From positions 1 through 49,522 of the forward strand of contig JAPKZI010000230.1 in the NCBI GenBank assembly GCA_026393865.1: a DNA stretch of 49,522 nt, read 5' to 3'. This DNA comes from Candidatus Aminicenantota bacterium. Lineage in GTDB: Bacteria > Acidobacteriota > Aminicenantia > Aminicenantales > UBA4085. Shown here one piece after another: positions 1-49,522 of the stretch. The position numbers and the translations under genes are program-made. Position 1 is the first letter of the stretch. Each line of letters begins with the position of its first letter. The notes beneath the pieces are model-generated. The model did not search any database, had not been told where the DNA came from, and saw only the letters and a program-made list of their open reading frames with translations.

Positions 1-1041
1 GACATAGGCGTTCAGGTACTGTTTCTCGACGGTAAAAGCGGCCAGCTTGGCTCCTTCCTCGATATTTCCTCCCTGGGCCGCGGCCCGGCCCGCCGGAGCC
101 GCTTTGATGAGATGGTCATAGATGTTCTTGTCGTCGAGGTCGGCCGGGGGGAGATCATAATCGGCCTTGATCATGGCCAAGGCCGCTTCGGCGACGTCGG
201 GTTGTTCATGAACGACGGCGATCAGGTCGCCGGCCTGGACGACGCGGGCGCCGGGAACTTTTTCGGCTACGCTTATATCAAGCGTTTTCAGCTTCGCTCC
301 GTGGGCCGGCGGACGGAGGACCTTGCCGTAAAGCAGGCCGGGCAATCGGATGTCGCCGGCGTACTGGGCCTTGCCTGTAGCCTTGTCCAGGGCATCCCGC
401 CGGGCGGCCGGCTTCCCCATGACCTTGAATTCGGCCGGCTTTTTGAGGGCCGGCTTCTGCTTGGCCTGCCGGGCGATGGCTTTGCCCTGGGCCAGCTCGG
501 CGTATGTCACCTTCGTCTGGGGCCGGCTTTTATCGAAGACGGCGCCGTCGCGGGCTTCGAGTCGATCGAGCGGAACGTTGAGCTTCTCGGAAGCGAGCTC
601 CATGAGCACGACGCGCGCCTCGGCGGCCGCCGCCCGCAGGGGCGGGCCGAAGCTCCGCACGGTCAACGATCCGAACGTTCCCATGTCATAGGGACAAAGG
701 TCCGTATCGCCCAGAATGATGTCCACGGTCTCCGGCCGGACTTCGAGCTCTTCGGCAAGCATGAGCGGCAAAACGGTCATGGCCCCCTGTCCCTGCTCGA
801 TCTTGCCCGTGAAGAGAGTGACCCGGCCGTCTCCCCCGATCCTGAGGAAGGCGTTGAAATCCGAGGGCAGGCCGCCCCGGCCCGCTTGAGGGCGGGTCGG
901 CTCCTGAGCGAAAATCATGTCGCCGGCGGAGAAAAAGATGACGATGCCCCCGCCGAAAAGCTTGAGGAATTCCCGGCGGTCGATGGCCACGGGAAGGCCG
1001 CTGCCGTTCGATTCCAATAGCGGATATTTTTCGTCGCTCAT
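1..1041 (-). CDS. Molybdopterin-binding subunit of an aldehyde/xanthine dehydrogenase-type hydroxylase (partial)
   Basis: This gene reads off the left edge, so only the N-terminal ~347 residues are seen; the ORF track misses it because no stop is in the window. The ATG at 1041 overlaps the stop of the upstream 2Fe-2S gene (ATGA). The N-terminus has a twin-arginine signal (DRREFLKLFGGG followed by a hydrophobic run), so the enzyme is probably exported folded to the periplasm. Motifs such as GKIEQGQGAMTVL and GKAQYAGDIRLPG are typical of the large Mo-cofactor subunit of the IorB/CoxL family. It would hydroxylate an aldehyde or N-heterocycle using water, passing electrons to the 2Fe-2S subunit. 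The substrate cannot be told from sequence. Confidence 0.88.
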   Translation of the reverse strand, partial: MSDEKYPLLESNGSGLPVAIDRREFLKLFGGGIVIFFSAGDMIFAQEPTRPQAGRGGLPSDFNAFLRIGGDGRVTLFTGKIEQGQGAMTVLPLMLAEELEVRPETVDIILGDTDLCPYDMGTFGSLTVRSFGPPLRAAAAEARVVLMELASEKLNVPLDRLEARDGAVFDKSRPQTKVTYAELAQGKAIARQAKQKPALKKPAEFKVMGKPAARRDALDKATGKAQYAGDIRLPGLLYGKVLRPPAHGAKLKTLDISVAEKVPGARVVQAGDLIAVVHEQPDVAEAALAMIKADYDLPPADLDDKNIYDHLIKAAPAGRAAAQGGNIEEGAKLAAFTVEKQYLNAYV

Positions 1042-1520
1042 TTCGTCACCGCTCCTTTCATCCGCGAGGCCGCTTCCTCGATCGCCCGGACGACACGGTT
1101 GTGCGTTCCGCAGCGGCAGAGATGGTCCTCCATGCCCTTGAGGATGTCCGCTCTCGACGGCCGCGGGTTCTTCTGCAGGAAACCGACCGCTTCGACGATC
1201 ATGCCCGACGTGCAGAATCCGCACTGCATGGCCTCGTGCTTGATGAACGCGTCCTGGACCGGATGGAGACGGCCGTCCTGGACCAGCCCCTCGATCGTGA
1301 CGACGGATTTGCCGGCGACGTTCTTAACGGGATAGCCGCAGGACCGCGTCGGGTCGCCGTTGACGAGGACCGTGCACGAGCCGCAATATCCCTCGCCGCA
1401 GCCGCATTTCGTCCCCGTCAGGCCGATATCGGTCCGCAGGACCCACAGGAGCATCCTCTCCCCGTCCACTTCCAGACGGACGGATTTGTCGTTGAGTTTG
1501 AACTGAATGGACTCTTTCAT
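1038..1520 (-). CDS. 2Fe-2S subunit of the molybdenum hydroxylase (IorA/CoxS type)
   Basis: A 160-residue ferredoxin-like small subunit. The N-terminal plant-type 2Fe-2S centre is CGCGEGYCGSC plus a later Cys; the C-terminal four-helix 2Fe-2S centre is shown by CGFCTSGM and CRCGTHNRVVRAI. It carries electrons from the molybdopterin subunit to an acceptor. The track opens the ORF at 1541, but the ATG at 1520 (MKESIQF) is preferred because GGGAGGGC lies just upstream and the alternative adds seven unconserved residues. It has no signal peptide, as expected if it is co-exported with its Tat-bearing partner, whose start overlaps its stop. No FAD subunit is adjacent in the window. Confidence 0.92.
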   Translation of the reverse strand: MKESIQFKLNDKSVRLEVDGERMLLWVLRTDIGLTGTKCGCGEGYCGSCTVLVNGDPTRSCGYPVKNVAGKSVVTIEGLVQDGRLHPVQDAFIKHEAMQCGFCTSGMIVEAVGFLQKNPRPSRADILKGMEDHLCRCGTHNRVVRAIEEAASRMKGAVTK

Positions 1521-1556
1521 GCCGCCCTCCCCATGAAACAAACATGCGATGAAAAA

Positions 1557-1585
1557 AAGTTATCACAGGGAAGGGGGGATGTCAA
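1557..1585 (-). promoter_or_regulatory. Candidate sigma70 promoter for the molybdenum hydroxylase operon
   Basis: On the minus strand TTGACA is followed after 17 bases by TAACTT, about 37 bases before the ATG at 1520. The -35 is perfect and the -10 weak (3 of 6). Confidence 0.45.
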
Positions 1586-1643
1586 AAAAGATTAACCGAG
1601 AACAAATCGCGTTTTAAGCCGCGGACGCGAGCAGAAATAGCAT

Positions 1644-1673
1644 TTGACTTTTTTAAAGACGAAGCGGGATAAT
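1644..1673 (+). promoter_or_regulatory. Candidate sigma70 promoter for the GloVer-repeat protein
   Basis: TTGACT, 18 bases, GATAAT on the plus strand. It would give a leader of about 120 bases before the ATG at 1799. The 1541-1798 gap holds no other recognisable feature. Confidence 0.55.
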
Positions 1674-1798
1674 ATGTTCGGGATTAAAGCAGTTTCAACG
1701 GATAAGGCAGCTGTATCTTTTTTAGTAGCCTTTCAATCATTATTTTTTTTCGGCGGGGCGCGAGAGCGGAGTGCCAGAATGGCAAGAGAGGAATAACG

Positions 1799-4700
1799 AT
1801 GCCTTCCGATTCTTCCAAAAAACTATCAAATAGGAATCGCTTTCCTCTTACATCCCCTGGTGGGATGGATCTGAAAAAAGGACTTTTCGGGGCGATCGTT
1901 TTTATCGGCATCCTCATCGGATTCGCTTTGTGCCTATCCGCCCAGGTCAATCTATTGCACATTTTCAAGCCGACCGGGGCCTACGCGCCTGGAGGGACTT
2001 TAATCACGGATGGGACGTACTTCTATGGAATGACGGCAAGGGGTGGAGATTTCTTATGGGGGACTATTTTCCGTGTCCAGCCGGGTGAGAGCGGAATCCT
2101 GTTGCTCCATAGCTTTGCCGGGGGCGCCGCGGACGGGAGATACCCTCATGGTTCTCTGATCGTCTCTGACGGAAGACTCTACGGAATGACGTATAATGGA
2201 GGCGCCAGTGATCGGGGAACTATCTTCAAGATCAATCCCGACGGCAGCGGATTTGCGCTCCTCCATACCTTTGCCGGGGGCGCCGGCGATGGTCGATATC
2301 CTCATGGTTCTCTGATCTGCTCCGGCGGGGTGCTCTATGGAATGACGGAGGAGGGCGGCGCTAGTAATCGGGGAACTATCTTCAAGATCAATCCCGACGG
2401 CAGCGGATTTGCGCTCCTCCATACCTTTGCCGGGGGCTCCGAGGACGGTCAATATCCTTATGGTTCTCTAATCAGCTCCGACGGGGTGCTCTATGGAATG
2501 ACACATGCTGGCGGCGCCAGTAATAATGGAACTATCTTCAGGGTCAAGACGTCCGGCGGCGGGTTTGAACTGCTCCGCTCGTTTGCCGGGGGCGCCGGGG
2601 ACGGTCAATATCCTTATGGTTCTCTAATCAGCTCCGACGGGGTGCTCTATGGAATGACACATGCTGGCGGCGCCAGTGATAAGGGAACTATCTTCAAGGT
2701 CAATCCCGACGGCGGCGGGTTTGCATTGCTCCGCTCGTTTGCCGGAGGCTTTGGGGACGGGTGTAATCCTCGTGATTCTCTGATCTGCTCCGGCGGGGTG
2801 CTCTATGGAATGACGCAGGAGGGCGGCGCCAGTGATCGGGGCACTATTTTTAAGATCAATCCTGACGGCAGCGGATTCGCTAAGCTCCATACCTTTGCCG
2901 GGGGCTCCGAGGACGGTCAATATCCTCTTGGTTCTCTGATCGTCTCTGACGGAACACTCTACGGAATGACGTATGAGGGCGGCGCCAGTAATAATGGAAC
3001 TATCTTCAAGGTCAAGACGTCCGGCGGCGGGTTTGCACTGCTCCGCTCGTTTGCCGGGGGCGCCGGGGAGGGGAAAAATCCTGGTGGTTCTCTGATCGTT
3101 TCCGGCGGAGTGCTCTACGGAATGACGAGCGAGGGCGGCGCTAGTAATCGGGGCACTATCTTCAAGATCAATCCCGACGGCAGCGGATTTGCGCTCCTCC
3201 ATACTTTTGCCGGGGGCGCCGGCGGTGGTCAATATCCTTATGGTTCTCTAATCAGCTCCGACGGGGTGCTCTATGGAATGACGTATGAGGGCGGCGCCAG
3301 TAATAATGGAACTATCTTCAAGGTCCATACGTCCGGCGGCGAGTTTGTACTGCTCCGCTCGTTTGCCGGGGGCGCCGGGGACGGGAGAAACCCTTATGGT
3401 TCTCTGATTTACTCAAGCGGCGTGCTCTATGGAATGACACAAAATGGAGGCGCCAGTGATAAGGGAACTATCTTCAAGGTCAATACGTCCGGCGGCGGGT
3501 TTGCGCTCCTCCATGCCTTTGCCGGGGGCGTCGGCGATGGTCAATATCCTAATGGTTCTCTGATCATCTCCGGCGGGGTGCTCTATGGAATGACGCAGGA
3601 GGGCGGCGCCAGTGATAAGGGAACTATCTTCAAGGTCAATACGGCCGGCGGCGAGTTTGCACTGCTCCGCTCGTTTGCCGGGGGCGCCGGGGACGGGAGA
3701 AACCCTTATGGTTCTCTAATCAACTCCGACGGGGTGCTCTATGGAATGACACATAATGGCGGCGCTAGTGATAAGGGAACTATCTTCAAGGTCAATACCT
3801 CCGGCGGCGGGTTTGCACTGCTCCGAACGTTTCCCAGAGGCGCCGGGGACGGGTATTTCCCTGCGGATTCTCTAATCATCTCCGGCGGCACGCTCTACGG
3901 AATGACGAATAAGGGCGGTGACAGTGATCTGGGCACTATCTTCAAGATCAATCCCGATGGCAGCGGATTCGCTTGGCTCCATAGATTTGTCGGGGGCTCC
4001 GAGGACGGCCAGTATCCTTATGGTTCTCTGATCATCTCCGGCGGCGTGCTCTACGGAATGACGTATGAGGGCGGCGATGCCGACTGGGGAACGGTGTTTT
4101 CCAAAGAATTACCGACATCGACCATTTCCGGAACGGTCAAAGTCGGCCAGACGGCCTTGGAGAACGTGGTGATGTCGGGTCTTACGGGAACCGTGAAGAC
4201 AAACACCTCGGGCCAGTACACGGCCACGGTTTACTACGACTGGTCGGGGACGGTGACGCCGACGCTCGCCGGATATGCCTTCGATCCGGCGAATAAAGCC
4301 TATGCCTCGGTCACTTCGAACCAAACCCAGAACTACGCCGCGACGCTCTTGACTTACACGGTCTCGGGCACGGTGAAAGTCGGAGAGACGGCCCTCGAGA
4401 ACGTCGTCATGGCCGGTCTCCCGGGAACCGTGAAGACCAACGCCTCCGGCCAGTACTCCGGGACGGTCGACTACGGCTGGTCCGGGACGGTGACGCCGAC
4501 ACTCGCCGGCTATACCTTCGATCCGGCGGATAAAGCCTATGCCTCGGTCACTTCGAGCCAGATCCAGAACTATGCCGCGACGCTCCTGACTTACACGGTC
4601 TCGGGCACGGTGAAAGTCGGAGAGACGGCCCTCGAGAATGTCGTCATGGCCGGTCTCCCGGGAACCGTAAAGACCAACGCCTCCGGCCAGTACTCCGGGA

Positions 4701-6454
4701 CGGTCGACTACGGTTGGTCCGGGACGGTGACGCCTACCCTCACCGGCTACACGTTCGATCCTGCGAGCAAATCGTATACAAACGTGACCTCGAACCAGAC
4801 GTCCCAAAACTACGCGGCGACGCTCAACCGGCTTCCCCAGATCGGGCTGTCGAGAACAAATCTCAATTTCGGGGCGACGAGCGGAGGGACGGGCACCTCG
4901 GCTCAAAAAGTCGTCGCTTCGAACGCCGGCGGGGGGATTTTGAATTGGTCGGCGATTTCGAGTGCGACCTGGCTTTCGTATTCGCCCGGGTCGGGGACGG
5001 GATCGGGCGTCATCCAGGTCGGCGTCAATCCGGCCGGGCAGGCGGTGGGGACGCAGACAGGGACGGTCACGATCTCGGATCCGAACGCAACCAATAGTCC
5101 CCAGACGATCAACGTCACGCTGACGGTCAAGGCGGCCGGGACGAGCACGGTCCCCTTCGGGGATTTTGCCACGCCTCTGGACGGGACGACGGGAGTTACC
5201 GGCGCGATCCCGGTGACGGGCTGGGTGGTGGACGATGTGGAGGTCGTCAAGGTGGAGATCCTGCGGGACAACGTCGCGGGGGAGACGCCCGGCCAGTGGG
5301 CCATCGGCGACGCCATCTTCGTCGAGGGTGCACGGCCCGACGTTGAGCAAGCGTACCCTGACTATCCTTTGAACTACCGGACCGGATGGGGTTACATGAT
5401 GTTGACGAATTTTTTACCAAACAAGGGAAATGGGACGTATAAGCTCTACGCTTACGCCACGGATAAGGAAGGGAACCAGGTATTATTAGGGACAAAGACG
5501 ATCACCTGTTCCAACGCTACGGCGGTGAAGCCCTTCGGGACGATCGATAGCCCCTCGCAGGGCGGGGACGCCTCGGGAAATCCTTATCTAAACTTTGGCT
5601 GGGTGCTGACGCCGCTGACAAAGACGGTGCCCCAGAACGGATCGACGATCCTGGTGTATGTGGACGGGGCGTATGTGGGGAACCTAGGGACGGCGCCTAA
5701 CGTTTATGACCAATATAGGGTGGACGTATCGACGGCGTTTCCGGGATTGAACAACACGGGGGCGCCCGGAGCAGGCGGGCCGGTGGGGGCATATTTCCTG
5801 GACACGACGAAGTACCCGAACGGGGTGCATACGATCGCGTGGGTTGCGACGGACGACGGGGGGGCGGCGGACGGGATCGGCTCACGCTATTTCAACATCA
5901 TCAATACGGGCACGAACGGGCAAATTAGCGCAGAAGCTCGGGCTATGGATCTGAGTTCGCCTCTGTCTTTTGGCACCGTGACCTTCGAATCCCTGGCCGA
6001 GCTGTACGTTTCTTTCGATTCTCTTTGGTTGAAGCGCGGGTTTGAGAGAGACAGACCGGCGGAAAAAGTGATGCCTGATGACTTCGGCCTGTCCAAGATC
6101 ATGATCGAGGAGGTCGGACTTTTGGAAATATCTCTAGATCCGAATAATCCCCCCCCGCCCCCCTTTAGAAAGGGGGGGGAAGTCTCAAAGTACGCCGGAA
6201 AAGTGGGGGAGGAAATGCGGCATTCGGGCTTTAGAGAAGCCGGGGAAAATGTCCGCTATTCAGGTTATCAGATCGTCGGCGATGAACTGCGCCCGCTGCC
6301 GATCGGCTCGACCCTCGATCCCTGGAACGGCCGCTTCTCCTGGATGCCGGGACCGGGTTTCCTGGGTGATTATGATTTCGTGTTGGTGAGGGAAGATACG
6401 GCCGGATCCATGATGAAGACGAGGTTGAGGATTCGAATTCTGCCTAAGTTCTAA
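1799..6454 (+). CDS. Giant secreted GloVer-repeat (beta-propeller-like) protein with shared C-terminal module
   Basis: 1551 residues. GAGAGGA six bases before the ATG at 1799 supports this start; a shorter start at residue 23 (MDLKKG) would give a more standard signal peptide, and the hydrophobic core is GLFGAIVFIGILIGFAL. Residues ~52-768 are 14 copies of a ~52-residue unit (LYGMT..GGAS..GTIFK) matching the Gloeo/Verruco 'GloVer' repeat. Residues ~770-1010 are three carboxypeptidase-regulatory-like repeats (SGTVKVGETALENV). A BACON-like domain follows (~1015-1117), then Ig-like segments (~1117-1360) and a C-terminal domain with LPIGSTLD and FSWMPGPGFLG. Everything from the BACON domain on is shared with the two SBBP proteins of this window. 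It is probably an extracellular binding or surface protein; the ligand is unknown. A translated palindromic repeat interrupts the C-terminal domain near residue 1450. Confidence 0.85.
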   Translation: MPSDSSKKLSNRNRFPLTSPGGMDLKKGLFGAIVFIGILIGFALCLSAQVNLLHIFKPTGAYAPGGTLITDGTYFYGMTARGGDFLWGTIFRVQPGESGILLLHSFAGGAADGRYPHGSLIVSDGRLYGMTYNGGASDRGTIFKINPDGSGFALLHTFAGGAGDGRYPHGSLICSGGVLYGMTEEGGASNRGTIFKINPDGSGFALLHTFAGGSEDGQYPYGSLISSDGVLYGMTHAGGASNNGTIFRVKTSGGGFELLRSFAGGAGDGQYPYGSLISSDGVLYGMTHAGGASDKGTIFKVNPDGGGFALLRSFAGGFGDGCNPRDSLICSGGVLYGMTQEGGASDRGTIFKINPDGSGFAKLHTFAGGSEDGQYPLGSLIVSDGTLYGMTYEGGASNNGTIFKVKTSGGGFALLRSFAGGAGEGKNPGGSLIVSGGVLYGMTSEGGASNRGTIFKINPDGSGFALLHTFAGGAGGGQYPYGSLISSDGVLYGMTYEGGASNNGTIFKVHTSGGEFVLLRSFAGGAGDGRNPYGSLIYSSGVLYGMTQNGGASDKGTIFKVNTSGGGFALLHAFAGGVGDGQYPNGSLIISGGVLYGMTQEGGASDKGTIFKVNTAGGEFALLRSFAGGAGDGRNPYGSLINSDGVLYGMTHNGGASDKGTIFKVNTSGGGFALLRTFPRGAGDGYFPADSLIISGGTLYGMTNKGGDSDLGTIFKINPDGSGFAWLHRFVGGSEDGQYPYGSLIISGGVLYGMTYEGGDADWGTVFSKELPTSTISGTVKVGQTALENVVMSGLTGTVKTNTSGQYTATVYYDWSGTVTPTLAGYAFDPANKAYASVTSNQTQNYAATLLTYTVSGTVKVGETALENVVMAGLPGTVKTNASGQYSGTVDYGWSGTVTPTLAGYTFDPADKAYASVTSSQIQNYAATLLTYTVSGTVKVGETALENVVMAGLPGTVKTNASGQYSGTVDYGWSGTVTPTLTGYTFDPASKSYTNVTSNQTSQNYAATLNRLPQIGLSRTNLNFGATSGGTGTSAQKVVASNAGGGILNWSAISSATWLSYSPGSGTGSGVIQVGVNPAGQAVGTQTGTVTISDPNATNSPQTINVTLTVKAAGTSTVPFGDFATPLDGTTGVTGAIPVTGWVVDDVEVVKVEILRDNVAGETPGQWAIGDAIFVEGARPDVEQAYPDYPLNYRTGWGYMMLTNFLPNKGNGTYKLYAYATDKEGNQVLLGTKTITCSNATAVKPFGTIDSPSQGGDASGNPYLNFGWVLTPLTKTVPQNGSTILVYVDGAYVGNLGTAPNVYDQYRVDVSTAFPGLNNTGAPGAGGPVGAYFLDTTKYPNGVHTIAWVATDDGGAADGIGSRYFNIINTGTNGQISAEARAMDLSSPLSFGTVTFESLAELYVSFDSLWLKRGFERDRPAEKVMPDDFGLSKIMIEEVGLLEISLDPNNPPPPPFRKGGEVSKYAGKVGEEMRHSGFREAGENVRYSGYQIVGDELRPLPIGSTLDPWNGRFSWMPGPGFLGDYDFVLVREDTAGSMMKTRLRIRILPKF
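1955..4105 (+). repeat. Tandem in-frame ~156-bp repeats encoding GloVer units
   Basis: Fourteen head-to-tail units of about 156 bp. Many differ by only a few bases, for example the recurring block ctatggaatgac followed by ggcggcgccagt, so copies were spread recently by unequal recombination or gene conversion. Confidence 0.85.
4115..4830 (+). repeat. Three tandem ~235-bp repeats encoding carboxypeptidase-regulatory-like domains
   Basis: The unit SGTVKVG(Q/E)TALENVVM ... TPTL(A/T)GY(A/T)FDPA occurs three times; copies two and three are nearly identical in DNA. Confidence 0.8.
6146..6180. repeat. CCCCCC/GGGGGG hairpin repeat inside the reading frame of the GloVer protein
   Basis: AATCCCCCCCCGCCCCCCTT followed by TAGA and AAGGGGGGGGA. 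It resembles the intergenic elements at 23063-23157 and 27450-27613 but here is translated as NNPPPPPFRKGGE. The two SBBP paralogues lack about 35 residues at this point. Confidence 0.75.
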
Positions 6455-6469
6455 CCGCCCCGAACCGCC

Positions 6470-7027
6470 CTAGATCTGCATGATCTCTTTTTCTTTGGCC
6501 GCGGCGACTTCTTCGGTCTTCTTGGTGAAATCGTCGGTGAGCTTCTGGAGTTCCTCGAGACCCTTGAACTTGTCGTCCTCGGCGATCTCTTTTTCCTTCT
6601 CCAGCTCCTCGATGAATTCCTTGGTCTCGCGGCGCATGTTGCGGAGGGCGGTCTTCTCGTCCTCGAGCATCTTTTTGACGCCCTTGACGATCTCACGCCG
6701 CCGCTCTTCATCCAGGGGCGGGATGGGGATCTTGAGGACCTTGCCGTCGTTGATCGGGTTCAGGCCCAGGCCGGCCGCCTTGACGGCCTTGTCGAGCACT
6801 TCAAGGAGCGACGCGTCATACGGCTGGACGGTGATAAGGCTGGGATCGGGGATGCCGATCTTGGCCATTTGGTTGACCGGCGTGGCGACGCCGTAATAAT
6901 CAGCCTTGATGTCTTCGAAGATGGCCAGGTTGGCTCGGCCCGTCCGAAGTTTGCTCAATTCCCTGCGGAAATGCTCCAAGGATGTTTTGAACTTCTTCTC
7001 GAGATCCCGTAAGACGTCTTTGACCAT
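6470..7027 (-). CDS. frr: Ribosome recycling factor
   Basis: 185 residues, the normal length for RRF. It has the family hallmarks: LSKLRTGRANLAIFEDIKADYYG near the N-terminus, then the central beta domain (TVQPYDASLLEVLDKA), LNPINDGKVLKIPIPPLDEERR, and a long charged C-terminal helix. With EF-G it splits the post-termination 70S complex. It is the last gene of the rplM-rpsI-rpsB-tsf-pyrH-frr operon and lies 21 bases after pyrH. It converges with the GloVer gene, with only 15 bases between the two stops and no clear terminator hairpin there. Confidence 0.97.
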   Translation of the reverse strand: MVKDVLRDLEKKFKTSLEHFRRELSKLRTGRANLAIFEDIKADYYGVATPVNQMAKIGIPDPSLITVQPYDASLLEVLDKAVKAAGLGLNPINDGKVLKIPIPPLDEERRREIVKGVKKMLEDEKTALRNMRRETKEFIEELEKEKEIAEDDKFKGLEELQKLTDDFTKKTEEVAAAKEKEIMQI

Positions 7028-7048
7028 GGTTCGCCCTTTCGGAAAGAA

Positions 7049-7768
7049 TCAATAGACCTTGGTGCCGATGTCCTCGCCGAGGACGGCCCGTTTGATGTTG
7101 CCGTTTTTCCTCAGGTTGAAGACGACGATCGGCAGGTCGTTGTCCTTGCACAGGGAAATGGCCGTGGCGTCCATCACCTGGAGCCCCCGCTTGAGGACAT
7201 CCATAAAGCGAATGGAGTCGAACCGTTTCGCTTTCTTGTCCTTCATCGGGTCGGCGGTGTAGACGCCGTCGACCTTGGTCGCCTTGAGGATCACTTCGGC
7301 CTTGATCTCCAGGGCCCGCAGGGCGGCCGCCGTGTCCGTCGTGAAATAGGGGCTGCCGAGGCCGGCGCTGAAAATGACGACGCGGCCCTTTTCCAGGTGC
7401 CGGATGGAGCGCCGCCGGATGAAAGGCTCGGCCATCGCCCGGATCTCGAGCGCCGAGACGTGGCGGGTGAAGACGCCCAGCTTCTCCAGGGCGTTCTGGA
7501 GGGCGATGCCGTTCATGATCGTGGCCAGGAGGCCCATCTGATCGGCCGAGACCCGGTCGAGACCCTCGGCCGTGCCGTGAATGCCGCGGAAGATGTTCCC
7601 CCCGCCGATCATGACGGCGATCTGAACGCCCAGGGCGTGGACGTCTTTGATCTCCTGGGCGATCGACAGGGTCGTCTTGAAATCGATGCCGTAGTCCAGC
7701 TTTCCCAGGAGGGATTCGCCGGAAAGCTTCAGCAAGATCCTTTGATAGGCTGGCTTCGGCGCGGACAT
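7049..7768 (-). CDS. pyrH: UMP kinase
   Basis: 239 residues, the usual bacterial length. It belongs to the amino-acid-kinase fold: [10 protein letters not shown] phosphate loop, GGGNIFRG, and the UMP-binding helix [21 protein letters not shown]. It makes UDP from UMP and ATP, supplying pyrimidine nucleotides for RNA and cell-wall precursors. It sits six bases after the tsf stop with no obvious Shine-Dalgarno, so translational coupling to tsf is likely. The tsf-pyrH-frr order is widely conserved. Confidence 0.97.
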
Positions 7769-7774
7769 CGGCGT

Positions 7775-8368
<594 letters not shown>

Positions 8369-8403
8369 GATGAACTCCTTCGTTGATTCCGATGCAGGGC
8401 GGC

Positions 8404-9180
8404 TCAGGCCGTCCCGCCGCCTTCGAGCTCCGCGTCCGGCTCCGCGCCGGCTGGGGACTCCGTCGCCTTCTTGTCCTGGGCCATTCCTTTTTGGATGCGG
8501 CTTTTCTTCCCTTCGAGGATCGCGTCCGCCACCTTGTTGGCGAAGAGCTCGATGGCCCGGACCGCGTCGTCGTTGCCGGGGATCGGATAGGTCAGGTTGT
8601 CCGGATCACCGTTGGTATCGACGATGGCGATGATCGGGATGTTCAACTTCAGCGCTTCCGAGATGGCGATCTCCTCGTTCGACGAATCGATGATGAACAC
8701 CGCTCCCGGCTTGCCGGTCATGCTCTTGATACCGCCCAGGTTCTTGGACAGCTTTCGGTAGACCTTGTCCTGTTTGGACTGGTCCTTCTTCGAGAGCAGG
8801 TCCCAGCGGCCGTCCTCCCGCATCTCCTCGAGCTCGATGAGCTTGTCGATGCTGCCCCGGATGACTTTGAAATTCGTCAACAGGCCGCCGAGCCAGCGCT
8901 GATTGACGTAGCTCGACTCGCACCGGCCGGCCGCGTCGCGGATGATGTCCTGGGCCTGTTTCTTGGTGCCGACGAAGAGGATGTTCTGGCCGTTCTCGGA
9001 CAGGGTCCGGATGAACTGGAGGGCCTCTTTGAAGACCTTGACCGTCTTCTGGAGGTCGATGATATAGATGCCGTTGCGCTGGCCGTAGATGAACTCTTTC
9101 ATTTTGGGGTTCCACCGCTTGGTCTGGTGGCCGAAATGCACGCCGGCTTCCAAAAGCTCCTTCATAGATACTTGGACCAT
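8404..9180 (-). CDS. rpsB: 30S ribosomal protein S2
   Basis: 258 residues. Signature stretches include [19 protein letters not shown] at the N-terminus, [13 protein letters not shown], the [11 protein letters not shown] motif, and [25 protein letters not shown] before the C-terminal helix. S2 binds late in 30S assembly and is needed for initiation. The last ~35 residues are a low-complexity, charged tail. The gene follows rpsI by 18 bases and precedes tsf by 35 bases. Confidence 0.97.
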
Positions 9181-9198
9181 GGCCTTCCTCCGTTCGCC

Positions 9199-9603
9199 TT
9201 AACGTTTATGATACTGCGGAGCTTTGCGGGCGCCGAGCAATCCGTATTTCTTCCGTTCCTTGATCCGCGAATCCCGGGTCAGCAGGCCGGCGGCCTTGAG
9301 CGTCGGCTTGAGCTCCCGGTTGAACTCGAGCAGGGCGCGCGCGACGCCGAGCCGGATGGCCTCGGACTGGGCCCGCACGCCCCCGCCCTCGATGCGCAGG
9401 AAGACGTCGAACTTGTCCTGCGTCTCGGTCAGCATGAACGGCTGTTTGACGGTCAGCTTGTAGGATTCGAGATGGAAATAGTCGTCGAAGGGCCGGACCC
9501 GTTTATTGACGAAAAGCGTGATCTCGCCTTTGCCGGAGCGCAGGAAGACCCGGGCGATGGACGTTTTCCGTTTTCCCGTGCCGTAATATTGGATTAGACT
9601 CAA
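9199..9603 (-). CDS. rpsI: 30S ribosomal protein S9
   Basis: 134 residues; the family is usually ~130. It begins YYGTGKRKTSIARVFL, contains GGGVRAQSEAIRLGVARALLEF, and ends with the basic tail LLGARKAPQYHKR whose terminal Arg contacts P-site tRNA. The start codon is TTG at 9603 with AGGAGG four bases upstream; there is no ATG that fits. It follows rplM by eight bases, the universal L13-S9 pairing. Confidence 0.96.
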   Translation of the reverse strand: MSLIQYYGTGKRKTSIARVFLRSGKGEITLFVNKRVRPFDDYFHLESYKLTVKQPFMLTETQDKFDVFLRIEGGGVRAQSEAIRLGVARALLEFNRELKPTLKAAGLLTRDSRIKERKKYGLLGARKAPQYHKR

Positions 9604-9611
9604 TGGGCCTC

Positions 9612-10040
9612 CTAAAACGTGTATTCTTTCGGGTTCTGGGCCTCGTGAGGATGGGTCGGCCCGCGGTAGACCTTAAGCTTCTTGTAGACCGAGCGGCCGA
9701 GCTTGTTCTTGGGGATCATGCCCCACACGGCTCGCTTGATCGCCTCCTCGGGCTTCCTGGCCAGGAGGTCCTCGAGAACCTCGGTCTTCAATCCTCCCGG
9801 GTACTGGGAATGCGAATAGTATTCCTTTTTGGCGAGCTTCCGGCCCGTGACCGTTACCTTTTCGGCGTTGATCACGATGACGAAATCACCCGTATCGAGG
9901 AAATTGGAGAACTGCGGTTTATTCTTGCCCCGGAGCAGCACCGCCACCCGCGTGGCCAGGCGTCCCAGGATCTTGCCGTCGGCGTTGATCACCCACCATT
10001 TCTTCTCGATGTCATCCTTTTTTGGGACAAAAGTCTTCAT
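9612..10040 (-). CDS. rplM: 50S ribosomal protein L13
   Basis: 142 residues when started at the ATG at 10040 (MKTFVPKK), exactly the length of E. coli L13. The track begins at a TTG at 10055, which adds five unlikely residues; GAGG nine bases before 10040 supports the shorter form. Motifs: WWVINADGKILGRLAT, GDFVIVINAEK, and MIPKNKLGRSVYKKLKVYRG. It is an early assembly protein of the 50S subunit and the first gene of this six-gene operon. Confidence 0.97.
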   Translation of the reverse strand: MKTFVPKKDDIEKKWWVINADGKILGRLATRVAVLLRGKNKPQFSNFLDTGDFVIVINAEKVTVTGRKLAKKEYYSHSQYPGGLKTEVLEDLLARKPEEAIKRAVWGMIPKNKLGRSVYKKLKVYRGPTHPHEAQNPKEYTF

Positions 10041-10109
10041 CCTAGAGTACCTCAAACGATAAATTTTTAAACGACTTATGAGTTTTCGTTTAAGTTAAAA
10101 GGCTGCAAT

Positions 10110-10138
10110 AAGATACTAAATTCCGGCCTTAAAGTCAA
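10110..10138 (-). promoter_or_regulatory. Sigma70 promoter of the rplM-frr operon
   Basis: Minus strand TTGACT, 17 bases, TATCTT, leaving a leader of about 60 bases before the rplM ATG. No L13/S9 feedback site could be recognised in that leader. Confidence 0.65.
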
Positions 10139-10165
10139 CCATCCCCTGTTTTTTTCAGCCCCTCC

Positions 10166-10205
10166 AAAAAAATCTCCCTTCCCTCGTCCTGGAGGGAAGG
10201 GGGAG
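10166..10205 (-). terminator. Rho-independent terminator of the TPR lipoprotein gene
   Basis: Minus strand: CTCCCCCTTCCCTC, loop CAGGAC, GAGGGAAGGGAG, then A and seven T. The stem base is followed outward by ATCGTCAG, the same tail seen on the CCCCCC/GGGGGG repeats at 27450-27613, so the terminator may be a repeat copy. Confidence 0.75.
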
Positions 10206-10236
10206 GGAAATCGTCAGGCGGCCCGACCGGCCGGGC

Positions 10237-11235
10237 TCAGCCGGTCTTTTTCAGCTCTTTTTCGAGCTTCATCCGTTCGAGCTGGCGCTTTCGGGCTTCG
10301 TCATACTTGATGCCGTACTGGCTGGCCATTTCCAGATAGCGGCTCTCCTTCTCGGGGAAGATCTTGGCGTGGACGTTGAGGTAGAGGACCCTCATCCAGA
10401 CGATAGGTTCCGGCCAAGCGGGATCCAGGTCGATCGCCTTGAGAAGGTTCTTTTCGGATTCATTGGCCAGGGCTTCCTTCTCCGCCTGCGACAAGAAGTT
10501 CTGAAGGGTGAAGACTTTCCCGTAGCGGTTGATGCCGATCGTGTAAAAGACCACGGCGCTGTTCGGATCGAGCACCTGGCGCCTCTTGACATAGGCCAGC
10601 GCGTTGTCGAACTTGTCCTTGTTCACATCCGGGGGCAGCTTGTCGAAATAATCGGCCATGTAGGCATAACCCTGGACGTTCTCGGGATCGGTCTCGATCC
10701 GCCGCAGGTACATGTCCTGGGCCTTCTCCTTCAGTTCTATCCGGTCGCCGGCATAGCGCTTGTAGAATTCGGCCACGACATAATAATTGTTCATGTTGCC
10801 CGGTTCGAGGTCGACGATCCGCAGGTACATCTTCTCGGCCTCGTCGAAATTCTTCAGCCTGTCGTACATGTCGCCGAGGGAATAGATGACGTCCTTGTTG
10901 GTCGACTCGAGTTCGTACGCTTTCTTCAAGGCGGCCAGGGCCTTCTCCGCCCGCGCCTTGTTCTCCGGGTTCTCCTTTCCCGGAATGTACAGGTTCTTGT
11001 AGCTTTCGCCCAGGAACCGGTAGGCGTCCTTCATGTCCGGGTTGTACTTAACGACCTTTTCGTATTCAACGATGGCCTTGCTGTACTTGGCGTCCTTGAA
11101 CAGCTGGTTGGCCTTGGAGAAATAGTAATTGGCGCTGAGCTTGCTGACGCTCACTTTTTGGCAGCCGACCGAGGCGAGAACCACGATGAGGGCGAGGGTC
11201 CAGACGAATATCGCAGAAGTGCGGTTGCGAGACAT
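10237..11235 (-). CDS. TPR-repeat lipoprotein
   Basis: 332 residues from the ATG at 11235 (MSRNRTSAIF); GAGGAGG five bases upstream decides this start over the earlier ATG in the track. A hydrophobic leader ends in VLASVGC, a somewhat imperfect lipobox, so the mature protein is probably attached to a membrane on the outer side. The rest is a series of tetratricopeptide repeats, for example YYFSKANQLFKDAKYSKAIVEYEK and ALAALKKAYELESTNKDVIY, which mediate protein-protein contacts. It is a single-gene unit with its own promoter and terminator. The partner is unknown. Confidence 0.85.
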   Translation of the reverse strand: MSRNRTSAIFVWTLALIVVLASVGCQKVSVSKLSANYYFSKANQLFKDAKYSKAIVEYEKVVKYNPDMKDAYRFLGESYKNLYIPGKENPENKARAEKALAALKKAYELESTNKDVIYSLGDMYDRLKNFDEAEKMYLRIVDLEPGNMNNYYVVAEFYKRYAGDRIELKEKAQDMYLRRIETDPENVQGYAYMADYFDKLPPDVNKDKFDNALAYVKRRQVLDPNSAVVFYTIGINRYGKVFTLQNFLSQAEKEALANESEKNLLKAIDLDPAWPEPIVWMRVLYLNVHAKIFPEKESRYLEMASQYGIKYDEARKRQLERMKLEKELKKTG

Positions 11236-11279
11236 CATGACCTCCTCAGACATCTGTCCATTCTTTTGAATAAAATAAA

Positions 11280-11308
11280 TTTATAATAGAATACGCCTGT
11301 AAAGTCAA
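11280..11308 (-). promoter_or_regulatory. Sigma70 promoter of the TPR lipoprotein gene
   Basis: Minus strand TTGACT, 17 bases, TATAAA, about 45 bases before the ATG at 11235. Confidence 0.7.
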
Positions 11309-11432
11309 GGAAAACGAGCGCCGGAAGAGGTCCTGGAGAGGGGAAAACCCCCTTCTTACGGGCGCCGGGAACTTCCGACCCCCGCCGCTCGTATATTCTG
11401 ATGGTGAAGGAATTTGGCCTAAGGACGGAACC

Positions 11433-12284
11433 ATGAACAAACCCCTGCAACGAGGCCTGGCCGTTCTCATCGCGGTCCTGGCCTTTTCGCTCGCGCTTCC
11501 CGCCCAGGACAAGACCGAGGTCATCGAGAAGTCGTTCCGGCCGGACCCATCCCGCCCGGCCGTCCTCGAATTCCATGACGTCGACGGCCGGCTCATCCTG
11601 TCGCCGTCGGCCGACGGGGCCATTTCGGTGCGGATCCGCAAAGAAGTCAGGGTCCGCGACGACAAGCGCGCCGAGCGGCTCCTCCGCGACACGAAGGTCG
11701 AGATCGGAGAGCGGGGCAATACCGTGACGGTCCGGATCCGATACCCGCGGTTCCGCGGCCTCTTTTTCTGGCTCAGCGACTCCGCGCGGGTGAAGGTCAC
11801 CTCGGAGATCACGGTCCCGGCCGGCGTCCGGATCAAGGCCGATCTCGTCGACGGTTCGATCCGCGGCGATAATCTGGAGGCGGACCTGGACCTGGAGGTC
11901 GTGGACGGGGACATCCAGCTCAACGGCCTGAAAGGATCGGTCCGGGCCGGCTCCGTGGACGGCGGGATCCGCGTCGCGGGCGACATCAAGGGCCTGGACC
12001 TCAAGGCCGTGGACGGCGATATCCAAGTCGACCTATCCCCTCCCTCGGTCATGGCCGAGAGCTGGAGGATCCGGACCACCGACGGCGACGTGGACATCCG
12101 CCTGCCGGAGGGCTTCGCCGCCGACATGGAGATCCGGAAAAGGGACGGGCGCATCCAAACCGAGTGGCCCCTGACGACCGTGAAAAGGCTGGCGAGGAAC
12201 ACACTCAGCGGCAAGATCGGGGCCGGCGGCCGGGTCTTCGAGGTCAGGACCGTCGACGGTCAGATTGCGCTAAGAAAAAAATAA
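11433..12284 (+). CDS. DUF4097-type beta-strand repeat protein, exported
   Basis: 283 residues. An N-terminal signal peptide (GLAVLIAVLAFSLALPAQ) is followed by a right-handed beta-repeat region in which a D(V)DG motif recurs: HDVDGRLIL, LVDGSIRG, EVVDGDIQLNG, GSVDGGIRV, KAVDGDIQV, TTDGDVDI, KRDGRIQ and RTVDGQIAL. This pattern is typical of DUF4097/DUF4098 'putative adhesin' proteins. The molecular role of the family is not established. AAGGACGGA precedes the ATG. It is transcribed alone and converges on der, with only five bases between the stops. Confidence 0.82.
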   Translation: MNKPLQRGLAVLIAVLAFSLALPAQDKTEVIEKSFRPDPSRPAVLEFHDVDGRLILSPSADGAISVRIRKEVRVRDDKRAERLLRDTKVEIGERGNTVTVRIRYPRFRGLFFWLSDSARVKVTSEITVPAGVRIKADLVDGSIRGDNLEADLDLEVVDGDIQLNGLKGSVRAGSVDGGIRVAGDIKGLDLKAVDGDIQVDLSPPSVMAESWRIRTTDGDVDIRLPEGFAADMEIRKRDGRIQTEWPLTTVKRLARNTLSGKIGAGGRVFEVRTVDGQIALRKK

Positions 12285-12298
12285 CTCAATTATTTTTT
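12276..12298. terminator. AT-only palindrome joining the stops of two convergent genes
   Basis: AAAAAATAA, loop ctcaa, TTATTTTTT. The left arm supplies the TAA of the DUF4097 gene and the right arm the TAA of der. The stem has no GC pairs, so termination efficiency is doubtful, but the T-run is present in both directions. Confidence 0.4.
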
Positions 12299-13606
12299 AG
12301 ACGGACTTTTCAGAACCAGCTTGATCGGCGTGTCCCGGAGATCGAACGCGTCCCGTATTTCCTTCACGAAATATTTCTCATAGGCGGGGGCGAAGGAGGC
12401 CTGGGTGTTCGTGAACAGGACGAACGTCGGCGGCAGAACGTCCTTTTGGGTCATATAGCGGATCTTGAACCTCTTCCCCGTCTTGGACAAAAGCGCTTTG
12501 GCGGCGCTGATGGATGCCAGCCACTTGTTCAGGCGAGGGGTGCCCACTGTCTTTAATCCGCTCTGGTAGACCTTGTCGGCGAGGTCGAGGATCCTCATCG
12601 TCCGCTTCCCGGTGAGCGCCGAAACCGTCACCAGCGGAGCGTAATCGATGAACTCAAGCCTCCGGAAGACGAGGTTCTTGGCGTCCTCGAGCGACACCCG
12701 GTTCTCGTCGATAAGGTCCCATTTGTTCAGGGCGATGAGGAGCGGCTTGCCCGAATCGAAAGCCAGCTTGGCCACGGCGGCGTCCTGGTGGGTCGGGAAT
12801 TCCTGCGCGTCGAGGACGAGGCAGAGAACATCGGCCAGGGGGATGTTCTTTTTCGCCTTGATGACGCCGGCGCTCTCCCGCTCGTCCGCGACCCGGTTGA
12901 GCTTGCGGATGCCGGCGGTATCGACCAGTCGATAGGATCGCCGGTCCGTCCGGATCAGGACGTCGGAACTGTCGCGCGTCGTGCCGGGAAGCTCGCTGAC
13001 GATGAAACGTTCTTCGCCGCACAGACGGTTGACCAGCGACGACTTGCCGACGTTGATCCGGCCGATGATGGCGATTCGCAGCGGCGGGGGCTCCTCCGCG
13101 CCGGCCGGCTCGGCCGCCGGCAAGGCCGCGGCGACGGCCTCTTCCAGGTCCGAAAGACCGAGAGCATGTTCCGCGGATATGAAGAAAAGCCGTTCCTCCC
13201 CCAGTCGGTAATAATCGCCGAGACCCGCCTCCTGGGCAGAGGTGTCGATCTTGTTGACGACGACAAGCAGCGGCTTCCCCAGCTTCTTAAGCGCCCGGTA
13301 AAGGTCCGTTTCGGCCGGCGCCAGCCCCCGCCGTCCGTCCAACAGGAGCAGGAGGACGTCGGCCGTCTTGGCCGCCTCCCAGGCCATTTTTTTGACCTGG
13401 GGGGACAGCGGCTCGGCCAGGGAATCGAAGAATCCTCCCGTATCCACGAGCTCGAAACGTTTTTCGTGGAGGACGCAGGGCGCCGAGACGCGGTCCCGAG
13501 TCATGCCCGGCAGGGAATGGACGAGCGATTTTTTCTGATGCAGGAGGCGGTTGAACAGCGTGGACTTTCCCGCGTTCGGATATCCGACGATCACGACTTG
13601 GCGCAT
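12290..13606 (-). CDS. der: Ribosome biogenesis GTPase Der (EngA)
   Basis: 438 residues with the tandem GTPase domains unique to Der. Domain 1 has G1 GYPNAGKS, G3 DTGG and G4 NKID; domain 2 has GRINVGKS, DTAGI and NKWD; a C-terminal KH-like domain follows (NKWLASISAAKALLSKTGKRFKIRY). It is essential for 50S subunit maturation. The ATG directly follows the TAA of the upstream gerM-like gene, so the two are translationally coupled. The inter-domain linker is Ala/Glu/Pro rich (AALPAAEPAGAEEPPP). Confidence 0.97.
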   Translation of the reverse strand: MRQVVIVGYPNAGKSTLFNRLLHQKKSLVHSLPGMTRDRVSAPCVLHEKRFELVDTGGFFDSLAEPLSPQVKKMAWEAAKTADVLLLLLDGRRGLAPAETDLYRALKKLGKPLLVVVNKIDTSAQEAGLGDYYRLGEERLFFISAEHALGLSDLEEAVAAALPAAEPAGAEEPPPLRIAIIGRINVGKSSLVNRLCGEERFIVSELPGTTRDSSDVLIRTDRRSYRLVDTAGIRKLNRVADERESAGVIKAKKNIPLADVLCLVLDAQEFPTHQDAAVAKLAFDSGKPLLIALNKWDLIDENRVSLEDAKNLVFRRLEFIDYAPLVTVSALTGKRTMRILDLADKVYQSGLKTVGTPRLNKWLASISAAKALLSKTGKRFKIRYMTQKDVLPPTFVLFTNTQASFAPAYEKYFVKEIRDAFDLRDTPIKLVLKSPSKK

Positions 13607-14185
13607 TTATCGTTTGGCGATGAGGGAATAATCGGGCAGAAATGGCCGGTCGAGCTCGAGATGGCCGTTCAAGGTCTCCCGCTCCTCTCCTTCGACGAGG
13701 ATGAAGACCCTTTTGATCGACTTGAAATTATAGGTCAACGAATTGACGACCGCGTAGACCGTGGAGATCTCGGCCTCCGTCCCCGACGGATGATTGTCGA
13801 CGAGGTCCCGCGAAAAATCGACATAGGCCGTCCCGTCCTTGGTCAGGAAGAGCCGGCCGAGCTTCGTCTCCGCGGGGACCGTCGCGACAAGCTCGCCGCT
13901 GGGGCCTTTGATAAGCTCGGCGAGGACCTCCTCGGCCTCATGGACGAGCGAGGCGTCCGTCGCGATCGGACGCTCCTCGGCCACCAGCCGGCCGTCGCCC
14001 TCCCGCAGGAAGAAGAGAGAGACGGTCTTGGTCGGTTTGTCCGGCGCGTTTTGGACCGCCTCGGCTGTCGACGGCCCGGCCGCCGTCGTCACGATCTTTT
14101 CCCGGCCGCTCGTCCTGAAGAAAAGAACGACCAGCACGGCGAGGCCGATACAAAGGCCAAGAAGGAGCGCGGATCTTTTGTTCAT
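13607..14185 (-). CDS. Membrane-anchored GerMN-domain protein
   Basis: 192 residues from the ATG at 14185 (MNKRSALLL). A GTG at 14197 overlapping the amiC stop (GTGA) is an equally possible start that adds four residues. One N-terminal transmembrane helix (ALLLGLCIGLAVLVVLFF) is followed by a GerMN domain, with LFFLREGDGRLVAEER, LIKGPSGELVATVP, AYVDFSRDLVDNHPSGTEAE and VNSLTYNF. GerMN domains occur in Bacillus GerM and in many non-sporulating bacteria, commonly beside amidases. Here it is packed between amiC and der, and I infer a cell-envelope role. There is no sign of sporulation genes. Confidence 0.82.
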   Translation of the reverse strand: MNKRSALLLGLCIGLAVLVVLFFRTSGREKIVTTAAGPSTAEAVQNAPDKPTKTVSLFFLREGDGRLVAEERPIATDASLVHEAEEVLAELIKGPSGELVATVPAETKLGRLFLTKDGTAYVDFSRDLVDNHPSGTEAEISTVYAVVNSLTYNFKSIKRVFILVEGEERETLNGHLELDRPFLPDYSLIAKR

Positions 14186-14193
14186 GACCGGGA

Positions 14194-14994
14194 TCACTTT
14201 TGGCCGGTGAGCTTGACGAACTTGGCCAGGCCGTTATAGATGGCCAGAGCAACGTTGGTCTGGAATTCGTCCTTGATGAGCCTCTGTTCCTCCTCCGGAT
14301 TGGAGATGAAGGCCGCTTCGACGAGGACGGCCGGGCAGGCCACGCCCGTCAGGACCTTGAACGGCGCCTGCTTGATGCCGCGGTTCTCCGTCTTGAGGAG
14401 CGGATCGGAGGAGAGTTCCTGCTGAATGAGCTCCGCCAGGCGGCTGCTCTGCTTGATATAGGCCGCCTGGGCCATGTCCCAGAGGATCATCTTGACGACG
14501 TCCTTATCCTCCTCGGCGATGCGCTGCTCGAGGGCGGCGGAGCTGTTCTCCATATAGGCCAGCTTCCGGGTCTCTTCGTCGGAGGCGTTCAAGCTCATGA
14601 AAAATGTTTCCGAGCCCTGCGCTTTTTTGCGGAAGGAACCGTTGGTGTGAATGCTGATGAAGAGGGCGGCGTCGTTGTTGTTGGCCAGCGCGGCCCGGCT
14701 TTCGAGAGAGACGTCGATGTCCTTGTCCCGGGTCAAGACCACGCGGCAGGCCAGGTTCTGCTCGATCAGCGCTTTCAGCTTGAAGCTGATGGCCAGGGTG
14801 ATGGACTTTTCGAGCGCTCCGAACTTGCCTTTCGCGCCCACGTCTAATCCTCCGTGGCCGGGGTCGATGACGATGGTCCGCTGGTCTTTGGTCTGGGCCG
14901 CGGCGGGCGCCGTCCCGCCGGGAGAAATTAGAGCCAAGGCGAAGGCGGCGAGGGCCGCCGCGCTGAGGCAGGCGGTCAGGCTTCTTTTTTTCAT
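14194..14994 (-). CDS. N-acetylmuramoyl-L-alanine amidase (Amidase_3)
   Basis: 266 residues. After a signal peptide (AALAAFALALISPGGTAPAAA) comes a complete zinc amidase domain: IDPGHGG (first zinc His), EKSITLAISFKLK (zinc Glu), SIHTN (second zinc His) and LVEAAFISN (catalytic Glu). It cleaves the bond between N-acetylmuramic acid and the stem peptide, as in AmiA/B/C daughter-cell separation. No AMIN or LysM targeting domain is present. It starts only 14 bases after the 3' end of the tmRNA gene, lacks a Shine-Dalgarno, and overlaps or abuts the gerM-like gene. Confidence 0.93.
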   Translation of the reverse strand: MKKRSLTACLSAAALAAFALALISPGGTAPAAAQTKDQRTIVIDPGHGGLDVGAKGKFGALEKSITLAISFKLKALIEQNLACRVVLTRDKDIDVSLESRAALANNNDAALFISIHTNGSFRKKAQGSETFFMSLNASDEETRKLAYMENSSAALEQRIAEEDKDVVKMILWDMAQAAYIKQSSRLAELIQQELSSDPLLKTENRGIKQAPFKVLTGVACPAVLVEAAFISNPEEEQRLIKDEFQTNVALAIYNGLAKFVKLTGQK

Positions 14995-15008
14995 CGCGCT
15001 GAAAAAAA

Positions 15009-15353
15009 TGGAGGCGGCGGGAATCGAACCCGCGTCCGAAGACGTTCAGCGGAAAGCATCTACATGCTTGTCCTCTTCTTTGTTCTTGTTCCGCGGTGCC
15101 CGAAGAGGCAGGGACTCCGCGAAACCAGCCCCGAAGAGGCTTCGCTCGCCGGGCTCAAGGCCGACCCGGTCCGCTATCCTGCTTGTCCACGCTTCTCAAG
15201 AACCGCAGGAGTGAACCTGAGAAACGGCATACCTTTCTTTAGGCAGCTAAGGGTTGTGCTTCTGCACTTACTTGGTTCCATCGTTTTACGAGGTGTATGG
15301 GATCTCGACATGCCGCTTTCGCCTCACTATCTCCGTCGAATCCGTTCGCCCCC
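15009..15353 (-). ncRNA. ssrA: tmRNA
   Basis: 345 nt on the minus strand. The 5' end GGGGGCGAACGGATTCGACG and the 3' end CGGGTTCGATTCCCGCCGCC form the tRNA-like part; the acceptor stem pairs GGGGGCG with CGCCTCC (one G-U), with discriminator A. The 3' CCA is not encoded, because the next bases are T. The tag frame, aligned after CCTCGTAAAA as in E. coli, resumes at GCA and reads A-E-A-Q-P-L-A-A then TAA. The ORF track shows the same end in the false ORF 15239-15436 (AEAQPLAA). Eight residues is short for a tag but keeps the LAA degron. Confidence 0.95.
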
Positions 15354-15388
15354 ATATCAAAACGATAATACGGGTGCCTTGAGAGATC

Positions 15389-15418
15389 ATTGTAGCGGAT
15401 GGGAGGCGACAAAGTCAA
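15389..15418 (-). promoter_or_regulatory. Sigma70 promoter of ssrA
   Basis: Minus strand TTGACT, 18 bases, TACAAT. Transcription would begin about 28 bases before the mature tmRNA 5' end, leaving a leader for RNase P. Confidence 0.65.
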
Positions 15419-15506
15419 TTTATTGAACTCGTTCACTTCCTGGAACTTTCACTTCACCGGTGGTACACTCAGGGGGCAGGTCATAAGGACTGGAATAGAA
15501 AAGTGA

Positions 15507-17462
15507 TTGAAACTCAGAGCGGCTGAAAAGCAACCCGGCTTCATGGGGCGCGTCATGGGGGAAAAAAATAACGACAAATGCTTAAATAAAACTCGTGCGC
15601 CTGAAGGCATTCAAAAGAGCGCAAGGTATATCAGTATTTTTCTGCTGCTGATCTTTCTCGGGATTTCTCCCCTTCTCAACCGAATGACGATTATTGAATC
15701 AGGGAAAATTGAACAGCAATTGACGAACCTGCCCCGGTTTTTCGATTCGTTCGCCTTTTTTAAAAGTCAGTGCACTTTTACCATGGGCCTTGTCTCGGGC
15801 TTGATGATCCTGGCCCTCGTCTTGACCAGATCCGTAAAAAAGGCGGATGTTCCGGTCGCCGTCGCCGCGTCCATCTTTGTTGCTCTTGCCTCCGTATCGA
15901 CCCTGTTATCGCCGGTCCGGCCGATAGCCGTTTCCGGCTTGTTTGACCGGTATGAAGGGGTTGGGGTTTGGGTCGGCTACCTGCTGTCGATGGTCTTGGC
16001 GATGCTGGTGATGCGCGGCCAAGGGGAATGGAAATGGCTGCGAAACGCCCTGCAATTCCTTTTAGGAATTCAGGTCATCATCGGATTTTCACAGTTTATT
16101 GATAAAAACTTATTGGATTTTCGGCTGCTTAAAGCTTTGATCGTTCCTGACGCGCTGGTAGAGCAGTATCACATTGGGATTCTTAATGGCGCCGGCACCG
16201 TTTATGGCACCATTAACAACGCCAACTTTTACAGCCAAACAATGGCCCTGCTCATGGTCATCATATTCCCGGGAATTGCGGCCAAAGCAAAAAATAAGAT
16301 TCCCAAAATGCTATTTGTCGGGGGGGGCGCGTGTTTGGTTTTTGCCGGTAGTTCCGGGGGTCTCGTCGGTTTCGTGGCTGGAATATTCGCGGTTTCCATG
16401 ATCATGGAACTGGAGACTCAAGCCGTGAGGAAGTTTCTGCCGTTTCTCGGCGTTCCCCTGTTTGCGGGGGTGTCGTTAAAAGTGATTGGTTTTAAGCCGC
16501 CCACGACGACCGACCTGCTTCTCTGCGGGATGATTCCGCTGGCATTTTTGACGGGAATCCTGGTGAATCAGCTTTTTTTGAAGCGTTCCAAAAGGAGCCT
16601 GAGAAAGTGGGGACTGATAACCCTCAGTGCCGGAATCGCGGCTTTCGGGTTTTGGGTCTTAACTCCTGATTATTCGAAACAAGCCGTTCGTCGTATCTCC
16701 ATTAAAGACAATCGGATGCAGATCGATTATCCCGATGGCCGGTTAGCTCTGGTCGTCAACGCAAAGAATGAAATAACATCGCTGGGAAGCGACGGACAGG
16801 TTCTTTCCGAGAATGTCCCGTCCGGAACCGTCAGCCTGGAAACGCTTCATGAGAATATCCAAATTGAAGCCCACAAAGGGTTCAGTATTCTTACGCTCCA
16901 GCGATTAAACGCCCGATTTGTGGCCGTTGACCAGAAATTTTTCATTCAGGATTCCCGTTACCTGCCGGTCCGGAACGATGACAACCCCGCTTTTTTTGGT
17001 TTTGTGGGGAAGGAAAAGTTCGGAACCGGCAGGGGATTCATCTGGTCCCGCTCCATCCCTATGCTGAAAAGATCACTCATCTGGGGAATCGGTCCGGATG
17101 TATTCCCGTATATGTTTCCTCAGTCCGATTACGCCGGAAAAATAAATCGGGGCGACCCGAATATCCTGATTGATAAGCCTCATAACTGGTATCTGCAGGT
17201 CGCCGTCGGCACCGGAATTGTTTCGCTTCTGTGTCTTCTTTTCATCTGGTATCAAACCGCTTTAAAAGCGCGACGGATCCTGAAGAATTCCTTTGGCGAT
17301 GAAACGAAGAAAATGGCCATAAGCTTTCTCGGCTTTATCACGGTTTATGCGGTGACCGGGCTTTTCTACGACAGTATCATCAGCGTCTCGATGTGGATTT
17401 GGCCGGTCCTGGGAGCCTTTGTCGGACTGCTGGGCAATGCTGATGGGGACAAGAGAACTTGA
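15507..17462 (+). CDS. O-antigen ligase/polymerase-like membrane protein (Wzy_C family)
   Basis: Up to 651 residues from a TTG at 15507; ATG codons at 15543 and 15555 are also possible and none has a good ribosome site. About a dozen hydrophobic segments are visible, for example YISIFLLLIFLGISPLL, GLVSGLMILALVL and MALLMVIIFPGI. Features of O-antigen ligase-like proteins are GTINNANFYSQ, then a late GRGFIWSRSIPML, IWGIGPDVFPYMFP and KPHNWYLQVAVGTG. A hydrophilic stretch at ~390-500 lies between membrane parts. It probably transfers or polymerises a lipid-linked glycan at the outer face of the inner membrane. No glycosyltransferases are nearby. AAA/ATT/TTT codons are more frequent than in neighbours, so it may be acquired. 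Confidence 0.78.
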   Translation: MKLRAAEKQPGFMGRVMGEKNNDKCLNKTRAPEGIQKSARYISIFLLLIFLGISPLLNRMTIIESGKIEQQLTNLPRFFDSFAFFKSQCTFTMGLVSGLMILALVLTRSVKKADVPVAVAASIFVALASVSTLLSPVRPIAVSGLFDRYEGVGVWVGYLLSMVLAMLVMRGQGEWKWLRNALQFLLGIQVIIGFSQFIDKNLLDFRLLKALIVPDALVEQYHIGILNGAGTVYGTINNANFYSQTMALLMVIIFPGIAAKAKNKIPKMLFVGGGACLVFAGSSGGLVGFVAGIFAVSMIMELETQAVRKFLPFLGVPLFAGVSLKVIGFKPPTTTDLLLCGMIPLAFLTGILVNQLFLKRSKRSLRKWGLITLSAGIAAFGFWVLTPDYSKQAVRRISIKDNRMQIDYPDGRLALVVNAKNEITSLGSDGQVLSENVPSGTVSLETLHENIQIEAHKGFSILTLQRLNARFVAVDQKFFIQDSRYLPVRNDDNPAFFGFVGKEKFGTGRGFIWSRSIPMLKRSLIWGIGPDVFPYMFPQSDYAGKINRGDPNILIDKPHNWYLQVAVGTGIVSLLCLLFIWYQTALKARRILKNSFGDETKKMAISFLGFITVYAVTGLFYDSIISVSMWIWPVLGAFVGLLGNADGDKRT

Positions 17463-17472
17463 ATATCGGCAA

Positions 17473-17560
17473 TCAGTTCTTAAACTTCGGCAGTATCGTC
17501 ACCTTGACCGGGATTCGAGTCGCGATGACAGGCACTATCGGCAGTTTTGGGAAAGGGGGA
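17473..17560 (-). pseudogene. Remnant of the shared C-terminal end of the giant surface proteins
   Basis: Read on the minus strand this stretch encodes ATRIPVKVTILPKFKN and then TGA. The SBBP proteins end with RIPVKVTIRPKF and RIPVVVTIKPKF and the GloVer protein with RLRIRILPKF. DNA identity with 18576-18610 is high over about 35 bases. Upstream of this the frame shows no similarity, so it is a decayed 3' end of a fourth family member or a recombination scrap, wedged between the ligase-like gene and the TPR gene. Confidence 0.6.
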
Positions 17561-17561
17561 A

Positions 17562-18332
17562 TCACTTTTTGGCGGCGTCCAGGACGGCCTTTTTTAAGGC
17601 GGCTTGGACCTGGACCTTTTGGGACTCCGCTTGCTCGAGGGCGGCGACCGCTTCGGAGTATCGTTTCTGGCCGTAGAGCAGGCTGATCAGGTTGTTGGCG
17701 GCGTTGGCGTGGGTGGGGTCGGCCGCGAGCGCGTTGTTATACAGAGCTTCGGCTTCCTCGTATCTCTTCAGCCGGTACAGGCAGTTGCCGTGGAAGTACA
17801 GGTATTCGGCGGGCGCGGCCGCCTTTCCCTTGCGGAGCGCGTCCGGCTTTTCGTTTTTCGTCTCGTTGAGCTTGTTCTGAGCGTCGGTTATGGCGGCCAT
17901 ATAGGTAGGAGGTTTGCAGACGGATTGTTCGTAGGCTTTCTCCAAGGCCGGGATGAGATCGGACAGGGCCTGTTCCTTATCCACATCCTTCATCATTTTG
18001 TTCACCCGGGCCTCTTCCAGGACGGCCGCGAAGTGGGCATAACCGCTCTCGGCCGTCAGCATGTGTTCGAGGCCTTTGGCGAAATCGCCCTGCTTATAAC
18101 GGATCTGGGCTTTAATATAATGGGCTTCGTGATGATCGGGGACGGCTTTCAAGCATCTGTCCAGCTCTTTTTCCGAGGCGGCCAGGTTCCCTTTCTCGAA
18201 GGCGGACCGGGCCTTGTCCATTGAGCCGAGCAACGTTTTGTACTTCTCCAGAATGATGAGGTCCGTTTGCTGCGCGGCGGCCCATAGAGTCGTCGTGACG
18301 ATAATGGCGGCAAGGATGGTTTTTCTGAACAT
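17562..18332 (-). CDS. Exported TPR-repeat protein
   Basis: 256 residues from the ATG at 18332 (MFRKTILAAII); GGGAGGTGG four bases upstream decides this start, and the 30 extra residues in the track are discarded. A signal peptide (TILAAIIVTTTLWAAAQ) is followed by TPR-like helices: ARSAFEKGNLAASEKELDRCLKA and AHYIKAQIRYKQGDFAKGLEHM near the N-terminus, and YEEAEALYNNALAADPTHANAANNLISLLYGQKRYSEAVAAL near the C-terminus. It probably acts as a periplasmic scaffold; the partner is unknown. The gene stands alone on the minus strand. Confidence 0.8.
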   Translation of the reverse strand: MFRKTILAAIIVTTTLWAAAQQTDLIILEKYKTLLGSMDKARSAFEKGNLAASEKELDRCLKAVPDHHEAHYIKAQIRYKQGDFAKGLEHMLTAESGYAHFAAVLEEARVNKMMKDVDKEQALSDLIPALEKAYEQSVCKPPTYMAAITDAQNKLNETKNEKPDALRKGKAAAPAEYLYFHGNCLYRLKRYEEAEALYNNALAADPTHANAANNLISLLYGQKRYSEAVAALEQAESQKVQVQAALKKAVLDAAKK

Positions 18333-18393
18333 CGTCCACCTCCCGCGAGGCGCCCCGAGCGTGGCGGGCGCCCCGGATTTCGGCCGAGTCCCT

Positions 18394-18422
18394 ATTATAA
18401 TCCATCGGCCCGCGTTTTTCAT
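18394..18422 (-). promoter_or_regulatory. Candidate promoter of the TPR gene at 17562-18332
   Basis: Minus strand ATGAAA, 17 bases, TATAAT. The -10 is perfect and the -35 matches 4 of 6, 61 bases before the ATG. Confidence 0.5.
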
Positions 18423-18442
18423 CTCCCCCTACCCCCCTTTTA
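18421..18442. repeat. Partial CCCCCTACCCCCCTTT repeat
   Basis: ATCTCCCCCTACCCCCCTTT, the left half of the element seen complete at 23063-23157 and 27450-27613, without a matching G-rich half. Confidence 0.5.
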
Positions 18443-18503
18443 TGACGCAGGCCCCCGACCCGTCAAGTCGCAGCGATTCGGTTCAGCTTGGCCGGATCTG
18501 AAA

Positions 18504-18536
18504 GCCTGGCGCCGTCTTCAGTCAACCGCGCCAGGC
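18504..18536 (-). terminator. Hairpin downstream of the first SBBP gene
   Basis: GCCTGGCGC and GCGCCAGGC are perfect 9-bp arms around a 15-base loop. On the minus strand, the sense of the SBBP gene, the stem is followed by TTTC only, so it is a weak or factor-assisted terminator. Confidence 0.5.
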
Positions 18537-18558
18537 CGCCTCAAGCCGGCTGGCTTTC

Positions 18559-21500
18559 CTATTCTCGATGGCTCTCGAACTTCGGCCTGATCGTCACCTT
18601 GACCGGAATCCTTCTCGTGATCCCCAATCCACCTTCCTTAATAAAAACCAAATCGTATGTCCCCACGAATCCCGGTCCTGGCATCCAGGAGAAGGTCCCG
18701 GTTCGTTGGTCCAGCGTCGAACCAATCGGCAGAGATCGCAATTCTTCACCAACAACGTGGTATCCCCTGATCGGTTTGGCTTTCCCTAGATCAATTTCGA
18801 CTCTTTCAACCTCTTTTATCTCGATATGTAGAGTCCCATAATTATCTGGCTGGAGGACTTCCGGATCTGGCTTAAAGCTAAAACCTCTTTTTGCCATTAA
18901 GGGCTCGAAACTCACCGGGAGATTCATTAAGGATTCAAAGTAATTGGCTTTTTCTGGGTTAATTGACTGTGCACTTGCCGGCGCCGAAGTTCCCGTATTG
19001 ACGATGCTGAAGTATCGGCTGCCGATCCCGTCCGCCTGCCCCCCGTCATCCGTGGCGATCCAGTAAATGGTGTGGACGCCGTTCGGGTAGGTCGTCGTGT
19101 CCAGGTAATATGCACCCACTGGCCCGCCGGCCCCGGGCGCCCCTGTGTTGTTCAATCCCGGGAACGCCGTCGCCACATCCACGCGGTACTGGTTATAAAC
19201 GTTTGGCGCCGTAGCTAAATTCCCGACTTTAACACTATCCACATACACGTCGATCGTCGACCCGTTTTTGGGCACCGTTTTCGGCTTCGGCGTCAATACC
19301 CAGCCGAAGTTGACGAAAAGGCTGCCCGACGCGTTCCCTCCCTGCGTCGGCGTGTCGATCGTCCCGAACGGCTTCACCGCTGTAGCGTTGGAACAGGTAA
19401 TCGTCTTCGACCCCAACAACACCCTGTTGCCTTCTTTATCCGTTGCATAGGCATAGAGCTTGTACGTCCCGTTCCCATGCGCCGGGAGCATGTTCGTCAG
19501 CATCATATAGCCCCAGCCCGCCTTGTAGTTCATCGGAAGCGTCGGAAACGCCGCCTCGATATCGGGCCGGGCGCCCTCGACGAAGATGGCCTCCCCGATG
19601 GCCCATTGGCCGGGCGTCTCCCCCGCAAAGTTGTCCCGCAAGATCTCCACCTTGACGACCCCGATATCGTCCATGGCCCAACCCGTCACCGGGACGGCTC
19701 CCGTCACTCCCGTCGTCCCCTCCACCGGGGTATCGAACGAGCCGAACGGAACCGTGCCCGCCGCCTTAACCATTAATCCGACGTTTATAGCCTGAGGGCT
19801 ATTGGTGGCGTTCGGATCCGAGACAGTGATCGTCCCCGTATACGATCCGGCCGCCAGCCCCGCCGGATTGACGCTCATCTGAATGACCGCCGTTCCCGTC
19901 CCCGAAGCCGGGGTCACCGCGAGCCAGGTCTGGCTGGAGTGGGCTGACCAATTCAGCGTACCGCCTCCCGTGTTGCTCACGATGACCGACTGAGATTGCG
20001 TTACGACGCCCCCCGATTGCGCCCCGAAATCCAGTCTTATCTTGCTTAAACGGATTGTCGGCGGTGCCGGGATGAAAATCGTGAACGAGGCGTCGCTCGT
20101 ATCCGAAACGGCGGGGTTGGAAGCGTCACTCACCCTCACCCGGCAGTTCGTCGAGGCCGCCATGAACCATTGCCAAGCAAATTCCCCAACGTTCAACGAC
20201 GAGGCGATGATCGTCGTCCAGTTCGCCCCCCCGTCGGTCGAGTACTCGAGTTTGACGTTGGCGATCGTTCCGGTCGTCGTCCACGTGAGGGCATGCATGG
20301 ACCCCGCCGCCCAGATCTCTCCCCCGTTGGGCGCGGTGACCGTGATCGACATGCCTACGAGCGTGAAGGCGGCGTCGCTGACGTCGAAGGCCGCGGCGTT
20401 CGCCGCATCGCTGACCCGGACCAAGCCGTTCACCGAGGACGCGTCCGGCACCGTCCAGGCATACGTCCCCGTGTTCGTCGTCGAGGCGACGATCGTCGTC
20501 CAGTTCGCCCCCCTGTCGGTCGAGTATTGGAGTTTGACGTTGGCGATCGTTCCGATCGCCCGCCAAGTGATGTTGCGCACGGACCCCGCCGCCCAGATCT
20601 CCCCCCCGTTGGGCGCGGTTACGAGGACCGGAACTTCCTTAATTTTGGCGACGAAAGCCGCATATCTTCCGTACCAAGTCAGGTCCGGTCCTGTCACGAC
20701 AGGGAAAAAAGGGTCCCAGGCGGAGGTGCGACCCACAACATACGCGGCCCCGAAATCGTCCACGGCTATGCCCCTGGCTACCTCTTCGGTATAGCTGCCG
20801 ATATATCCGCAATAGACTAGCGCCTTGCCCGAGGAGTCCACCTTGGCCACAAAGGCGTCCCCCTCTTGCGGAATGCCGCTGTCGTTGTATGTGAGGTCCG
20901 GACCCGAAACGACCGGAAAAGTGGCCTCGCTGGAATACGTCACGCCCGCGATATACGCGTTCCCGGAACCGTCGACCGCAACCCCGAGGGCGGTTTCGTG
21001 ATCCACGCCGCCGATATACCCGCAGTAAATGAGCGCCGTGCCCGTGGGGTTGATCTTGGCTACGAATGCGTCTGCGCGGTCTAACCCGGGATTGTTATAG
21101 GTCAAGTCCGGGCCCGCGACGACGGGAAAGGTGTCCTCGGCAGATCTCGTCTCGCCGGCGACATAAGCGTTTCCCGAGCCGTCCACATCGATCCCGTAGC
21201 CTCGGTCATAACCGGAACCGCCGATATATCCGCAATAGACCAACGCCGTCCCAGTCGCGTTCACCTTGGCCACGAAGACATCGTAAGAGCCGTTCTGCGT
21301 CAGATCAGGACCTGAGACGACGGGGAAGTCAGTGTAGCTCGTTTCTCCAGTGACATAAGCATTTCCGAGATTATCCACGGCGATCCCGTAACCCCTGTCA
21401 TTGCCGGAACTGCCGATATAGCCGCAATAGTCAAGTGCCGTCCCCGTAGCGTTCACCTTGGCGACGAAAACGTCCTCGCCTCCGTTGGACGTCAGGTCAG

Positions 21501-22896
21501 GCCCCTCGACGACGGGAAAAAGCCACTCGGGAGAAGTCGTCCAGCCCGTGACGTAAGCGTTTCCGGAACCATCGACCGCAATGCTTAAGCCTCTATCATC
21601 CACACCGCCGCCGATGTAGCCGCAATAGACGAGCGACGTCCCCGCGGCGTTCACCTTGGCCACAAACGCGTCAGGCGGCTGGTCACTGAAGATCAAGCCG
21701 GGGCCCGAAACGACCGGAAAAGTCGCCTCGGCGGAGGCCGTATCTCCGGTGATATAAGCATTTCCGAGATTATCCACGGCGATCCCGTAGCCCCTGTCAT
21801 AGCTGGAACCGCCGATATAGCCGCAGTAAACAAGCGCCGTCCCCGAAGCGTTCACTTTGGCCACGAACGCGTCGCCGCCGCCTGTCAGATCCGGGCCCAC
21901 AACAACTGGAAAGGAGGCCTCCGTGGAACCGGCATAGCCCACGATATACGCATTCCTTGACCCGTCCACGGCAATCCCAGAGGCCTCATCCCAACCCGTA
22001 CCGCCGATATAGCCGCAGTAGACAAGGACCGCCGGGTCGAGGACGAGCGGCCGGCTGCGGTCATATTCCCCGACCTCGAATCCGTAGACTTGACTCCCGT
22101 TCCCGCCTGCGGCTTTTTCCATTTTTTGCAAAACATAGGCCGCGGGGACATCCGCCTTCCCACGATCGCCGTCTTGCCAGGCCACCGGGACATCATCCTC
22201 GAAACCGCCCACGGGCGTCGTGACCGCGAGCCGCCCTTCCTCCGTCACCTCGACCGAGTCCGCTCCTCGATAGGCCAGCCGGATACGCGACGGATCCGCT
22301 CCGGGATGAACGATGAACTCGTATTTCATCCGGTCGACCGTCCCGGAATAGAGGAGATCGATCCCAGGCCAAAGATCTTGATAGATAATCTTCGAATATG
22401 TCGGAAGGCCTGTCTTCCATTCCTCGGGTTTTCCCTTGAAATAGGAAATGACGGCCTCGGTCTTCTCAACGCCCGTCGGCCTCGCTGCGGGATTCGCGTC
22501 CACAAAATCCAGCTTCACCACCCATCGGGACTCCGGCGCGGCTTCGATTTTCTCTCTTTCCCTCTCCCGGCCGATGGGACCCGATAAATCCGGAGTTTTC
22601 GATCTGCCTTTTCCCATCTCGTTCCCGCTAAGAGCGATGGTCATTCCTTCTGATGTGAAGTACAGGCTCTTATCCTTCCCCTGCACATAATAGGCCACCC
22701 GCTCGTCCATCTGCCCCCGGTTTTCGATGAAATAAACCGGCATCTTCCCGAAATTCATGTCCGTCTTCAGCCCCGACGACTTCAAGGAAAGGGAGATCCC
22801 GGAGGATGTCTGGATCATCCCGACGCTCGTCGATCCTCTCTCGATGGAGACAAAAGCCAAAAGGAAAGAAAAAACGCAGATGAAACGTCTTTTCAT
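18559..22896 (-). CDS. Giant secreted SBBP beta-propeller protein (copy 1)
   Basis: 1445 residues from the ATG at 22896 (MKRRFICVF); GGGAGG upstream decides the start over the track's 22938. A signal peptide is followed by a DUF7948-like N-terminal domain (~40-290: YFIENRGQMDERVAYYVQG, YSKIIYQDLWPGIDLLY). Residues ~292-750 are seven SBBP propeller repeats (YCGYIGGS..DRGYGIAVD..GNAYITG). Two Ig-like repeats (TAPNGGEIWAAGS) lie at ~752-949, a BACON-like domain at ~950-1045, then the Ig-like and C-terminal modules shared with the GloVer protein (PFGSFDTP, KPFGTIDTP, LPIGSTLD, FSWMPGPGFVG). It is presumably extracellular. The downstream paralogue at 23270-27280 shares the N-terminus almost exactly. 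Confidence 0.85.
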   Translation of the reverse strand: MKRRFICVFSFLLAFVSIERGSTSVGMIQTSSGISLSLKSSGLKTDMNFGKMPVYFIENRGQMDERVAYYVQGKDKSLYFTSEGMTIALSGNEMGKGRSKTPDLSGPIGREREREKIEAAPESRWVVKLDFVDANPAARPTGVEKTEAVISYFKGKPEEWKTGLPTYSKIIYQDLWPGIDLLYSGTVDRMKYEFIVHPGADPSRIRLAYRGADSVEVTEEGRLAVTTPVGGFEDDVPVAWQDGDRGKADVPAAYVLQKMEKAAGGNGSQVYGFEVGEYDRSRPLVLDPAVLVYCGYIGGTGWDEASGIAVDGSRNAYIVGYAGSTEASFPVVVGPDLTGGGDAFVAKVNASGTALVYCGYIGGSSYDRGYGIAVDNLGNAYITGDTASAEATFPVVSGPGLIFSDQPPDAFVAKVNAAGTSLVYCGYIGGGVDDRGLSIAVDGSGNAYVTGWTTSPEWLFPVVEGPDLTSNGGEDVFVAKVNATGTALDYCGYIGSSGNDRGYGIAVDNLGNAYVTGETSYTDFPVVSGPDLTQNGSYDVFVAKVNATGTALVYCGYIGGSGYDRGYGIDVDGSGNAYVAGETRSAEDTFPVVAGPDLTYNNPGLDRADAFVAKINPTGTALIYCGYIGGVDHETALGVAVDGSGNAYIAGVTYSSEATFPVVSGPDLTYNDSGIPQEGDAFVAKVDSSGKALVYCGYIGSYTEEVARGIAVDDFGAAYVVGRTSAWDPFFPVVTGPDLTWYGRYAAFVAKIKEVPVLVTAPNGGEIWAAGSVRNITWRAIGTIANVKLQYSTDRGANWTTIVASTTNTGTYAWTVPDASSVNGLVRVSDAANAAAFDVSDAAFTLVGMSITVTAPNGGEIWAAGSMHALTWTTTGTIANVKLEYSTDGGANWTTIIASSLNVGEFAWQWFMAASTNCRVRVSDASNPAVSDTSDASFTIFIPAPPTIRLSKIRLDFGAQSGGVVTQSQSVIVSNTGGGTLNWSAHSSQTWLAVTPASGTGTAVIQMSVNPAGLAAGSYTGTITVSDPNATNSPQAINVGLMVKAAGTVPFGSFDTPVEGTTGVTGAVPVTGWAMDDIGVVKVEILRDNFAGETPGQWAIGEAIFVEGARPDIEAAFPTLPMNYKAGWGYMMLTNMLPAHGNGTYKLYAYATDKEGNRVLLGSKTITCSNATAVKPFGTIDTPTQGGNASGSLFVNFGWVLTPKPKTVPKNGSTIDVYVDSVKVGNLATAPNVYNQYRVDVATAFPGLNNTGAPGAGGPVGAYYLDTTTYPNGVHTIYWIATDDGGQADGIGSRYFSIVNTGTSAPASAQSINPEKANYFESLMNLPVSFEPLMAKRGFSFKPDPEVLQPDNYGTLHIEIKEVERVEIDLGKAKPIRGYHVVGEELRSLPIGSTLDQRTGTFSWMPGPGFVGTYDLVFIKEGGLGITRRIPVKVTIRPKFESHRE

Positions 22897-22975
22897 ATCA
22901 ACCTCCCGCCGGAATCGATGACATAGGCCGGGAGCCAATTTCTCGACCTTATTATGGATAGGCTATCTGTGAATA

Positions 22976-23004
22976 ATTCTTGGATAAAACACCATAAAAG
23001 TCAA
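22976..23004 (-). promoter_or_regulatory. Candidate promoter of SBBP gene copy 1
   Basis: Minus strand TTGACT, 17 bases, AAGAAT. The same boxes and spacing precede copy 2, within a duplicated upstream flank. Confidence 0.5.
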
Positions 23005-23062
23005 GCAGCGGAATGCGGAAAAAGGGGGAGGAATAAGGTAGGCATCCTTAGAAAGAGTCTTG

Positions 23063-23157
23063 CCAAAACGCCTTTAAGACTCTGAATTAGTGATATCTAT
23101 CCCCCCTACCCCCCTTATGTCAAATAAGGGGGGCCCCGAAACATGTAGGCGTTTTGG
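23063..23157. repeat. 95-bp MITE-like element with 11-bp terminal inverted repeats
   Basis: The ends are CCAAAACGCCT and AGGCGTTTTGG, perfect inverted copies. The interior carries ATCCCCCCTACCCCCCTT and, after a short spacer, AAGGGGGGCCCC. It has no coding capacity. Related copies lie at 27411-27613. Confidence 0.75.
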
Positions 23158-23165
23158 GGATTGTA

Positions 23166-23236
23166 TGGTGGGGCCGACGAGACTTGAACTCGCGACCTCT
23201 GACGTGTAAGCCCGATACTCTACTGTTTCCCGCCGG
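23166..23236 (-). pseudogene. Truncated or chimeric tRNA-Asp
   Basis: The 3' half (23166-23206: anticodon-stem 3' side, variable loop, T arm, acceptor 3' strand, CCA) matches the intact tRNA-Asp at 27625-27701 with one change, the discriminator base. The 5' half is replaced by GGCGGGAAACAGTAGAGTAT, which cannot pair with the acceptor strand CGGCCCC. A functional cloverleaf cannot form. Confidence 0.7.
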
Positions 23237-23269
23237 ACATTATCACTTTGCGGTAACAGAGTACGCGGC

Positions 23270-26200
23270 TTATTTCGCCCTGAACTTCGGCTTGATCGTG
23301 ACCACCACGGGAATTCTTCTCCCGATGCCGAACTCATCTTCCTGGACGAAGAGGAGGTTATAAGTCCCTAGGAATCCGGGTCCCGGAAGCCAGGAGAACG
23401 TGCCTTTCTTGGTGTCGAGCGTCGAGCCGATGGGCAACCCTCGCAGCTCCTCGCCCACAACCAGATAGCCTTTGAGGCCCGGGCCTTTCCCAAGATCAAG
23501 TTCCAGGCGCTCGACCTCCCTCATTTCCGTCCGGATCACGCCATACCGGTCAGGCTCGATCATTTCGGCCGGAGCGGACAGATCGAAGCCCTTTTTCACG
23601 GAAACGGAATCGAACGATACGGGGAGCCTTCCGAGAGTGCCCATCTTGGGAACCGCCGCCGCAAAATCAGGGGCGATGGTCGAACCCACGGCCTTGATTT
23701 CATTGGCCGTGGTCCCTGTATTCACGATGTTAAAATAGCGCGAGCCGATCCCGTCCGCCTGCCCCCCGTCATCCGTGGCGATCCAGTAAATGGTGTGGAC
23801 GCCGTTCGCGTATTTCGTCGTATCCAGGTAAAAGGCTCCGACCGGTCCCCCGGCGCCAGGCGACCCCGTATTGTTCAATCCGGGGAAGGCGGTCGAGACA
23901 TCCACCCGATACTGATTGTAGACGTTCGGGGCCGTGGCCAGGGTCCCCGCTTGGGTCCCATCGACCCAGACCGAAATTGTTGACCCGTTCTTCGGCACCG
24001 TCTTCGGCAGCGGCGTCAGCACCCAGCCGAAGTTGACGAAAAGGCTGCCCGATGCGTCTCCCCCCTGAGTCGGAGTGTCGATTGTTCCGAACGGCTTAAC
24101 GGCTGTCGCGTTAGAACAGGTGACTGTCTTCGTCCCCAACAGCACCCGGTTCCCTTCTTTATCCGTGGCGTAGGCATAGAGTTTGTATGTCCCATTCCCG
24201 TGCGCTGGGAGCATGTTCGTCAACAGCATGTAACCCCAGCCCGCCTTATTATTCATCGGATACCCCGGCAAGGCCGTCTCGATATCGGGCCGGGCCCCCT
24301 CGACGAAGATGGCCTCTCCGATCGCCCACTGGCCGGGCGTCTCGCCCAAGACGTTATCGCGCAGAATCTCCACCTTGGTTACCTCGATATCATCCAGCGC
24401 CCATCCGGTCACCGGAATCGCGCCTGTAATCCCCGTCGTCCCCTCCACCGGGGTATCGAACGAGCCGAACGGAACCGTGCCTGCCGCCTTAACCATTAAT
24501 CCGACGTTTATCGCCTGAGGGCTATTAGTGGCGTTCGGATCCGAGACGGTGATCGTCCACGTATAGGATCCCGCCGCCAGCCCGGCCGGGTTGACGCTCA
24601 CTTGAATGACTTTCGTTCCCGTCCCCGAAGTCGGGGTCACCGCGAGCCGGTAATGGTTGGAGAAGGCTATCCAATTCAGCGTACCGCATCCCGTGTTGCT
24701 CACGATCACCGATTGGGATTTGGTCGAAACGCCGCCAGCCACCGCCCCGAAGTTCAGAGCATTTCGGCTGAGGCCGACCGTCGGGATCCCGACGATAGTG
24801 AACACCGCATCGCTCAGATCACTGACCGTTGCGTTCGAAGCGTCGCTCATCCGGACAAGACAGGTAGTCGAGGGCGTATTCGGTATAGTCCAAGGATAAC
24901 TCCCTGTATTGGATGTCGAGGCGATGACGGTCGTCCAACTTGTTCCGTTATTCGTCGAATACTCGATCTTGACGTTGGCGATCGCGCCCGTCGAGGCCCA
25001 GGTGATGTTGTGAGCCGATCCCGCCACCCAGATCTCTCCCCCGTTGGGCGAGGTCACGACGACCGGAACTTCTGAAATTTTCGCGACGAAGGCGTCGTAA
25101 TCGCCTCCGTTATATGTCAGGTCAGGTCCTGTCACGACGGGAAACCGCCAATCCCAACCGGTGGTGTGGCCCGCAACATACGCGTCCCCGAAATCGTCCA
25201 CGGCTATGCCCCAGGCTCCGTCTTCGCTCCGGTCGCCGATATATCCGCAATAGATTAGCGCCCTTCCCGAGGAGTCCACCTTGGCCACAAAGGCGTCCCC
25301 GGGCACCGGCGTGATGCCGAAGTCGTTGTATGTGAGGTCCGGACCCGAAACGACCGGAAAAGTGGCTTCGGTGGACCACGTCTGGCCCGCGATATAGGCG
25401 TTCCCGGAACCATCGACCGCAATGCTATAGCCTCTATCATCTTCACTGCCGCCGATATACCCGCAGTAAATGAGCGCCGTGCCCGTGGGATTGATCTTGG
25501 CTACGAATGCGTCTCTGGCGAATAAACCGGGATTGTTAAAGGTCAAGTCCGGGCCCGCGACGACGGGAAAGGTGTCCTCGGCAGATCTCGTCTCGCCGAC
25601 GACATAAGCATTTCCCGAGCTATCCACGGCGATCCCGTAGCCATCGTCAGCGTCGGAACCGCCGATATATACGCAATAGATGAACGCCGTCCCCGAAGGA
25701 TTCACCTTGGCGATAAAAGCATCGCCGCCGCTGGATCCGGTGATATAAGCATTTCCGAGATTATCCACGGCGATCCCTCTACCCTGCGGACAGCCGATAT
25801 AGCCGCAATAGTCAAGTGCCGTCCCCTTAGCGTTCACCTTGGCCACGAACGCTATGATGAATCCGCCGTTGAAAGTCAGGTCAGGCCCTACGACGACGGG
25901 AAAAAGCCACCAGGGAGACTCCGTCCAGCCCGTGACGTAAGCGTTTCCGGAACCATCGACCGCGATGCTGTAGCCTGCATCATCCCCACTGCCGCTGATG
26001 TAGCCGCAATAGACGAGCGACGTCCCCGAAGCGTTCACCTTGGCTACGAACGCGTCGGGTGGTCCGATAGAAGTCAGGCCAGGGCCCAAAACGACCGGAA
26101 AAGTCGCCTCGGTGGATTTCGTGTCTCCAGTGATATAAGCATTTCCGAGATTATCCACGGCGATCTTTCTTCCCCTCTCCCAGCTGGAACCGCCGATATA

Positions 26201-27280
26201 GCCGCAGTAAACAAGCGCCGTCCCCGAAGCGTTCACTTTGGCTACGAACGCGTCGCTGCCGCTTTCTGTCAGATCCGGACCCACAACAACTGGAAAGGAG
26301 GCCTCCGTGGAACCGGTAGTGCCCACGACATACGCATTCCTTGACCCGTCCACGGCAATCCCACCGGCCGTATCTTGTCCCGAGCCGCCTATAAAACCGC
26401 AATAGACAAGAACCGCCGGGTCGAGGACGAGCGGCCGGCTGCGGTCATATTCCCCGACCTCGAATCCGTAGACTTGACTCCCGTTCCCGCCTGCGGCTTT
26501 TTCCATTTTTTGCAAAACATAGGCCGCGGGGACGTCCGCCTTCCCTCCATCGACGTCTTGCCAGGCCACCGGGACATCATCCTCAAAGCCGCCCGCGGGC
26601 GTCGTGACCGCGAGCCGTCCTTCCCCGGTCACCTCGACCGCGTCCGCTCCTCGATAAGCCAGCCGAATCCGCAACGGATCCCCGCCCGGATGGACGATGA
26701 ACTCGTATTTCAGCCGATTGACCGTCCCGCCATAGACAAGATCGATTCCAGGCCAGAGATCCTTATAGATAATCTTCGAATATGTCGGGAGGCCCTTCTT
26801 CCATTCCTCGGGTTTTCCCTTGAAATAGGAAATGACGGCCCCGGTCTCCTCGACGCCCGTCGGTTTCGCTGCGGGATTCGCGCCCACAAAATCCAACTTC
26901 ACCACCCAACGAGCATCCGACGCGGCCTCGCTCTTCGCTCTCTCCCGCTCCCCGTTCATGGGACCAGGCAAAACCCGAGCTTCGGGCCTGTCATTCCCCT
27001 TCGTGCTCCCGCTGAGGACGATCGTCACACCTTCGGATGTGAAATAAAGGCTCTTATCCTTGCCCTGCACGTAATAGGCGACTCTCTTATCCAACTGACC
27101 CTTGTTGGCGATGAAATACAGCGGCATCTTCCCGAAATTCATGTCCGTCTTCAGCCCCGACGACTTCAAGGAAAGGGAGATCCCGGAGGATGCCTGGATC
27201 ATCCCGACGCTCGTCGATCCTCTCTCGATGGAGACAAAAGCCAAAAGGAAAGAAAAAACGCAGATGAAACGTCTTTTCAT
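23270..27280 (-). CDS. Giant secreted SBBP beta-propeller protein (copy 2)
   Basis: 1336 residues from the ATG at 27280 with the same GGGAGG context as copy 1. Architecture: signal peptide, DUF7948-like domain (YFIANKGQLDKRVAYYVQG), seven SBBP repeats (~292-740), one Ig-like repeat (TSPNGGEIWVAGS; copy 1 has two), BACON-like domain (~830-927) and the shared C-terminal modules ending RIPVVVTIKPKF. The N-terminal ~60 residues and the 220 bases upstream are nearly identical to copy 1, while propeller loops differ, including one blade reduced to CGYIGCPQGRG. This fits tandem duplication followed by divergence of the ligand-facing part. The biological ligand is unknown. Confidence 0.85.
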   Translation of the reverse strand: MKRRFICVFSFLLAFVSIERGSTSVGMIQASSGISLSLKSSGLKTDMNFGKMPLYFIANKGQLDKRVAYYVQGKDKSLYFTSEGVTIVLSGSTKGNDRPEARVLPGPMNGERERAKSEAASDARWVVKLDFVGANPAAKPTGVEETGAVISYFKGKPEEWKKGLPTYSKIIYKDLWPGIDLVYGGTVNRLKYEFIVHPGGDPLRIRLAYRGADAVEVTGEGRLAVTTPAGGFEDDVPVAWQDVDGGKADVPAAYVLQKMEKAAGGNGSQVYGFEVGEYDRSRPLVLDPAVLVYCGFIGGSGQDTAGGIAVDGSRNAYVVGTTGSTEASFPVVVGPDLTESGSDAFVAKVNASGTALVYCGYIGGSSWERGRKIAVDNLGNAYITGDTKSTEATFPVVLGPGLTSIGPPDAFVAKVNASGTSLVYCGYISGSGDDAGYSIAVDGSGNAYVTGWTESPWWLFPVVVGPDLTFNGGFIIAFVAKVNAKGTALDYCGYIGCPQGRGIAVDNLGNAYITGSSGGDAFIAKVNPSGTAFIYCVYIGGSDADDGYGIAVDSSGNAYVVGETRSAEDTFPVVAGPDLTFNNPGLFARDAFVAKINPTGTALIYCGYIGGSEDDRGYSIAVDGSGNAYIAGQTWSTEATFPVVSGPDLTYNDFGITPVPGDAFVAKVDSSGRALIYCGYIGDRSEDGAWGIAVDDFGDAYVAGHTTGWDWRFPVVTGPDLTYNGGDYDAFVAKISEVPVVVTSPNGGEIWVAGSAHNITWASTGAIANVKIEYSTNNGTSWTTVIASTSNTGSYPWTIPNTPSTTCLVRMSDASNATVSDLSDAVFTIVGIPTVGLSRNALNFGAVAGGVSTKSQSVIVSNTGCGTLNWIAFSNHYRLAVTPTSGTGTKVIQVSVNPAGLAAGSYTWTITVSDPNATNSPQAINVGLMVKAAGTVPFGSFDTPVEGTTGITGAIPVTGWALDDIEVTKVEILRDNVLGETPGQWAIGEAIFVEGARPDIETALPGYPMNNKAGWGYMLLTNMLPAHGNGTYKLYAYATDKEGNRVLLGTKTVTCSNATAVKPFGTIDTPTQGGDASGSLFVNFGWVLTPLPKTVPKNGSTISVWVDGTQAGTLATAPNVYNQYRVDVSTAFPGLNNTGSPGAGGPVGAFYLDTTKYANGVHTIYWIATDDGGQADGIGSRYFNIVNTGTTANEIKAVGSTIAPDFAAAVPKMGTLGRLPVSFDSVSVKKGFDLSAPAEMIEPDRYGVIRTEMREVERLELDLGKGPGLKGYLVVGEELRGLPIGSTLDTKKGTFSWLPGPGFLGTYNLLFVQEDEFGIGRRIPVVVTIKPKFRAK

Positions 27281-27359
27281 ATCAACCTCCCGCCGGAATC
27301 GATGACATAGGCCGTGAGCCAATTTTTCGACCTTATTATGGATAGGCTATCTGTGAATA

Positions 27360-27388
27360 ATTCTTGGATGAAATGCTTTAAAAGTCAA
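27360..27388 (-). promoter_or_regulatory. Candidate promoter of SBBP gene copy 2
   Basis: Minus strand TTGACT, 17 bases, AAGAAT, conserved with the copy 1 promoter although the spacer differs at several bases. Confidence 0.5.
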
Positions 27389-27410
27389 GCAGCGGAATGC
27401 GGAAAAAGGG

Positions 27411-27613
27411 GGACCCCGAATCAGGAAGGCGTTTAAAGAAAGAGCTTTTCCAAAACGCCTTTAAGACTCTGAATTAGTGATATCTATCCCCCCTACCCCC
27501 CCTTCCAAGAAGGGGGGAATCGTCAGCGTTAATTGCCCAAAACGCTTCCATATCTTTTTAGTGATCTTATCCCCCCTACCCCCCTTCCAAGAAGGGGGGA
27601 ATCGTCAGCGTTT
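27411..27613. repeat. Cluster of MITE-like elements: one right end and two tandem copies
   Basis: 27411-27436 resembles the right end of the 23063-23157 element (CCCCGAAtCAggAAGGCGTTT). Then come two head-to-tail copies, about 27450-27530 and 27537-27613, each CCAAAACGC..TAGTGAT..ATCCCCCCTACCCCCC..CCAAGAAGGGGGGAATCGTCAGCGTT. Confidence 0.75.
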
Positions 27614-27624
27614 CGGGAAAGGAA

Positions 27625-27701
27625 TGGCGGGGCCGACGAGACTTGAACTCGCGACCTCTGACGTGACAGGCCAGCGTTCTAACCAACTGAACTACGGCCC
27701 C
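27625..27701 (-). tRNA. tRNA-Asp (GTC)
   Basis: 77 nt including an encoded CCA. The acceptor stem pairs GGGGCCG with CGGCCCC; the D arm is TAGTTCAGTTGGTTAGAA; the anticodon arm is CTGGC-CTGTCAC-GTCAG with GTC; the T arm is GCGAGTTCAAGTCTCGT. Confidence 0.97.
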
Positions 27702-27715
27702 GCCCAGGAGAGTAG

Positions 27716-27744
27716 ATTATAGCCGGAAAGGGACCGTTTTTCAA
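27716..27744 (-). promoter_or_regulatory. Sigma70 promoter of tRNA-Asp
   Basis: Minus strand TTGAAA, 17 bases, TATAAT, ending 14 bases before the tRNA 5' end. Confidence 0.75.
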
Positions 27745-27792
27745 CTCCAAACCTTCGCCGATCCCATTCCGCTTTTTGATTAGCTATGGCGA

Positions 27793-27934
27793 GGGGGTAT
27801 GCCGCTTGGAACCCGTCCGAGAGCGAGAGCGGGCACGGTTCGGAAAAACGGAGTTTTTCCGAGAGCTCGAGAGCGAGGTCCGAGCGGATTTTCCGCGCTG
27901 GGGAAAATCCGCGTGGTGACGGGCGGCATCCCCC
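27793..27934. repeat. 142-bp nested palindromic element
   Basis: Outer arms GGGGGTATGCCGC and GCGGCATCCCCC enclose two further hairpins: CGGAAAAAC-GGA-GTTTTTCCG (27841-27861) and GCGGATTTTCC...GGAAAATCCGC (27884-27912, 11-bp arms). It lies between tRNA-Asp and the 3' end of htpX and has no credible ORF. Confidence 0.65.
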
Positions 27935-27941
27935 GAGCCCT

Positions 27942-28829
27942 TTACATTTTTTCCAGGGCGGCGATGCGCTCCTCGATCGGAGGGTGGGTGCTGAACATCT
28001 TGTTGACCATCCCTTTGATGTTCTTCAGGGGATTGACGATATAAAGGTGCGCCGTGGCCTTGTTGGCGGCCTCGAGCGGCTCGGTGTCATCCTCCAGCTT
28101 GCGGAGCGCGGAGGCCAGCCCCGCCGGATAGCGGGTCAGCATCGCCCCGCTCGCGTCGGCCAGGAACTCGCGCTTGCGGGAGATGGCCAGCCGGATGACC
28201 TGGGCGATGAGCGGCGAGAGAAGGGCCATGACCAGGCCGACGACGAGGAAGATCGCCCCGACACCGCTCTTGTCCCGGCCGACCCGGCGCCGGCCGCCCC
28301 ACATGAAGGTCCGCATGATCCAATCGCTGAGCAGAGCGACGATGCCGATCATGACCACGGTCAGGGTCATCAGGCGGATGTCCAGGTTCTTGATATGCGA
28401 CATTTCATGGGAGATGACGCCTTCGAGCTCGGCCCGGTTCATCTTCTCGAGCAATCCCGTCGTCACGCAAATGACGGAATTCTTCGGGCTGTGGCCCGTG
28501 GCGAACGCATTCGGCGCGGTGTCGTCGATCACATAGCACCGCGGGGCGGGGACCCCGGCGGCGATGGCCAGGCCTTCGACGACGTTATGCAAATAAGGAA
28601 ATTCCTCTTTGGTCGCCGGACGGGCATGGCTGATGGCCAGGGTGATGTTGTCGCTTCCGTAGTAACTCGCGAACGAGATCCCGCCGGCGATGAGCAGCGC
28701 GGCGATCAGACCCCCATTGCCCATGCCGGCCAGCTCGGCCAAGACATAGGCCAGGACAAAGATCAAACCCAAAAAGAAGGCGACGAGCAGGAAGGACTTC
28801 CGCTTGTTGCTGGCGATCTGTTCGTACAT
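27942..28829 (-). CDS. htpX: HtpX-type M48 membrane metalloprotease
   Basis: 295 residues. Two N-terminal transmembrane helices (SFLLVAFFLGLIFVLAYVL; GGLIAALLIAGGISFASYY) precede the catalytic zinc motif HEMSH with the third ligand in REFLADASG. Two more hydrophobic segments lie between (LMTLTVVMIGIVALL and GAIFLVVGLVMALLSPLI). It degrades damaged membrane proteins at the inner membrane, alongside FtsH in well-studied species. It lies downstream of lemA, a very common pairing, separated by a palindromic repeat at 28860-28901. Confidence 0.94.
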   Translation of the reverse strand: MYEQIASNKRKSFLLVAFFLGLIFVLAYVLAELAGMGNGGLIAALLIAGGISFASYYGSDNITLAISHARPATKEEFPYLHNVVEGLAIAAGVPAPRCYVIDDTAPNAFATGHSPKNSVICVTTGLLEKMNRAELEGVISHEMSHIKNLDIRLMTLTVVMIGIVALLSDWIMRTFMWGGRRRVGRDKSGVGAIFLVVGLVMALLSPLIAQVIRLAISRKREFLADASGAMLTRYPAGLASALRKLEDDTEPLEAANKATAHLYIVNPLKNIKGMVNKMFSTHPPIEERIAALEKM

Positions 28830-28859
28830 CGAATCTTAAAGACGGGGATGCCTAAATAC

Positions 28860-28901
28860 GGGGACACGTACCGAATTCCGGAGAATTCGGAACATGTCCC
28901 C
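28860..28901. repeat. GGGGACA/TGTCCCC palindrome between lemA and htpX
   Basis: GGGGACA..CCGAATTC, loop CGGA, GAATTCGG..TGTCCCC. The inner 8-bp arms are perfect. In the lemA-htpX transcript it would be an intercistronic hairpin. Confidence 0.65.
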
Positions 28902-28907
28902 CATAAA

Positions 28908-29462
28908 TCAAAACGATACTTTGACCGGTTCTTTCGCGGCCGGCTCTTCGATGACGAAATATTCCCTCTCTTTGAAGCCGAACATCTTGGCGATGATGTT
29001 GGAGGGAACGACCTGCTGTTTCTGGTTGAACTTCATGACCTGGTCGTTATAGAACTGCCGGGCGTAGGCGATCTTGCTCTCCGTCCCGGCCAGCTCTTCC
29101 TGCAGCATCAGGAAATTCTGATTGGCCTTGAGGTCCGGGTAGTTCTCGGCCACGGCGAAGAGGGTCTTCAGCGCTCCGGTCAGCTGATTCTCCGCCGCGC
29201 TCTGGTCTTTGACCGTGCCGGCCCCGATCGCCTTGGACCGGGCGTCGGTCACGTTCTGGAAGACCTCGCGTTCGTGCTTGGCGTAGCCCTTGACCGTTTC
29301 GACCAGGTTGGGGATGAGGTCATACCGGCGCTTGAGCTGGACGTCGACCTGCGACCAGGCGTTATCGCAGCGGTTCCTCATTTGGATCAGGCCGTTGTAC
29401 ATCCCGACGGCGATCAGGAACAGCCCGGCGATGATGATGAGAAAGATGACTAGCGCTCCCAT
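28908..29462 (-). CDS. lemA: LemA family protein
   Basis: 184 residues. An N-terminal membrane helix ([19 protein letters not shown]) is followed by the family signature [35 protein letters not shown] and a helical bundle ending [35 protein letters not shown] precedes the ATG by seven bases. LemA's biochemical role is unsettled; it is repeatedly found next to HtpX, as here, and is thought to work at the membrane. Confidence 0.94.
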
Positions 29463-29508
29463 GGTTCACTCCTTAATTGGAACTTCGCTTTTCGATATTC
29501 CATGAAAG

Positions 29509-29537
29509 AGCATAAGCCCTCCATCGGGAAAAAGCAA
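29509..29537 (-). promoter_or_regulatory. Weak candidate promoter of lemA-htpX
   Basis: Minus strand TTGCTT, 17 bases, TATGCT, about 47 bases upstream of the lemA ATG. Only 3 and 4 of 6 positions match. Confidence 0.3.
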
Positions 29538-29619
29538 GCCGCGGCTGATCGGGAAAAGCGCGGTTCCGGCCCCACGCCCGGGCGCCGTTTCTCCCTCTTC
29601 CCGGGCGGTCATTTCTTGA

Positions 29620-29648
29620 TTGACAGGCCCCTGGTCACGTGTTATATT
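29620..29648 (+). promoter_or_regulatory. Strong sigma70 promoter of the citrate synthase gene
   Basis: TTGACA, 17 bases, TATATT; the start codon follows 62 bases after the -10, with GAGGAGG as ribosome site. Confidence 0.8.
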
Positions 29649-29710
29649 TTTTCCATATCATTCCTGGAAAAGGGATTGATAAATACGTTTTATATCGAGG
29701 AGGTTTCTGA

Positions 29711-31030
29711 ATGGCTTCATTAAAAGAAAAATTTATGACGAAGATCGCCCCGATGAGGGAGCGGGTCCAGAAGCTCAACAAGGAATTCGCCAACGTCACC
29801 GTCGATGACGTCAACATCGGCCAGATCATCGGCGGGATGCGCGACATCCGTTCGATGTTCTGGGTCATTTCGGACCTGGATCCGCAGGAAGGCATTCGCT
29901 TCCGCGGCTACACCATCCCCGACCTCCAGGCGAAACTGCCCAAGGCGCCCGGCGGCTCCGAGCCCATGCCCGAGGGCATCTTTTATTTCCTCTTGACGGG
30001 CGAGCTTCCGACCTACGACGATTGCGTCGCCGTCACCGAGGAATGGCGGAAACGCAGCGCCCTGCCGGCCCACCTGATCAAGACCATGGAAGCGGTCCCC
30101 ACGGACACGCATCCCATGACCCAGTTCGCCATAGCCATCCTGGCCCTCCAGCGCGATTCCAAGTTCACCGCTAAATATCGCGCCGGCATGCCCAAGGGCG
30201 ACTACTGGGATCCCATGTTCGAGGACGTCATGGACCTCCTGGCCAAGTTGCCCGAAATCGCGGCCCGGGTCTATCGGCGCGCCTACAAGGGCGGCCATTA
30301 CATCGCCCCCGATCCGAAGCTCGACTGGGCCGCCAACCAGGCCCATATGCTCGGCCTCGACAAGCCCGAATTCTACGACCTGATGCGGCTCTACCTCGTC
30401 ATCCACAGCGACCACGAAGGCGGCAACGTCTCGGCCCACACCTGCCACCTCGTCGGTTCCGCCCTGTCCGACGCCTATTACAGCATGTCGGCGGCGATGG
30501 ACGGGCTGGCCGGTCCGCTCCACGGCCTGGCCAACCAGGAAGTCCTGCGCTGGATCATGGACGTCATGAAGGACCTCGGCGGCGTCCCGACCAAGGACCA
30601 GCTCCACAAATACCTCTGGGACACGCTGAAATCCGGGAAGGTCATCCCCGGCTACGGCCACGCCGTCCTCCGCAAGACCGATCCGCGGTACGTCGCCCAG
30701 CGCGAGTTCGCCCTCAAGCACCTGCCCAACTACGACATGTTCCGGGTGGTGAGCGATATCTACGAAGTCGCCCCCAAGATCCTGATCGAACAGGGCAAAG
30801 CGAAGAACCCCTGGCCGAACGTCGACGCCCACTCCGGCGTTCTCCTCTACTACTACGGCATCACCGAGTACGACATTTACACGGTGTTCTTCGGCGTCTC
30901 CCGGGCCATGGGCATCCTGGCCCAGCTCATCTGGAGCCGCGCCCTCGGACTGGCCATCGAACGGCCGAAGTCGGTGCTCATCGAGTGGCTCGAAGAACAG
31001 GCGAAGAAAGCCCCGGCCCCGGCGAAGTAA
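29711..31030 (+). CDS. gltA: Citrate synthase, eukaryote-like (mitochondrial) type
   Basis: 439 residues. Catalytic positions match the pig heart enzyme: HSDHEGGNVSAHT (His274 region), IPGYGHAVLRKTDPRY (His320 region) and NVDAHSGVLL (Asp375). RGYTIPDLQ and GLAGPLHGLANQEVL are also diagnostic of the homodimeric eukaryote-type form rather than the NADH-regulated hexameric E. coli GltA. It condenses acetyl-CoA and oxaloacetate at the entry of the TCA cycle. It is monocistronic, with a strong promoter, GAGGAGG before the ATG, and a strong terminator. Confidence 0.93.
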   Translation: MASLKEKFMTKIAPMRERVQKLNKEFANVTVDDVNIGQIIGGMRDIRSMFWVISDLDPQEGIRFRGYTIPDLQAKLPKAPGGSEPMPEGIFYFLLTGELPTYDDCVAVTEEWRKRSALPAHLIKTMEAVPTDTHPMTQFAIAILALQRDSKFTAKYRAGMPKGDYWDPMFEDVMDLLAKLPEIAARVYRRAYKGGHYIAPDPKLDWAANQAHMLGLDKPEFYDLMRLYLVIHSDHEGGNVSAHTCHLVGSALSDAYYSMSAAMDGLAGPLHGLANQEVLRWIMDVMKDLGGVPTKDQLHKYLWDTLKSGKVIPGYGHAVLRKTDPRYVAQREFALKHLPNYDMFRVVSDIYEVAPKILIEQGKAKNPWPNVDAHSGVLLYYYGITEYDIYTVFFGVSRAMGILAQLIWSRALGLAIERPKSVLIEWLEEQAKKAPAPAK

Positions 31031-31087
31031 GCAAAGCCAACGGTTTTAAGAGTCTGAGTCTTTTTTAAGCCGGCCCACGAATGGGTA

Positions 31088-31121
31088 AAGGGCCGCTCGA
31101 AAGCGAGCGGCCCTTTTTTTT
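31088..31121 (+). terminator. Rho-independent terminator of citrate synthase
   Basis: AAGGGCCGCTCG, loop AAAG, CGAGCGGCCCTT followed by a run of T. Confidence 0.92.
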
Positions 31122-31162
31122 ATTCGTCGGGGAAATCCATATTTATTTAAGGGATTTAAGGG

Positions 31163-31246
31163 GGACGACGTATCCTGTCCCCATATTCTCCAATTGAAGC
31201 AGTTTGATCATAAACGGGAATAAAATGGGGACAGGAGGCGTCGTCC
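31163..31246. repeat. 84-bp palindrome abutting the stop of the M55 peptidase gene
   Basis: Arms GGACGACG-tat-CCTGTCCCCAT and ATGGGGACAGG-agg-CGTCGTCC, with 41 bases between. On the minus strand it forms a hairpin directly after the peptidase stop and may act as a transcript end or stabiliser. Confidence 0.65.
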
Positions 31247-31250
31247 TCCT

Positions 31251-32135
31251 TTACATCTTCGACAGGCGGAAGAGCTTCAGCATCTCCATAAAGTCATTCG
31301 TCGTGAACGACACCGTATGCTCGTCCTTGCGGACGGCGCCGGGGATCCAGCTCGCTTTTTGGGCCAGCGCTTCGTCGGCGAAAGCGACGTCGAGCGCGTA
31401 GGGCGGATTGAACTTCAGCGATTTGAAATCCTTCAGGCGCTTGAGCGCGGCCGTGGTTTTGTCCCGGATCAGGTCGCGCGCTTTGGAAGGATGGAGCATG
31501 ATGGCCGCCGTGGAAATAGCTTCCTTGACGACGGCGGTCTCGATGTCGCCGAACAGCTCCTTGGCCTGGCGGGCGATCGCCTGGTCTCCGGAGACAAGGA
31601 CGACCGGCACGCCGAAGTGTCCGGCGATCAGGCCGTTGATGCCGGCCTCCGGCATTTTCTTGCCGTTGATGATGACGTCCAGGAGCTTCGTGGTCATCGT
31701 ATGTTTGAGGACGGCATCGGGTGTCCCGGCGCGCGCGTGATAGCCGATGAAGATCGCGGCATCATAGGTCTTATCGATTCCCTCCATCATGCTCAGCGGG
31801 CCGTACGTCCATTCCCGGAGCAGACGGGCGCGAGGATCCAGAAGTTCGGGGAGGATGTTACGGGCGGAGTCGTGCGCGTCGCGGACCAGGATCTCGGTCG
31901 CGCCGGCGGCGACGGCCCCGGCGATGGCCGCGTTCACTTCCTGGGTCATGAGCGTCCGGAACATCCCATAGTCCGGCCCGCCCTGGCCCGTCTCGTCCCA
32001 GTTGATGACCCCGCAGACGCCCTCCATGTCGACCGAAATGAAGACTTTCAAGCCTTTGGCCGGCGTCTGGCCGGCCGCGGCCATGGCGAACATGAACGCA
32101 AGCGCTAAACCAAAGACAACGGTTTTCTTGATCAT
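31251..32135 (-). CDS. Exported M55-family D-aminopeptidase (DppA-like)
   Basis: 294 residues from the ATG at 32135 (MIKKTVVFGL); GGAGGG just upstream selects it over the track's 32186. A signal peptide (LALAFMFAMAAAGQ) suggests a periplasmic enzyme, unlike cytoplasmic Bacillus DppA. Zinc-ligand and active-site motifs of the family are visible: SVDMEGVCGV, RDAHDSARN, IGYHARAG, and GINGLIAGHFGVPVVLVSGD. The family removes N-terminal D-amino acids from short peptides, so recycling of peptidoglycan-derived peptides is a reasonable inference. It is divergent from hom with facing promoters. Confidence 0.9.
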   Translation of the reverse strand: MIKKTVVFGLALAFMFAMAAAGQTPAKGLKVFISVDMEGVCGVINWDETGQGGPDYGMFRTLMTQEVNAAIAGAVAAGATEILVRDAHDSARNILPELLDPRARLLREWTYGPLSMMEGIDKTYDAAIFIGYHARAGTPDAVLKHTMTTKLLDVIINGKKMPEAGINGLIAGHFGVPVVLVSGDQAIARQAKELFGDIETAVVKEAISTAAIMLHPSKARDLIRDKTTAALKRLKDFKSLKFNPPYALDVAFADEALAQKASWIPGAVRKDEHTVSFTTNDFMEMLKLFRLSKM

Positions 32136-32173
32136 ATTCCCTCCTTCGACACAATAACATTCAAAGTGAGCCC

Positions 32174-32202
32174 ATATTAAAGCCATCGAATGACAGTGTC
32201 AA
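32174..32202 (-). promoter_or_regulatory. Promoter of the M55 peptidase gene
   Basis: Minus strand TTGACA, 17 bases, TAATAT. Confidence 0.6.
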
Positions 32203-32216
32203 ACCCACCCGTAGTT

Positions 32217-32246
32217 TTGACTTCCCGCGCCGGTATAGGCTAGGAT
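32217..32246 (+). promoter_or_regulatory. Promoter of hom
   Basis: Plus strand TTGACT, 18 bases, TAGGAT, 41 bases before the ATG. It is back to back with the peptidase promoter. Confidence 0.55.
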
Positions 32247-32287
32247 ATGTGGTGCTCTTATAAAACCCCGAATACGGAGGAATTTTC

Positions 32288-33328
32288 ATGAAATACAAGA
32301 TCGCGCTCGTCGGCTGCGGGACCGTCGGACAAGGCCTGCTGGAGATCCTCGCCACTAAAGCAGAAGCACTCAAAAAGGACTTCGGGTTCGAAGCGAAAGT
32401 CGTCGCCATCACCGACAAGATCAAAGGGACGGCCACCGCGCCGGGAGGCCTCGATATCAAAAAAGTCCTCGCCCTTTTGGCCCAGGGAAAACCGCTTTCG
32501 GACTACAAGCCGGGGAAAAAGGCCGCGGAGGCCGACCCGCTCGACGTCATCGCCTTGTGCGGCGCCGATATCGTCGCCGAGCTGACGTATACCAACATCC
32601 AAACCGGCGAGCCGGCGACGAGCTATATCAAAAAAGCCCTGCAGACCGGAAAACACGTTGTCACCTCCAACAAAGGACCGGCCGCGCTCCATTATCACGA
32701 GCTCAAGGAACTGGCCAAAAAAAAGAAGGTCCAGCTTCGGATCGAAGGCACGGTCATGAGCGGCACGCCCGTCTTCACCCTGTTCGAGAGCGGTTTCGCC
32801 GGCAACGAGGTCAAGGAGATCAAGGGGATCCTCAACGGCACGACCAACTTCATCCTGACGAAGATGGAGCTCGAGAACATGGACTACGCGGACGCCCTGG
32901 CCCTGGCCCAGAAGCTCGGCTATGCCGAAGCCGACCCGACAGCCGACGTCGGCGGATTCGACGCGCTGGCCAAGGTCGTCATCCTCTCCAACGTCATCCT
33001 CGGCGGTCGGATCAAGCCTTCGGACGTCACGCCGGTAGGCATCACCGGGATCACCAAACAGATGGTTATGGAGGCCAAGCAGGAAGGCTTCCGCTACAAG
33101 CTTATCGCCCAGACCAAGCGGGACGGCGGCACAATCACGGCCGGCGTCGCGCCGCGGAAGCTCCCCCTGTCCGACCCCCTGGCCGGCGTTATGGGGGCCC
33201 AAAACGCCCTGACCTTCGACATGGACCTCCTGGGCCTAGTGACAATCCAGGGGCCGGGCGCGGGCAAGCTGGCCACGGGGGACGCCATCCTTCAGGACAT
33301 GCTTGCCATCCACCGGAATTTGAAATAG
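32288..33328 (+). CDS. hom: Homoserine dehydrogenase
   Basis: 346 residues. A Rossmann NAD(P) site (ALVGCGTVGQGLL) is followed by VVTSNKGPAALH, GTVMSGTPVF, the family motif ILNGTTNFILTKM and GYAEADPTADVGGFDALAKVVILSN, which holds the substrate-binding and catalytic residues. It reduces aspartate semialdehyde to homoserine, the branch point to threonine and methionine. The enzyme ends soon after the catalytic domain and has no C-terminal ACT domain, so allosteric feedback by threonine through ACT is not expected. CGGAGGAA precedes the ATG. The next gene uses an activated homoserine ester, consistent with a methionine branch. Confidence 0.94.
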   Translation: MKYKIALVGCGTVGQGLLEILATKAEALKKDFGFEAKVVAITDKIKGTATAPGGLDIKKVLALLAQGKPLSDYKPGKKAAEADPLDVIALCGADIVAELTYTNIQTGEPATSYIKKALQTGKHVVTSNKGPAALHYHELKELAKKKKVQLRIEGTVMSGTPVFTLFESGFAGNEVKEIKGILNGTTNFILTKMELENMDYADALALAQKLGYAEADPTADVGGFDALAKVVILSNVILGGRIKPSDVTPVGITGITKQMVMEAKQEGFRYKLIAQTKRDGGTITAGVAPRKLPLSDPLAGVMGAQNALTFDMDLLGLVTIQGPGAGKLATGDAILQDMLAIHRNLK

Positions 33329-33470
33329 ACTGATCTCTAGGGAATTGGAATAGCGTGATCCTGTATCATGCGTTTTAAAGCGCATCACAAGCGAAAGGCA
33401 GGCTTCCGCCTGCGCTTCCTCTGTTAGTTTTTGTCATGGAGCATTTATAAAGGAACGATACCCGACTTTT
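33329..33470 (+). promoter_or_regulatory. Structured leader upstream of the cystathionine-synthase-type gene
   Basis: The gap holds several short inverted repeats: ATGCG..GCGCAT, and AAGC..GCAGGC-TTCC-GCCTGC-GCTT followed by a T-rich stretch. This could be a terminator of hom or an attenuator. It does not match SAM riboswitch consensus sequences I know, and no clear promoter was found. Confidence 0.3.
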
Positions 33471-33482
33471 TTGGGAGGAATC

Positions 33483-34886
33483 ATGTCAAGCCCAACGTAC
33501 GGCCCGGGAGTCATGAAGTATGTGGAAGCGGCCAAAAAGCTGCTCGCGGAGCGGGAGGCCCATCTGGCCCAGGCCAAGAAGTGGAAGTTCGACACGGTCG
33601 CCGTCCACGGCCTATACTCCGTTGAAGAGGCGTTGCAGCACAACCAGGGGGCCATCATCGAGCCGCTCTACCTGGCCAGCTCGCAGGCCTACCACGATGC
33701 CGATGAGCTGGAGGCCGCCCTGGCTTATCTCGTCCCGACCTGGTGCTATACACGCATCGCCAACCCGACGACGTATTACCTCGAATGGACCATGGCCCTG
33801 CTCGAAAGTTATAAGACCGGCTGCGACGCTTCCTGCCTGGTGACAGCCTCGGGAATGTCGGCCATCGCCCTGGCCGTCGACGCGTTCCTGGTCAATCAGA
33901 AGACCGGCCCGGAAAAGATCAATTTCGTCACTTCGATCCGCCTCTACGGCGGCACGTTCCAGCATTTTTCGGTGCGCAAGATGAAGGAACACGGCATCGA
34001 GGTCCGCTGGGTCCTCCATCCCGAGGACATGAACGAATGGAAGACCAAGATCGACGAGGACACGCGGTTCCTCTACATGGAGGCGCCGAGCAACCCGCAG
34101 CAGTCGTTCTGCGACGTGAAGGCGCTGGCCGACGTCGCCCATTCCTGGGAGATCCCGCTCATCTTCGACGCGACCTGCGCGACGCCGGCCTTGATGCGGC
34201 CGATCGCTTCCGGATGCGACGTCGTCGTCCATTCTCTGACGAAATCGATCACGGCCGGCGGGACGGCCATCGGCGGGGCCCTCATCAGCCGCAAGCCGAT
34301 CGTGACCAAGGTCAAGAACGATCATCCCCTCTTTAAGGAAAGCTTCGCCGAATACATCAAATTCCTGCCCTACCGGGACCACGGCCCGTCCGCCTCGCCG
34401 TTCAACGCCATGTTCGCCCTGAACGACCTGCGGACGCTCCGCTCGCGAATGGACCTGGTCAGCCGGAACTGCATGGACGTCGCTCAATTCCTGGAGACGC
34501 ATCCCAAGGTCTACCAGGTCGATTACCTGGGCTGCCCGGGCGATCCCCTTCATCCGATCGCCAAGAAATACATGACCCTGGTCGATTCGAACGATGGCAA
34601 CGGGAACGAGATCAACCGCTACGGCCATCTCATGAGCTTCCGCGTCGACGGCCCGCCGGAGAACGCGCGCAAGGTCTTCGACCGCTTCAAACTGATCTAC
34701 CGGGCCACGGACCTCGGCCGGATCAAGAGCGTCGCGACCATCCCGTCCATCTCCACCCACCAGCAGCAGGGCGAGGAAGCGCGCCGCATGGCCGACATCC
34801 CGCCCCAGCTCATCCGGCTGTGCGTGGGCGCCGAGGACCCGGCCGACGTCATCGCCGACCTCGATCAGGCGTTGAACGCGCTCTGA
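33483..34886 (+). CDS. Cys/Met-metabolism PLP enzyme (cystathionine gamma-synthase / O-acylhomoserine sulfhydrylase type)
   Basis: 467 residues from the ATG at 33483 (MSSPTYG), preferred over the TTG at 33471 because GGGAGG lies between them. Fold-type I PLP signatures: YTRIANPTTYYLEW, CLVTASGMSAIAL, DATCATPALMRP, and the Schiff-base lysine in HSLTKSITAGGTAIGG. It is 60-80 residues longer than E. coli MetB; the extra length is an N-terminal helical extension and small insertions. The location two genes from hom's start suggests it acts on an O-acyl homoserine to make cystathionine or homocysteine, but methionine gamma-lyase activity cannot be excluded from sequence. Confidence 0.85.
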   Translation: MSSPTYGPGVMKYVEAAKKLLAEREAHLAQAKKWKFDTVAVHGLYSVEEALQHNQGAIIEPLYLASSQAYHDADELEAALAYLVPTWCYTRIANPTTYYLEWTMALLESYKTGCDASCLVTASGMSAIALAVDAFLVNQKTGPEKINFVTSIRLYGGTFQHFSVRKMKEHGIEVRWVLHPEDMNEWKTKIDEDTRFLYMEAPSNPQQSFCDVKALADVAHSWEIPLIFDATCATPALMRPIASGCDVVVHSLTKSITAGGTAIGGALISRKPIVTKVKNDHPLFKESFAEYIKFLPYRDHGPSASPFNAMFALNDLRTLRSRMDLVSRNCMDVAQFLETHPKVYQVDYLGCPGDPLHPIAKKYMTLVDSNDGNGNEINRYGHLMSFRVDGPPENARKVFDRFKLIYRATDLGRIKSVATIPSISTHQQQGEEARRMADIPPQLIRLCVGAEDPADVIADLDQALNAL

Positions 34887-34928
34887 CCTCACCGACATCG
34901 GGGGACACCATCCGGCGTCCCCCGAACG

Positions 34929-34957
34929 TTGAATTTTCCCCCTCGATAGACTACAAT
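34929..34957 (+). promoter_or_regulatory. Sigma70 promoter placing the transcription start at the murA start codon
   Basis: TTGAAT, 17 bases, TACAAT; six bases later comes the GTG of murA. A start 7 bases after the -10 would be the G of that GTG, so the mRNA would be leaderless. Confidence 0.65.
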
Positions 34958-34963
34958 CCTTTC

Positions 34964-36232
34964 GTGGAAAAGATCCGCATCTTCGGCCATCACGATCAGC
35001 AGCTGAAAGGGACCGTCCGCATCAGCGGCTCGAAGAACGCCGTTCTGCCGGCCATCGCCGCCTCCCTTCTGACCGATGAAAAACTCCGCCTCAAGAACAT
35101 CCCGCTGGTGAAGGACGTTCATTCCATGCTCAGGCTCATGAAGGAACTGGGCGCCGACGGCGACATCAAAAAGAACACCCTCACCATCCAAGCCCGAGGG
35201 ATCCTGTCCGAAGAGGCCTCGTACGATCTCGTTCGCGTCATGCGGGCCTCCTTTTTGGTCCTCGGCCCCATGCTGGCCCGCTTCGGCAAGGCCGTCGTCG
35301 CTCTCCCCGGGGGCTGCGCCATCGGCTCGCGACCCATCGACCTTCACATCGCCGGGCTCCAGAAGATGGGCGCGAACATCACCCTCGAACACGGTTACGT
35401 CAAGGCCGAGGCCGACCGGCTCCAGGGGGCCGATATCCGCTTCGAAAAAAAGACGGTCGGCGGCACGGAGCATCTGGTCATGGCCGCCGCGCTCGCGCGA
35501 GGCGAGACCGTCCTCCGCAACTGCGCCCAGGAGCCCGAGATCTCCAATCTCTGCGAGCTGCTCGTGAAAATGGGGGCCAAGATCGAGGGGACCGGAGAGG
35601 AGGTCATCCATATCCAGGGCGTCGGGGAGCTGGGCGGCGCGACGCACGAGATCATCCCCGACCGGATCGAGGCGGGCACGTTCCTCGTCGCCGGCGCCCT
35701 GACCCGAGGCGACATCACCCTCACCGGGACCGAACCCGGCCATCTTGCGGCCATCATCGAAAAACTTCGCTCCTCGGGCGCCGTCATCGAGATGGACGGA
35801 AAAAAGACTCTGCGCGTCGTCGGCAGCCCCGAGATCAAACCCCAGGACGTCACGACCTCTCCTTACCCGGGGTTCCCGACCGACATGCAGGCCCAGTTCA
35901 TGGTCCTTATGACCCAGGCCTCGGGCACGTCCATCATCACCGAGACCATCTTCGACCGCCGCTTCCTCCACGTCAACGAACTCCTCCGTCTCGGGGCGAA
36001 CATCGAAGTCTCCGGCGACAAGGCGGTCGTCCGCGGCCGGACCCTCCTCTCCGGAGCCGAGGTCATCGCCACCGACCTCCGGGCTTCCGCCTCCCTGATC
36101 CTGGCCGGTCTGATCGCGGGCGGCGAGACCATCGTCAACGAGGTCGAACACATCGATCGGGGGTATGAGGCCATCGAAGAGAAGCTCAAGGCTCTCGGCG
36201 CCCGGATCGAGCGGCTGAAAATGGTGGAATAA
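34964..36232 (+). CDS. murA: UDP-N-acetylglucosamine 1-carboxyvinyltransferase
   Basis: 422 residues from the GTG at 34964; the longer track ORF has an N-terminal extension unlike the family. Conserved parts: ISGSKNAVLPAIAASLL with the Lys-Asn pair, the catalytic loop LPGGCAIGSRPIDLH with its reactive Cys, GGTEHLVMAAALARGETVLRNCAQEPEI, and FPTDMQAQFMVLM. It makes enolpyruvyl-UDP-GlcNAc, the first committed step of peptidoglycan; the presence of Cys predicts fosfomycin sensitivity of the target. murB, the next enzyme, is in the window at 40569-41519. No Shine-Dalgarno is seen. Confidence 0.96.
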   Translation: MEKIRIFGHHDQQLKGTVRISGSKNAVLPAIAASLLTDEKLRLKNIPLVKDVHSMLRLMKELGADGDIKKNTLTIQARGILSEEASYDLVRVMRASFLVLGPMLARFGKAVVALPGGCAIGSRPIDLHIAGLQKMGANITLEHGYVKAEADRLQGADIRFEKKTVGGTEHLVMAAALARGETVLRNCAQEPEISNLCELLVKMGAKIEGTGEEVIHIQGVGELGGATHEIIPDRIEAGTFLVAGALTRGDITLTGTEPGHLAAIIEKLRSSGAVIEMDGKKTLRVVGSPEIKPQDVTTSPYPGFPTDMQAQFMVLMTQASGTSIITETIFDRRFLHVNELLRLGANIEVSGDKAVVRGRTLLSGAEVIATDLRASASLILAGLIAGGETIVNEVEHIDRGYEAIEEKLKALGARIERLKMVE

Positions 36233-36262
36233 TCCCCCTTCATCCCCATTTAGAAAAGGGGG
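36233..36262. repeat. Short CCCCCTT/AAGGGGG hairpin after murA
   Basis: ATCCCCCTTCATCCCCATTT followed by AGAAAAGGGGGAGA. It is related to the C-tract/G-tract repeat family and may serve as a transcript end for murA. Confidence 0.45.
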
Positions 36263-36314
36263 AGAAAGCGAGAGGACAAGAGAATTTTAATTCGAAATCG
36301 TTGAGAGGTCTGCT

Positions 36315-36659
36315 ATGGACGATTGTCTTTTTTGCAAGATCATCGAGAGAAAGATCCCGGCCAAGATCGTTTACGAGGACGACCGGGTCCTCGCCTTCGA
36401 CGACATCCGCCCCCAGGCGCCGACACACACGCTCCTCATTCCCAAAGACCACTTCGCCTCGTTGAACGACGTCCCCGCCGACAAGGCGGACATCCTCTCG
36501 GACATCCTTCTGAAGGCGCGCCGGATCGCGGCGGACAAGGGCATCGCCTCCTCCGGCTACAGGATCGTCCTGAACACGGCCCGGGACGCGGGGCAGGAGG
36601 TCTTTCATCTTCACTTCCATCTCCTCGGCGGCCGCCGGATGACCTGGCCGCCGGGATAA
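36315..36659 (+). CDS. HIT-family (HINT-like) nucleotide hydrolase
   Basis: 114 residues, the full length of bacterial HinT proteins. It starts CLFCKIIERKIPAKIVYED, has RPQAPTHTLLIPKDH, and ends with the catalytic histidine triad VFHLHFHLLGG. Such enzymes hydrolyse purine nucleoside phosphoramidates and adenylated lysine. CLFC resembles the metal-binding Cys pair of some HIT proteins, but further ligands are not obvious. GAGAGG precedes the ATG. Confidence 0.93.
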   Translation: MDDCLFCKIIERKIPAKIVYEDDRVLAFDDIRPQAPTHTLLIPKDHFASLNDVPADKADILSDILLKARRIAADKGIASSGYRIVLNTARDAGQEVFHLHFHLLGGRRMTWPPG

Positions 36660-36754
36660 GATGTCCGCTCGCTTCCTCTGTTCATAATTAAGGAGAGCCA
36701 AAATATTTTTTAGCGAAAGAACTATCATTAAAGCGATAAAAAAGGAGGTCAAGT

Positions 36755-37411
36755 ATGCTTGACATCACCTATCTCGGCCATTCGGCCGTCAGGATCAAGG
36801 GCACCAAGACCGTCTTCATCGATCCGTTCCTGTCGGGCAATCCGAAGGCGGCCCTCGCCCCGGAGAAGATCACCGCCGCGGACGTCGTCGTCGTCACCCA
36901 TGATCACAGCGACCATCTCGGCGACGCCTTCGCGATCGCCAAGAGGACGGGCGCGGTCCTCGTGGCCATGCACGAGACCGCCGTCGAGGCCGGCTCCCTC
37001 GGCATCACGTCCGAGGGCATGAACATCGGCGGGACGGTCGAAGTACGGGGCGTCAAGGTCCACATGGTCCCCGCCCTGCATTCGGCGGGGAAAGGGAACG
37101 CCGCCGGCGTCGTCGTCGAGATCGACGGAAAGAGGATCTATCACGCGGGCGATACGGGCCTGACCTATGACCTGAAGCTCGTCGGCGAATTCTTTCATCC
37201 CGACCTGAGCTTCATTCCCATCGGCGACCGCTACACGATGGGCCCGGCCTCGGCCGCCAAGGCGGTCGAATTCATCAAGACCAAAAAGGTCGTTCCCATC
37301 CATTACGGAACATTTCCCCTCATCGCCGCCGATCCCGAGGAATTCAAGCGACTCGTCGGAGCGGCGGCCGAGGTCCTCATCCTCAAGCCGGGAGAGACGA
37401 CCCGCCTTTAA
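36755..37411 (+). CDS. Metal-dependent hydrolase, UPF0173 (metallo-beta-lactamase fold)
   Basis: 218 residues. It begins ITYLGHSAVRIKG and carries the metal motif THDHSDHLGD, PALHSAGKGNAAGVVVE, YHAGDTGLTYDLKLV and PIHYGTFPL, all features of the UPF0173 group. The substrate is not established for the family. An optimal AAAGGAGGTC site precedes the ATG, so it should be well translated. The NYN gene follows six bases later, and DUF2520 overlaps that one, so these three likely form an operon. Confidence 0.92.
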   Translation: MLDITYLGHSAVRIKGTKTVFIDPFLSGNPKAALAPEKITAADVVVVTHDHSDHLGDAFAIAKRTGAVLVAMHETAVEAGSLGITSEGMNIGGTVEVRGVKVHMVPALHSAGKGNAAGVVVEIDGKRIYHAGDTGLTYDLKLVGEFFHPDLSFIPIGDRYTMGPASAAKAVEFIKTKKVVPIHYGTFPLIAADPEEFKRLVGAAAEVLILKPGETTRL

Positions 37412-37417
37412 CCCGTC

Positions 37418-37897
37418 ATGGCCTATCTCATCGACGGCAACAATCTCCTGGGAACGCTGTTTCCCGGGCATCACCGGGACCCCGAGAACAAGCGGAAGCT
37501 CGTCCGCCGGCTGATCGCGTTCCAGCGCTCGACGCGGTCCCGGATCATCCTCGTCTTCGACGGGGCCGCTTCGGCGGACGCGGAAGCCATGGCGGCGTCC
37601 CAGGACCGTTTCGCCATCGTCAATCCCCCGCCCGGCGAGAGCGCGGACTCGGCCATCCGGGAGATCCTGGACGGCCTGGGCGACCGGAGAAAAATGGTCG
37701 TCGTCAGCTCGGACCGCGAGATCCGCTCGTTCGCCCGCCTCCAAGGCGCCGCCGACATGTCCAGCCGGGATTTTAAAACCGAGCTCAGCCGGACGCTCAG
37801 AGCGTGGAAAAACGAGAAGGAGATGGAGAAGAAAGAGGCCGGGCCGACAACGCTCGAGGTCCGGCTGTGGTCCCAGATCTTCAAGGAGAACAAATGA
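37418..37897 (+). CDS. NYN-domain protein, YacP/Rae1-like putative ribonuclease
   Basis: 159 residues. The PIN-like NYN fold is shown by YLIDGNNLLGTL at the start (first acidic residue), ILVFDGAA, ESADSAIREIL and VVSSDREIRSFARLQGA (later acidic residues). Bacillus Rae1/YacP of this family cuts mRNA on the ribosome; that role here is only inferred. The C-terminus is a charged helix. Its stop overlaps the start of the DUF2520 gene (ATGA). Confidence 0.82.
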   Translation: MAYLIDGNNLLGTLFPGHHRDPENKRKLVRRLIAFQRSTRSRIILVFDGAASADAEAMAASQDRFAIVNPPPGESADSAIREILDGLGDRRKMVVVSSDREIRSFARLQGAADMSSRDFKTELSRTLRAWKNEKEMEKKEAGPTTLEVRLWSQIFKENK

Positions 37898-38757
37898 CCG
37901 GGGTGGCCATCATCGGCGCGGGCCGATTGGGAACATCGCTGGGTCGGGCGCTGGCCAAAAAGGGACACCCCATCCTCTGGATCGCGGACAGGAAGCCGGC
38001 GGCCGCCCGTGAAAGCCGGCGGATCATCGGACAAGGCCGGGTGACGTCCGACATCGCCCGGGCCGCCGAAGCCGGGATCATCGTTCTTGCCGTTCCCGAC
38101 GAGGAGATCGAACGGACGGCGCGCGCCCTGGCCAAAACCACCGCGGCCTGGCGCGGCAAGGTCGTTTTGCACACGAGCGGAATCCTCTCCTCGGCTGCCC
38201 TGGCCGCGCTGCGGTCCAAAGGCGCGGCCTGCGCGTCGTTCCATCCCGTCCAGTCGTTTCCCCGGAAGGACATGCCGTCCGACCATTTCAAGGACATCGT
38301 CATCGCTCTTGAAGGCGACGCGGCGGCCTTAAACACGGGCAAACGACTGATCCGTTTGTTGGGCGCCCGGCCCTATCTTCTCCGGGCCCGGGACAAGGCT
38401 TTTTTTCACGCCGCGTGCAGCATGGCCTCCAATCTCTTCGTGCCGCTGTTCGAAATGGCCCGGACTCTCCTCCGCGGGATCGGGATTAAGGACGCGGAAG
38501 CGACAAAGATCCTGCTCCCGCTCGTCGCGGGAACTTTACAGTCTGTAAAACATTTTGACGGTGCGGACGCTCTCACGGGTCCCATCTCGCGCGGGGACGC
38601 GGCGACCGTCGAAAAGCATCTCGAGGCCCTGAGACGTTATCCCGCCGCCCTGCGGGCTTATCAGGTCCTCGGCGCCGAAGCCCTGCGTCTCGCCCGGAAA
38701 AAGGGTCTTCCGCCCGGTAAGTTCAAGGCCCTGAAAGGGCTGATGGCAGGAGAATAA
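37894..38757 (+). CDS. Rossmann-fold DUF2520 oxidoreductase
   Basis: 287 residues from the ATG at 37894 (MTGVAIIGAG), which overlaps the NYN stop; the longer track start would run through that gene. The N-terminus binds NAD(P) (VAIIGAGRLGTSLGRALAKKGH). Then come VLAVPDEEIERTA, LHTSGILSSAAL, CASFHPVQSFP and a C-terminal helical DUF2520 domain (FFHAACSMASNLFVPLFE, LTGPISRGDAATVEKHLEAL). The architecture resembles pyrroline-5-carboxylate reductase and ketopantoate reductase relatives, but the substrate is unknown. Confidence 0.86.
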   Translation: MTGVAIIGAGRLGTSLGRALAKKGHPILWIADRKPAAARESRRIIGQGRVTSDIARAAEAGIIVLAVPDEEIERTARALAKTTAAWRGKVVLHTSGILSSAALAALRSKGAACASFHPVQSFPRKDMPSDHFKDIVIALEGDAAALNTGKRLIRLLGARPYLLRARDKAFFHAACSMASNLFVPLFEMARTLLRGIGIKDAEATKILLPLVAGTLQSVKHFDGADALTGPISRGDAATVEKHLEALRRYPAALRAYQVLGAEALRLARKKGLPPGKFKALKGLMAGE

Positions 38758-38789
38758 CGTCTTCGAAAGAAGATCGAGAGGATCAACCG

Positions 38790-40583
38790 ATGCCTGAACC
38801 CGAACTTGTGACGACTTTGAGCCGGCTCTTCCTCCACACGTGCCGGACGTATCCGAAACCCGAGCTCCTCAAGGCCAAGGTCGACGGATCTTGGCGGGCG
38901 CTCTCCACCTCCGAATTTGAGCAAAAGGTCCGGCGCCTCTCGCTCGGTCTCCAGGCGCTGGGATTGAAGCCGGGCGACAAGGCGGCCCTGCTGGCCGAAA
39001 GCGCGCCCCATTGGGTCGTCGCCGACTTCGCCATCCTCTGCGCCGGCGGCATCACCGTCCCCATCTTTCCCACGCTCCCCGCGGAGCAGGTCCGCTACAT
39101 CCTGGAGGATTCGGAGGCCAAGTTCGTTCTCTCCGCAGGCGGCGTTTTGTGGGACAAGATAACGGCGGTCCGGCCGCGCCTGGCGGGTTTGAAGCGGGCG
39201 GTCCTTCTCACCGGCGGGAGCGTGGAGAACGGCCTGACGATCGATGACGTCATAGCGATGGGGGCGAAAGCCGAGGCTGCCGACCCGGGAGCTTTCGAGC
39301 GGCAGGCCTTGGCGGTCGGAGCCTCCGACCTGGCCTCCCTCATCTACACGTCGGGGACGACCGGCCGGCCCAAAGGCGTCATGCTGACCCACGCCAATTT
39401 CGTCAGCAACGTCCTCGCCCTCGACTCCGTCGTTCCCTATGATGAGACCGACATCCACCTGTCCTTTCTCCCCCTCTCCCATGTCCTGGAGCGAACGGGG
39501 TCGTTCCTGTTCCTGTACAAGGGAGGGACGATCGCGTTCTGCGAGAATGTCGCTTCCGTGGCCGAAAATCTGCTCGAGATCAGGCCGACCAAGATGATCG
39601 GCGTTCCCCGTCTGTTCGAAAAAATCTACGCCCGCGTTATGGATCAGGTCCTGTCCGGTTCGCCCTTGAAAAGGGCGATCTTCTTCTGGGCGGTCCGGAC
39701 GGGAAAACTCGCCGCGGCCCGCGGCGCGGAAGGGAGGCCGCTTCCGAAAGGACTGGCCTTGCGCCTGCGCCTGGCTCGCAAGCTCGTCTTCGATAAGATC
39801 CTGGCCCGGACGGGCGGACGGGTGCGTTTTTTCATCAGCGGAGGAGCGGCGCTGGCGCCCGACATCACCGGGTTCTTCGACGCCCTCGGGCTGATCATCC
39901 TGCCCGGATACGGACTGACCGAAACTTCCCCCGTTCTCACCGGGAACACTCTGCGCGACCGCCGGTTGGGGACGGTCGGCAAGGCCATCCCCGGCGTCTC
40001 GCTCCGGATCGCCGAGGACGGCGAGATCCTGGCCCGCGGGCCCAACCTCATGCGCGGGTATTACAAGGACGAGGAGGCCACGCGCAATGTAATGGTCGAC
40101 GGCTGGTTCCATACGGGAGATATCGGACAGCTGGACGGGGACGGATTCCTGACCATCACCGACCGGAAGAAGGACGTGATCGTGACCTCGGGCGGCAAGA
40201 ACGTCGCCCCCCAACCCATCGAGACACTGATCTTGGCCACCCCGTATATCCAGAACATCGTCGTGGTCGGAGCCGAACGCAAGTTCATCGCCGCGCTCGT
40301 CGTTCCGGATTTCGTGCGGCTCGAGGCCTACGCCCGATCGCGCGGGCTCGATTACCGCGACCGAAGCGAGCTGTGCCGCCGGGAGGAAATCATCGCCTTC
40401 CTGACGGCCGAGATCGACGGGGCCACCTCCGACCTGGCGCCTTACGAGAAGATCAAGAAGATCGCCGTCCTGGACCGCGATTTCGAGATCGAAGCCGATG
40501 AGATCACGCCGACGCTCAAGATCAAGCGCAACATCATCGAGCGCAAGTACAAGGCCGTCATCGATTCTCTATACAACGGTTGA
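38790..40583 (+). CDS. Long-chain acyl-CoA synthetase (AMP-forming)
   Basis: 597 residues, full length for the FAA1/long-chain group. Adenylation motifs in order: IYTSGTTGRPKGVMLTH (phosphate loop), PGYGLTETSP, GWFHTGDIG, TDRKKDVIVTSGGKNVAP, and a C-terminal PTLKIKRN with the catalytic Lys. It activates fatty acids to acyl-CoA by way of acyl-AMP for beta-oxidation or lipid synthesis. GAGAGG precedes the ATG. It converges with murB and their coding ends overlap by 15 bases. Confidence 0.92.
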   Translation: MPEPELVTTLSRLFLHTCRTYPKPELLKAKVDGSWRALSTSEFEQKVRRLSLGLQALGLKPGDKAALLAESAPHWVVADFAILCAGGITVPIFPTLPAEQVRYILEDSEAKFVLSAGGVLWDKITAVRPRLAGLKRAVLLTGGSVENGLTIDDVIAMGAKAEAADPGAFERQALAVGASDLASLIYTSGTTGRPKGVMLTHANFVSNVLALDSVVPYDETDIHLSFLPLSHVLERTGSFLFLYKGGTIAFCENVASVAENLLEIRPTKMIGVPRLFEKIYARVMDQVLSGSPLKRAIFFWAVRTGKLAAARGAEGRPLPKGLALRLRLARKLVFDKILARTGGRVRFFISGGAALAPDITGFFDALGLIILPGYGLTETSPVLTGNTLRDRRLGTVGKAIPGVSLRIAEDGEILARGPNLMRGYYKDEEATRNVMVDGWFHTGDIGQLDGDGFLTITDRKKDVIVTSGGKNVAPQPIETLILATPYIQNIVVVGAERKFIAALVVPDFVRLEAYARSRGLDYRDRSELCRREEIIAFLTAEIDGATSDLAPYEKIKKIAVLDRDFEIEADEITPTLKIKRNIIERKYKAVIDSLYNG

Positions 40584-41519
40584 GGGCAGGAACATAACCT
40601 CTTCTTCAAGCACGATCCCGAACTTGGCCCTGACCCGTTCTTTTAGTTCCGCGGCGAGGGCGAGAACGTCGCGGGCGGCGGCGTTGTCCGCGTTGATAAG
40701 CAGATTGCAGTGGCCGGGAAAGACGGCGGCCCCCCCGATCTTGAGTTCCTTCGCTCCCACCTGCTCCAGTAGATAGCCGGCCGCGGTCTTCTTCCCCTCC
40801 GCGAGAGGAGGGTTCTTGAAGTAGCTCCCGGCGTAGGCCGTGTCCGGAGCCGGATGCCTCTTCGTCCGGACGGCCAGGTTCCCGGCGATCTTCGCCCGGA
40901 TCACTTCCCTATCCCCCGGCCGCAGGCGAAACGTCGCTTCCAAAAGGATGTCATGATCGATCTTGAGCTTCGAATGCCGGTAGCCGAACTCGAAATGGTC
41001 CCGAGAAACGCGGACCTCTTCCCCTCTTCGGCTCAAGAGGACGGCCTCTTCGAGGAAATCGCCGAGGCATTGCCCGAAGGCTCCCGCGTTCCCGGATACG
41101 GCCCCGCCCACCGTCCCCGGGATCCCGGCCATGAACTCGAGCCCTTCCAATCCGTTGGCAAGGGCATAATCGACCAATTCGCTGATCAGGGTCCCCGAAG
41201 CCGCTTTCACACGGAGGCCGGGATCGGCGAGGGCCAGGCCCCGGGCGGAATTCTTGAGGATGAGCCCGCGAAATCCCGCGTCGTCGAACAGGATATTGAA
41301 TCCGCCGCCGATGATATAGAACGGAACTTCTCCGTCTCGGACGGCCCGGACGGCGGATCTCAATTCCCCGTCGCTTTCCGCCTCGAAGAAAAAGTCCGCC
41401 GGCCCCCCGATCTTGAAATTCGAATAGTTCCGCAACTCGACGTTTTCTTCCAGCGGTTTGCCGACGATCTGGAGGAAAAAGGCAAGGAAATGAGATCTAT
41501 TTTGGTTCATTAAAGACAT
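40569..41519 (-). CDS. murB: UDP-N-acetylenolpyruvoylglucosamine reductase
   Basis: 316 residues, about the normal bacterial length. FAD-binding stretch: NYSNFKIGGPADFFFEA and IIGGGFNILFDDAGFRG; the latter is GGGSN in most MurB, here GGGFN. Then LEFMAGIPGTVGGAVSGNAGAFG, FGYRHSKLK and the catalytic serine loop YAGSYFKNP. It reduces enolpyruvyl-UDP-GlcNAc to UDP-MurNAc with NADPH. The ATG at 41519 or at 41510 (MNQN) could be used; neither has a ribosome site. It stands alone, away from the usual mur cluster. Confidence 0.95.
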   Translation of the reverse strand: MSLMNQNRSHFLAFFLQIVGKPLEENVELRNYSNFKIGGPADFFFEAESDGELRSAVRAVRDGEVPFYIIGGGFNILFDDAGFRGLILKNSARGLALADPGLRVKAASGTLISELVDYALANGLEGLEFMAGIPGTVGGAVSGNAGAFGQCLGDFLEEAVLLSRRGEEVRVSRDHFEFGYRHSKLKIDHDILLEATFRLRPGDREVIRAKIAGNLAVRTKRHPAPDTAYAGSYFKNPPLAEGKKTAAGYLLEQVGAKELKIGGAAVFPGHCNLLINADNAAARDVLALAAELKERVRAKFGIVLEEEVMFLPSTVV

Positions 41520-41595
41520 TTTAACTAAACATCGCTCTCTTTTCCAGGCGAAGGGGAAGAAGGCGAAGCGACCATAAGGGAATCTCGCCGCTGCG

Positions 41596-41778
41596 GTTCG
41601 GTTTTTTCGGCGGACGATTCAAGGACGCAGCGGCAGGGTTGGCCCTAAGGCCCCCATAGCGGAGGGGGGTCCCCTCGGCTTGGCCGAGGGGGGAACCGAC
41701 GGGACTGGTTCCCCAGGGGGCCGGGGGCCACCCTGTCGCCGCGTCGACTATTTGTATCAGCCGCCGAAAAAACCGAAC
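41596..41778. repeat. 183-bp nested palindrome with perfect 18-bp arms
   Basis: Outer arms GTTCGGTTTTTTCGGCGG (41596-41613) and its exact complement (41761-41778). Inside, GACGC.GCGGC.GGGT.GGCCC pairs imperfectly with its mirror. The centre has CCCCTCGGC-TTG-GCCGAGGGG plus a further GGCCCCC/GGGGGCC pair. No ORF of note. It occupies most of the 447-base gap between murB and the TPR gene and could be a mobile palindrome or a structured RNA. Confidence 0.75.
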
Positions 41779-41860
41779 GATGCAGGCGTCAAGATATCCG
41801 CGGGGAGCTGGCTTCTTTCCCGAGCCCTCTTGGCATGTTTATTGCTTATATAATCCATGA

Positions 41861-41892
41861 GGGAGGACACGCGGAAATGGTGTCCTACTCCC
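41861..41892. repeat. GGACAC/GTGTCC palindrome upstream of the TPR gene
   Basis: GGGAGGACAC, ten bases, TGTCCTACTCCC, an interrupted inverted repeat of 10 paired positions. It resembles the GGGGACA palindromes at 28860 and 31163. Confidence 0.5.
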
Positions 41893-41898
41893 CCCCGG

Positions 41899-41920
41899 AA
41901 ATGTCGAAATATTGACATTT
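41899..41920. promoter_or_regulatory. Possible operator overlapping the -35 box
   Basis: AAATGTC, eight bases, GACATTT: a perfect 7-bp inverted repeat that covers the -35 hexamer of the next promoter, well placed for a repressor. Confidence 0.45.
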
Positions 41921-41940
41921 TAGGAGCGGTGGGCTATCAT
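41912..41940 (+). promoter_or_regulatory. Strong sigma70 promoter of the TPR gene
   Basis: TTGACA, 17 bases, TATCAT; 27 bases before the ATG, with GAGGT as ribosome site. Confidence 0.8.
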
Positions 41941-41967
41941 GCCCCAAATTGTGATGTGAGGTAGCGA

Positions 41968-43143
41968 ATGAAAAAACTCGTCCTAACGGCAGCCGTTCTC
42001 ATCCTCCTTTCGAGCGGCATCGCCTTGGCCCAGAACGAATGCGATCAGGCCTATATCAAAGCGATGACGGCCAATACCCCGGCCGAGCGGGTGGCCCTCC
42101 TAAAGGAATTCCTGACCACCTGCGCCGGCAAAGGGAGCCAATACGAGAATTTCGCCAACGCCAACCTGTGCGTCACCGGCTGGCAGGGCAAGACCGAGCA
42201 GGAAACTCTCACTTATGGCGAAAAGGCGCTGGCCCTGGGCGGGATCGACGACGTGATGAAGTGCCAGGTTCTGTTACAGCTCAGCAACGTCTCCACCAAA
42301 CAAGGAAAGGCCCTGGACAAAGCCAAGAGCTACGCCAATCAATTGATCCAAACCGCGACGGCCGCGAAGGCCAAGGAACCCGAAGGGGCCAACTGGAATG
42401 CGCTGATCGGCGCCGGACATTATCTCCTGGCCCAGGCCCAGCACAAAAGCCGGGAAATGAACGCCGCCGTCGAATCCTATGTCCATTCGCACGCCATCCT
42501 GAAGGACCCCCAGATCCTGAACGATCTGAAAAGGCTGGCCAAGGATCTCTATGACGCCAAAGCCTACATGGACGCCGAGAAGGTCTATCGGACCCTCGCC
42601 CAGGCCAACCCGAAGGACACGGAGAGCCAGACTCTGGTCGCCCAGTGCCTCTATAAGGCCGGCAAGGTCGCTGAGGCCTTGACCATGTGGAAGGACATGT
42701 TCACCAAGACCAAGTCCGCCGACCTGGCCTACAACATCGGCATCACCGTGGCCAAAGAAGCCAAGGCTAACCCGGCCCTGCTGAACGACGCCATCCGCTA
42801 TCTCATCGACGCCGCCCTCCTCTCGGCCAAGCACAAGGACGCCATGAGCATGGCCGAGAACCTCTTCCTGGGCAGCGACAAAGATTACAACAACCGGGTG
42901 AAGCTGATGCAGGAAAGCAAACAGCTCATCGACGAATGGACCGCGACGATCAACAAGAAGTTCGGGGACAAGAGCGAAGACGACCTCTCCTCGGACGAGA
43001 AACGCGAATACCGCAAGATCAAGGAAAACATCGACAAGGAACAGAAGACCCTCGACGCCCTCCAGGTGAAACACAAGGCCTCCACCGAAGGATTCACCAA
43101 GATCCTCGCCGAAGAAAAACAGAAGCTGGGCATCAAGAAGTAA
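41968..43143 (+). CDS. Exported TPR/coiled-coil protein
   Basis: 391 residues. The signal peptide LVLTAAVLILLSSGIALAQ is followed by helical repeats; clear TPR-like pairs are AKDLYDAKAYMDAEKVYRTLAQANPKDTESQTLVAQCLYKAGKVAEALTMW by pattern of A/L/Y positions. The C-terminal ~80 residues (from ~310) are highly charged and likely coiled coil (EKREYRKIKENIDKEQKTL). No enzyme motif is seen. It is probably a periplasmic scaffold, similar in style to the TPR proteins at 10237 and 17562. It has a strong promoter, a possible operator and a strong terminator, so it is its own unit. Confidence 0.82.
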   Translation: MKKLVLTAAVLILLSSGIALAQNECDQAYIKAMTANTPAERVALLKEFLTTCAGKGSQYENFANANLCVTGWQGKTEQETLTYGEKALALGGIDDVMKCQVLLQLSNVSTKQGKALDKAKSYANQLIQTATAAKAKEPEGANWNALIGAGHYLLAQAQHKSREMNAAVESYVHSHAILKDPQILNDLKRLAKDLYDAKAYMDAEKVYRTLAQANPKDTESQTLVAQCLYKAGKVAEALTMWKDMFTKTKSADLAYNIGITVAKEAKANPALLNDAIRYLIDAALLSAKHKDAMSMAENLFLGSDKDYNNRVKLMQESKQLIDEWTATINKKFGDKSEDDLSSDEKREYRKIKENIDKEQKTLDALQVKHKASTEGFTKILAEEKQKLGIKK

Positions 43144-43167
43144 GGGTCGTTCGGAGAGAACCAAAAG

Positions 43168-45448
<2,281 letters not shown>

Positions 45449-45491
45449 TTGAGCCCGATGTGCGGGCATCGCGGGTGGCGCCGACCGGGCT

Positions 45492-46928
45492 TTATTTCTT
45501 TTTTGACCCGAAGAGATCCTTGGTCAGAAATCCCATCAGCCCCTTTTTCTCATCCTCGCCCCCGGTCAGCAGCCGGATCTCGTGCCGGGCCATTTTGTGC
45601 TCGGGATCGACCTCGACGGCCCTTTCAAACTGCTTCTTAGCCCGGGCGAGCAGCCCCTCCTTCTTATAAAGGAGTCCCAGGCCGACCAGGGCCTCGGGAT
45701 TCCAGGGCTCGAGCTCGATGGCCTTCAGGTAGCTTTTCTCGGCCTTTTTGCTCAGCGCGGGGATCTTGGATTGGGCCAAGGCCAGAAGAAGATAGTAATC
45801 CCCTTTGTCGTCCTTGAGATGAACCGCTTCTTCCATCAGGCCGACCGCCTCTTCGAAGCGGCCATGGTTGAAGAGCGTCTTGCCCTGGCGATAGCGGATC
45901 TCGGCGGTCTTCGACCGGTCCTTCTCGACCTCTCCCTTCGTTCCGGCCGGCCTGGGGGCGGCGGCCGCTTTCGGCTCTTTGCTCGACAGGGCCCGATAGG
46001 CTTTGGTGATGCAGCCGAAGACCTCGTCGATCTGGCCCTTGAATTCCGGGGCCAAGTCCCGGCCGAACAGGTCCGGATGGAATTTCCGGGCCAATTGGAA
46101 ATAGGCTTTTTTGATCTCCGCCTCGTCGGCATGGGAGGGGACGCCCAGGATCTTATAATCGTCCATTTCGGGCAGACTTTTCCGAAGCTCGAGCGCCTCT
46201 TGAAGCCGGGACTCCAGGTCGGCGCCGAGAGAAGTTCCCCCGGCCGCCGCCGGTTTCGTTTTTCGGGAGTCCTGCAGCGCCACGATATCAAGGCAATCCA
46301 GAAGATAGAGCATTTTCCAGAACTCTTCCGGTTTTCCGGCGTGGAGGGCCAGCAGGTCGCGGCCGTCCTTCTCGCCGTCAAAAAGGTCGAGCCAGACCTT
46401 TTCCTCGTCGGTCAAGTACTGGACGTTCTCCGAGGCCTTGGCGATCGGGACCTTTTTCTCCAGGAACGATTCGAGCGCCGGGTGAAAGGGCATTTCCCGG
46501 ATGCCGCGCTCGATCAGGGCGGGGACGTTCATCTTCTGGTCGAGGCTTTCCTCGAAGAACCGGCCTCGCTCGCGAAAGAAGATCTCGGCATCGAAAAAGG
46601 GAAACAGGCTGAGGCTGATGGCGGTCATCTGGGCCACAAGCCCTTCATAGAGATCTTTTTGCGAAACGAATTTTTTCTGGAGGAGGGTCTCTCCGAGCAT
46701 GGCGTCGGGCCGGAGAAGCTGGGGAATGGTCCGGTACGCCTCCAGCGAGATCTTGCCCATATGAAAAAGGATCTCCCCCAATCGTTCGTCCGGGACGTTG
46801 GTCTTGGTGAAGATCAGGTCCCCATTCTGGAAATAGAGGCTTTTTTGAGCGTCGTCCTTGCGGAAGCTGAGATGCCCGGTCTTCTTATTGAAATGGACGT
46901 CTTTGAGAAATCGGGCTATGTGGATCAT
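45492..46928 (-). CDS. DUF4388-like / J-domain / TPR protein
   Basis: 478 residues in three parts. Residues 1-~230 resemble the DUF4388/PATAN-type N-terminal region (IARFLKDVHFNKKTGHLSFRKDDAQKSLYFQNGDLIFT, LGEILFHMGKISLEAY, LGETLLQKKFVSQKDL). Residues ~255-325 are a DnaJ J domain with the HPD motif (YKILGVPSHADEAEIKKAYFQLARKFHPDLFG). Residues ~345-460 are TPRs (LFNHGRFEEAVGLMEEAVHLKD, AEKSYLKAIELEPWNPEALVGLGLLYKKEGLLARAKKQFERAVEVDP). It is cytoplasmic and could recruit DnaK to a signalling or surface-motility complex. That is inference; DUF4388 proteins are often linked to gliding or regulation. It is divergent from the NAD-synthesis genes. Confidence 0.84.
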   Translation of the reverse strand: MIHIARFLKDVHFNKKTGHLSFRKDDAQKSLYFQNGDLIFTKTNVPDERLGEILFHMGKISLEAYRTIPQLLRPDAMLGETLLQKKFVSQKDLYEGLVAQMTAISLSLFPFFDAEIFFRERGRFFEESLDQKMNVPALIERGIREMPFHPALESFLEKKVPIAKASENVQYLTDEEKVWLDLFDGEKDGRDLLALHAGKPEEFWKMLYLLDCLDIVALQDSRKTKPAAAGGTSLGADLESRLQEALELRKSLPEMDDYKILGVPSHADEAEIKKAYFQLARKFHPDLFGRDLAPEFKGQIDEVFGCITKAYRALSSKEPKAAAAPRPAGTKGEVEKDRSKTAEIRYRQGKTLFNHGRFEEAVGLMEEAVHLKDDKGDYYLLLALAQSKIPALSKKAEKSYLKAIELEPWNPEALVGLGLLYKKEGLLARAKKQFERAVEVDPEHKMARHEIRLLTGGEDEKKGLMGFLTKDLFGSKKK

Positions 46929-46940
46929 GGGACCAACCCT

Positions 46941-46969
46941 ATTTTAACCCAAAAGGGCACGTTCCTCAA
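46941..46969 (-). promoter_or_regulatory. Promoter of the DUF4388-like/DnaJ/TPR gene
   Basis: Minus strand TTGAGG, 17 bases, TAAAAT, 12 bases before the ATG, so the mRNA leader would be only about 5-6 bases. A possible plus-strand promoter for the next gene (TTGAAC at 46977, TTAATT at 46999) almost touches it. Confidence 0.55.
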
Positions 46970-47011
46970 CAGGCCATTGAACGGAGGGCGGAATTGTGTT
47001 AATTTTTCTCC

Positions 47012-47866
47012 ATGAAAGTCGTCCTGGCCCAGGCCGCCCCGCACCTCGGGAACATCGGCAAAAATCTCGAACTGCACCTCAAGACCATCGACCGGGCGCG
47101 CCGGGAAAAAGCGGACCTCGTCGTCTTCCCGGAACTGAGCCTGACCGGCTATAAGCTCCGTGATCTCGTCGAGACCGTCGCGGCCGATCCGGAACGGTCC
47201 AAGGAGATCCGGGAGCTCAGGCTCCTCAGCAAGGACCTGGCCATCGTCTTCGGCTTCGTCGAGGAGCGGGCGTCGGAAAGGGGCCTGTTCTACAATTCCG
47301 CCGCGTTCTGCGCCAAGGGCAGGATCCTTCATGTCCACCGCAAAGTCTTTCTCCCCACGTTCGGGATGTTCGAGGAGCTCCGTTTTTTCGCCCCGGGCCG
47401 GAATTTCCGCGCCTTCGATACGCCCTGGGGCAAGATGGGCCTGATGATCTGCCGGGACTTCCTCCATTACAACGCCAGCTATCTTCTGTATGCCGGCGGG
47501 GCGGAGACGATGATCGTCATCAGCGCGGCGCCCGGCCGCGGCCTGTCCGGAGGCGGCGGATTCGCTTCGAGCCGCATGTGGGAGCTCATGGGCGAGGCCA
47601 TGGGCCGGTTCTCCCAAGCTTTTGTTCTGTACTGCAACCGCGTCGGGCTGGAGGACGGCGCGGCCTTCGCCGGCGGATCGTTCCTGTTCAATCCCATGGG
47701 CCGGCGCCTGGCCCAGGCCGCCTACTTCGAGCCCGAACTGCTCATCTGCGATATCGATCTGAACGAGATCCGCAAAGCGCGCAAGAACTGGCCGTTCAAA
47801 CGCGACGACAAGCCGGAGGTGACCCTCGAGGCTCTTCAAAGGATCGTCCATGGCCTTGACGATTGA
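47012..47866 (+). CDS. Carbon-nitrogen hydrolase, probable glutaminase subunit of a split NAD synthetase
   Basis: 284 residues of the nitrilase fold with the complete Glu-Lys-Cys triad: VVFPELSLTGY, HRKVFLPTFG and GLMICRDFLHYNAS. GMFEELRFFAPG matches the glutaminase domain of glutamine-dependent NAD synthetases rather than a free nitrilase. In most bacteria with this system the domain is fused to NadE; here it is a separate gene whose last 17 bases overlap nadE. It would supply ammonia from glutamine. No Shine-Dalgarno is seen; a weak -10 lies seven bases before the ATG. Confidence 0.85.
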   Translation: MKVVLAQAAPHLGNIGKNLELHLKTIDRARREKADLVVFPELSLTGYKLRDLVETVAADPERSKEIRELRLLSKDLAIVFGFVEERASERGLFYNSAAFCAKGRILHVHRKVFLPTFGMFEELRFFAPGRNFRAFDTPWGKMGLMICRDFLHYNASYLLYAGGAETMIVISAAPGRGLSGGGGFASSRMWELMGEAMGRFSQAFVLYCNRVGLEDGAAFAGGSFLFNPMGRRLAQAAYFEPELLICDIDLNEIRKARKNWPFKRDDKPEVTLEALQRIVHGLDD

Positions 47867-48668
47867 CTGCCCATTCGCCGTCCGGATCCTAACGACGTTC
47901 ATCCGTGACGAGCTGGCCAAGTTCGGCTTCAAGAAAGGGATCCTCGGACTGAGCGGCGGCCTCGATTCCTCCGTCTGCGCCTTTCTCGCGGCGCGAGCCC
48001 TCGGCCCGAAGAACGTCATCGGGCTGATCATGCCCTACGGAGAGTGCTTCGGAAGCGACGTCGAGGACGCACGCGAAGTGGCCCGCGTCCTCAAGATCCG
48101 CTCGGCCGTCATCGATATCGCGCCCATGGTGGACGCGTACTTCGAGCGATTTCCGGCCGCGAACCAGGTCCGGCGCGGAAACAAGATGGCCCGCGAGCGC
48201 ATGTCCATCCTGTATGATCATTCGGCGCGGGAAAAGGCCCTCATCCTAGGCACCAGCAACAAGACCGAGCTCCTCATCGGCTACGGCACGATCCACGGCG
48301 ACACGGCCTGCGCCATCAATCCTCTGGGCGATCTCTTCAAGACCCAGATCCGCCAATTGGCCGCCCATCTCGGCCTGCCCGAAAGGATCCGGACGAAGCT
48401 CCCGACGGCGGGACTCTGGAAGGGACAGACGGACGAGGCCGAGATCGGCCTGGCTTACGTCGAGATCGACCGGATCCTCTATCAGCTTGCCGATGAGCGG
48501 GAATCGAAGGCCGAGGTCATCGCCCGGGGATTCGCGAAAGCTCATGTCGAGAAGATCATGGCCATGATCAAGCGTTCGGAGTTCAAGCGGCAGATGCCGC
48601 CCATCGCCAAGATCTCCGCGCGCACCGTCGGCCACGACTTTCTCTATCCCTATGATTGGGACAAATAG
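47850..48668 (+). CDS. nadE: NAD+ synthase (ammonia-type catalytic domain)
   Basis: 272 residues. The PP-loop ATP site is GILGLSGGLDSSVCAFLA, followed by IGLIMPYGE, ILGTSNKTELLIGYGTIHGDTACAINPLGDLFKTQIRQLA and LPTAGLWKGQTDEAEIG, all NadE signatures. It converts deamido-NAD to NAD. It overlaps the nitrilase-like gene by 17 bases in another frame and overlaps rsmI at its own end by 17 bases, so the three are translated as a coupled unit. Confidence 0.95.
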   Translation: MALTIDCPFAVRILTTFIRDELAKFGFKKGILGLSGGLDSSVCAFLAARALGPKNVIGLIMPYGECFGSDVEDAREVARVLKIRSAVIDIAPMVDAYFERFPAANQVRRGNKMARERMSILYDHSAREKALILGTSNKTELLIGYGTIHGDTACAINPLGDLFKTQIRQLAAHLGLPERIRTKLPTAGLWKGQTDEAEIGLAYVEIDRILYQLADERESKAEVIARGFAKAHVEKIMAMIKRSEFKRQMPPIAKISARTVGHDFLYPYDWDK

Positions 48669-49350
48669 CCCCTTGTTCGGATCGCTTTACATCATCGCCA
48701 CCCCCATCGGCAACTTGGAAGACATCACCCTGCGGGCGCTTCGCCTGCTCGGCGAGGTGGCGGTCATCGCCTGCGAGGACACGCGGCAGACGGTCAAACT
48801 GCTGAACAAGTACGGGATCCGGAAAGAGCTGATCAGCTATTACCAGCCGCGGGAAGGCCGGAAGATCCCATGGCTGTTGGATATCCTCAAGAAAGGCAAG
48901 GACGTGGCCCTCGTCTCGGATTCGGGCACTCCGACCATCTCCGATCCCGGTTTCCGGTTGGTCAGGGAAGCCCTCAAAGAGGGCATTAAGGTCATCCCCG
49001 TCCCGGGGCCGACGGCCTTCGCCGCCGCCCTCTCAGCCGCCGGCCTGCCTACGCACCGGTTCAAATTCGCGGGATTCCCGCCGCCGAAGAGAGAAGCGGC
49101 CAGGAAATGGCTGGTCTCGATGAAAGAGGAAGAAGGGACGCTTATCATCTATCTTCCGGCCCGGAAGGTCGCGGCGTTTCTGAGCGACGCGGCGGAGGTT
49201 TTGGGAGAAAGACAGGTCGTCATCGCCCGTGAGCTGACCAAGGTCTATGAAGAGTTCATCAGGGGCAACATTGGAGAGGTAGGGGCCGCGATCGCGTCCA
49301 GAGTCCTCAAGGGAGAAATAACCCTGCTCATCAGGGGGAAAATGAAATAA
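48652..49350 (+). CDS. rsmI: 16S rRNA (cytidine-2'-O)-methyltransferase RsmI
   Basis: 232 residues. The SAM-dependent tetrapyrrole-methylase fold is clear: LYIIATPIGNLEDITLRAL, ACEDTRQTVKLL, SDSGTPTISDPGF, VIPVPGPTAFAAALSAAGLP and ARELTKVYEEFIRG. It methylates the 2'-O of C1402 in 16S rRNA with RsmH. Many RsmI proteins have ~280 residues; this one stops right after the second domain (GEITLLIRGK), lacking the ~50-residue C-terminal extension, as some other bacteria do. Confidence 0.94.
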   Translation: MIGTNSPLFGSLYIIATPIGNLEDITLRALRLLGEVAVIACEDTRQTVKLLNKYGIRKELISYYQPREGRKIPWLLDILKKGKDVALVSDSGTPTISDPGFRLVREALKEGIKVIPVPGPTAFAAALSAAGLPTHRFKFAGFPPPKREAARKWLVSMKEEEGTLIIYLPARKVAAFLSDAAEVLGERQVVIARELTKVYEEFIRGNIGEVGAAIASRVLKGEITLLIRGKMK

Positions 49351-49405
49351 TATGCCAAGAAATTATATTCTAACCGACCTGAGATCAACCGCCTGGAGGT
49401 TATAA

Positions 49406-49522
49406 ATGGCTATTATCAGATGGGATCCCTTTAGGGATATAGTCACTTTAAGAGAAAAAATGAATCGGATGTTTGAGGATGTGTTCTCCGGACGGAGCGA
49501 GGACAAGGAGCTGACGGCGGGG
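49406..49522 (+). CDS. Hsp20/small heat-shock protein (partial, runs off the window)
   Basis: 39 codons are visible: AIIRWDPFRDIVTLREKMNR then MFEDVFSG. The WDPFRDI..LREKMNRMF start is typical of bacterial Hsp20 proteins; the alpha-crystallin domain would lie beyond the window edge. TGGAGG precedes the ATG by seven bases. Small heat-shock proteins hold unfolded proteins for refolding by DnaK. Confidence 0.85.
   Translation, partial: MAIIRWDPFRDIVTLREKMNRMFEDVFSGRSEDKELTAG

Follow-up and report, generated by a model that had tools for sequence, protein, structure and literature searches.

An in-frame copy of a dispersed C/G palindrome in a surface-protein loop of an Aminicenantes genome

The window, that is, the whole stretch of 49,522 nucleotides analysed here, contains a gene for a giant GloVer-repeat surface protein in which a C-tract/G-tract palindrome is open in frame, and this raises the question of whether a repeat that otherwise lies between genes has become protein sequence, and by which route it came to this position. 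An initial annotation, made from the letters of the window, had answered the first part with yes, and its interpretation as a whole is partly supported by what follows.

The palindrome in the window gene and its genomic family

The in-frame palindrome in the GloVer protein was confirmed, with its core CCCCCCCCGCCCCCCTTTAGAAAGGGGGGGG at 6149-6179 lying in frame within the ORF 1799-6454 (Table 1). In the host protein, whose signal peptide was called by eye, 14 GloVer (TIGR03803) stretches and one BACON-like stretch were detected. As annotated for the three giant proteins, the C-terminal domain is common to the GloVer protein and both SBBP/DUF7948 proteins encoded in the window, and we found it also at about 18 other loci in the same genome (~19 in total) and in other Aminicenantes and Acidobacteriota genomes. 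Its linker B has 41 residues in the window protein compared with 7 in paralogue P0002 and ~7 in the SBBP proteins. Counted from SLD to GYQIV, the spacing of 41 residues exceeds that of the SBBP copy 18559-22938 (7, GKAKPIR) by 34, close to the 35 or so extra residues estimated before. An AlphaFold model of the 310-residue domain (33-row alignment) had a mean pLDDT of 82 and a beta-rich, Ig-like architecture, and pLDDT fell below 50 in only two segments, residues 140-149 (linker A) and residues 219-241 (within linker B), the latter bracketed by confident strands. A structure search with the domain returned Ig/Fn3-like proteins, adhesins and RbmA, all with low TM-scores, so that for this domain the fold class alone is informative. 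The palindrome insert is thereby predicted to form a disordered loop that joins two strands within the Ig-like domain.

Table 1. Positions of the features discussed, in window coordinates
Feature	Position	Strand	Remarks
Host gene	1799..6454	+	1551-aa GloVer-repeat surface protein; BACON-like and C-terminal Ig-like domains
C-terminal domain of host protein	5522..6451	+	310 aa including insert
Linker B	6140..6262	+	bounded by the strands of domain residues 201-204 and 245-252
In-frame palindrome copy (element proper)	6143..6181	+	predicted reading NNPPPPPFRKGGE
Hairpin arms	C8 at 6149-6156, G8 at 6172-6179	+	inside element 6143-6181
Tandem array, ~33-36 bp units	6167..6268	+	starts in the palindrome's right arm
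Unit 1	6167-6199	+	RKGGEVSKYAG
Unit 2	6200-6232	+	KVGEEMRHSGF
Unit 3	6233-6268	+	REAGENVRYSGY
Insert-free paralogous domain	18577..19380	-	C-terminus of SBBP protein 18559-22938; linker IDLGKAKPIRGY
Insert-free paralogous domain	23282..24103	-	C-terminus of SBBP protein 23270-27322; linker LDLGKGPGLKGY
Second family copy	36228..36266	+	44.3 bits, E = 5.5e-11; apparently intergenic

When the 182-bp region was searched by BLASTN against its own genome (G000; 3.23 Mb, 240 contigs), the hits comprised a paralogue (83% across the aligned portion) and over 20 palindrome-only sites, which cover query positions ~24-64. The dispersed sequence is thus a palindrome of ~40 bp (TATAATCCCCCCnnnCCCCCCTTTAGAAAAGGGGGG...) within an element of ~40-50 bp, laid out as C6NNNC6-TTTAGAAAA-G6. 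The consensus of 24 aligned copies is nATAATCCCCCCnCACCCCCCTTTAGAAAAGGGGGGGAAn, in which TAAT and TTTAG, both outside the C/G runs, are conserved as well; the fullest copies extend into a mirror arm (GGGGGGTGnGGGGGGATTA), and the length of the C/G tracts differs among intergenic copies. Against the family model the copy in the window gene scored 50.4 bits (E = 7e-13), the family match taking in TAAT and TTTAGAAA positions beyond the C/G runs. With the sequence-only model (E < 1e-4) we counted 30 copies in the own genome, another 69 in genome G001 of the same genus (the congener) and 17 weaker ones in one same-family genome, and 93 of the 99 genomes searched had none. The congener has its 69 copies, yet the surface-protein domain family was not detected there; no orthologue of the host gene was detected in it either, and the empty site of this gene is therefore deduced from paralogues. 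The strict pattern CCCCCC-N2-20-GGGGGG gave 50 matches per strand genome-wide (nested matches counted) against 4 for a reversed control pattern, and it was absent from a phylum-wide sample of 296 other genomes, among which the congener was not included. Within the window, C/G palindrome patterns matched 10 times, compared with a mean of 0.52 in shuffles, of which 0/100 reached 10.

Only a minority of the copies, in the own genome and in the congener alike, lie inside recognisable genes; this census is based on stretches of the genomes and, for the coding calls on the other copies, on ORFs and Pfam matches. In a Sir2-family ORF of the own genome, the palindrome supplies the C-terminal tail. Several long ORFs across repeats (e.g. 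L216, L075, L084, L086, L087) had no family match and were rejected as probably antisense or non-coding. That the same hairpin also lies between genes of the window held for 36228-36266 but not for the hairpins at 23109-23133, 27488-27517 and 27571-27599, which have the 5' arm ATCCCCCCTACCCCCC in common with the family, differ in their centres and were not recovered by the family model. Likewise, of the interval 6146-6265 that had been assigned to the insert, the palindrome part stood (as element 6143-6181), whereas 6182-6268 lies outside the dispersed repeat.

Filled and empty sites in conserved enzymes

Orthologue pairs with and without the element were found in three enzymes. The NagA-like amidohydrolase of the congener (L242 1242-2747, C205) carries a net in-frame insertion of +90 bp containing IIPPFFKEAMIPPFSTGGRGGITPRG, the orthologue in the own genome (L276, C144:16925-17275) has an empty site, and DNA identity between the two is 84-89% on both sides of the insertion; the whole element is a palindrome, and the alignment revealed no clear target-site duplication. 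A GH38 alpha-mannosidase of genome G004 (L246 1197-3101, C4) has the in-frame insert NLPLPPFRKGGDS at a site that is empty in the orthologues of G000, G001, G002 and G006. Finally, a loop with PPFLKGG is present in queA of both the own genome (L015 1256-2479, C158) and the congener (L218 1-1794, C126), and the insert is absent from 7/7 other relatives with a readable loop. Six of these have short loops, and the seventh, G003, has at the palindrome-bearing position a long loop of unrelated sequence. Pfam PF02547 spans the QueA insert, and alignments to solved QueA structures split at it. From these filled and empty orthologues we conclude that the element does get into coding sequence without breaking the frame, and that the enzymes keep their conserved parts intact.

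The inserts in the three enzymes all read as the peptide PPFxKGG or near it. The linker-B copies and the GH38 insert give PP.PPFRKGG on one strand, and QueA and the NagA-like enzyme give PPF(L/S)(K/T)GG on the other, a pattern that, from few events, is suggestive of one or more preferred frames yielding a conserved peptide. A literature search for the exact palindrome strings and for PPFxKGG peptides returned no match.

One junction in four paralogues

That a mostly intergenic repeat became protein sequence, as first claimed, is supported by the filled and empty orthologues and also by three paralogues, C227, C108 and C31, in which the palindrome lies in frame at the same linker-B junction. 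The extra segment itself, the thing to look for in homologues that lack the repeat, was present in none of the repeat-free paralogues of this genome and in none of about 70 homologues from other genomes, many of which vary in linker length. All four linker-B copies have one orientation and one frame, and the palindrome is 92-100% identical among them, compared with 60-77% for the flanks (Fisher p = 0.01 to 3e-7); between C227 and C31 it is identical at 39/39 nt, with flanks at 64%. With both linkers taken out, the tree of the C-terminal domain did not unite the four carriers (3 changes; AU p = 0.0008), and we rejected vertical inheritance of a single insertion along the gene tree as the whole explanation. 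The surrounding sequence is shared in a patchwork: in the downstream linker the window copy and C227 are 82% identical (0/2000 shuffles), C31 partly shares the window-copy sequence (2-4/2000 shuffles) and C108 does so weakly, and in the upstream stretch C31 and C108 are 80% identical. A downstream unit, AGAGAAG..TATTC.GG.TA, is common to all four carriers and has no comparable match in the repeat-free paralogues C54 or C186. A second palindrome in C227 (L054/L013, C227:25441-25476) is read in another, normally closed frame, both of its stops being replaced (SHPTPLSQRGER; TAA to AAA and TAG to TCG).

The residues that follow the palindrome in the window protein, VSKYAGKVGEEMRHSGF, had been considered a possible translated flank of the repeat, an idea that we reject since in the 182-bp BLASTN search C227 alone matched beyond the palindrome and the other genomic copies matched only its ~40 bp. 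This segment looks like a tandemly repeated linker: its units, R(K/E)GGE....SG(F/Y), are 11-12 residues long, and the first of them begins inside the palindrome's right arm. Similarity between units was 20/27 and 21/36 in C227 (0/5000 shuffles), 22/36 in C31 (1/5000) and 19/30 in C108 (3/5000); the comparison was codon-phased, and in the window copy, which is homologous to C227, it is weak by itself (16/33, ~60/5000 shuffles). Tandem Repeats Finder run on 6000-6460 found nothing.

Repeats of other kinds occupy linker A of the same protein family. GCGAGGAGCGAAGCGACG, with 11 exact copies genome-wide, is found three times in linker A of paralogues of the own genome (L044, L053, L054), with the predicted reading HREERSDAAI or similar; GGGGACATG/ACGTCC-type sequence is read in linker A of C186 and C227, and that of C227 holds a C/G palindrome as well. 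A total of 8 paralogues of the LacPavin Aminicenantes MAG (L132, L135, L141, L143, L146, L148, L163, L167) have in linker A a GTAG-tagged palindrome, either GTAGGGGCGAACCCCCGTGTTCGCCC or a variant of it, which mostly reads RRGEPPCSP. The CS4-C025 MAG has LTLNTQHLT-type sequence in linker B, at most a candidate for an intergenic repeat. All these counts come from loci picked for this family and show occurrence, not enrichment.

We propose, with a probability of a little over 0.8, that a dispersed palindrome landed in frame and is read as protein, with one capture in linker B as the probable start and a later spread through four or more paralogues. A small, foldable palindromic repeat (~40-50 bp) would have multiplied in the genus, mostly between genes, presumably moving as DNA by a transposition-like process. 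Where it landed in a permissive surface loop and in a stop-free frame, the gene would survive and gain the reading (N)PP.PPF(R/S/L)KGG, and in the window gene it sits in a loop, predicted to be flexible, of the Ig-like domain that ends the giant surface protein. The palindrome probably entered linker B once; duplication and recombination would then have spread or homogenised it in no fewer than four paralogues, and ~36 bp adjoining it would have been tandemly expanded. The sequences are read most simply as a single capture with later exchange, homogenisation and conversion between paralogues, which is what we infer, and the main rival is repeated insertion at a preferred spot. The palindrome is probably translated in the cell and would be near-neutral for the protein. 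Neither a mobilising enzyme nor a target-site duplication was identified for it, and the RAYT of the genome was rejected as the mobiliser, its sole RAYT-like Y1 transposase (L068 1300-2190, C113) being flanked by a different inverted repeat (GGGGACGACGCATCCTGTCCCC / GGGGACAGGATGCGTCGTCCCC).

If linker B were a preferred target, it could have been hit separately in the C208/C227 and C31/C108 lineages, and the non-monophyletic carriers, with near-identical palindromes in divergent flanks, are what such independent insertions would leave behind, as is a linker B of variable length next to a linker A that holds other repeats in other lineages. However, the four copies agree in orientation and frame and in the AGAGAAG..TATTC.GG.TA unit that is missing from repeat-free paralogues, and the 80% shared upstream stretch of C31 and C108 also argues against separate hits, so we regard this course as a possible one that is nonetheless doubtful. 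The linker-A repeats invite the further thought that two surface-protein loops are under selection as landing pads, which each lineage fills with its resident palindromes and recombination spreads; this is rather unlikely, and if true it would make selfish DNA a recurrent source of new surface sequence. A related scheme, in which diversifying selection acts on linkers A and B of these presumably exposed proteins, capture of palindromes produces surface variation and the C8/G8 tracts perhaps act as a slippage switch for the last ~90 residues, could draw on the several palindromic families that own paralogues have in linker A (GCGAGGAGCGAAGCGACG, GGGGACATG/ACGTCC-type and C/G palindrome), on the GTAG-tagged palindrome in 8 paralogues of another MAG and on the varying tract lengths of intergenic copies. 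We consider this hypervariable scheme quite unlikely: the four linker-B copies are constant in total length and frame, with no out-of-frame variants seen among them, permissive neutral loops give the same pattern, and the in-frame copies in the QueA, NagA-like and GH38 enzymes imply that surface exposure is not required.

Two explanations would remove the phenomenon itself. All genomes compared are draft assemblies (MAGs where so titled), in which repeats can cause misassembly, and a palindrome might have misjoined two paralogues into a mosaic gene that is not real. The upstream flank of the window copy does resemble C108 and C31 (ISLDP) and its downstream flank C227, two further contigs with the repeat are short and contig C227 breaks off inside the gene; but the window flanks are only 53-67% (upstream) and at most 82% (downstream) identical to these candidates, so that no join of known sequences is at hand, the frame is kept, and a similar QueA insert sits at one site in two separately assembled genomes, which makes a chimera highly improbable. 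It is barely credible that the segment is an ordinary low-complexity proline/glycine linker that merely resembles the repeat. Domain linkers do vary in length and composition among homologues, and RNA folding is unremarkable against shuffles (z = -1.5, within the shuffle range, for which reason hairpin stability was rejected as a special feature), but the 40-bp DNA match to a genome-wide family reaches E = 7e-13 and includes positions outside the C/G runs, and the C227 and C31 palindromes are identical at every nucleotide amid diverged flanks, with intergenic copies shared.

Relation to known repeats

RPEs are dispersed palindromes of ~105-150 bp in Rickettsiales that occur between genes and also fused in frame in conserved protein genes, where they are apparently tolerated (PMC2229807, PMC10969869). 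The element described here is like the RPEs and the Wolbachia protein-coding palindromic repeats in being dispersed, with many extragenic copies and in-frame insertions in conserved genes, and insert-free orthologues of conserved genes (QueA, NagA-like, GH38) exist here too, as does, suggestively, a preferred reading with a conserved peptide. It differs in being ~40-50 bp long, not ~105-150 bp, and in belonging to another phylum. We do not file it as an RPE, since its length falls outside the RPE range. REP superfamilies have GTAG/CGTC tags and are associated with RAYTs (PMC3733652). The Aminicenantes palindrome resembles them as a short (20-40 bp), GC-rich and mostly extragenic palindrome in tens of copies, but it has no GTAG/CGTC tag, its aligned copies begin with TAAT and it does not flank the RAYT-like gene of its genome. 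MITEs such as ERIC, Correia/NEMIS and RUP are similarly non-autonomous palindromes occasionally fused with ORFs; the present element is shorter, and a target-site duplication or partner transposase was not found. In poly-C/poly-G phase-variable surface genes, homopolymeric tracts lie inside surface-protein genes, and the C8/G8 tracts are alike in this respect, but they stem from a repeat element, and any switching of their length would be hypothetical.

Translated palindromic elements have so far been documented mainly in Rickettsiales (Rickettsia, Wolbachia). The filled and empty pairs in another phylum, with a much shorter element, indicate that the route from repeat DNA to protein is more general. 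These pairs represent insertions of known relative age, in which effects on fold and activity are testable, and the surface-protein family adds a case of one loop taking up several unrelated repeats.

Elsewhere in the window, the stretches 23094-23220 and 27474-27701 both contain TTAGTGATATCTATCCCCCCTACCCCCC and tRNA sequence, suggesting that the region of the SBBP genes underwent a tandem duplication which took in a tRNA end; the tRNA-Asp is intact at 27625-27701 and a truncated tRNA-like copy lies near 23170-23215. A tmRNA gene with the tag AEAQPLAA is located at 15009-15353 on the minus strand.
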